Assembly: GCA_004293915.1 (NCBI GenBank)
Contig: RDZG01000099.1
Coordinates: 1 to 33,835 of the forward strand
Source of the DNA: Bacteroidota bacterium
GTDB taxonomy: Bacteria > Bacteroidota > Bacteroidia > Cytophagales > UBA9547
Direction of reading: 5' to 3'
DNA: 33,835 nt
Shown here piece by piece: positions 1 to 33,835 of this stretch (its first letter is position 1; the number at the start of each line of letters is the position of its first letter). Under the pieces are notes generated by a model, which saw nothing but the letters and a program-made list of their open reading frames with translations, ran no database searches and was not told where the DNA came from. Made by a program: the position numbers and the translations under genes.

Positions 1-1302
1 CGTAACGCTACCTGATACTGCGTCTATCGCTGCTAAACTTCTGCGTTCTACGCCTGCAACTGTCGTAAAATTACCTCCCGCATACACCGTACTCCCGCTG
101 ATGGCAAGGGTATTAACTTGACCATTTGCATCGGGGTTCCAGCCCGTAACGCTACCTGATACAGCATCAATAGCTACTAAACGGTTGCGGGTCATGCCTG
201 CAACTGTCGTAAACTGCCCTCCCGCATACACCGTACTGCCGCTTACAGCAAGGGTAGAAACTGGACCATTTGCATCGGGATTCCAGCCCGTAACGCTACC
301 TGATACTACATCAATAGCTGCTAAACGGTTGCGGGTTATGCCTGCAACTGTCGTAAACAGCCCTCCCGCATACACCGTACTCCCGCTTATAGCAAGGGTA
401 AAAACTGTACTATTTGCATCGGGATTCCAGCCCGTAACGGTTCCTGATACTGCGTCTATCGCTGCTAAACGGTTCCGGGGTTGTCCTCCTACATTCGTAA
501 ATTGCCCTCCCGCATACACCGTACTCCCGCTTATAGCAAGGGTTAAAACTATATTATCTGCATTGGGGTTCCAGCCCGTAACGGTACCTGATACTGCGTC
601 TATCGCTGCTAAATATCTGCGTTCTACGCCTGCAACTGTCGTAAACCCCCCTCCCGCATACACCACACTCCCGCTTATTGCAAGGGTATTAACATTATTA
701 TTTGCATTGGGGTTCCAACCCGTAACGCTACCTGATACTGCATCTATCGCTGCTAAACGGTTGCGAGATTGTCCTCCTACAGCCGTAAATTGCCCTCCCG
801 CATACACCGTACTCCCGCTTATTGCAAGGGTGTTAACTCCACTACTTGCATCGGGGTTCCAGCCCGTAACGCTACCTGTTACTGCGTCTATCGCTGCTAA
901 GCAGTTGCGGGTTATGCCTGCAACAGTCGTAAAATTACCTCCCGCATACACCGTACTCCCGCTTATGGCAAGGGTTCTAACTGTACTATTTGCATCGGGA
1001 TTCCAGCCCGTAACGGTTCCTGATACTACATCAATTGCCGCTAGGCGGTTGCGGGTTATGCCTGCAATTGTCGTAAATAGCCCTCCTGCATACACCGTAC
1101 TCCCGCTTATTGCAAGAGTTCTAACTTGTTGATTCGCATCGGGGTTCCAGCCCGTAACGCTACCTGATACTGCGTCTATCGCTGCTAAATAGTTGCGGGT
1201 TTGTCCTCCCATAGCAGTAAAAGCACCTCCCGCATACACCGTACTCCCGCTTATTGCAAGGGTTAAAACACTGTTATTTGCATCGGGGTTCCAGCCCGTA
1301 AC
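1..1302. repeat. Tandem 144-bp coding repeat, ten phase-locked copies
   Basis: The anchor cgtaac recurs at 1, 145, 289, 433, 577, 721, 865, 1009, 1153 and 1297, a period of exactly 144 bp with no indel. Copies are almost identical in DNA except at a few codons: the residue pair after PDAN, the residue before FTT, and the residues before RNR. The array encodes the 48-residue units of the exported protein and continues past the left edge. Identity at synonymous positions points to recent unit duplication or gene conversion. Confidence 0.95.
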
Positions 1303-1665
1303 ACTTTTATTGGCATTGATATGGGCAAGTCTGTTTCTCACTACTCCGCCTACTTGGCTAAAATCTCCCCCAATAAACCAGCCGCCAGCTCCATCTGGTA
1401 CACTGGCTCTAACAGTACCATTTACCTCGGGACAATCGAGTTCGGGTAATCCCGTGGCGGTACTAATAATCGCACCGTTACGTGTAAGATATTGGTTCAC
1501 GACTGTAAAATCTCCTCCTATATACAAAATACCCGTAGTGGTATTCAATACAGAGGCTCGAACTGTACCGTTAACGGGTACTATTCGTGATACTTGGGCT
1601 TGGGCTGTAGTCAATCCCAATGCCATAAGAGCCGCAGCTCCGACTTTAGTAATTGTTTTAAACAT
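1..1665 (-). CDS. Exported beta-propeller-like repeat protein, partial (C-terminus beyond left edge)
   Basis: The minus strand is open without a stop from an ATG at 1665 to the window edge (555 codons). The N-terminus begins MFKTITKVGAAALMALGLTT and has a signal peptide ending near AQAQ (residues 21-24). Two diverged repeat units follow, with the motif (Y/F)IGGDF, then ten units of exactly 48 residues. Each unit carries WNPDAN, a variable pair, LAISGSTVYAGG, FTT, then RNRLAAIDAVSGS. The regular G-G-x-F and WNP motifs suggest four-stranded propeller blades, like DUF5122/delta-60-type surface proteins; that family assignment is by resemblance. It is probably a secreted or surface-anchored structural or adhesive protein, and a T9SS sorting domain may lie beyond the edge. 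The plus-strand reading frames in this stretch are shadows of the repeat. Confidence 0.85.
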   Translation of the reverse strand, partial: MFKTITKVGAAALMALGLTTAQAQVSRIVPVNGTVRASVLNTTTGILYIGGDFTVVNQYLTRNGAIISTATGLPELDCPEVNGTVRASVPDGAGGWFIGGDFSQVGGVVRNRLAHINANKSVTGWNPDANNSVLTLAISGSTVYAGGAFTAMGGQTRNYLAAIDAVSGSVTGWNPDANQQVRTLAISGSTVYAGGLFTTIAGITRNRLAAIDVVSGTVTGWNPDANSTVRTLAISGSTVYAGGNFTTVAGITRNCLAAIDAVTGSVTGWNPDASSGVNTLAISGSTVYAGGQFTAVGGQSRNRLAAIDAVSGSVTGWNPNANNNVNTLAISGSVVYAGGGFTTVAGVERRYLAAIDAVSGTVTGWNPNADNIVLTLAISGSTVYAGGQFTNVGGQPRNRLAAIDAVSGTVTGWNPDANSTVFTLAISGSTVYAGGLFTTVAGITRNRLAAIDVVSGSVTGWNPDANGPVSTLAVSGSTVYAGGQFTTVAGMTRNRLVAIDAVSGSVTGWNPDANGQVNTLAISGSTVYAGGNFTTVAGVERRSLAAIDAVSGSVT

Positions 1666-1669
1666 AAAT

Positions 1670-1704
1670 GTTAATTGTTAATTGTTAATTGTTAATTGTT
1701 AATT
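1670..1704. repeat. Heptamer microsatellite (GTTAATT)x5 in the 5' leader of the repeat protein
   Basis: Five perfect GTTAATT units occupy 1670-1704, four bases upstream of the ATG at 1665 and directly downstream (in the minus direction) of a possible -7 box. A change in unit number would alter leader length by 7 nt per unit. Confidence 0.85.
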
Positions 1705-1705
1705 G

Positions 1706-1713
1706 CAAACATA
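1706..1713 (-). promoter_or_regulatory. Possible -7 box for the repeat-protein gene
   Basis: On the minus strand this reads TATGTTTG, an exact match to the Bacteroidota TAnnTTTG box. No TTG lies 19 bp upstream, so only half of the promoter is supported. It would place the heptamer microsatellite inside the transcribed leader. Confidence 0.35.
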
Positions 1714-1772
1714 AATAATAAAAAGAAAATAATAATACATATTAATAGTTAAATAATATCTTATAGTAGTTT

Positions 1773-2274
1773 AACGCAGACAGGGTTTCAAACCCTGTCT
1801 GCGTTTTAAAACAGTTGATACCCTTGGTAATCGTCATTGCGAGGGAGAAACGACCGAAGCAATCCCTAGTAATATGAGATTGCTTCGCTTCATGACTAGT
1901 AGTTTAACGCAGACAGGGTTTAAAACCCTGTCTGCGTTTTTACCAGTTGATACCCTTGGTAATCGTCATTGCAAGGGAGGTACGACCGAAGCAATCTCTA
2001 GTAGTATGAGATTGCATGGTTGTTAACGCAGACAGGGTTTAAAACCCTGTCTGCGTTTTTAACGGTTGATACACTTTGAAATCGTCATTGCGAGGGAGGA
2101 ACGACCGAAGCAATCTCTAGTATTGTGAGATTGCATGGTTGTTAACGCAGACAGGGTTTCAAACCCTGTCTGCGTTTTAAAACAGTTGATACCCTTGGTA
2201 ATCGTCATTGCGAGGGAGGAACGACCGATGCAATCTCTAGTAGTATGAGATTGCTTCGCTTCGCTCGCAATGAC
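1773..2274. repeat. Four tandem copies of a composite repeat (33-bp palindrome plus 'IASEAKQS' element)
   Basis: Each unit starts with a 33-bp palindrome: arm aacgcagacagggttt, one spacer base, and the exact reverse complement, at 1773-1805, 1906-1938, 2025-2057 and 2144-2176. A short linker and a segment beginning cgtcattgcgaggga follow. Unit lengths are 133, 119 and 119 bp. The last copy of the second segment is complete, with inverted ends gtcattgcgag (2204-2214) and ctcgcaatgac (2264-2274). Its minus-strand translation contains IASEAKQS, a familiar spurious peptide from dispersed bacterial repeats. The earlier copies lack the right inverted end. No transposase is present, so this is a non-autonomous or REP-like element. 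Confidence 0.85.
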
Positions 2275-2276
2275 AA

Positions 2277-2612
2277 TTTGTCCAAACACAAGTACAACAA
2301 GCTTTCGCATACAAATTATTTGTTCCTGCACTAGTGCAACAAGCTTTCGCATACTAATTATTTGCTCCTGCACTAGTGTAACTAGCTTTCGCATACTAAT
2401 TATTTGTTTCTACACTAGTGCAACAAGCTTTCGCATACTAATTATTTGTTCCTGCACTAGTGTAACTAGCTTTCGCATACTAATTATTTGTTCCTGCACT
2501 CGTGCAAATAGCTTTCGCATACTAATTATTTGCTTCTGCACTAATGAAACAAGATTTCGCATACTAATTATTTATTCCTGCACTTGTGTAAGAAGCTTTC
2601 GCATTACTATTT
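2277..2612. repeat. 42-bp tandem repeat array (8 copies) upstream of the DUF6261-like gene
   Basis: The anchor gctttcgcat occurs at 2301, 2343, 2385, 2427, 2469, 2511, 2553 (first base changed) and 2595, a strict 42-bp period. Each unit includes a short palindrome, gcactagtgc in the best copies, bordered by ttgtt and (c)aacaa, so every unit can form a small hairpin. Copies at 2343 and 2427 share one variant (gcaacaa) and copies at 2385 and 2469 share another (gtaacta), hinting at an 84-bp higher-order unit. Copies nearest the gene are the most degenerate. There are no unique spacers, so it is not a CRISPR array. Confidence 0.9.
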
Positions 2613-2626
2613 TTACATATTTTATT

Positions 2627-2656
2627 TTGATATATAATAAACATGTAATAATTTTG
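2627..2656 (+). promoter_or_regulatory. Bacteroidota-type promoter for the DUF6261-like gene
   Basis: TTG at 2627-2629 (within ttttg), a 19-bp spacer, then TAATTTTG at 2649-2656: an exact match to TTG-N19-TAnnTTTG. Transcription would start near 2661, giving a leader of about 34 nt. The last 42-bp repeat copy ends only about 15-20 bp upstream. Confidence 0.7.
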
Positions 2657-2694
2657 TTTTATAAATAAACATTATAAACTAAAATATACCAATT

Positions 2695-3411
2695 ATGATT
2701 ACTTCAATACCATTAATAAAACTTCGCAATGCGGAGTTTTATCAATTTTGTTCGGATATAACATCTACTTTGTTTAGTTATAACCCAACTGCGTTGGGAA
2801 TTATAAAACCATACAATGTTTTTAGTCAATCTATTCAAAACATTGATGCATTGTTTAAACTAAACCGCACAAGTGTGCACACCGAAGAGCTTATTGCTAT
2901 TGACGAACGCAGAGATAAAGCCATTATTGGTATTTTGCTTTATGTCGAAGGTATGACTTACCATTTTGACCAAAACATCAGCAAACAAGCCACTATGGTT
3001 TTAAATCAGATTAACACCTATGGCACTGGTATTGCACGTCAAAACTATCAAACAGAAACGGCTACGATTTCAAATATCATACGAGACTGGGATACAAAAC
3101 CAGAGTACACTACTGCAATTGGTTTACTCAACTTGATGTTATGGAAAAATGAATTGGCGGAAGCTAATACGTTGTTTAATGCTAAGTATCTCGAACGAGC
3201 GAAAGATGATTCCGAAAATGTTTCGACCGAAACCATGAAAGAAAAGCGTGCTGAAACTACTGCGGCTTGGCAAAAACTAAAATCTACGATAGAATCTATC
3301 TATACTATTCGTGAGATGGAAGAAACAGGCTTAGAAACCTACGATGCCGTGATTAAAAACATCAACGTTATTATCGAAAAATACAACACCTTGTTGGCAA
3401 GTAGGAAGTAG
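2695..3411 (+). CDS. DUF6261-like protein of unknown function
   Basis: 238 residues, no signal peptide and no membrane segment; predicted almost wholly helical. The order of features fits my recollection of the DUF6261 family, common in Bacteroidota: an IPLIKLRNAEFYQF start, a central stretch with DERRDKAIIGI, a GTGIARQNYQTETATI segment, then a helical second half (NELAEANTLFNAKYLERAKD). No catalytic motif is visible. The ATG at 2695 is about 34 nt after the predicted transcription start of a perfect promoter and is preceded by an A-rich leader. The gene stands alone, downstream of the 42-bp array and upstream of two hairpin repeats. Family assignment is by recognition of the pattern; function is unknown. 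Confidence 0.75.
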   Translation: MITSIPLIKLRNAEFYQFCSDITSTLFSYNPTALGIIKPYNVFSQSIQNIDALFKLNRTSVHTEELIAIDERRDKAIIGILLYVEGMTYHFDQNISKQATMVLNQINTYGTGIARQNYQTETATISNIIRDWDTKPEYTTAIGLLNLMLWKNELAEANTLFNAKYLERAKDDSENVSTETMKEKRAETTAAWQKLKSTIESIYTIREMEETGLETYDAVIKNINVIIEKYNTLLASRK

Positions 3412-3450
3412 TTTTAATTGTTAATGGTTAATTATTAATGGTTAAAATAT

Positions 3451-3484
3451 AAACTTACCAAGTTTTAAAAACTAGATAAGTTTA
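3451..3484. repeat. Dispersed imperfect hairpin repeat, copy 1
   Basis: An imperfect inverted repeat built on aaacttaccaagttt and actagataagttt around an A-rich loop. It is related to 5514-5545. It lies downstream of the DUF6261-like gene and may also act as a weak terminator. Confidence 0.6.
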
Positions 3485-3522
3485 TATTTCAATAATGGTC
3501 GCAAACTTTGATAAAAATTAAA

Positions 3523-3555
3523 AACGCAGACAGCGTTTGAAATCCTGTCTGCGTT
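3523..3555. repeat. 33-bp palindromic repeat, dispersed copy (degenerate)
   Basis: Same 16-1-16 palindrome as in the 1773-2274 array, with changes in both arms (cagcgttt and aaatcctg). It lies between the convergent genes ending at 3411 and 3602. Confidence 0.8.
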
Positions 3556-3601
3556 TGTATCCAAAAGACTTAGTGCTTGTTTAACGTATAACTAATTATC
3601 C

Positions 3602-4720
3602 TTAAAACGAACGAACCGCACGTACTCTTCTATCTTGAGACCCACTAGAAGATTTTCCAAAGTTACAAGTAGTATTATTATTTAAAGAGAAGTTACGTAA
3701 TGTAACATTACTACCATCACATTCTGTACTACTCCAGTAATATTCCGTTGCAAAACCACCAATAGCTGCCTTATTATCATTTAGCTTTGCGAGTTCGTTA
3801 ATAGATGGCAAATACCAATCAGCATATCCATTCAATACTAAATCTGCACATAATTTGGCAGCATAGCTACCATTTCCTTGGGCTAATAAAATAGAATTGG
3901 TATTAGCATTACCCGCACCGATAGCTGAAGATGTTAAACAATTAATTGCACTACCGTTCCACCATTGTATTTGAGAAGTTTGATCACTAGGAGCTGCAAT
4001 CAAACCATGTTGTACGTTAGGATTATAGCCTACATCTCCCGATTGTAAAATATAAGCTACTTTTCCACCTTGGTAATTGTCGCCAATAGCGACTGGGCAT
4101 GGTCCCCAAGTTGGCATACCATTGCAATAGGTAAGCGTTTGGTGTTTTTGTCCAGGTTCTAAATTTACCCAGCTCGATGTTGTACTGTTCCAAAATAACA
4201 TTTGTCCTGATACTGTACCATTGACAACATATCCAGTATTTACAATTTGATTCGAACCATTAATTGTAACACCTAATCCACCAGTAAGTTTATTTTGAAC
4301 ATTTGCCCAATCAACACTACTTGTGCTACTCGAATGTAAAGCATAAGGTACACTCAACATTTGGCTAGTAGTTACTATATCATAACTTGTTCCTCCTGCT
4401 GGGTCTACTTCTGATTTTAGAAAATATGGACCATTTGCCCAGTTGATGCCTGCAAAAGTACCTACAGTTACGGTTCCACCACCAACTTCGATTGTAAACA
4501 ATCCATTGGCATTAGTAGTTGGTGTTTGCGTTTCGGCATAGCTTACTGTGCCTGTTGCAGAGCCTTGCACAATACTTAAACGAACGCCAACAGCACCATT
4601 GGTAACTAATGCACCTGAGCTGTTTCTAACTACGGCTTGATAGCTAAATTTACTTGGACTTTGGGCTATTGCCAGTATTGACATAGCTGTAATTGCAATA
4701 GATGTAATAATTTTTTTCAT
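3602..4720 (-). CDS. Exported protein with C-terminal Lcl/DUF1566-type domain
   Basis: 372 residues. A signal peptide (MKKIITSIAITAMSILAIAQ) is followed by a Bacteroidota-type beta-rich N-terminal domain, residues about 22-130: FSYQAVVRNSSGALVTN, NGLFTIEVG, GPYFLKSEVDPAGG, SVPYALHS. This arrangement is common in surface proteins preceding collagen-like or lectin-like regions. A linker leads to a C-terminal domain from about residue 215 (IGDNYQGGKVAYIL ... ADWYLPSINELAKL ... YYWSSTE ... RRVRAVRSF), the hallmark of the Lcl/DUF1566 fold seen in surface and adhesin-like proteins. No T9SS sorting domain is visible at the C-terminus. The start is chosen by the signal peptide. Probable role: surface binding protein; the ligand is unknown. 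Confidence 0.8.
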   Translation of the reverse strand: MKKIITSIAITAMSILAIAQSPSKFSYQAVVRNSSGALVTNGAVGVRLSIVQGSATGTVSYAETQTPTTNANGLFTIEVGGGTVTVGTFAGINWANGPYFLKSEVDPAGGTSYDIVTTSQMLSVPYALHSSSTSSVDWANVQNKLTGGLGVTINGSNQIVNTGYVVNGTVSGQMLFWNSTTSSWVNLEPGQKHQTLTYCNGMPTWGPCPVAIGDNYQGGKVAYILQSGDVGYNPNVQHGLIAAPSDQTSQIQWWNGSAINCLTSSAIGAGNANTNSILLAQGNGSYAAKLCADLVLNGYADWYLPSINELAKLNDNKAAIGGFATEYYWSSTECDGSNVTLRNFSLNNNTTCNFGKSSSGSQDRRVRAVRSF

Positions 4721-4822
4721 TTTTTGATTTGTTTTGGGGGTTTATCGTTTCAGTATTGCTAACTAGTTGCATTGATTTACCGAAACAGGGTTTAACGAAA
4801 GTTACTTGAATCTTAATCTTAA

Positions 4823-5317
4823 TTAATTTTTAACTAATCTAAAAGACTTTAGAAAGTTGTTTTTGCTATCGGCAACACTAATTATGTAGATGCCAACAGA
4901 AAACGACTTTAAATCTATCTGTCCTTTGATTTCGGCTGTGGCTTGTGCCAATACTGTTTTGCCAGTAATGTCTGTAATTTTGTAGTTTAGCGTTTGGGCA
5001 TCTGTTCCAACCCAATTTAAAACCACAAAATCGGAACTAGGATTGGGGTAAACGCTACAGTCTATACATAATTTTTCTGTGCCTTTTATACCCGTTATTG
5101 AAGTTACACTGTACGGCTGTTGCACACCAAGACTAACAGAGCCTTTTCCATCTACACTTGCAGCGGCATAATCTATTTGCCCTACAGAGTAAGAAAGCGA
5201 ACCAGCATTAGTAGCTACCGAACCGCCAGCACTTAATACTCGGCTTTGAGCCTGAGCAGAAACTGCCTGCAACAACAGCAAACCTAATACGGATGCCATT
5301 ATTTTTTTTGTTTTCAT
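4823..5317 (-). CDS. Small secreted protein with T9SS type A sorting domain
   Basis: 164 residues. A signal peptide (MKTKKIMASVLGLLLLQAVS, cleavage near AQAQS) precedes a short mature segment, residues about 25-85, with repeated S-V/A-G-G and VGQIDY patterns. The remainder, residues about 86-164, is a typical T9SS C-terminal sorting domain: SVYPNPSSDFVVL, then YKITDITGKTVLAQ, then IDLKSFSVGIYIISV and a terminal KSFRLVKN. The protein should be exported by Sec, carried across the outer membrane by the PorU/PorV machinery and anchored or released. The N-terminal segment is too short for a known enzyme. It lies 102 bp upstream of the Lcl-type gene on the same strand. The sorting-domain call is firm; the role of the mature part is unknown. 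Confidence 0.85.
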   Translation of the reverse strand: MKTKKIMASVLGLLLLQAVSAQAQSRVLSAGGSVATNAGSLSYSVGQIDYAAASVDGKGSVSLGVQQPYSVTSITGIKGTEKLCIDCSVYPNPSSDFVVLNWVGTDAQTLNYKITDITGKTVLAQATAEIKGQIDLKSFSVGIYIISVADSKNNFLKSFRLVKN

Positions 5318-5392
5318 TATAAAATATTAAAATTAATAGGTTCGTATTTAACTATATTTTGCCGCAGAACCATATAACGGACTAAGTTTTTA

Positions 5393-5400
5393 CAAATCTA
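5393..5400 (-). promoter_or_regulatory. Possible -7 box for the T9SS cargo gene
   Basis: Minus strand TAGATTTG matches TAnnTTTG. A TTG lies upstream (5417-5419 complement) but at 16 bp rather than 19 bp, so the promoter is tentative. It would give a leader of about 70 nt. Confidence 0.35.
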
Positions 5401-5513
5401 ATGTTGTATAAAATCACAAACTATAAATTCATATAAAAAGATATTCATAAATTACTAAATTATATTACATATTTAGCAGATGATTAGTTGATGTTATTAC
5501 GAAAGAAGGACAA

Positions 5514-5545
5514 GACTTATTAAGTTTTAAAAAACTTGATAAGTC
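5514..5545. repeat. Dispersed hairpin repeat, copy 2
   Basis: Arms gacttattaagtttt and aaaacttgataagtc pair at 14 of 15 positions around a 2-nt spacer. It is related to 3451-3484 and, like that copy, sits about 30-40 bp before a copy of the 33-bp palindrome. Confidence 0.7.
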
Positions 5546-5576
5546 TACAATTGTTAAGTTGATTCGCTTCGATATC

Positions 5577-5609
5577 AACGCAGACAGGGTTTAAAACCCT
5601 GTCTGCGTT
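5577..5609. repeat. 33-bp palindromic repeat, dispersed copy (perfect arms)
   Basis: Exact 16-1-16 palindrome of the 1773-2274 family. It ends 16 bp beyond the pcm stop codon, so it could also fold at the 3' end of the pcm transcript. The rest of the 5318-5625 gap is AT-rich and shows nothing else apart from the hairpin at 5514-5545. Confidence 0.85.
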
Positions 5610-5625
5610 GATAAAAACCAAATAC

Positions 5626-6285
5626 TTACCAGCCTTCTTTTCCTAAAAGTTTCACAAAAGCAAAATCGCCATGGTCTTCTCTTTCGAAATCTGTTTCTGA
5701 TTTTCGAGTGATTTTGAGCATTTTTTGTTTGCCCTCGCCTCCAACCGGAATCACAATAATACCGCCTATTGTTAATTGTTTCAACAAACTTTCGGGAATT
5801 TGCGGACCGCCAGCCGTTACAATTATTTTGTCAAACGGGGCAAAGGCTTCTAATCCTTTGGTGCCATCGCCATTAAAAAATTTGGGAGAATAGCCAATGC
5901 TAGGCAAAAACTTTCGGGTGCGTTCGTACAATATTTTGTTGTATTCTATGGTATATAAATTTGCACCCATTTCGAGCAATACCATAGATTGATAGCCCGA
6001 ACCTGTGCCGATTTCGAGTATTTTATCACCTGATTTAATGTTTAGCAGTTGCGATTGAACCGCCACCGTATAGGGCTGCGAAATGGTTTGCCCCTCGCCT
6101 ATCGGAAAGGCAATATCCTGATAAGCTTGCTCAGTAAAAGCTGATTCAAAAAAATAGTGGCGAGGTATTTTTTCTATTGCAGCCAAAACTTTGCGATCGG
6201 TTATACCTTTGGTTTGCAAAAGCGACACAAGTGTTTTGCGCATTCCCTTGTGCTTATACGTATCAATTAAATTATCTTTTATCAT
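5626..6285 (-). CDS. pcm: Protein-L-isoaspartate O-methyltransferase
   Basis: Transfers a methyl group from SAM to isoaspartyl residues of damaged proteins, in the cytoplasm. With the ATG at 6285 the protein has 219 residues, normal for the family, and starts with the typical helix containing HKGMRKTLV. Visible motifs: GQTISQPYTVA (65-75), a substrate-side signature; SAM motif I ILEIGTGSGY (89-98); FDKIIVTAGG (151-160); IPVGG (179-183). The frame stays open upstream to 6498, but those extra residues overlap ribE on the other strand and do not resemble the family, so the longer start is rejected. It is divergent from ribE, with 58 bp between the starts. Confidence 0.93.
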   Translation of the reverse strand: MIKDNLIDTYKHKGMRKTLVSLLQTKGITDRKVLAAIEKIPRHYFFESAFTEQAYQDIAFPIGEGQTISQPYTVAVQSQLLNIKSGDKILEIGTGSGYQSMVLLEMGANLYTIEYNKILYERTRKFLPSIGYSPKFFNGDGTKGLEAFAPFDKIIVTAGGPQIPESLLKQLTIGGIIVIPVGGEGKQKMLKITRKSETDFEREDHGDFAFVKLLGKEGW

Positions 6286-6343
6286 ATCTTTATGCAAATT
6301 ATTATCGAATTTTGTAAAATCATAATTTAATAAAAAATCAATC

Positions 6344-6928
6344 GTGTTTAGTGGCATTATCGAATCGTTGGGCAAAGTAGAATCTATACAAGCCAACAAA
6401 GGAAATCTTACCTTTAAAATTTTGTCGTTGCTAGCCAATGAATTAAAAATAGACCAAAGCGTGGCGCACAATGGCGTTTGTTTAACCGTAGTAAACATAG
6501 AAAATACGTATTACGAAGTTACAGCAATTGCCGAAACCTTAGAAAAAACAAATTTGGGAACCTTAAATGTTGGCGATTGGGTAAATCTCGAACGCTGCAT
6601 ACGGCTCAACGATAGGCTCGATGGGCACATCGTGCAGGGGCATGTAGACCAAACAGGAATTTGTACAAAAGCCCAAGAGCAAAACGGCAGTTGGCTTTAT
6701 AGTTTTGAGTACGATGCCTCAAAAGGCAATGTAACCGTAGAGAAAGGTTCTGTATGTGTAAATGGCGTAAGTTTAACCGTTGTTAATTCCACCCAAAATG
6801 GATTTTCGGTAGCCATCATTCCCTATACCTACGAACACACCACGTTTCAGTTTTTAAAACCTGGCGATGCCGTTAATTTAGAATTTGATATTCTCGGAAA
6901 ATACATTGCCAGATTGATGCAACGATGA
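6344..6928 (+). CDS. ribE: Riboflavin synthase (alpha chain), GTG start
   Basis: Converts two 6,7-dimethyl-8-ribityllumazine molecules to riboflavin and a pyrimidine. 194 residues, two tandem lumazine-binding domains. The first has MFSGIIESLGKV at the start, GVCLTV (44-49) and GHIVQGHVD (94-102); the second has GVSLTV (141-146) and ends with VNLEFDILGKYIAR. The family-typical N-terminus begins exactly at a GTG at 6344, with no ATG in a suitable position, so the GTG start is well supported. No other riboflavin gene is next to it. Length and motifs are intact. Confidence 0.95.
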   Translation: MFSGIIESLGKVESIQANKGNLTFKILSLLANELKIDQSVAHNGVCLTVVNIENTYYEVTAIAETLEKTNLGTLNVGDWVNLERCIRLNDRLDGHIVQGHVDQTGICTKAQEQNGSWLYSFEYDASKGNVTVEKGSVCVNGVSLTVVNSTQNGFSVAIIPYTYEHTTFQFLKPGDAVNLEFDILGKYIARLMQR

Positions 6929-6944
6929 GATTGGTAAATTTTTA

Positions 6945-6974
6945 TTGCCATTCATAGAATAATATATATTTTTG
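6945..6974 (+). promoter_or_regulatory. Bacteroidota-type promoter for fabG
   Basis: TTG at 6945-6947, 19-bp spacer, TATTTTTG at 6967-6974: a full match to the consensus. Transcription would start near 6979, about 33 nt before the fabG ATG. Confidence 0.7.
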
Positions 6975-7011
6975 GACTCCAAATTATAGTTCTAAAACGA
7001 AAAATTTAAAC

Positions 7012-7758
7012 ATGAAATTATTAGAAGGAAAAGTAGCTTTGGTTACAGGTGCTTCCAAAGGAATTGGCAGAGCCATTGCCGAAGGTTTTGCAAAACAAGG
7101 TGCAGCTGTGGCATTTACGTATTTATCAAGTGTAGAGAAAGGCGAAGCTTTAGAAAAAGAATTAGCACAATATGGCACAAAAATTAAAGGTTTTCGCTCA
7201 GATGCTTCGGATTTTAAATCGGCAGAAGACTTAGCAACAGCCGTAAATGCCGAATTTGGCAAACTAGACATTGTAGTAAACAATGCAGGTATCACTCGGG
7301 ATGGCTTGCTTATGCGTATGACCGAAGAACAATGGGACGAAGTACTACGCATCAACCTAAAATCGGTCTTTAATCTCACCAAAGCAGCAACCAAAATCAT
7401 GATGAAACAACGATTTGGTTCGGTTATCAATATCACTTCTATTGTCGGCATAAAAGGCAATGCAGGTCAGGCAAATTATGCAGCCTCAAAAGCTGGAATA
7501 ATTGGATTTACAAAATCGGTTGCACTCGAGCTTGGCTCACGAAACATTCGTTGCAATGCCATTGCTCCAGGTTTTATTGAAACCGAAATGACTGCCGTTT
7601 TAGATCAAAAAGTAGTGGACGAATGGCGTAATGGAATCCCACTCAAACGTGGCGGACAACCAAACGAAGTGGCAGATGCTTGTGTGTTTTTGGCTTCAGA
7701 CATGAGTACCTACATCACCGGGCAAGTGTTGCAAGTTGATGGCGGAATATTGACATAA
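7012..7758 (+). CDS. fabG: 3-oxoacyl-[acyl-carrier-protein] reductase (SDR family)
   Basis: NADPH-dependent reduction of 3-oxoacyl-ACP in type II fatty acid synthesis. 248 residues, classical short-chain dehydrogenase. The cofactor motif TGASKGIG is at 12-19 and NNAG at 90-93. The catalytic set is N114, S143, Y156 and K160 (in GQANYAASKAG), followed by the FabG-like APGFIETEM (185-193) and C-terminal ITGQVLQVDGG. It matches FabG more closely than generic SDRs throughout. It has its own consensus promoter 38 bp upstream. No other fab gene is adjacent in this window, so another SDR substrate cannot be fully excluded. Confidence 0.9.
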   Translation: MKLLEGKVALVTGASKGIGRAIAEGFAKQGAAVAFTYLSSVEKGEALEKELAQYGTKIKGFRSDASDFKSAEDLATAVNAEFGKLDIVVNNAGITRDGLLMRMTEEQWDEVLRINLKSVFNLTKAATKIMMKQRFGSVINITSIVGIKGNAGQANYAASKAGIIGFTKSVALELGSRNIRCNAIAPGFIETEMTAVLDQKVVDEWRNGIPLKRGGQPNEVADACVFLASDMSTYITGQVLQVDGGILT

Positions 7759-7821
7759 AAACTGCCATTATTTATGCATTTTATCATTGATAAAGTTACT
7801 TTTTGATAACATTTTGACGTT

Positions 7822-7854
7822 CCCCTCCCTTTGGGGAGGGGTTAGGGGTGGGGT
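7822..7854. repeat. GC-rich dispersed repeat with hairpin (cccctccc/gggagggg)
   Basis: An 8-bp stem (7822-7829 with 7834-7841) and a 4-nt loop, followed by gttaggggtgggg. The composition is unlike the AT-rich surroundings. Its translation (PSLWGGVRGG) is a frequent spurious peptide from a widespread repeat. It lies between fabG and the phosphatase gene and could terminate fabG transcripts. Confidence 0.6.
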
Positions 7855-7924
7855 AATTTTATTTGTAATAGATAGATGGCTTTTATATACTAGGAAATAC
7901 TATTTTTTTATCAGAAATTGCACA

Positions 7925-9151
7925 ATGATTGCTACGCAAAAAGATGAATTTTTTTCTATAAAAAGTCTTGAACTTGATACGTTACTCGATATTACAAAAG
8001 CCATAACCTTATCGAAAGACGAAAAGTCGTTGTTAAAAATCTATATTTTTACCCTTGCAGCCAATTTTAAAATTGAGCGTTTGATGATGTACGAAAATCA
8101 AAGCGGAAAATGGAACGCAATGATAAAACATGGTATCGCCAAAGATTATTCGCCACACAGCGAAGAACTAATGCAAGTGCTAGACTCAAATCGTTTTATG
8201 GATTTTGAAGAAGAAGAGTTCAAAAGCATAAACCAATACTTCGAACTTTCTATTCCCATTTCGTTGGATAATGTGCAGATTGCCAGTGTTTTGCTTGGCG
8301 GTACATACAAAATCAAAAGCCATAAAGAATCTATAAAGTTTATTCAAACGATTTCAAATATACTTTTTGTAGCTATTTCAAATATAAGGCTTACACAAAA
8401 AAAAATCGAACAAGAAGCACTTTCGGTAGAATTAAACATTGCTCGAAAGCTCCAATTTCAGCTTTTTCCTGCTTCGTTGCCAAATACCGAAGCCCTAAAA
8501 ATCAATGCTACTTATATTCCACACCAAACCGTTGGTGGCGATTATTACGATTATATTCCCTTACCAAACAACGAGTTTATAGTTTGCATAGCCGATGTTT
8601 CGGGCAAAGGCATTGCCGCTGCGTTTATTATGAGCAATTTGCAAGCTGCATTGCGTGTTTTGGTTAAACAAGTTATTACACTCGAACAAATTATTCACGA
8701 ACTCAATGCCATTGTTTCGCACAACACCAAAGGCGAAAAATTTGTAACTTTATTTTTGGCAAAATATATCCCACGCAAAAACATGATGGTTTATATTAAT
8801 TGTGGACACAATCCACCGTTTTTGATGTCCGAAAATAAAGAAATTTTAACTTTAGAAAAAGGAAGTTTGATGTTAGGTGCGTTCGAGAATTTGCCTTTTT
8901 TGGATACAGGAAAAGTTTATGGCATTAACAATTCGCTTTTATTTGCATATACAGACGGCTTAACCGAAAGTTTTGAAGATTCAAACACAGAAAAAGCGAT
9001 GGAAATAATTAAGAAAATGATGGCTGAAAACGAACAAGCCGAACTGCTAAATGCTTCTATTTTGAAAATGCTTTCGCCTCAAAACAATGCCATGGATGAT
9101 ATCACTTTGTTGAGTTGCAAATATCAAATTTTAGACCAAATTGTGGCATGA
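7925..9151 (+). CDS. SpoIIE/RsbU-type PP2C serine phosphatase with N-terminal GAF-like sensor domain
   Basis: 408 residues from the ATG at 7925. Residues about 15-155 resemble a GAF domain, and 160-180 form a helical linker ending in ARKLQFQLFP, the usual lead-in to RsbU-type phosphatases. The PP2C domain shows VGGDYYDY (203-210), ADVSGKG (223-229), NCGHNPP (292-298), YTDGLTE (342-348) and MDDIT (390-394); the aspartates bind the metal ions. Such proteins dephosphorylate anti-sigma-factor antagonists; no partner gene is next to it. The frame is open upstream to 7787, but that part translates the GC-rich repeat at 7822-7854, so the later start is preferred. The stop overlaps the start of the next gene (ATGA). 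Confidence 0.88.
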   Translation: MIATQKDEFFSIKSLELDTLLDITKAITLSKDEKSLLKIYIFTLAANFKIERLMMYENQSGKWNAMIKHGIAKDYSPHSEELMQVLDSNRFMDFEEEEFKSINQYFELSIPISLDNVQIASVLLGGTYKIKSHKESIKFIQTISNILFVAISNIRLTQKKIEQEALSVELNIARKLQFQLFPASLPNTEALKINATYIPHQTVGGDYYDYIPLPNNEFIVCIADVSGKGIAAAFIMSNLQAALRVLVKQVITLEQIIHELNAIVSHNTKGEKFVTLFLAKYIPRKNMMVYINCGHNPPFLMSENKEILTLEKGSLMLGAFENLPFLDTGKVYGINNSLLFAYTDGLTESFEDSNTEKAMEIIKKMMAENEQAELLNASILKMLSPQNNAMDDITLLSCKYQILDQIVA

Positions 9152-9609
9152 TAGAAAACATTAACGAACTCAATCTAACCCAACTTTTTATAGATTTTGA
9201 TATTGAAACCAAACCCATTTGGGGGAAAATGTCGTTTCAACACGCTGTGGAGCATCTTTCAAACACTATAAAAACATCAAACGGAAAAATTGTTTTAAAA
9301 AAACCTGATGTGCCAGACCATATGTTCGACCAACTCCGAAAGTTTTTAGTTGGAAAAAACGAATTTCCAATGGGTTTTATTAGCCCACTTGTTGGTGAGG
9401 ATTTACCCAATCTGTGTTTTGAAAAAATTGAAAAGGCAATTGAAGAACTCCAAAACGAAATCAAAACTTATGCCGAATTTTGGAATCAAAATCCCAGTGC
9501 CACATTTTTTAATCCAACTTTTGGAACACTAAATTATGAGCAATGGCAAAAATTTCATGCCAAACATTTTACGCATCATTTTAAACAATTTGGGATAAAA
9601 ACAAACTAG
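9148..9609 (+). CDS. DinB-like / DUF1569-type protein
   Basis: 153 residues from the ATG at 9148, which overlaps the phosphatase stop codon as ATGA, so the two are probably translationally coupled. Histidines occur where four-helix metal-binding DinB-like proteins have them: H32 and H36 in MSFQHAVEHLSNT, and H137, H140, H143 and H144 in the C-terminal FHAKHFTHHFKQFG. This points to a metal-binding helical bundle of the DinB/DUF1569 group; the substrate is unknown. A start at 9115 is possible but would run 37 bp into the phosphatase gene. The stop codon lies within the segment that is duplicated at 10721. Confidence 0.7.
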   Translation: MIENINELNLTQLFIDFDIETKPIWGKMSFQHAVEHLSNTIKTSNGKIVLKKPDVPDHMFDQLRKFLVGKNEFPMGFISPLVGEDLPNLCFEKIEKAIEELQNEIKTYAEFWNQNPSATFFNPTFGTLNYEQWQKFHAKHFTHHFKQFGIKTN

Positions 9610-9695
9610 CTTATGCAAATTACTCGCTTTGCATTTTTTGCTCAAAAGCCTGTTTTTCTTTGGAATATATAATCTGAAAATTCTTTTGGCGAAAC
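9603..9695. repeat. Direct repeat copy A: duplicated 3' end of the TPR gene
   Basis: 9603-9695 matches 10721-10821, offset 1118 bp, with only two mismatches and one 8-bp gap (tccgaaaa is present only in the right copy, probably lost by slippage between two gaaaat repeats). The right copy is the genuine 3' end of the 10738-13749 gene. The two copies bracket the Abi gene. Confidence 0.9.
9620..9695 (-). pseudogene. 3' remnant of the membrane/TPR gene
   Basis: On the minus strand this encodes FQIIYSKEKQAFEQKMQSE then stop (stop codon 9620-9622), the exact C-terminus of the 1003-residue protein at 10738-13749. The 8-bp deletion breaks the frame relative to the intact gene and no upstream part is present. 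It is a fragment created by the duplication around the Abi cassette. Confidence 0.75.
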
Positions 9696-9739
9696 TCTTC
9701 ATAGCGTAGTTTCTTAAACACTATGTTTGGCAATGTACT

Positions 9740-10390
9740 TTATTGATTATCAAACAGTTTTTTTGCATTTTTTAGTTCTATTTCAAAATTATCAAGTTGT
9801 TTTGTCCAGATGATAAGATTAGGGCTTATCCAACTTAATATTTCATAAATGTTGTTATAGTGCTTTTCAAGTTCGTTCAAATCCCAAGAAACAGGCTCGT
9901 AATGATAAATTCTATTTCTAAAAGTTCGCACAGCGTTTAGTTTTGGAGAAATAACAGCTCTCTGCCTGATTTCGGGTGGCATTTGATGAAAAACCCTATG
10001 CAAAGGTTTCCACAGTGTGTTAGCGTACTTTCGATTAAAAAGAGAAGTCCAAAAACCAAATGTAAGTTCTGAAATAATCCTACCCGATGTAACTTCTTTA
10101 TTTGAAGCTAAAATTTTATTTGCTACATCCTTTGATTGGTTGCATAATGATTCGTCAAGGTGGTTTAAAAACCAATATTCATCCTTAAAATATTGGCTAA
10201 ATTTATCATGAATAGCATTCCTTAATGCAATTTCCAAAATTGATAAACTAGTGTAACAGGCTTCTGAAAGTTTTATATTTGACTTATACAAACCAATTGC
10301 CTTTTCTTCTTGTCCATCAAATCGTTTGAAATATGGCGTTAAGCGTTCTTTTGAAAATACGAGTATAAGTTCGTTTTTTTGCAAATTCAA
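9740..10390 (-). CDS. Abi_2 family HEPN protein (AbiF/AbiD-like, putative abortive-infection RNase toxin)
   Basis: 216 residues. Family features: LSILEIALRNAIHDKF (49-64), ELTFGFWTSLF (108-118) and a C-terminal HEPN ribonuclease motif R158-N-R-I-Y-H163 in FRNRIYHYEPV. Abi_2 proteins are abortive-infection factors, and AbiF-type members are reported as RNA-antitoxin-controlled toxins related to the ancestor of Cas13. The start is a TTG at 10390: no ATG or GTG lies upstream before the in-frame stop near 10457, and the next Met is far inside the domain. A -7 box match is at 10402-10409. A structured small RNA with its own promoter is encoded divergently just upstream. The gene lies between duplicated sequence copies, a sign of acquisition. 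RNase activity is inferred from the motif. Confidence 0.85.
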   Translation of the reverse strand: MNLQKNELILVFSKERLTPYFKRFDGQEEKAIGLYKSNIKLSEACYTSLSILEIALRNAIHDKFSQYFKDEYWFLNHLDESLCNQSKDVANKILASNKEVTSGRIISELTFGFWTSLFNRKYANTLWKPLHRVFHQMPPEIRQRAVISPKLNAVRTFRNRIYHYEPVSWDLNELEKHYNNIYEILSWISPNLIIWTKQLDNFEIELKNAKKLFDNQ

Positions 10391-10398
10391 TTTTCTTT

Positions 10399-10428
10399 TT
10401 GCAAAGATATTAATTTCTATTAAATTTG
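10399..10428 (+). promoter_or_regulatory. Plus-strand promoter for a small RNA divergent from the Abi gene
   Basis: TTG at 10399-10401 (in tttttg), 19-bp spacer, TAAATTTG at 10421-10428: an exact match to the Bacteroidota consensus. No protein-coding gene lies downstream; the next element is the structured sequence ending in a U-tract at 10488. Confidence 0.65.
10402..10409 (-). promoter_or_regulatory. Possible -7 box for the Abi gene, inside the divergent promoter
   Basis: Minus strand TATCTTTG fits TAnnTTTG, 11 bp before the TTG start codon, so the leader would be very short. No TTG lies at the expected upstream distance. The box falls inside the spacer of the plus-strand promoter, so the two promoters would compete for polymerase. 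Confidence 0.4.
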
Positions 10429-10434
10429 TATTGC

Positions 10435-10489
10435 AGTCCCTAGTAACTCCTCTCTCTCAGAAACGAGATGATGAAACTAGGGTTTTTTG
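10435..10489 (+). ncRNA. Candidate structured small RNA (putative RNA antitoxin of the Abi protein)
   Basis: The predicted transcript starts within a few bases of 10435. A 7-bp outer stem ccctagt (10438-10444) / actaggg (10476-10482) encloses an inner hairpin tctc (10455-10458) / gaga (10465-10468) with loop agaaac, and six T residues follow directly (10483-10488), as in an intrinsic terminator. Length about 54 nt. Position and orientation fit an antitoxin RNA for the adjacent HEPN toxin. The promoter, structure and terminator are visible; the function is inferred. Confidence 0.6.
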
Positions 10490-10720
10490 TTTTTAAAGAC
10501 TTACTATTTCAGTTTTTTCTTGCAATAAGTTTTTCATGCCATTTACGAAATCATTATAGTCGGTTTTTATATAAATTCAATATTTCAATAAAAATATTTT
10601 TGTCTTATTTGTATTTTATAGTTGGTTCTTCATTTAGTTTTGAATATCATTTATGAGTATTGCAGCGAAAACACTATTTTCATTTATTTCACTATTAGCA
10701 AAAACAATTTTGGAAAAAAT
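10490..10720. other. AT-rich non-coding remainder of the Abi insertion
   Basis: About 230 bp between the small RNA terminator and the right direct repeat. The only open frame (10468-10656 plus, 62 codons) begins inside the small RNA and has low-complexity, phenylalanine-rich content; I do not accept it as a gene. No transposase, tRNA or integrase remnant is visible. Confidence 0.6.
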
Positions 10721-10821
10721 AAACTAGCTTATGCAAATTATTCGCTTTGCATTTTTTGCTCAAAAGCCTGTTTTTCTTTGGAATATATAATCTGAAAATC
10801 CGAAAATTCTTTTGGTGAAAC
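10721..10821. repeat. Direct repeat copy B (native 3' end of the TPR gene)
   Basis: Right-hand partner of 9603-9695; it contains the stop codon and last 27 codons of the membrane/TPR gene plus 17 bp beyond. The sequence just to the left (aaacaattttgg) also resembles the end of the DinB-like gene (aaacaatttggg), so the duplicated block may be somewhat longer but diverged. Confidence 0.9.
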
Positions 10822-13749
10822 CATGCTTTTTATTCTTCTCAAACCATTTTCTGCAAAACTTGGAATACCATACCAAATAGCTTGCAAAGTATAAGATTTG
10901 TACAATTTAGCATCATAAGCATTTAGCGTTACAGCATTTAGCAAAACCTTGAATGCGGCTTCGTGAAATGCATTTTTTGCTAAAAAATCTGCACTTTTTG
11001 AAACTATGTATGAATTATTTAAAAGGCTATTTGCAGCTTCAATATACAAATCTTTGGCTTCATTTTTTTTGTTTTCTTGCCCCAATACCCAAGCTTTTCC
11101 AAAAGTTAAATATGCACTAGCATTGGTTAATGTTACAGGCTTATTCAATTCTTCGACAAGCGAATTTTTGTCATTTGTAGCTATAAAATACAAAACCTTA
11201 AACGTTTGATAATCAGATTTTTGTATGTTATTTAAGCTTAGTTTTGATATTTCGTTTAATATTTCGGCACATCTGTTCCATTCGTTTTGTTTGAAATAAT
11301 AGATAAATAAATCTTTACCCGCTTTAAATTTATAATCGTTGTTAGTAATTCCAAAAAACAAATTTCCAATTTCGGAATCCTTAAGTTCGGTTTTGCGATA
11401 ATGCAGTGTTGTATATTTTTCAAAATCAGAGCCTGAAAGTGCAATTATTGATGTTTTAGAGCTATATATTTGTCCAAATTGATTGAGCAATAATTTCGAT
11501 GTAGAATCTTTAGAATCAGCTATTTGTAAGGTTTTTACAGCCTCATTTGGCTTTCCAGCTTCTGCCAAAGCAATGGCTTTATTTAATAATATTTGCTGAT
11601 CACCTTTGTTGTTTCCAAGCTGAAAAATATCAGCAGCCATATCATACAAACCCATTTTTAGCGACCATAGTCCTATTGTATTTAGGTAATATGCAGCAGC
11701 TTGTTCTTCGCCAATTTGCAAATCATCTATCATTCTAACGGCATCCAATGGCTTGTTGGTATAAAAATACTTTATAGCTTTTAAATAACTCAAGCCACTT
11801 CTATAAGCTGCATTTGTATCTTTACTGCTCAAATTTTCAAGCTTTATAATTTCTAAACTATCAAATTTTGAAGGATTTGATAAAAATTTATTTGTTAAAT
11901 ACGAAAATTGAATATCAGTTAAGATACTATCTGTTTGTAAATTAGATTCTTGTTTTGGTAAATTAAAAATATTTTTATATGCTAATTTATTGGTTTCCAA
12001 AGCCATATTTGTTGTGCTTTTAAATAAACTAGTACTATCAGAAATCGGCACATTAAGTTTAGTAAAGTAAGCCAATTTATTAGCCTTAACATTCTCATTG
12101 CTAGATAGTTCTAGCGATCTATTTAGGTAAATAGCAGCACTATCTTTCATGTTTATTTTATCAAACAACAAAGCTAAATTATTATGCAATTCGGCAGAAT
12201 TTGGAAACTCAACAATGCCTTTTTTAAGTTGAAAAATCGCTTCTAACGTTTGTCCGTCCATATCAAAAATCCGAACCGCATTGGCATAAGCGTACGGAGA
12301 AGGTTTTTTGAGCAATGCTTTTTTGAATAAATAACCTGCATCTCTCGTATTTTCTCTTTTGAGTAAAATATTTGCTAAAGTATAGTTTGATTTATGATTT
12401 TGAAATTCGTTTTGTAATGATTTTCCATAATACTCTTCTGCCAAAACTTCCTCATTATCAAACAAATACGCATCTGCAACCGTGCCATAATATCCTGCAT
12501 ACGCTTGGTGTAAGGTAAACATATTGGAATAAAAAAATAGGGTTAAAAAGATCAAAATTCCAGTACCATACACCGAATAAAACGAGACCCATTGATGCGA
12601 AAAAATAAGTTTTGCAACGGGTCTGTTTTCTGATAGCCATTTTTGATAATTTATAATGACATACATAAAAAATCCAATGCCAAAACCAATATGTGTTAAG
12701 TGAATAATATCTTCAAAAACTTCTATCATAGAGTCGTTTCCGGTAGAGAAATAAAATCCGATTGTCAGAAAACACACAGCAGCCCAACATAAATAAATAA
12801 CTGCTCCAAATGGAGAAAATGGTAATTGTAAATTGAACATCACACTGCGGTCTCTAAAACCGTAAATACCTAATAACGAAGATATTATAAGTAAAATAAA
12901 AGGACTAAAAGTAAAAAGTTCGAATTGGATTTTATGTGCATTGTTCAAATATTGCAACACAATATTTGCCATATAAATAAAAAATATGAGCATAAAATGT
13001 AGCGAATTTCCCTGTTTTTGCCCTGCAATTCCGTGCATAGAAATTAATTTAATGAACCCATAAACAATCTCGAATGAAACCAAAGCAATAAAAAGTGCTG
13101 AAATTATAATGGTAACAACTGAACCATAGCCGTACAAATAAAACAAGGCTGACTTATTTCCTGAAAAGTATAAAATCAAGAAATAATACAAAATTGTTAT
13201 AATTCCAAAAATTAAAAATCGAGCTAAAAATTTTAAGTTTCGATTAAATGCAAAGAAATAATAGCTAATTCCTCCAATTAAAACTATTGGCAAAAGTTGA
13301 ATAATAGTAGAATAATTAAAATCAATAAAAAGTACATTTGGCTGTTGAGCTATAAGCCATCCTAATATAAAAGTAGTACCAAAATAATATATCCAATTGT
13401 TTAAAAACGAGATAATTGTGAGTATTATTAATAATAGTATTAAAGTAAATGAAAATATTGCAATAGTGGTATATGGCGAAATAGTTATATTTTTGCCATA
13501 AAAATTCTGAAATATTAATTCTTGATTTGCTTCAATATCAAATTGAAAAACACCAACTTCAAATGCATCAATACTGGTTTTTATTTTTTCAATGGCATAA
13601 CTAGTTTCCCATCCAAAATAAGCTTCTGTACCTAAAAAAAATGCAAATACAAAATAGCCTAAAACTATAAAAAAAAAGGCTAAACATAGCAAGTAAATAA
13701 ACTTAGATTCTCGGTTCCAGTTTTTCCAGAAAAACAAACTTTCATTCAT
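10738..13749 (-). CDS. Large membrane protein with C-terminal TPR repeats
   Basis: 1003 residues. The first about 420 are highly hydrophobic with roughly ten or more transmembrane helices and one early extracytoplasmic loop (residues about 45-85). The last helix (GILIFLTLFFYSNMF) is followed by a soluble region with TPR-like helix pairs, for example YYGTVADAYLF ... LAEEYYGKSLQNEF, NYTLANILLKRENTRDAGYLFKKAL, and ELHNNLALLFDKINMKDSAAIYLNRSLEL, running to about residue 980. It is probably an inner-membrane protein with a periplasmic TPR scaffold. It starts 5 bp after gatC ends on the same strand, so the two are cotranscribed. I do not recognise a characterised homologue. Its 3' end is duplicated at 9603-9695. 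Confidence 0.8.
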   Translation of the reverse strand: MNESLFFWKNWNRESKFIYLLCLAFFFIVLGYFVFAFFLGTEAYFGWETSYAIEKIKTSIDAFEVGVFQFDIEANQELIFQNFYGKNITISPYTTIAIFSFTLILLLIILTIISFLNNWIYYFGTTFILGWLIAQQPNVLFIDFNYSTIIQLLPIVLIGGISYYFFAFNRNLKFLARFLIFGIITILYYFLILYFSGNKSALFYLYGYGSVVTIIISALFIALVSFEIVYGFIKLISMHGIAGQKQGNSLHFMLIFFIYMANIVLQYLNNAHKIQFELFTFSPFILLIISSLLGIYGFRDRSVMFNLQLPFSPFGAVIYLCWAAVCFLTIGFYFSTGNDSMIEVFEDIIHLTHIGFGIGFFMYVIINYQKWLSENRPVAKLIFSHQWVSFYSVYGTGILIFLTLFFYSNMFTLHQAYAGYYGTVADAYLFDNEEVLAEEYYGKSLQNEFQNHKSNYTLANILLKRENTRDAGYLFKKALLKKPSPYAYANAVRIFDMDGQTLEAIFQLKKGIVEFPNSAELHNNLALLFDKINMKDSAAIYLNRSLELSSNENVKANKLAYFTKLNVPISDSTSLFKSTTNMALETNKLAYKNIFNLPKQESNLQTDSILTDIQFSYLTNKFLSNPSKFDSLEIIKLENLSSKDTNAAYRSGLSYLKAIKYFYTNKPLDAVRMIDDLQIGEEQAAAYYLNTIGLWSLKMGLYDMAADIFQLGNNKGDQQILLNKAIALAEAGKPNEAVKTLQIADSKDSTSKLLLNQFGQIYSSKTSIIALSGSDFEKYTTLHYRKTELKDSEIGNLFFGITNNDYKFKAGKDLFIYYFKQNEWNRCAEILNEISKLSLNNIQKSDYQTFKVLYFIATNDKNSLVEELNKPVTLTNASAYLTFGKAWVLGQENKKNEAKDLYIEAANSLLNNSYIVSKSADFLAKNAFHEAAFKVLLNAVTLNAYDAKLYKSYTLQAIWYGIPSFAENGLRRIKSMVSPKEFSDFQIIYSKEKQAFEQKMQSE

Positions 13750-13754
13750 AAAAT

Positions 13755-14042
13755 TTATTCAATAACTTTTGGAACTCTAAAATAGTCGCTATCTTTTTTG
13801 GGAGCATTTAAAAGTGCTTTTTTGTGATCTAAATGTTGATGAACGCTGTCTTCACGCAAAACATTGATTTCCGCAGACATGTGTATCAATGGTTCAACTC
13901 CTTCGGTATTGATTTCGTTAAGTTGTTCCATCCAATTCAAAATTTTGTTCATGTCTTTTGCAAGTTCATCTTTTTCTGTTTCTGAATATTCTAAACGAGA
14001 AAGATGAGCAATTTTACTTACGGTTTCTTTGTCTATGTGCAT
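13755..14042 (-). CDS. gatC: Aspartyl/glutamyl-tRNA amidotransferase subunit C
   Basis: 95 residues, normal length. GatC stabilises GatAB, which amidates Glu-tRNA(Gln) or Asp-tRNA(Asn). Family features are all present: VSKIAHLSRLEYSETE (9-24), LAKDMNKILNWMEQLNEI (27-44), GVEPLIHMSAEINVLREDSV (48-67), and the C-terminal DSDYFRVPKVIE. GatA and GatB are not in the window, which is usual when the subunits are scattered. It is first in a two-gene unit with the membrane/TPR gene and divergent from pckA. Confidence 0.95.
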   Translation of the reverse strand: MHIDKETVSKIAHLSRLEYSETEKDELAKDMNKILNWMEQLNEINTEGVEPLIHMSAEINVLREDSVHQHLDHKKALLNAPKKDSDYFRVPKVIE

Positions 14043-14061
14043 GTATTGATAATTTTCAGCA

Positions 14062-14069
14062 CAAATTTA
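14062..14069 (-). promoter_or_regulatory. Possible -7 box for gatC
   Basis: Minus strand TAAATTTG matches TAnnTTTG 19 bp before the gatC ATG. The nearest upstream TTG is 14 bp away instead of 19, so the -33 part is weak. Confidence 0.4.
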
Positions 14070-14122
14070 GCTAAATTTTCATACAATTTACCTAATATGC
14101 AGCCGAATTTCAAAAGCATTTT

Positions 14123-15643
14123 ATGGTAGCAGAAGTAAATACCTCCAAACAAGTTTTCAAAAATCTTTCAAAACTTGAGTTAGAAAAACATATTTTAAAA
14201 AATAAAGAAGGAGAATTGACTTCTACGGGTGCAATTTTGGTTACCACAGGCACATTTACAGGCAGAAGTCCAGATGATAAGTTTTTTGTAAAAGATAATT
14301 TAACACAAAATACAATTGATTGGGGTGGATTTAATCATCCAATTTCTGAATCTTTTTTTGATGGATTGTTAGAAAAAATGCTAACTTTTGCTTCGGATAA
14401 AGTGCTGTATGTGAGAGATATGTACGCTTGTGCTTCTGAAAATCATCGACTAAAATTGCGTATTTATTCAGAAACTGCCTATCATAATTATTTTGCAGCC
14501 AATATGTTTATTCAACCTTCAGAAGTTGAATTACAATATTTTGAAGCCGAATATTTGATTTTGCATTTGCCAAGTTTTTTGGCAAATCCTATTGTTGATG
14601 GAACTAAAAATGCAAATTTTAGTATTTTCAATTTATCTAAAAAAATAATTTTAGTTGGCGGAACTGCCTATACTGGCGAAATTAAAAAAGGTATTTTTTC
14701 GGTTTATAATTACTTTTTTCCACAAAAATCGGTTTTGACATTACACGCTTCGGCTACAAAAAATCAAGCTGGAGACACGGCACTATTTATTGGTTTGTCG
14801 GGAACAGGAAAAACCACATTGAGTTCGGATCCAACCCGAATTTTAATTGGTGATGACGAATTGCTTTGGGACGAAAATGGTGTTTTCAATATCGAAGGCG
14901 GATGTTATGCGAAAACCATAAATTTGAGCAAAAAAAACGAGCCTTTAATTTGGAATGCTATAAAAGAAGGTGCTTTGATTGAAAATTGCACATTTAAAAC
15001 AAACACAAACGAAGTAGATTATACTGATATTTCGCTTTCACAAAATACAAGGGTTTCTTACAAATTGTCGCATATTCCGCAAGTTGCTATTCCGAGTGAG
15101 GGCAAACATCCAAATTATATTATATTTTTAACTGCAGATGCTTTTGGGGTTTTGCCACCAATCGCAAAACTAACTCATTCACAGGCAGTTGATTTTTTTC
15201 TGATTGGCTATACAGCTAAGTTAGCTGGCACAGAAATGGGAGTAAAAGAGCCAAAATCTACCTTTTCGCCTTGTTTTGGAGCACCATTTATGCCACTAAA
15301 ATCCGAAGTTTATGCTAAGTTATTTAAAGAAAAAATCGAAAAATATAAGCCAGAAATTTGGTTGATAAATACAGGATGGACTGGTGGTGGATTTGGTGAA
15401 GGAAAACGCATAGAAATCCCTACTACACGTTCGTTTGTAAATGATATTTTAACAAACAAACTTACCAAAAGTGAGTTTATAATTGATGAAAACTTTGGTT
15501 TTGAAATTCCAGTTACAAATTTATCTGAAGGAAATGAAATTATAATTCCTAAAAAAACTTGGAAAAACCAAGCTGCATTTGATTCCAAAGCCAAAGAATT
15601 GGCTTTGAAGTTCAAAGAAATTATTAAAAAATTTAGCGTATAA
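14123..15643 (+). CDS. pckA: Phosphoenolpyruvate carboxykinase (ATP)
   Basis: Catalyses oxaloacetate + ATP to PEP + CO2 + ADP, the entry to gluconeogenesis. 506 residues, slightly shorter than many (about 530) because the N-terminus is short. Motifs: FTGRSPDDKF (45-54, substrate arginine R48), GGTAYTGEIKKG (179-190), kinase loop GLSGTGKTTLS (224-234), metal-binding GDDE (243-246) and FNIEGGCYAKTI (255-266), then LTADAFGVLPP and the C-terminal INTGWTGGGFGEGKRI. The ATG at 14123 is the only suitable start: an upstream ATG at 14097 runs into a stop. MutS2 follows after 33 bp and may be cotranscribed. Confidence 0.97.
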   Translation: MVAEVNTSKQVFKNLSKLELEKHILKNKEGELTSTGAILVTTGTFTGRSPDDKFFVKDNLTQNTIDWGGFNHPISESFFDGLLEKMLTFASDKVLYVRDMYACASENHRLKLRIYSETAYHNYFAANMFIQPSEVELQYFEAEYLILHLPSFLANPIVDGTKNANFSIFNLSKKIILVGGTAYTGEIKKGIFSVYNYFFPQKSVLTLHASATKNQAGDTALFIGLSGTGKTTLSSDPTRILIGDDELLWDENGVFNIEGGCYAKTINLSKKNEPLIWNAIKEGALIENCTFKTNTNEVDYTDISLSQNTRVSYKLSHIPQVAIPSEGKHPNYIIFLTADAFGVLPPIAKLTHSQAVDFFLIGYTAKLAGTEMGVKEPKSTFSPCFGAPFMPLKSEVYAKLFKEKIEKYKPEIWLINTGWTGGGFGEGKRIEIPTTRSFVNDILTNKLTKSEFIIDENFGFEIPVTNLSEGNEIIIPKKTWKNQAAFDSKAKELALKFKEIIKKFSV

Positions 15644-15676
15644 ATTCAATTAAATAAACAACAATTAACAATTATC

Positions 15677-18076
15677 TTGCTTTATCCAACAAATATTGAA
15701 CAAAAAATAGGATTTGATAAAATCCGAGAATTAGTAAAAAAAGAGTGTTTTTCAGAACCTGCACGTATATATGTAGAGGAAATGAAATTCTTAACAGATG
15801 TGCAAAAAATCGAATTGTTATTGCAACAAACTGCTGAATTTCAATACATTATTGCGGGAGATGAAGCTTTTCCGTCCGAAAATTTTATAGACCCGAGAGA
15901 GTTTTTACATACTTGCAAAATCGAAGGAAGTATTTTGAGCGAGGAAGCCTTTTATTTGCTCAAAACTTCGTTACAAACTGTAAATAAATGTGTGCTTTTT
16001 TTGCAAAAACGCAAGTTAGAAGTTCCTAATTTGGCACAATTATGTACAGATATTGCTATAGATGCTCAACTTTTGAAAGACATAAATCGGATTATTGACG
16101 AAAATGGAAAAGTAAAAGATGGTGCATCAAAAGCACTTTTTGATTTGCGAAACGACATTCGAGATGAGCAAAATTATTTACGAAAAAAGCTAGATTCTAT
16201 TCTTAAAAATGCAGTTAGTCAAGGCTTTTCGCCTGAAGATATGAGCCTTACCGTTAGGAACGGAAGAATGGTTTTGCCCGTTTTGGCGGAAAATAAACGA
16301 AAAATTCAAGGTTTGATACATGGCGAATCTGCAACGGGGCAAACTGTTTTTATAGAACCTATCGAGGTTTTTGATTCTAATAATCGTATATATGAACTCG
16401 AAATTGCTGAAAGAAGAGAAATTAATCGTATTCTGCTTGAACTTACTGCACAACTTCGATTGATTTTGCCCGAATTGCATTTGGCTTATAGCTTTTTAGC
16501 ACTTATAGATTTTATTCGTGCAAAAGCTACTTTTAGTAATAAAATTAAAGCAACAAAACAAAATTCAATTGCTCAAACTCACTCAAATTGGATTCAAACT
16601 TTTCATCCACTTTTATACCTAAATTTGGTTCAATCTAAAAAAAATATTGTTCCACTAACTGTAAATTTTGACGAAAATCAACGCATAATTTTAATTTCGG
16701 GTCCAAATGCTGGCGGAAAATCGGTTGTTTTGAAAACAATTGGTATTTTGCAATTTATGCACCAATGCGGATTGCCAGTACCCAATGGTGAAGCATGTAC
16801 TTTTGGCGTTTTTGATGATATTTTTATCGATATTGGCGATGAGCAATCTATTGATAACGACCTAAGTACATACAGCTCGCATCTTACAAATATGCGTGAA
16901 ATCATAAAATTTTCTGGTAAGAAATCTCTGGTTTTGATAGACGAATTTGGTACAGGCACAGACCCACAATATGGTGGTGCTATTGCCGAATCTATATTGG
17001 AACAACTGGTGAATAATCAAGTTTTTGGAGCTATCAATACGCATTATTCAAATTTAAAATACTATGCCGAATCGGCAAATACAATTGTAAACGCTGCCAT
17101 GTTGTATGATTTGGATTCGTTAAATCCAAAATATGTTTTGGCTATTGGTAAACCCGGAAATTCGTTCGCGTTAGAAATTGCATCTAAAATAGGTTTATCT
17201 CCTTTGGTTTTGGAGCGAGCAAAATCTAAAATCGGTTCTCAAAAATTGGATTTGGATAAACTTGTGATGCAACTTCAAAAAGAAAAAGATTTGATTTTGA
17301 CAGAAAAAACAACCTTAGAAAAAAATAAACGAAATTTACAAGTTTCTGTTGATCAATACGAAGAGTTAAAAAAACACATTGCAACATCAAAAAATCAAAT
17401 TTTGCACGAAGCAAGGATTGAAGCAAAAAAAATAGTGCAAACGGCTAAAATTGAAGCTTCAAATGTAATTAGAGAATTGAAAGAAACCTCGAAATACGAT
17501 GCAAAGCAAGTCGAATTATCTAGACAAAAACTGCAAGAACAAGATGCTTTCTTGGCTTCAAAAATAAATGAAATGCCAAAACCAAAAATCATAAACGAAG
17601 TTTTGGTTCAAAAATCGGCATTAAAAATTGGCGATACAGTTGTGATCATTGGACAAGAATCTTTTTATAAAATCCTCAAAATCAATAAGAATGATGTAGA
17701 ATTGAGTTTGGGAAATATCAAAACAACTGTAAAATTAGATAGAATTAAAAAAATAAATGCGGGAGAAAAGAAAAAACCAGAACCTATTCCGAAATCGGTA
17801 AAAGGTATAAATCTTTTAGATAGAATGGCTAAATTTAGCACCACTTTAGATGTGAGAGGCAAAAGAACCGAAGATGCAATCGCAACGCTAGATTCGTATC
17901 TTGATGACGCACTACTATTGAGCCAAACCGAATTAAAAATAATTCATGGAAAAGGAGACGGCATTTTACGAAAAATGATCCGAGAACATCTCAAACGATT
18001 AACATACGTTCAAAACTTTCGAGATGAACACATTGAGTTTGGCGGAGATGGAATTACACTTATTACATTAAAATAA
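15677..18076 (+). CDS. mutS2: Endonuclease MutS2 (ribosome-rescue/recombination ATPase), TTG start
   Basis: 799 residues. The start is a TTG at 15677 followed by LYPTNIEQKIGFDKIREL, the normal family N-terminus, so the rare start is well supported. The lever/clamp region is followed by the MutS ATPase: GPNAGGKS (342-349), Walker B LVLIDEFGTGTDP (418-430), then a long coiled coil (about 510-630), a KOW-like segment (about 650-690) and a C-terminal Smr domain (about 722-799) with LDVRGKRTEDA and HGKGDGILRK. MutS2 proteins suppress homologous recombination in some bacteria and split collided ribosomes in others; the sequence does not decide between them. 33 bp after pckA, same strand. Confidence 0.95.
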   Translation: MLYPTNIEQKIGFDKIRELVKKECFSEPARIYVEEMKFLTDVQKIELLLQQTAEFQYIIAGDEAFPSENFIDPREFLHTCKIEGSILSEEAFYLLKTSLQTVNKCVLFLQKRKLEVPNLAQLCTDIAIDAQLLKDINRIIDENGKVKDGASKALFDLRNDIRDEQNYLRKKLDSILKNAVSQGFSPEDMSLTVRNGRMVLPVLAENKRKIQGLIHGESATGQTVFIEPIEVFDSNNRIYELEIAERREINRILLELTAQLRLILPELHLAYSFLALIDFIRAKATFSNKIKATKQNSIAQTHSNWIQTFHPLLYLNLVQSKKNIVPLTVNFDENQRIILISGPNAGGKSVVLKTIGILQFMHQCGLPVPNGEACTFGVFDDIFIDIGDEQSIDNDLSTYSSHLTNMREIIKFSGKKSLVLIDEFGTGTDPQYGGAIAESILEQLVNNQVFGAINTHYSNLKYYAESANTIVNAAMLYDLDSLNPKYVLAIGKPGNSFALEIASKIGLSPLVLERAKSKIGSQKLDLDKLVMQLQKEKDLILTEKTTLEKNKRNLQVSVDQYEELKKHIATSKNQILHEARIEAKKIVQTAKIEASNVIRELKETSKYDAKQVELSRQKLQEQDAFLASKINEMPKPKIINEVLVQKSALKIGDTVVIIGQESFYKILKINKNDVELSLGNIKTTVKLDRIKKINAGEKKKPEPIPKSVKGINLLDRMAKFSTTLDVRGKRTEDAIATLDSYLDDALLLSQTELKIIHGKGDGILRKMIREHLKRLTYVQNFRDEHIEFGGDGITLITLK

Positions 18077-18082
18077 GTAAAA

Positions 18083-18142
18083 ATACTCATTATTTCTTGC
18101 ATTGAATATCTGTTAAAATAGTTTGCGAAATATAATGAGTAT
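18083..18142. terminator. Long inverted repeat between convergent genes (possible bidirectional terminator)
   Basis: Perfect 11-bp arms atactcattat (18083-18093) and ataatgagtat (18132-18142) flank a 38-nt loop. They lie between the ends of mutS2 (plus) and the XRE gene (minus). There is no strong U-tract, so the terminator role is tentative. Confidence 0.35.
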
Positions 18143-18156
18143 GAAATTATCTCAAT

Positions 18157-18396
18157 TTATGATTCGAAATTTTCAGAAAAAAACTCACTCCAAGTTATCT
18201 GATGGAATTTGACTATTTTCTGCAAACTTAAAAATGTAATATTTGAACCTTTTTCATACCTTGCATATTGAGCTCTAGGTATGCCACACTCATAAGAAAA
18301 TATTTCTTGACTGGTGTATCCTGCCTTAATTCTCAGTCCACGTATCCTCATGCCGAGATTCTTAAGTAGTTCTTTATCTATTTCTTTTGCTTTCAC
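18157..18396 (-). CDS. XRE-family helix-turn-helix transcriptional regulator
   Basis: 79 residues, essentially a single HTH domain: LGMRIRGLRIKAGYTSQEIF (14-33) forms the first helices, then the turn and recognition helix in ECGIPRAQYARYEKGSN (36-52), with LSLQKIVKFHQITWSEFF closing the bundle. Small regulators of this form are common in Bacteroidota. No partner toxin gene is adjacent. The only associated feature is a 10-bp inverted repeat at 18492-18523 in the intergenic region shared with nif3, which might be its operator (inference). Confidence 0.8.
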   Translation of the reverse strand: MKAKEIDKELLKNLGMRIRGLRIKAGYTSQEIFSYECGIPRAQYARYEKGSNITFLSLQKIVKFHQITWSEFFSENFES

Positions 18397-18726
18397 TTTG
18401 TCGGTTATTTTAAAAATCGTACAAATTAAACTATAAATTATTGTAATATTTACCGTTTTAAAGTAGGAATATCAAAAAACACGGCACTTTTTTGTTTAAT
18501 TTAATACAATTTCAATTAAACAACTACTAGTTTTATGCGTTGCGTTTTTGTGTACTATACTTTTTCAACTACTTTTGATTTAGTTTTTAAATAGAGAATC
18601 TATTTTGTATTACATTAACAAACATTACACTAGTTTAGTTTAATAAAAAGATGTAACTGCCTGTTTTTTTATTTTATTTAACGAAAATCACTAATAATAT
18701 TTAATTAAATATTTATTTTAGACCAA
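18397..18726. other. Divergent intergenic region (XRE regulator / nif3)
   Basis: 330 bp, strongly AT-rich, without an open frame. It holds the inverted repeat ttgtttaatt (18492-18501) / aattaaacaa (18514-18523) and a consensus promoter at 18548-18577. No clear promoter facing the XRE gene was found. Confidence 0.6.
18548..18577 (+). promoter_or_regulatory. Bacteroidota-type promoter for nif3 and the zinc-ribbon gene
   Basis: TTG at 18548-18550 (in tttttg), 19-bp spacer, TACTTTTG at 18570-18577. The start site would be near 18582, leaving an unusually long leader of about 145 nt before the ATG at 18727. Confidence 0.6.
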
Positions 18727-19839
18727 ATGATTAAAATTAAAGATATAATTACTCTTTTAGAAGATACAGCACCCCTTAGTTATCAAGAAAGTTATGATAA
18801 TTCTGGGCTTTTGGTTGGAGATGCAAATAGAGAAGTTTCTAACATATTGGTTTCACTCGATTGTACCGAAATGGTTGTGGATGAGGCAATTAAAAAGGGC
18901 TGTAATCTTATTGTCGCACATCATCCAATTATTTTTAAGGGTTTAAAAAAAATCACTGGCTCGAATTATATAGAGAGAACGATTATATCTGCCATTAAAA
19001 ATGATATTGCAATCTATGCTTGTCATACAAATTTAGACAATATTAGTGGTGGTGTAAATTTTAAAATAGCAGAAAAGTTAGGGTTAGTAGATGTAAAAAT
19101 TTTAGCTCCAAAATCAGAAGTTTTAAAAAAAATAACTGTTTTTATTCCAAAAGAACATACCGAAAAGGTTTGTGATGCCATGTTTAAAGCTGGATCAGGC
19201 GAAATTGGAAATTACAAAAATTGCAGTTTTTTGGTTGAAGGAACGGGGAGTTTTATGCCTTTAGCAAATTCAAATCCGCATATTGGACAAATAAACAAAA
19301 CCGAAAAGGTGGTTGAGAACAGGGTCGAATGTGTTTTTCCTGCTTATTTAGAAAATAAAATTGTTTCGGAAATGAAACTTGCCCATCCTTATGAAGAAGT
19401 TGCCCATTATATAAGTGTATTGGAAAATAAAAATTCGGAAATTGGTAGTGGTGCTGTTGGTGTTTTTAAAAAACAGATTTCTATATTAGATTTTTTTACT
19501 ACAATTTTAAAACCAAAATTTGGATTGCACATAATAAAGCATACAGAAAACCCAGAACTAAATAAATTAAAATCTGAACTAAAAATTGCTGTTTGCGGTG
19601 GCTCTGGCGTGTTTTTGCTTCCAAATGCTATTCGTGCAGATGCTGATATTTTTATAACTTCTGATATAAAATATCATGAGTTTTTTGATGCCGAAAACAA
19701 AATAGTTTTAGCTGATATTGGTCATTTTGAAAGCGAACAATTTACAAAAGAAATATTCTATGCAATTATTACAAAAAAATTTACTAATATTGCAGTCCTT
19801 TTATCAGAAACAAATACCAACCCGGTAAAATATTTGTAA
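18727..19839 (+). CDS. Nif3-like dinuclear metal centre protein (YqfO/YbgI type)
   Basis: 370 residues, the long form with a central PII/CutA-like insert (about 125-235) between the two halves of the Nif3 fold. Metal ligands are in place: VAHHPIIF (63-70), CHTNLDN (99-105) and the C-terminal DIGHFESEQ. The family forms hexameric rings and binds two metal ions. A role as GTP cyclohydrolase I type 2 is often annotated but not settled. It lies 5 bp upstream of the coiled-coil zinc-ribbon gene, a pairing common in Bacteroidota that suggests a linked function. Confidence 0.92.
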   Translation: MIKIKDIITLLEDTAPLSYQESYDNSGLLVGDANREVSNILVSLDCTEMVVDEAIKKGCNLIVAHHPIIFKGLKKITGSNYIERTIISAIKNDIAIYACHTNLDNISGGVNFKIAEKLGLVDVKILAPKSEVLKKITVFIPKEHTEKVCDAMFKAGSGEIGNYKNCSFLVEGTGSFMPLANSNPHIGQINKTEKVVENRVECVFPAYLENKIVSEMKLAHPYEEVAHYISVLENKNSEIGSGAVGVFKKQISILDFFTTILKPKFGLHIIKHTENPELNKLKSELKIAVCGGSGVFLLPNAIRADADIFITSDIKYHEFFDAENKIVLADIGHFESEQFTKEIFYAIITKKFTNIAVLLSETNTNPVKYL

Positions 19840-19844
19840 AAAAC

Positions 19845-20642
19845 ATGGAACAAACCGTAGAGCAAAAATTAGAATCTCTTGTAAAATTACAAACTATAGA
19901 TTCGCAAATAGATGAAATTAAGAAAGTTAGAGGCGATTTACCAGAAGAAGTTCGTGACATAGAAGACGAAATTATTGGTATTCAAACTCGAATTGGAAAA
20001 TTCAATGATGAAGTAAAAGAATATGAAGATATGATTGCTTCTCAAAAAATTGCAATTAAAGATGCAGAAAAATTCATCAAAAAATACGAAGAGCAACAAG
20101 CCAATGTTAGAAATAACCGTGAGTTTGATGCTATTTCAAAAGAAATCGAATCGCAACAGCTTGATATTCAGATAGCAGAAAAGAAAATCAAAGAATCTAT
20201 TTATAAAATAGAGTTAAAGAAAAAAGATATTGCTTCGACAGATGCATCTTTAGAATCTAGAAAAGCAGATTTGGCTGTTAAAAAAACAGAATTAGATGTA
20301 ATCGTTTCTGAAGGCGAAGAAGAAATTAATAAATTGACTAAAACAAGAGATGTTGCTCAAAAAAATGTTGATGCACGTTTGTTGATGTCGTATAATAAAT
20401 TAAGAAATAATTATAGAAACGGACTTTCTGTTGTTATGGTTAAGCGTGATGCTTGTGGCGGATGTTTCAACCAAGTGCCACCTCAACGCCAAGCCGAAAT
20501 TAAAGAAAAGAAAAAAATTATAGTTTGCGAACATTGCGGACGCATACTTTCTGGTGTAGAAACTGTAGTTTTTGTTGAAGCTCCAAAGCGTGGTTCGCTT
20601 AAAGATGCAAAATTAGCACAAGTAGCTGAGCCATTGGTTTAA
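19845..20642 (+). CDS. Coiled-coil protein with C4-type zinc ribbon (CdsZ-like)
   Basis: 265 residues. Residues about 5-180 form a long, highly charged coiled-coil hairpin. The C-terminal zinc ribbon has C204-x2-C207 (ACGGCFNQVPPQR) and C228-x2-C231 (VCEHCGRIL), as in the zf-RING_7/CdsZ family. These cytoplasmic proteins are thought to bind nucleic acid or ribosomes; the exact role here is unknown. It follows nif3 after 5 bp and is closed by a strong terminator at 20661, defining a two-gene operon. Confidence 0.9.
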   Translation: MEQTVEQKLESLVKLQTIDSQIDEIKKVRGDLPEEVRDIEDEIIGIQTRIGKFNDEVKEYEDMIASQKIAIKDAEKFIKKYEEQQANVRNNREFDAISKEIESQQLDIQIAEKKIKESIYKIELKKKDIASTDASLESRKADLAVKKTELDVIVSEGEEEINKLTKTRDVAQKNVDARLLMSYNKLRNNYRNGLSVVMVKRDACGGCFNQVPPQRQAEIKEKKKIIVCEHCGRILSGVETVVFVEAPKRGSLKDAKLAQVAEPLV

Positions 20643-20660
20643 TACTTTTTTAGAAATAAC

Positions 20661-20700
20661 AAAAAATGCTTTTTCAGAAATGAAAAAGCATTTTTTGTTT
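20661..20700 (+). terminator. Intrinsic terminator of the nif3-zinc ribbon operon
   Basis: A perfect 16-bp stem, aaaaaatgctttttca (20661-20676) with its reverse complement (20681-20696), and a GAAA loop. The descending arm ends in a T-run. It lies 19 bp after the zinc-ribbon stop and would work on either strand. Confidence 0.9.
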
Positions 20701-20956
20701 GTAATTAACAGTAATACAAAGATATTTTAGTTTTTTTACTAATTGAATATATGGGTGTTTTTGTTCAAAAGATTAGTTTAGTAAAATTTTAGGAATTATT
20801 ACTGTCATACATTTGTAAATTCACATACATATTTGCTAAGTAAGAAAATAAACCTGAGAACAAACTCATTATAAAAATTGTTGAAAAATTAATTTAGCAA
20901 GATTATTCTTCAAAAGGAAAAATGGAGTGGCAAGTTTTATAATAAAATAAAAAAAC
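20701..20956. other. Intergenic region before the DUF2237 gene
   Basis: About 256 bp, AT-rich, no gene. TACATTTG at 20808-20815 fits a -7 box, but there is no TTG at the proper distance and it would leave a leader near 140 nt. Nothing else recognisable. Confidence 0.5.
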
Positions 20957-21322
20957 ATGAAAAATATTTTTGGAGAACCTTTAGAATGCTGTTGTAAAAA
21001 GCCCATGACTGGATTTTACAGAGATGGTTTTTGCAGAACAAACAACGAAGATAATGGTAAACATGTAGTTTGTGCCATAGTAACAGCCGAATTTCTACAA
21101 TTTTCAAAAAGCAGAGGAAATGATTTATCTACCCCTCGACCAGAATATAGTTTTCCAGGTCTGAATCCAGGAGACAAATGGTGCCTTTGCGCTTTGCGTT
21201 GGAAAGAAGCTTTTGAAGCTGGCTGTGCTCCTAAAGTAGTGCTTGAAGCTACTGACGAAAGAGCCTTAGCGTATATTGAAATGAATCATCTCATCAGTAA
21301 TGCAGAAAAAGCCAATGTTTAA
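20957..21322 (+). CDS. DUF2237 family cysteine-rich protein
   Basis: 121 residues, cytoplasmic. The family pattern is complete: NIFGEPLECC and KPMTGFYRDGFCRT at the start, GKHVVCAIVTAEFLQFSKSRGNDL in the centre, then YSFPGLNPGDKWCLCALRWKEAF and PKVVLEATDERALAYI. Eight cysteines (11, 12, 13, 26, 39, 76, 78, 90) suggest metal binding or redox chemistry; the function is not established. Its last codons overlap the original start of selO (ATG at 21315), so the two genes were once translationally coupled. Confidence 0.9.
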   Translation: MKNIFGEPLECCCKKPMTGFYRDGFCRTNNEDNGKHVVCAIVTAEFLQFSKSRGNDLSTPRPEYSFPGLNPGDKWCLCALRWKEAFEAGCAPKVVLEATDERALAYIEMNHLISNAEKANV

Positions 21323-21368
21323 TTTAGACTATTCTTACTGCACTCTGCCAAGTAAGTTTTATCAATGA
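21315..21368 (+). pseudogene. Detached N-terminal fragment of selO
   Basis: From the ATG at 21315 the frame reads MFNLDYSYCTLPSKFYQ and stops at 21366-21368. This is the expected SelO/YdiU N-terminus. The following gene continues the family sequence in another frame after skipping about 15 residues, so a deletion of a length not divisible by three has split the gene. Confidence 0.6.
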
Positions 21369-22693
21369 ATGATGGGCTTTTAAGTGAATTACATATTTCT
21401 TCAAAAAATCACGAAGAGATTTTAGCTCTTTTATTGGGCAGCGAATCTTCTTTTGCGCAAGCATACGCAGGCCACCAATTTGGAGGTTTTACAAAATTGG
21501 GAGATGGTAGAGCCATTGTGTTAGGCGAGTACCTCACACCGTTAAATCAACGATTTGATATTCAGCTCAAAGGAAGTGGACGAACGCTATATTCAAGAGG
21601 TGGTGATGGCAAAGCTACTTTAAAAGCGATGCTTAGAGAGTATCTGATTAGCGAAGCCATGTTTCACCTAAAAATATCTACTTCTAGGAGTTTGGCAGTA
21701 GCAAAAACAGGTGATTTGGTGCAAAGAGAAACAGACCAAGAGGGAGCGGTTGTAGCAAGAATAATGAAAAGCCATATCCGTGTGGGTACGTTTGAGTATG
21801 CAAGGCAATTTGGCTCAACGGAAGATTTACAAGCACTAACCGATTACTCTATCCAACGCTTATATCCTGAAGTTTTAAATGAAGAAAATCCAACTTTAGC
21901 ATTCTTAAAAAAAGTAATATCCGCACAGATTGATTTGGTAGTAAACTGGATGCGTGTTGGTTTTATCCACGGAGTAATGAATACCGACAACGTAGCAATC
22001 AGTGGCGAAACATTTGATTACGGACCTTGTGCTTTTATGAATGCGTATCATCCTGAAACAGTGTTTAGTTCTATCGACAAAAATGGAAGATATGCATTTG
22101 GTAATCAGCCGAATATTATTAAGTGGAACATGGCACGATTTGCAGAATCATTGTTGCCTATTTTGCATTCAGACCCCGAAACTGCACTCAAATTAGCCCA
22201 ACAATGCTTTTCTGAGTTTGACAGTATTTGGGTTCAAAGATTTTACAAAATGATGCTTTTAAAATTAGGCATAGAGCAACAATCAACAGAGCTAAACATT
22301 TTAGTAAATGAATTGCTTACCTTAATGACTAATCTGAAACTAGATTACACCAACACATTTCTAAGCTTAACTTACGATATTATTGAGCTTAATAGCCCAA
22401 TGGATGAGCCAGAATTTCAAACTTGGTTGGATAAATGGAAAAAAACAATTGAAAGTTCCACAGGTTTTGAAAAAGCAAAAAAAGTAATGATTGAAAACAA
22501 TCCTGCTTTTATTCCTAGAAATCATTTGGTAGAAGAAGCACTAGACTTGGCGGTAACTGGAAATAATGAATTGATAACACAATTACTCTCCGTACTAAGC
22601 AAACCTTATCAATACCAAGAAGATTTGAAACATTTTACAACTCCCCCACCCGAAGTTTTTGAAAACAGATATGCTACTTTTTGTGGGACATAA
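21365..22693 (+). CDS. selO: SelO/YdiU-type protein adenylyltransferase, N-terminally damaged
   Basis: 442 residues in this frame; the family is usually about 475-520. SelO proteins are pseudokinases that AMPylate proteins. The core is intact: AYAGHQFGGFTKLGDGRA (33-50), QLKGSGRTLYSR (67-78, Lys69), REYLISEAM (91-99), HGVMNTDN (202-209) and DYGP (218-221), the ATP- and metal-binding residues. The C-terminus ends FCGT, keeping the conserved redox Cys (Sec in eukaryotes). About 30 N-terminal residues are missing or in another frame (21315-21368). The ATG at 21365 is the first possible start here. The lost part is not catalytic, so the product may be functional, poorly folded, or a young pseudogene. 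Confidence 0.8.
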   Translation: MNDGLLSELHISSKNHEEILALLLGSESSFAQAYAGHQFGGFTKLGDGRAIVLGEYLTPLNQRFDIQLKGSGRTLYSRGGDGKATLKAMLREYLISEAMFHLKISTSRSLAVAKTGDLVQRETDQEGAVVARIMKSHIRVGTFEYARQFGSTEDLQALTDYSIQRLYPEVLNEENPTLAFLKKVISAQIDLVVNWMRVGFIHGVMNTDNVAISGETFDYGPCAFMNAYHPETVFSSIDKNGRYAFGNQPNIIKWNMARFAESLLPILHSDPETALKLAQQCFSEFDSIWVQRFYKMMLLKLGIEQQSTELNILVNELLTLMTNLKLDYTNTFLSLTYDIIELNSPMDEPEFQTWLDKWKKTIESSTGFEKAKKVMIENNPAFIPRNHLVEEALDLAVTGNNELITQLLSVLSKPYQYQEDLKHFTTPPPEVFENRYATFCGT

Positions 22694-22753
22694 CATTTGA
22701 AAAAAGTTGAATATTAAATTCTATTTTTATTAAATGTTAGTTTTTACCAAGCT

Positions 22754-22790
22754 AAATCACCACAAAAAAAACTAAAATGTGGTAATTTTT
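22754..22790 (+). terminator. Probable terminator after selO
   Basis: Stem accaca (22759-22764) / tgtggt (22778-22783), extended by A-T pairs after one mismatch, then five T residues. It lies 60-95 bp after the selO stop. The rest of the 22694-22837 gap shows nothing. Confidence 0.5.
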
Positions 22791-22837
22791 TAAAATATGT
22801 ATTATAATTTGTCTATTCAAAGTAGATATTTAAAACA

Positions 22838-24253
22838 TCAATGTCCACCCAAAACTTTATCAAAATCTAAGCCTTTTGCGATTAAAATATTTTTAACTTT
22901 TATAGCGAAAAAAGCCAAATAGCAAAAGCCCAAAAGTGGTACAATATACGAAACATGAATTCCAACTGCATCTGATATATAACCTTGCAACGGAGGAATT
23001 ACAGCACCTCCTAATATCATCATTATCAAGAACATAGAACCTTGATTGGTGTATTTCCCAAGTCCTGCAATACCCGCTGGAAAAATGCAGGGCCACATAA
23101 TTGAACAACACAATCCACCTGTTATAAATGAATAAAGTGCAATTTTTCCTTCGGTCAATAATCCAACTGCCATTGCCAAAACACCAGCCAAGCTAAAAAT
23201 CAATAATGTTTTAAATGGTTTTTCTTGAGCCAAATACATGCCTAATCCCAATAAAAATACAAAAATTGCATATGGATAAAAATCGCTTACATCGTTGCCT
23301 TTGATGGAATTTACAATCAAAATCAAGGCAAAACCAATAAATGGAGTTACAAATGTGAGTATAGTTTTTAGTTGTTTTGATAAATTAAAAGCACTCAAAG
23401 CGCCTGTCATTCTGCCAATCATCAAACTACCCCAATAAAGTGATATAAAAGAAGAAATGTGCGAAGTGTCATATCCTCCAAAATTTTTATTTTTTAATAA
23501 TTCACCCATATTACTTTGAATTGTAACCTCAACCCCAACATAAACAAAAATTGCTAACATAGCCCAAAGCAATTGCGAATGTTTTAAAGCCCCAAAGCCT
23601 TTTTCAAAAGGCTCGTGATTTTCAACTTTTGGCAAATCAGAAAACCATAAAAGAGCAACAGCTCCCGAAAACAAAATAGCTAACATGATATATAAAATAT
23701 TAATCGAACCAATGGAAGCTGTACTAGCATCGGCATTAATGGAGCCAAATAAAATTACACTCACAACTAACGGACCAAGTGTGGTACCTAACGAATTGAG
23801 CGATGCCGCTAAATTAATGCGATGTGTGCCTGTTTCTGGCGAACCCAAAGCAATGATATAAGGTTGGGTAGCAGTTTGCTGGAGCGAAAAACCAAGCGCA
23901 ACGATAAAAAATGCAGCTAAAATTAACCCAAATACACCACTATTTACACATGGAATAATCAATAATGCACCAACTATCGAAATAATTAAGCCATAAATCA
24001 TGCCTTTTTTATATCCAATTTTGTTTAAAATATCATAGCCAACAATTTGTGAAGCATACCATAACAAAATAGAACCGATAAAATATGCACCATAAAATGC
24101 AAATTCGATAAGCTGAGACTGAAATTGACTAAGTTCGAAATGGCTTTTACAAAATGGAATGAAAATCCCATTTGATGCCGCCACAAATCCCCAAAAAAAC
24201 CAAATGGAACATAAGGTATAGAGTTGAGATTGTTTGGTTTCTACATTTTGCAT
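22838..24253 (-). CDS. Sugar MFS transporter, FucP/GluP family
   Basis: 471 residues with about 12 transmembrane helices. N-terminal LCSIWFFWGFVAASNGIFIPFC and QSQLIEFAFYGAYFIGS, and the QQTATQPYIIALG segment with the downstream NLAASLNSLGTTLGPL, match the fucose/glucose/galactose-proton symporter (FHS) group. The late IMWPCIFPAGIAGLG and QGSMFLIMMILGGAVIPPLQG also match. It is probably a proton-coupled monosaccharide importer in the inner membrane; the sugar cannot be read from the sequence. It starts 3 bp after cvpA ends on the same strand, so the two are cotranscribed. Confidence 0.9.
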   Translation of the reverse strand: MQNVETKQSQLYTLCSIWFFWGFVAASNGIFIPFCKSHFELSQFQSQLIEFAFYGAYFIGSILLWYASQIVGYDILNKIGYKKGMIYGLIISIVGALLIIPCVNSGVFGLILAAFFIVALGFSLQQTATQPYIIALGSPETGTHRINLAASLNSLGTTLGPLVVSVILFGSINADASTASIGSINILYIMLAILFSGAVALLWFSDLPKVENHEPFEKGFGALKHSQLLWAMLAIFVYVGVEVTIQSNMGELLKNKNFGGYDTSHISSFISLYWGSLMIGRMTGALSAFNLSKQLKTILTFVTPFIGFALILIVNSIKGNDVSDFYPYAIFVFLLGLGMYLAQEKPFKTLLIFSLAGVLAMAVGLLTEGKIALYSFITGGLCCSIMWPCIFPAGIAGLGKYTNQGSMFLIMMILGGAVIPPLQGYISDAVGIHVSYIVPLLGFCYLAFFAIKVKNILIAKGLDFDKVLGGH

Positions 24254-24256
24254 AAT

Positions 24257-24778
24257 CTAAATCTGTTTTTGAATAAGGCTAAATAAATCTTTTAAAAAGG
24301 GCATTAAAGTTTCTAAAATCAACACAATTTGTGGAGCAATTTGTGAAATAAATTGAAAAACAACGGCATCTTTAGTTACTGATTCGGGGATGATAATGCC
24401 AGAAGTTTTGACCAACCAAACAATAATGCTTATCAAAAATAAGAATTTTAAAAATCCAACTGCTGCACCAATTATATTATCAATTATGCCAGCAAAAATG
24501 GTTATATCTAGTACTGCTTTTATTGCCATGCCAATTGCTCTAACAGCCAATAATACAAGTGTAAAAATGATAATAAACGACAAAAAAGGCAATAATTTAG
24601 GCATACTGGGGAAAAATTGATATAAAAAATCAATACCAACTTGCATCAACTTAAACCCCAAAACCATACCTAAAACGATTGATAAAAGTTCAAAAACCAT
24701 TGTAACTAACCCTTTGGTATACCCTTGATAAACACCATAAACCAAAGGTAGCAGAACTATAACATCAATATATTTCAT
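24257..24778 (-). CDS. CvpA family membrane protein
   Basis: 173 residues, four predicted membrane helices. The family opening is clear (YIDVIVLLPLVYGVYQGYTKGLV), followed by a helix rich in G and M (LLSIVLGMVLGFKL), a third (LLPFLSFIIIFTLVLLAVRAIG) and IDNIIGAAVGFLKFLFLISII. CvpA proteins are linked to colicin V production in E. coli and to envelope stress resistance more widely; the mechanism is unknown. First gene of a two-gene unit with the sugar transporter. Divergent from porX across 113 bp. Confidence 0.88.
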   Translation of the reverse strand: MKYIDVIVLLPLVYGVYQGYTKGLVTMVFELLSIVLGMVLGFKLMQVGIDFLYQFFPSMPKLLPFLSFIIIFTLVLLAVRAIGMAIKAVLDITIFAGIIDNIIGAAVGFLKFLFLISIIVWLVKTSGIIIPESVTKDAVVFQFISQIAPQIVLILETLMPFLKDLFSLIQKQI

Positions 24779-24860
24779 GCTATAAAAGTAAAACTTAAAT
24801 TTAATTATGACAATTTTTTATTCCGCATAAAAATAATAAACTAAACTTGGACAATAAATG

Positions 24861-24868
24861 TAAATTTG
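24861..24868 (+). promoter_or_regulatory. Probable -7 box for porX
   Basis: TAAATTTG matches TAnnTTTG, 23 bp before the porX ATG, a normal distance. No TTG lies at 19 bp; the closest is at 24847-24849, too near. Half-promoter only. Confidence 0.45.
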
Positions 24869-24891
24869 AAACGTATTAGAAATAAAAAAAT

Positions 24892-26448
24892 ATGCAACGA
24901 CACAAAATTCTTTGGGCAGACGATGAGATTGATTTATTAAAACCTCATATTTTATTTTTAACCAGCAAAGGCTACGACATCACTCCAGTAAACAGCGGAG
25001 CAGATGCTATTGAACAATGCGAAGTTGCAAACTACGACATAGTGTTTTTAGATGAAAACATGCCTGGCATGACTGGGCTCGAAACCTTGGCTCAAATCAA
25101 AACTCAAAAACCGAATTTACCGGTGGTTATGATTACAAAAAGCGAAGAAGAACATATCATGGAACAAGCCATAGGATCGCAAATTGCTGATTATTTGATA
25201 AAACCATTGAATCCAAATCAGATTTTACTATCTGTAAAAAAAATACTTGAAAACAAGCGCCTAGTATCCGAAAAAACCACTTTAAATTATCAACAAGAGT
25301 TTAGAAATCTTTCGATGGCATACAACGATAGACTCGACCATGAGCAATGGGCTGATATTTATAAAAAACTCATTTACTGGGAATTAGCTCTCGATAGTTC
25401 CGAAAATAAAGACATGAGAGAAATGCTCGAAAGCCAAAAAGCTGAAGCAAATAAATACTTTTGCGATTTTATAATGGATGCGTACGAACATTGGATTAAA
25501 GACCCAAAGGCAGAAAAACCTTTGCTTTCTAATCAATTAATGCTTAAAAAAGTATTTCCATTATTAGCAAATCCAGAACCTGTTTTTTTTATTTTAATTG
25601 ATAATTTGCGATATGATCAATGGAAAATAATTGAACCAATGATTAGCGAATATTTTACAGTAGAAGAAGAAAGTACGTATTATTCTATTTTGCCAACCAC
25701 AACAGAATTTGCTAGAAATAGTATTTTTTCGGGATTGATGCCAAGCGATATGCAAAAAAATCATCCTGATTTATGGGTTGATGACGATGAAGAAACTGGC
25801 AGAAATCTAAACGAAGATAAATTTTTAGAGCATCAATTAAAACGCAATAGGTTGGATGCTAAAATGAGTTATCATAAAATTATTCATACCAATCAAGGCA
25901 AAACATTGCTTGATAACATCAATAACTTAATGTCAAACAAGTTAAATGTGATTGTATATAACTTTGTAGATATGCTTTCGCATGCCCGAACCGACATTGC
26001 CATGATTCGTGAATTGGCTCCAGACGAGCCTGCTTACCGTTCGATTACAAAATCTTGGTTTTTGCATTCCCCACTTTTTGATATAATCAAAAAAATTGCA
26101 GAAAAAAAAGTTCGTTTGGTAATCACTACCGATCATGGCACAATTAGAGTGCAAAGACCTTACAAAATCATTGGCGACAAAGAAACCAACACCAATTTGC
26201 GTTATAAACAAGGCAAAAATCTGACTTTTGATGAAAAAAATATTTATTTTACACGGAAACCAGAAAATTTAATGTTGCCCAAACGCAATCTCACAACTAC
26301 TTATGTATTTACAAAAGAAGATTATTTTTTGGCTTACCCAAATAATTTTAATTATTATGTAAATTATTATAAAGATACATTTCAGCATGGCGGAATATCG
26401 TTGGAAGAAATGATAATACCGTTTATATCGTTAAGTCCAAAGCAATAA
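24892..26448 (+). CDS. porX: PorX: T9SS response regulator with PglZ domain
   Basis: 518 residues. An N-terminal receiver domain (1-120) has acidic residues D10/D11, phosphorylation site D54 (VFLDENMPG), T82 and K104 (LIKP). A helical linker leads to a PglZ/alkaline-phosphatase-like domain (about 200-518): ILIDNLRYDQW (D237, D242), the nucleophile region ILPTTTEFARNS (threonines 269-271), NFVDMLSHART (D360, H364), TTDHGT (D414, H415) and the C-terminal HGGISLEE. PorX works with PorY and a sigma factor to control T9SS genes, and its PglZ domain is reported as a phosphodiesterase on oligonucleotides. The O-methyltransferase gene follows after 3 bp. Confidence 0.95.
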   Translation: MQRHKILWADDEIDLLKPHILFLTSKGYDITPVNSGADAIEQCEVANYDIVFLDENMPGMTGLETLAQIKTQKPNLPVVMITKSEEEHIMEQAIGSQIADYLIKPLNPNQILLSVKKILENKRLVSEKTTLNYQQEFRNLSMAYNDRLDHEQWADIYKKLIYWELALDSSENKDMREMLESQKAEANKYFCDFIMDAYEHWIKDPKAEKPLLSNQLMLKKVFPLLANPEPVFFILIDNLRYDQWKIIEPMISEYFTVEEESTYYSILPTTTEFARNSIFSGLMPSDMQKNHPDLWVDDDEETGRNLNEDKFLEHQLKRNRLDAKMSYHKIIHTNQGKTLLDNINNLMSNKLNVIVYNFVDMLSHARTDIAMIRELAPDEPAYRSITKSWFLHSPLFDIIKKIAEKKVRLVITTDHGTIRVQRPYKIIGDKETNTNLRYKQGKNLTFDEKNIYFTRKPENLMLPKRNLTTTYVFTKEDYFLAYPNNFNYYVNYYKDTFQHGGISLEEMIIPFISLSPKQ

Positions 26449-26451
26449 AAA

Positions 26452-27090
26452 ATGGAGTTTTTGCCCGAATTAATCCAACAATATGCCGAAAATCATTCGG
26501 ATAAAGAATCTGATTTATTACAAAAAATTGCTGCCGAAACCCAAAAAGATGTAGCCATGCCTCGTATGATTTCGGGGCATTATCAAGGAAGATTTTTGTC
26601 AATGATTTCGGCAATGATTCAACCAAAACTGATTTTAGAAATTGGTACATACACCGGATATTCGGCACTTTGCATGGCAGAACATCTAGCAGAAAACGGA
26701 AAAATAATAACCATAGACAAAAACAACGAGCTAGAAAAACGAGTACGAGGCTATTTTTCTGAATCAAAATACAACCAGCAAATTGATTATCGGATTGGAA
26801 ATGCCATAGAAATCATACCCAAACTCGAAGAAACCGATTTTGATATCGTTTTTATTGATGCTGATAAAATAAATTATACTTTATATTATGATTTAGTTTT
26901 TGAAAAAGTAAAGTCTGGTGGATTTATCATTGCTGACAATGTACTTTGGAGTGGCAAAGTTGTTGAAGATAAAAAGGATAAAAAAACGGAAGCTATAAAG
27001 GCTTTTAATCAAAAAATAAACGAAGATGTTCGGGTTGAAAACTTACTTTTAGCAATTAGAGATGGCTTGATGATTGCAAGAAAAAAATAA
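26452..27090 (+). CDS. SAM-dependent O-methyltransferase (caffeoyl-CoA type)
   Basis: 212 residues, family of class I cation-dependent O-methyltransferases. Residues: SAM motif ILEIGTYTGYSAL (61-73), acidic IDK (88-90), metal site FIDADK (134-139) and ADN (161-163), then WSGKV. N-terminal PRMISGHYQGRFLSM matches the family substrate-side helix. The natural substrate in bacteria is seldom known. It begins 3 bp after porX, so the two are co-expressed, and its stop codon directly abuts that of the response regulator on the other strand. Confidence 0.9.
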   Translation: MEFLPELIQQYAENHSDKESDLLQKIAAETQKDVAMPRMISGHYQGRFLSMISAMIQPKLILEIGTYTGYSALCMAEHLAENGKIITIDKNNELEKRVRGYFSESKYNQQIDYRIGNAIEIIPKLEETDFDIVFIDADKINYTLYYDLVFEKVKSGGFIIADNVLWSGKVVEDKKDKKTEAIKAFNQKINEDVRVENLLLAIRDGLMIARKK

Positions 27091-27471
27091 CTATACTGTC
27101 TCGAAATGAACTTCTAAGGTATTGTATGTCAAAGGTTTTTTCCAAAATGCAAGAACAGATTTGTAAGTAAGTGCTCGCTCGATATCTTTTGGATTAATAG
27201 AGGAAGTAAGCATATAAACTGGAACTTGAATATTTTTCTCTTCCATTGCATCTAAAAAACGCCAGCCATCAAGCATTGGCATATTAATATCAAGTAAAAG
27301 AAAATCTATATTTTGCGAATTATCGTTCAAATAAGCTAAAGCCAAAGTTGGGTCTTCGTAAGTTATGCAAGTAATTTCTTTATTAAAACGCAATAGCGTG
27401 TTTTTACTTACAAAATTGCTTACGTAATCATCATCAACAATAAGTACATTACATGGGATATCTATTTTCAT
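27091..27471 (-). CDS. Single-domain response regulator
   Basis: 126 residues, one receiver domain: acidic pocket DDD (13-15), phosphoacceptor D61 in LLLDINMPMLDGW, T89 (MLTSS) and the conserved lysine before P113 (FWKKPLT). No output domain. It probably acts as a phosphate shuttle or by protein contact within a phosphorelay. The N-terminal IVDDDYVSNF and the DINMPMLDGWRFLD pattern resemble CheY-like proteins common in Bacteroidota. No kinase is adjacent. Its 3' end touches that of the O-methyltransferase with no gap. Confidence 0.92.
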   Translation of the reverse strand: MKIDIPCNVLIVDDDYVSNFVSKNTLLRFNKEITCITYEDPTLALAYLNDNSQNIDFLLLDINMPMLDGWRFLDAMEEKNIQVPVYMLTSSINPKDIERALTYKSVLAFWKKPLTYNTLEVHFETV

Positions 27472-27512
27472 GATTTTTATTCATGTTAGAATTAAAAATA
27501 TAAGTAATAATA

Positions 27513-27546
27513 CAAAAAAAAACGCTAAAAGCAAATTGTTTTTAGC
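27513..27546 (-). terminator. Second, weaker minus-strand hairpin before the response regulator
   Basis: Stem gctaaaa (27524-27530) / ttttagc (27540-27546). On the minus strand it is followed by a T-run of about nine. It would stop read-through from the sensor cassette into the response-regulator gene. Confidence 0.5.
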
Positions 27547-27589
27547 ATTTTAATGTCATTGCATTTTAATCGCAAATAAATTAGAAATT

Positions 27590-27620
27590 AAAAAGGCTTT
27601 CAGAAAATGAAAGCCTTTTT
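27590..27620 (-). terminator. Intrinsic terminator of the CHASE2/FecR-like cassette
   Basis: Stem aaaaaggctttca (27590-27602) / tgaaagccttttt (27608-27620), 13 bp, loop of five, ending in T-run on both strands; 18 bp after the stop of the 27638-28564 gene. Confidence 0.85.
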
Positions 27621-27637
27621 AACTGTTTATAGATTGA

Positions 27638-28564
27638 TTATTTTTCGTAAGGATAATATTGTAATAATTGATTTTTTGACAAGAAATTCATATAAGCACT
27701 TTTGAATTCACTAACAGTAGGTTCTAATTTTATAGCTTTTTCAAAAGCATCTTTAGCATCAACAAACAAATTGTTTTGAGCATAGAAAGAAGCTTTCATC
27801 ATATAGTTTAATGCACTTTCGTCAGAAAACTCTTTCGCTAATTGATCTTTGTCAGCAAAAACTTCAGGAGATTTTGTAGGAACCAAAGATTTCAATACAT
27901 AGCTATCAGGTTGAGCATCAGTACCATTTGCTTTAACTTTAACCATTATTGTTTGATCTTTTGGCATTTTTACAGCAGCTAAATCAAGTATAAAAACAGT
28001 ATCAGTTAATTCTTTGCTTAAGATAATATCATCAAACATGTTTGAAACTTCTAAAGTATATGAAGTTGCTTTTGCAACCTTAGCCCAAGAAAGTGTATTT
28101 ACATTGTTAATAATATTAGATTGTTTTGGCAAAATCATTTTAGAAAAATCACCAATTGCACGCTCTACCGAACCCGTTACCTTCATGTTTTTTTGGTAGT
28201 TTGCATGAATGTCAGAACTTTCTGCTTTTGTTAATTCGCCAATTACATAATCAGAGTACTTTTTTGTAATACTGCTTGATTTAGCAATTGCTTTAGAAGA
28301 AAGTTCGCCAATTTTGTAAGTTCCAGCTTCTTTTACTTCTAATGTTTTTCCAGTGCTATGGATTAGTCCTAAATAGCTACCTTCGCCAACCTTTATAACA
28401 TCGCTAGCACCTAGTTTTTTGCCTGCAAATACTGCAGATCCATCAGCCAATGTATTTTTGCCTCTCGAGGCTAATACTTTAAAAACTTCTGTTTGTGCCA
28501 TCGAATATATCGACATAGCTAAACCTAAAGTTGTAAACAATGATTTTTTGAATAGCGTTTTCAT
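27638..28564 (-). CDS. Exported FecR-like protein with C-terminal TPR
   Basis: 308 residues. A signal peptide (about 1-23, ending SMAQ) precedes a FecR-like beta domain, residues about 26-95: VLASRGKNTLADG, LGASDVIKVGEGSYLGLIHSTGKTLEVKEAGTYKI. A linker and an Ig/Fn3-like beta segment (about 155-225: LSWAKVAKATSYTLEV ... IMVKVKA) follow, and a final TPR pair (about 255-300: NYMMKASFYAQNNLFVDAKDAFEKAIKLEP). It is a periplasmic sensor or scaffold, with no iron-transport context. It is the last gene of the cassette with the two CHASE2 proteins (gap of 114 bp), so the three may form one envelope complex (inference). Confidence 0.78.
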   Translation of the reverse strand: MKTLFKKSLFTTLGLAMSIYSMAQTEVFKVLASRGKNTLADGSAVFAGKKLGASDVIKVGEGSYLGLIHSTGKTLEVKEAGTYKIGELSSKAIAKSSSITKKYSDYVIGELTKAESSDIHANYQKNMKVTGSVERAIGDFSKMILPKQSNIINNVNTLSWAKVAKATSYTLEVSNMFDDIILSKELTDTVFILDLAAVKMPKDQTIMVKVKANGTDAQPDSYVLKSLVPTKSPEVFADKDQLAKEFSDESALNYMMKASFYAQNNLFVDAKDAFEKAIKLEPTVSEFKSAYMNFLSKNQLLQYYPYEK

Positions 28565-28678
28565 TTTATTTATAGTTAATTTAATTGTTATTATTTAAAA
28601 TTTAATATCTTTTTTGAATGTATACGTTAGATAAAACCAAAAGTAACCATTTATTTTAATTATTTTTTAATTAATTAC

Positions 28679-30028
28679 TCATTTGGCTGTTTTTGTTAGC
28701 ATAGAAGCTATTTTTCTTATCAAAAATATCATTCCTGGCTTTGCATATTCATAATAAAGTTCCAAAAAATTACCTAAAAGAAACAAATATATGAGTACAA
28801 AGCTAATATCTACTTCGGTTCTGAAATTTTCAAATATATATAACTGACTACCAATAACAACTAAAGCAAACAATATCATTACGATTACACTCAAGCCATC
28901 CCACCAAACGTGTATATGATTATAAATGTATGCAAAAATCATAACACTGAGCAAACACAATATTATAGTAATTACTAAGTTCCAAGTTTCGTTAAGCTCA
29001 TTTATGTATGTTTCGTTTAATATCATGGAAACAATATTGGCATGGACAGTAACTCCATACATATCTGGAAACGATTTTCCAGCAAATTTTTTATTTAATG
29101 GTGTATAAAACTTGTCTTCGTCCCAATATTTATCGTTTTGGATGGTTTCTCCCATATATCCAAGCAATAAAATTTTTCCATTTACATAGGCAGGATTAAA
29201 ACTTCCCTCCATGGCTTCTTGCACATCAATTTTATTGAAAGCATCTTTTTTGCCAAATTTATCGGTTTCGCCATAAAAATTATTAATATTTCCTCTGTAA
29301 TATATAGTCTCAAGATATTTTATACTTTCGCCAGTAGTATCAAGCTCTTTTTTTTCTTTTTTATAATTTATTAGATCTAATACTTTTTTGCGTTTCAAAA
29401 ATTTATCAACCTTTTTTGTATCGTATAAAGCTGCAATTTTTACAGGGAAGAAAAATTTCATGGTATCTTTTACAAAATCTAATGCGGCAATTTTTCGGGC
29501 TACACGAAAATCGTTTTCGGTTGTGATCATATTTACAGTACCCTCATCTGCTGATTTCATAAAACGAGGAAGCGATTTATGAACAGTGTCCCATTGGCTC
29601 GTTTTTTCGTTCAAATCCGAAAGTTTAGTTGCTAATACTAAATTTCTAACTTTTGAAAAAGCAATTTCTAATAAACTATCGCCATTTATTAACCCATTAT
29701 CGATATAAAACTGCGTTTTGTCTTTAAAAAAACGAGCATCAATTCCAACTACTGCTGGATTGTGTTGATTTAGATTATTTATCAATACCGAAAGTTCGGC
29801 TCTGTTTAGATTTCCAATATTTACCAAAGTAATATTTGTATCTTTTTTTGGCTCATCTCTCAATGCGGTATATACCAAATCAGAAAGCTGAAAATCTTCC
29901 AAAGCTTGCCCAATTGGATCAACAATATCGGTTTTGATTGGAATTAAAGAAACTAAAAAAATAAGAAAAAACACAAAGATGGAGCTAAAAATAACATCCA
30001 AACTAAACCATTTGTTATACCACTTCAT
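28679..30028 (-). CDS. CHASE2 domain membrane protein, second copy, no output domain
   Basis: 449 residues. One N-terminal membrane helix (about 12-31) is followed by a large periplasmic CHASE2 domain (about 32-345): LVYTALRDEP, DTNITLVNIGNLNRAELSVLI, NPAVVGIDARFF, GKILLLGYMG, FYTPLNKKFAGKSFPDMYGV and HANIVSMIL. Three C-terminal membrane helices and a tail of about 25 residues follow. CHASE2 domains usually sit in front of a kinase, GGDEF or cyclase domain; none is present here. The ATG overlaps the stop of the upstream paralogue by 4 bp, so the two are translationally coupled. Fold and length match the neighbour throughout. Confidence 0.85.
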   Translation of the reverse strand: MKWYNKWFSLDVIFSSIFVFFLIFLVSLIPIKTDIVDPIGQALEDFQLSDLVYTALRDEPKKDTNITLVNIGNLNRAELSVLINNLNQHNPAVVGIDARFFKDKTQFYIDNGLINGDSLLEIAFSKVRNLVLATKLSDLNEKTSQWDTVHKSLPRFMKSADEGTVNMITTENDFRVARKIAALDFVKDTMKFFFPVKIAALYDTKKVDKFLKRKKVLDLINYKKEKKELDTTGESIKYLETIYYRGNINNFYGETDKFGKKDAFNKIDVQEAMEGSFNPAYVNGKILLLGYMGETIQNDKYWDEDKFYTPLNKKFAGKSFPDMYGVTVHANIVSMILNETYINELNETWNLVITIILCLLSVMIFAYIYNHIHVWWDGLSVIVMILFALVVIGSQLYIFENFRTEVDISFVLIYLFLLGNFLELYYEYAKPGMIFLIRKIASMLTKTAK

Positions 30029-31383
30029 TCGGTATTTTTGTTGTTAATATTTTTAAGATTATCTAAATTGAATTCGCTTAAGTTTTTGGTCATCAGGTTT
30101 TTAGCATCTGCTGTAACCAAATCTTTTAAATCTCTTCGTTTGCGATCTTCTTTCAAAATTCGCCATTTGATAGTCCATTTTTGGATAGCAATTTTGAGTA
30201 ATCCATAATATAGTTCCAGGAAATTACCCAAAACCAACACAAACACAATGGAGAAATTAAGGTTTATATCAAAGCTGTAATTTGAAAATATTAAAGCAGT
30301 AGAAATAAGAATAATCAATACCTCAACTAAAGAAATAATTAAACTAAAAATATCCCACCAAACAGCAGCTGAATGAAAAAGTTTAGAGAAAATGATTACA
30401 TTTAAAAAACAAATAATAAAATTGAGCCAAAAATCAAGCGAGTTTGATGCTAAATTTATGTGCGTATTATTCAAAATTTGTGAGGCAATGTTGGCATAAA
30501 TAACGGTTTCAAACATATCAGGAAAGGTTTTTCCAGCATATTTTTTATTGAGAGGCGTATAATATTTATAATCGTCCCAAAATTTTTCATCACTCAAACT
30601 AGCTCCTAAATAGCCTAAAATTACAATTTTACCTTTGATAATACTTGGGTCGAATTCGCCATTGAGTGCTTGTTCGGCATCTATGGTATTAAACATTTCA
30701 TAATTACCTTTATAATTTATGATTTCATAAGGTTGAGCTCTTTTCATAAATTTTTCTACACGCTCAGGTGCAATCACACGCACAAGTTCAACAGCAAAAA
30801 AGTTTTCTTGAACTCCATTTATAGATGCTCTTTCGTAAAACTGGCGAGTAGATTTAAAATCTCGCTCGTGCGTAAACATATTTTCAAAACCAGTTTCAGC
30901 AAATTTTACACCCAAAGTATCTTCGAATTGCAAAAACATGGTATCGCAAATATCTAATTTTGCATATTGTTTAGTAGAGTCGTTGTAATCGCTTAATTTT
31001 GAGGTATATACAATATTATCTACATCTCTCAATGCTGCTGAAAGGAGGCTATCGCCAAAATAATCATTGCTTTTTTTCAAAATTTCATTAAAACCAACCA
31101 CAGCGGGTTTGTGAGCATTTATTTTACGAATCACTTCGGCTAATTCGGCTCTGCCTAGCACTCCTGTATTTATAATCGTAATATTTGTATCTGCGACTGG
31201 GTCTTTTGTGCGCAAATGTGTAAATGCCAAATCAGTAATCTCAAAATCGCCTAAAGCATCGCCAAAAGGATCTGTAAGTTCGCTATCGACAGGAATTAAA
31301 TATAAACTACCTAGCAATACAGCCACAAAAATGGAGCAATAAATATAGTCGTTTAAAAATAGTTTTTTAAGAAATTTTACCAC
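30025..31383 (-). CDS. CHASE2 domain membrane protein, first copy, with basic/helical tail
   Basis: 452 residues. Same plan as its downstream paralogue: one N-terminal membrane helix (about 13-30), periplasmic CHASE2 domain (LAFTHLRTKDPVADTNITII, RAELAEVIRKINAHKPAVVGFNEI, GKIVILGYLGAS, YYTPLNKKYAGKTFPDMFE, YANIASQIL), then three membrane helices. The cytoplasmic tail is longer, about 55 residues, with many Arg/Lys (KEDRKRRDLKDL) and an Asn-rich end. It may contact a cytoplasmic partner; none is encoded nearby. First gene of the three-gene minus-strand cassette. No consensus promoter was found in the 94 bp to hemH. Confidence 0.85.
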   Translation of the reverse strand: MVKFLKKLFLNDYIYCSIFVAVLLGSLYLIPVDSELTDPFGDALGDFEITDLAFTHLRTKDPVADTNITIINTGVLGRAELAEVIRKINAHKPAVVGFNEILKKSNDYFGDSLLSAALRDVDNIVYTSKLSDYNDSTKQYAKLDICDTMFLQFEDTLGVKFAETGFENMFTHERDFKSTRQFYERASINGVQENFFAVELVRVIAPERVEKFMKRAQPYEIINYKGNYEMFNTIDAEQALNGEFDPSIIKGKIVILGYLGASLSDEKFWDDYKYYTPLNKKYAGKTFPDMFETVIYANIASQILNNTHINLASNSLDFWLNFIICFLNVIIFSKLFHSAAVWWDIFSLIISLVEVLIILISTALIFSNYSFDINLNFSIVFVLVLGNFLELYYGLLKIAIQKWTIKWRILKEDRKRRDLKDLVTADAKNLMTKNLSEFNLDNLKNINNKNTE

Positions 31384-31477
31384 CGAAGTAACTGTATATC
31401 GTTTTGACTTTTAGAAAAACAACGCTATATAATTGAAAAAATTGATATTTAACAAATCATTCGTCTAAAAATAAAAA

Positions 31478-32527
31478 TTAAGACAGAAAATTACTTAGTT
31501 TTTTTTCTAAGACCAAATTTTTAAGGCATTCAATCCACATGTGATTATCGTTTAAACTTTCGACCATTTGCCAATGTTCTCCGCCTGATTCTAAAAATAT
31601 CTCTTTGTATTCTTCGCCAACTTCGATGGTGGTTTCCAAGCAATCTGATACAAAAGATGGTACTAAAGCCAAAATTCTTTTTTTGCCTTCTTTTGCCAAT
31701 TGTTTAATCACATCGTCAGTATAAGGTTTTATCCATGGGTCTCTACCCAATCGAGATTGAAAACAACTCGAATATTGGTTTTCGGAAAGGTTTAATTCCT
31801 TGGCAATCAAGCGAGTGGTTGCAAAACATTGGGCTCTGTAGCAAAAGCGATTATGTTCGTGCAAAGTATCACAACAGCTTCCACCATTTGTTAAACACAT
31901 ATTGGTGTGGTCGCCTTTACGGATTTGGCGTTCGGGCAATCCGTGATACGAAAATAAAATATGATCGTAGTTACTTTCGTTCAAATGTTTTAGAGTAAGT
32001 GTAGAAAATGCTTTTATAAACAGCTCATTATCAAAATAATTACTAATTATGCTCACTTCGGGCAAGGTTTGATATTTACTCAAAATGCGCATCACTTCTT
32101 CCATCACAGAGCCAGTGGAAGCAGAAGCATATTGCGGAAAAAGTGGCAACACAATTAGTTTTTCGATTCCCGATTTCAAAAGCACATCTATTGCTGGTTC
32201 GATAGGCGGATTTTGATAACGCATACCTAACAAAACTTTATAATCGCTACCTAATTGATTTTGAAGTTCTTTTTCGATATATTTTCCATAATATAATAGT
32301 GGAGAACCGTTTGGTTTATAATGCTCCCAAAGTTCTTTATATATTTTTGCAGATTTTGGTGCTCTAAATGGTACAATAATCAAATTTACCAATAACATAC
32401 GAGCAATGGGATGAATGTCTATCACACGTGGGTCGTTCAAAAATTGAAAAAGATATTTACGAACATCAGCCGTAGAAGGGCTATCGGGTGTGCCTAGATT
32501 TACAACTAAAACTCCAGTTTTGGGCAT
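31478..32527 (-). CDS. hemH: Ferrochelatase
   Basis: Inserts Fe2+ into protoporphyrin IX (or acts on coproporphyrin), the last steps of haem synthesis. 349 residues. Motifs: VLVVNLGTPDSP (6-17), LFQFLNDPRVI (26-36), LPLFPQYASASTGS (127-140), catalytic H195 in FSYHGLPERQI, FQSRLGRDPW (256-265) and SDCLETTIEV (294-303) with the catalytic glutamate. A cysteine cluster (C211, C218, C219, C229, C234) occurs in the loop after the catalytic histidine, as in many Bacteroidota sequences. The ATG at 32527 gives the standard N-terminus. It stands alone on its strand, 94 bp before the CHASE2 cassette. Confidence 0.96.
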   Translation of the reverse strand: MPKTGVLVVNLGTPDSPSTADVRKYLFQFLNDPRVIDIHPIARMLLVNLIIVPFRAPKSAKIYKELWEHYKPNGSPLLYYGKYIEKELQNQLGSDYKVLLGMRYQNPPIEPAIDVLLKSGIEKLIVLPLFPQYASASTGSVMEEVMRILSKYQTLPEVSIISNYFDNELFIKAFSTLTLKHLNESNYDHILFSYHGLPERQIRKGDHTNMCLTNGGSCCDTLHEHNRFCYRAQCFATTRLIAKELNLSENQYSSCFQSRLGRDPWIKPYTDDVIKQLAKEGKKRILALVPSFVSDCLETTIEVGEEYKEIFLESGGEHWQMVESLNDNHMWIECLKNLVLEKKLSNFLS

Positions 32528-32561
32528 TTTTGTTTTTGAAAAAGATTTTGAAATAGTAATA

Positions 32562-32569
32562 CAAAAATA
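32562..32569 (-). promoter_or_regulatory. Possible -7 box for hemH
   Basis: Minus strand TATTTTTG fits TAnnTTTG, 34 bp before the hemH ATG. The -33 position reads ATT, not TTG. Confidence 0.4.
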
Positions 32570-32674
32570 AGGGACTAAATGTTTTATGAATTATTTTTTT
32601 TGAAACATTATAATATTACACTAATTCTGATTTCTTTTTTGCAATTATAAACGTTTAGTTGGAAACTACAATTC

Positions 32675-32705
32675 ATTTGCTAATCCGTAGAGCCACTGTG
32701 TGAAC
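32675..32705. repeat. Inverted repeat, left copy, flanking the lipoprotein gene
   Basis: 31 bp containing ctaatccgtag. The reverse complement recurs at 33292-33322 with 25 of 31 identical positions. The following segment gatagtggggaac (from about 32712) recurs in direct orientation near 33450 (gatagtggagaac). Otherwise the 32528-32775 gap shows only a possible hemH promoter. Confidence 0.7.
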
Positions 32706-32775
32706 TCTATGGATAGTGGGGAACAGTGGGAATGTTGTGCAAGTAAAATGATTAAAGCAATTTTCATTTTTAACT

Positions 32776-33231
32776 TTATTTTAATTTATGAATTTTTATG
32801 TAAGCAAAATTATCAAAAGATATATTTTTCATTATTTTATATCCAACTGTATCAACATAGCGATATATGTAGCTATTTACAAGTACTTTTTTAGTATTTT
32901 TGTCTATGAGTAAATTGTATTTCAAGTTTTTAACTTTAATAGTAAAATAAGATTTATCGGTTGAATCAGTAATTTTACCCTTATAAAAAATACTATCATT
33001 ATTGAGTAACCTTAAAGGATTGCATTTGCAAATTTTAATTATGTCCTCTTTGTATGCATAGGTTGTTGTATCACCATATATAGGATCATAAACATCAAGT
33101 GGTTGCGTTCTACAAGGGGTTATCTGATCACCAGAATTTGAACCTAACGAGGAAGTCATACAATCGCTAGGGTTTACTTTTTTACCGCATGAGCAAAAGC
33201 ATATTATCATTATAAATATTATATTTTTCAT
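32776..33231 (-). CDS. Small putative lipoprotein, unknown function
   Basis: 151 residues. A short hydrophobic signal (MKNIIFIMIICFCSCGKK) has a lipobox-like FCSC, acylation probably at C15. The mature part has three further cysteines in the first half (C24, C40 and the CKC near 68-70) and a beta-rich C-terminus (YFTIKVKNLKYNLLIDKNTKKVLVNSYIY). No family is recognised. It is more AT-rich than its neighbours and is enclosed by an inverted repeat pair (32675-32705 and 33292-33322), which could mean it arrived as a unit. No consensus promoter was found upstream. Confidence 0.6.
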   Translation of the reverse strand: MKNIIFIMIICFCSCGKKVNPSDCMTSSLGSNSGDQITPCRTQPLDVYDPIYGDTTTYAYKEDIIKICKCNPLRLLNNDSIFYKGKITDSTDKSYFTIKVKNLKYNLLIDKNTKKVLVNSYIYRYVDTVGYKIMKNISFDNFAYIKIHKLK

Positions 33232-33291
33232 ATCACTATTTTTTATTGTTTATTTTTTTCTCTAATATACATAGTAAGTTCTTTCTGTTGT

Positions 33292-33322
33292 GTTCGCAAA
33301 GCGGCACTACGGATTAGTAAAT
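33292..33322. repeat. Inverted repeat, right copy
   Basis: Reverse-complement partner of 32675-32705. It contains gcactacggattagtaaat. Confidence 0.7.
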
Positions 33323-33333
33323 AATTTCCTGCC

Positions 33334-33358
33334 CTTGTTGGAGTTCTTCTCCAACAAG
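33334..33358. repeat. Hairpin in a dispersed-repeat remnant
   Basis: A perfect 9-bp stem, cttgttgga (33334-33342) / tccaacaag (33350-33358), with a 7-nt loop. A second related motif, gttggtaaagaacaccaa, follows near 33400. Together with the inverted repeat and the direct gatagtgg copy, 33280-33475 looks like a decayed dispersed repeat. The gap 33232-33566 has no credible gene. Confidence 0.5.
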
Positions 33359-33566
33359 CTACTATTGTTTTTTCTTTACGCTCTTTCAAATATTATGTTT
33401 GTTGGTAAAGAACACCAAAAAGGCGGAAGTTACGCTTCGCTAAACTTACGATAGTGGAGAACTAGGTAGCGGGTTATTCAATCTGATAACCAATAATATT
33501 TATTATGAAAATAAATACTATTTAAATATATCAATAAATACAAGATTATAACAGCTATTAATGGTC

Positions 33567-33785
33567 TTATATTTTTATAATAAAATCTATAATTATATAA
33601 AATAAAAAAATATTAATATATAAGAGCATCACTGAAAAACAATAAAAAGCATAATTAATGCTAAATATTTCATTAACAGCACCAAAAACTTCGCTTTCAT
33701 TTATTGGTATATACCCAAATTTTAAGTACGCTCTTAAAATTATATTAAACCGAAAATAATATATTACATTTTTGTATATTTGCAT
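33567..33785 (-). CDS. Doubtful small membrane protein
   Basis: 72 codons with two hydrophobic stretches (residues about 45-70). Base composition is extremely AT-rich and the protein is dominated by I, F, Y and N, as expected from random AT-rich DNA. No family recognised. Its start region overlaps a plus-strand -7 box. It may be a genuine small membrane protein or chance. Confidence 0.25.
   Translation of the reverse strand: MQIYKNVIYYFRFNIILRAYLKFGYIPINESEVFGAVNEIFSINYAFYCFSVMLLYINIFLFYIIIDFIIKI
33775..33782 (+). promoter_or_regulatory. Possible -7 box for a gene entering at the right edge
   Basis: TATATTTG matches TAnnTTTG and lies 16 bp before the ATG at 33799. No TTG at the -33 position. 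Confidence 0.35.
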
Positions 33786-33798
33786 AAACTAAAATTCT

Positions 33799-33835
33799 AT
33801 GCAAAAAATATCATTTCCTGAAAATAGTACGGCTC
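33799..33835 (+). CDS. Possible start of a gene continuing past the right edge
   Basis: ATG at 33799 followed by codons for QKISFPENSTA up to the edge, preceded by an A-rich leader and a -7 box. Codon content is less biased than in the surrounding non-coding DNA. Too short to identify. Confidence 0.35.
   Translation, partial: MQKISFPENSTA

Follow-up and report, generated by a model that had tools for sequence, protein, structure and literature searches.

An upstream tandem array of conserved period and divergent sequence usually accompanies DUF6261 genes across the Bacteroidota

Described repeat arrays and the DUF6261 locus

The centromere-operators of partition systems (parC/ParR, tubC/TubR) are tandem repeats lying just upstream of the genes, and the dimers that line up side by side on them double as repressors of transcription; in the accessible part of the source, the repeats are either one block or split across both sides of the promoter (PMC5016525). 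The locus considered here, found in a 33,835-nucleotide stretch of DNA from a Bacteroidota bacterium (hereafter the window), is similar in that tandem repeats stand beside a gene of the DUF6261 family, before or after its promoter. It is unlike the parC type in that DUF6261 arrays are chromosomal, often occur several times per genome and have a unit of 41–42 bp; moreover, no motor ATPase or GTPase gene recurs in the neighbour clusters listed for the loci, and DUF6261 matches no known centromere-binding protein family.

Type III toxin–antitoxin systems offer a second comparison. In ToxIN, as described in the available sections of PMC8860590, an array of approximately three to six structured repeats with a conserved core lies upstream of one protein gene, the protein is an RNase toxin with a fold like that of type II toxins, and the array sits between a promoter and a terminator. 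DUF6261 arrays also lie directly upstream of a protein gene and consist of structured repeats (median 3.7 copies). They differ, however, in lacking a conserved core, and the DUF6261 protein matched no ToxN-type family by sequence comparison (0 of 25 proteins). In the window the promoter comes after the array and no terminator was found; the promoter-before-array order of ToxIN is thus absent here, and elsewhere 23 of 79 loci have a promoter box before but not after the array, with no box found in 35.

Dispersed intergenic repeats are the remaining comparison. The BrickBuilt MITE-minisatellite of Porphyromonas gingivalis has a 23-nt unit, leader and tail subunits and a limited host range; it is a dispersed intergenic tandem repeat for which promoter activity is reported, according to the portion of its description available to us (PMC4596501). 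The array studied here is likewise an intergenic tandem repeat dispersed in its genome, but its unit is 42 bp rather than 23 nt, and BrickBuilt is not reported, in that same portion, as tied to one gene family. REP elements are also palindromic intergenic repeats, and a REP-like block adjoins the window array; in contrast to them, the 42-bp array runs head to tail, is linked to DUF6261 and has relatives that are not conserved in sequence.

The window array, its flanks and its unit elsewhere

The array occupies positions 2287–2609 of the forward strand as 7.7 copies of a 42-bp unit, identified with Tandem Repeats Finder (TRF; 87% matches, 0% indels, period 42), a listing of units and autocorrelation. 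In the autocorrelation, computed over 200 bp, identity at lag 42 was 0.92, with a score of 8.0 compared with at most 2.0 in 30 shuffles. The 42-bp tandem array that the initial annotation had reported is therefore real, although its count of eight copies holds for seven good units only, the last being degenerate (28 of 42 positions agree with the consensus). That annotation also described two alternating variants (gcaacaa and gtaacta) that would make up an 84-bp unit; units 2–5 do alternate, and the best lag in the 600 bp upstream of the gene is 84 (identity 0.96), but the other units do not follow the pattern. A scan for the palindrome TGCACTAGTGCA located seven copies 42 bp apart between 2327 and 2590, one perfect, four with one mismatch and two with two. 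Allowing up to two mismatches, there were eight matches in the window, seven of them inside the array; shuffles gave 1.04 on average and four at most. The hairpin-forming palindrome said to lie in each unit is consequently present in seven, but it is perfect in only one, and the array does not stand out in single-strand folding (z −1.5 when folded whole as DNA; z about 0 when the final 180 nt are folded as RNA).

Joined directly to the 5' end of the array is a block of four REP-like palindromic repeats (1771–2278, forward strand; TRF, unit listing and repeat search), and the junction between block and array is common to the window and a second contig of the genome, C44. The composite REP-like repeat combines a long palindrome (AACGCAGACAGGGTTT...) with another inverted repeat, and it occurs at window positions 1771–2278, in C44, C6, C40, C103 and C84, and in other contigs; a search with one repeat returned 40 matches in the genome, counting both strands of the palindrome and the window's own copies. 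Further upstream, positions 1–1302 hold a nine-copy 144-bp tandem repeat with long open frames, probably part of a repetitive-protein gene that extends past the window edge. A Por secretion-tail domain was also matched in the window (Pfam), and together with the promoter type it indicates a member of the Bacteroidota.

On the other side of the array, between it and the gene, lies a likely promoter, TTTG-N19-TAATTTTG (2626–2656, forward strand; sequence reading and box scan), with TTTG at 2626–2629, a 19-bp spacer and TAATTTTG at 2649–2656. A promoter just 3' of the array had been annotated before, and this site agrees with it. It likely belongs to the TAnnTTTG type, a promoter box reported for flavobacteria in the accessible part of PMC9723704, and it is the only TAnnTTTG box within 500 bp upstream of the gene; the site is absent from the list returned by a scan for sigma-70-type promoters. 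No terminator-like sites were found in the window between 2200 and 2720. Directly after the array, over 79 loci of the survey described below, TTTTT occurs at 13.1 per kb and AAAAA at 34.2 per kb. The gene that follows (2695–3411, forward strand) encodes 238 amino acids and is the only DUF6261 gene found in the genome; the assignment proposed earlier is borne out by a match to PF19775 (E 3e-30, 105.6 bits) well above the curated cut-off of 27.

The same unit occurs elsewhere in this genome. C44 carries a longer array of it, between an AraC-type gene (HTH_18, HTH_AraC) and a repeat-rich gene, and contig C93 carries an array of a variant; neither has a DUF6261 gene, the genome search having found only the window's copy. 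A pattern of the unit, with up to three mismatches, matched 21 sites in its own genome; among 290 other genomes of the order it matched in 28, with no more than five matches in any of them, and none of the places listed in those 28 was a tandem set. BLAST with the whole array found it in one of 291 genomes, its own. No match to the array was found in phages or plasmids. Genome and viral contigs, a collection that perhaps does not cover this genome's own records, likewise contained nothing that matched the pattern of the unit exactly.

We also scanned for orphan arrays. A sample of 338,586 bases of the window's genome held no period-41 array at identity 0.55, and its period-42 arrays were at C44, C93 and C96, the last as a 21-bp repeat; two regions of 7-bp microsatellite, of which 42 is a multiple, were picked up as well. 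The C96 array (L224:13740–14020) is a 21-bp tandem repeat (AGCTATATACTATTAACGTAT-like) between two convergent open frames, and by eye it is unlike the 42-bp unit. In 400 kb sampled from a second genome (G683) there was again no period-41 array at 0.55, and period-42 arrays were found in four contig stretches (L279, L280, L286 and L288). Those at L288:11290–11510 and L286:750–960 are orphan 42-bp arrays between larger open frames, with no DUF6261 gene seen adjoining; the L288 unit resembles, by eye, the array of a DUF6261 locus of the same genome (L164). Given the period-42 arrays at C44, at C93 and in G683, orphan arrays without DUF6261 are real. On the evidence of the searches with the unit and the array alone, the window array would pass for an ordinary species-specific minisatellite. 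A dispersed minisatellite of this kind, unrelated to DUF6261, was considered and dropped once TRF showed arrays upstream of many other DUF6261 genes.

Arrays upstream of DUF6261 genes across the phylum

The survey drew its DUF6261 genes from the organism's own family, order and phylum and from the family to which a further genome, G302, belongs. In the latter 122 of 320 genomes were positive, and 60 further loci were picked from its list by hand, not at random. For each locus the best period was the strongest between 15 and 120 in the 600 bp upstream. The first 25 loci, in which the strongest period was 41 or 42 in 19 (500 bp upstream), formed the hypothesis and are included in the total of 115, as is the window. 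Across the 115, the best period was 42 in 46, 41 in 30 and 82–84 in 25, or 101 in all; this count includes near-identical pairs, such that not all loci are independent. Identity was at least 0.5 in 95 of the 101. In the 600 bp downstream these periods were best in 7 of 114 loci, and identity reached 0.5 at 41 or 42 in two. In another order, that of G625, where 44 of 374 genomes were positive, a second set of loci gave 25 of 29 upstream versus 2 of 29 downstream. Two loci below the curated family cut-off (L016, L049) were excluded from both the 25 and the 115. One locus (L137) was scored as a miss: its gene is nearly identical to that of L138, and the sequence from the first codons upstream, array included, is unrelated.

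Among 688 control genes of at least 150 amino acids, from sampled stretches of three genomes, the best period was 41, 42 or 82–84 in 49, and these 49 include all five DUF6261 genes recognised among the controls together with several divergent neighbours that share an intergenic region with a DUF6261 gene. In 400 kb of one genome (G587), a scan at lag 41 or 42 with identity of at least 0.55 returned six entries, two of which are one array. Five immediately precede DUF6261 genes, with each of the four stretches that contain DUF6261 represented, and the sixth lies elsewhere (L116). Period-41 arrays at this threshold occurred only at DUF6261 loci, and at 0.50 three more weak places away from those arrays appeared.

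A DUF6261 gene with an upstream array is, with near certainty, a two-part module found across the phylum. The survey of other DUF6261 genes that the initial annotation had proposed thus returned an upstream array of the same period in most of them (101 of 115 and 25 of 29). Of the two observations it had named as jointly contrary to its reading, that other DUF6261 genes lack arrays and that the same unit occurs at unrelated loci, the former does not hold and the latter does.

Pooled autocorrelation of the upstream regions has sharp peaks at 41–42, 82–84 and 123–126, and is flat downstream and in the coding part; a half-period signal at 21 bp is weak and equal to that in coding sequence. TRF unit statistics, which accepted only periods of 40–43, were kept for 105 of 144 loci, the others having no 40–43-bp unit or, in the first set, an array ending more than 250 bp upstream; the consensus unit was 41 bp in 47 and 42 bp in 42, that is, in 89 of the 105. 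A length of 41–42 bp is approximately four turns of B-DNA. Copy number ranges from 2 to 10.6 with a median of 3.7, and the distance from the end of the array to the start codon has a median of 73 bp over 86 loci, the middle 80% of which fall between 29 and 174 bp. The units of the window array run head to tail without the unique spacers that would mark a CRISPR array.

Inverted repeats are common in the units. A perfect stem of at least 6 bp is present in 59 of the 105, compared with 9.1 in composition-preserving shuffles, and the dyads recur at lag 41 or 42. Between loci, stem arms covary in two clades. In clade B the stem arms, placed by means of their flanking sequence, matched at 4.83 of 6 positions (30 units of 14 loci) versus 3.76 when arms were swapped between units, and in clade C the outer stem matched at 5.08 of 7 (51 units of 24 loci) versus 4.57; in each case 0 of 5000 permutations did as well. 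These tests rest on the loci in which the anchor was found (14 of 27 in clade B, 24 of 34 in clade C), and the signal between loci is inflated by shared ancestry. The same swap test detected no covariation in the inner hairpin of clade C, and within single arrays none was detected either (33 loci, 264 paired cells versus 268.5 permuted). In two close relatives (L205, L206) the arrays homogenise separately.

The unit and the protein appear to descend in parallel. In the tree, the window protein groups with a 30-protein clade drawn from other orders of its class (support 99/89), on a branch that is long and was flagged; six proteins with short or missing starts were omitted. The six units most like the window's, among 101 others, all belong to that clade and have text around TGCAACAAGCTTTC in common. 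In comparisons of the 102 loci with a usable protein, 104 same-strand pairs of units scored at least 20, 102 of which were between proteins at least 50% identical, together with 12 opposite-strand pairs. Units of distant loci are thus unrelated in sequence; resemblance is nearly confined to loci whose DUF6261 proteins are related, and most of it is on the same strand. Paralogues within one genome can have quite different arrays, as in G587 and G683. This combination of a conserved period and an unconserved sequence points to an undescribed module of gene plus array.

DUF6261 proteins are 209–269 amino acids long (109 proteins). In an alignment of 25 diverse members R73 is invariant and D70 and D74 are nearly so. 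AlphaFold, given the window protein alone, returned a helical model at low confidence (pLDDT 41); the isoelectric point is 5.4 for this protein and 6.4 as the median across the family. All 25 proteins searched match DUF6261, and none gave a convincing match to a known function, fold, defence or DNA-binding family, with PADLOC and NCBIfam matches weak and scattered (best E 1.6e-4 and 1e-3). In the open-access literature covered we found nothing on topic for DUF6261 or PF19775, and nothing on point among the matches listed for 41-bp, 42-bp or Bacteroidetes tandem repeats. Relatives of the window protein were found neither in plasmids nor, by peptide patterns, in genome contigs, and no relative of another family member (that of L040) was found in viral contigs. 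A phage-labelled metagenomic scaffold (L219, MT837725.1), which may be bacterial DNA, has a weak DUF6261-like match beside frames that by eye are HU-like and methyltransferase-like; over the whole record period 41 ranks second (0.58, upstream of the gene) to 23 (0.60). Several genomes of the order of G625 (G1175, G1268, G1074, G1260 and others) have at least nine DUF6261 genes each.

Some neighbours recur. In 22 of 115 loci (e.g., L188, L039, L042 and L193), the window not among them, a nearby gene encodes a helix-turn-helix (HTH) protein with a coil-like end; 19 of the 22 frames lie upstream in the same direction, some ending directly at the array, and one of the proteins matched Pfam HTH_3. 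A lipoprotein-like gene diverges from DUF6261 in 20 loci, and these two form the largest clusters of neighbours. No motor gene was common to the loci among the 14 neighbour clusters listed for the 115, as judged by eye, with Pfam used for the HTH proteins alone.

Possible roles of the array

The question of whether the array acts as DNA or as RNA turns in part on the promoter. Of the 79 loci with a well-placed array, 23 have a TAnnTTTG box solely before the array and 14 solely after it, while in 35 no box was found; in clade A the box sits between array and gene in 16 of 24 loci, as in the window. Judging from these boxes, the likely promoter precedes the array in certain clades and follows it in others, a variability that is expected of a DNA platform rather than of a fixed leader. 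The main rival to such a platform, possible but in our estimate less likely than not, is a scenario in which the array is transcribed as a chain of equal-length hairpins that the DUF6261 protein binds, is regulated by or processes, in the manner of a type III toxin–antitoxin array or a structured 5' leader. TAnnTTTG boxes do peak 60–90 bp before the array in the sense orientation (7.6 per kb, compared with 0.8 downstream of the gene), a peak without a counterpart on the antisense strand, and arrays give much more stable folds than their shuffles do (mean z −3.4 and −2.9 on the two strands, compared with −0.4 in the coding part; n = 109). In clades B and C, whose arrays are likely transcribed, 43 of 60 loci show a small folding advantage of the sense strand over the antisense, and this strand bias keeps an RNA role open. 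The sense strand was the stabler in 12 of 24 loci of clade A and in 15 of the 25 remaining loci; in the second set, for which a fixed stretch was folded, the asymmetry is absent (13 of 29). Other observations are contrary to an RNA partner, including the box between array and gene in the window and in clade A, the lack in the window of either a box before the array or a terminator, the RNA z of about 0 for the window array and the lack of an Rfam match in 20 loci. Wobble pairing is equivocal, as G-T and A-C stem mismatches after removal of duplicates are close (80 and 71; normalised ratio 1.42 versus 1.34 in coding sequence) and the clades disagree (22/11 in A, 13/21 in B and 31/15 in C). Hairpins with free linkers would not be expected to keep their length fixed to about 1 nt. 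Given the fixed length, the variable placement relative to the promoter and the absence of within-array covariation, a DNA platform is somewhat more likely than an RNA partner.

Three further explanations were considered. A selfish or neutral minisatellite, here joined to REP-like palindromes, could have landed by chance beside the gene and expanded by slippage; the arrays of the same unit at C44 and C93, the REP-like junction common to the window and C44 and the orphan 42-bp arrays of the second genome are all consistent with this. It leaves unexplained, however, why one period with unrelated sequences recurs in 101 of 115 and 25 of 29 loci compared with 49 of 688 controls, and why unit and protein descend in parallel, and we therefore consider it improbable for the locus and a neutral repeat unlikely for the DUF6261 family as a whole. 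Gain or loss of units might instead tune or flip DUF6261 expression, as at a contingency locus. The range of 2 to 10.6 copies and the separate homogenisation in L205 and L206 would fit such a switch, but a length switch has no need of a strict 41–42-bp unit, and because the side of the likely promoter on which the array lies differs from clade to clade, a simple promoter switch becomes less plausible. The copy-number-variable switch put forward at the outset is not supported, the differences having been seen between loci and the homogenisation within a locus, and we regard it as doubtful, more so than a neutral repeat. Lastly, the array could encode a protein of 14-residue repeats, since open frames run through it (132 aa on the forward strand; 111 and 50 aa on the reverse) and one sense frame is free of stops in the window array and is interrupted just once over the 462 nt examined at C44. 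On the antisense strand, two stops interrupt the most open frame of the window array and six that of C44, where no antisense frame has fewer; the array also stands before a promoter. Open frames do not by themselves settle coding, and a stronger argument than stop counts is that related units are 41 bp as often as 42 (47 and 42 of 105), which shifts the frame with each unit; the earlier view of these frames as by-products gains from this, and a coding role seems very improbable indeed.

Our preferred reading, which we hold tentatively, is that the array would be a helically phased protein–DNA platform of approximately four turns per unit, serving or regulating DUF6261. With a unit close to four turns of B-DNA, every dyad would lie on the same face of the helix, and a symmetric protein could assemble side by side along the array as a cis-acting platform. 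Most simply that protein would be the DUF6261 product itself, or else a co-evolving partner, a candidate being the HTH protein whose gene adjoins some loci. Such a complex would control its own gene and may reach related orphan arrays elsewhere in the genome as well, after the manner of iteron or centromere-operator arrays. Contact between neighbours on one face would fix the spacing, whereas the sequence could drift with the protein. Several observations do not sit easily with this platform: DUF6261 has no convincing DNA-binding family match, its model is of low confidence and its isoelectric point is acidic to the degree given above; stems do not covary within arrays; the slight sense-strand advantage in clades B and C hints at RNA; no box was found in 35 of 79 loci at the places searched; orphan arrays exist without DUF6261; and the 21-bp signal is weak. 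The iteron-type site suggested by the initial annotation is retained in that an iteron-like anatomy linked to DUF6261 is general in the family, but the link is not exclusive given the arrays at C44 and C93.

A broader proposal, which we advance with slightly more reserve, is that these loci may constitute an undescribed, phylum-wide chromosomal array-binding system in which selection holds unit length at four turns as the sequence changes in step with the protein. Orphan arrays would then be further targets of that protein, and the system would have a regulon of its own or a role in organising DNA. A repeat whose length but not sequence is conserved over a phylum is unusual and is invisible to sequence-similarity searches. 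The conserved anatomy, rapid turnover of sequence and many paralogues recall conflict, partition or regulatory systems. The module ties an uncharacterised family, present in at least nine copies in some genomes, to a definite DNA or RNA target, and the function of DUF6261 thereby becomes directly testable.
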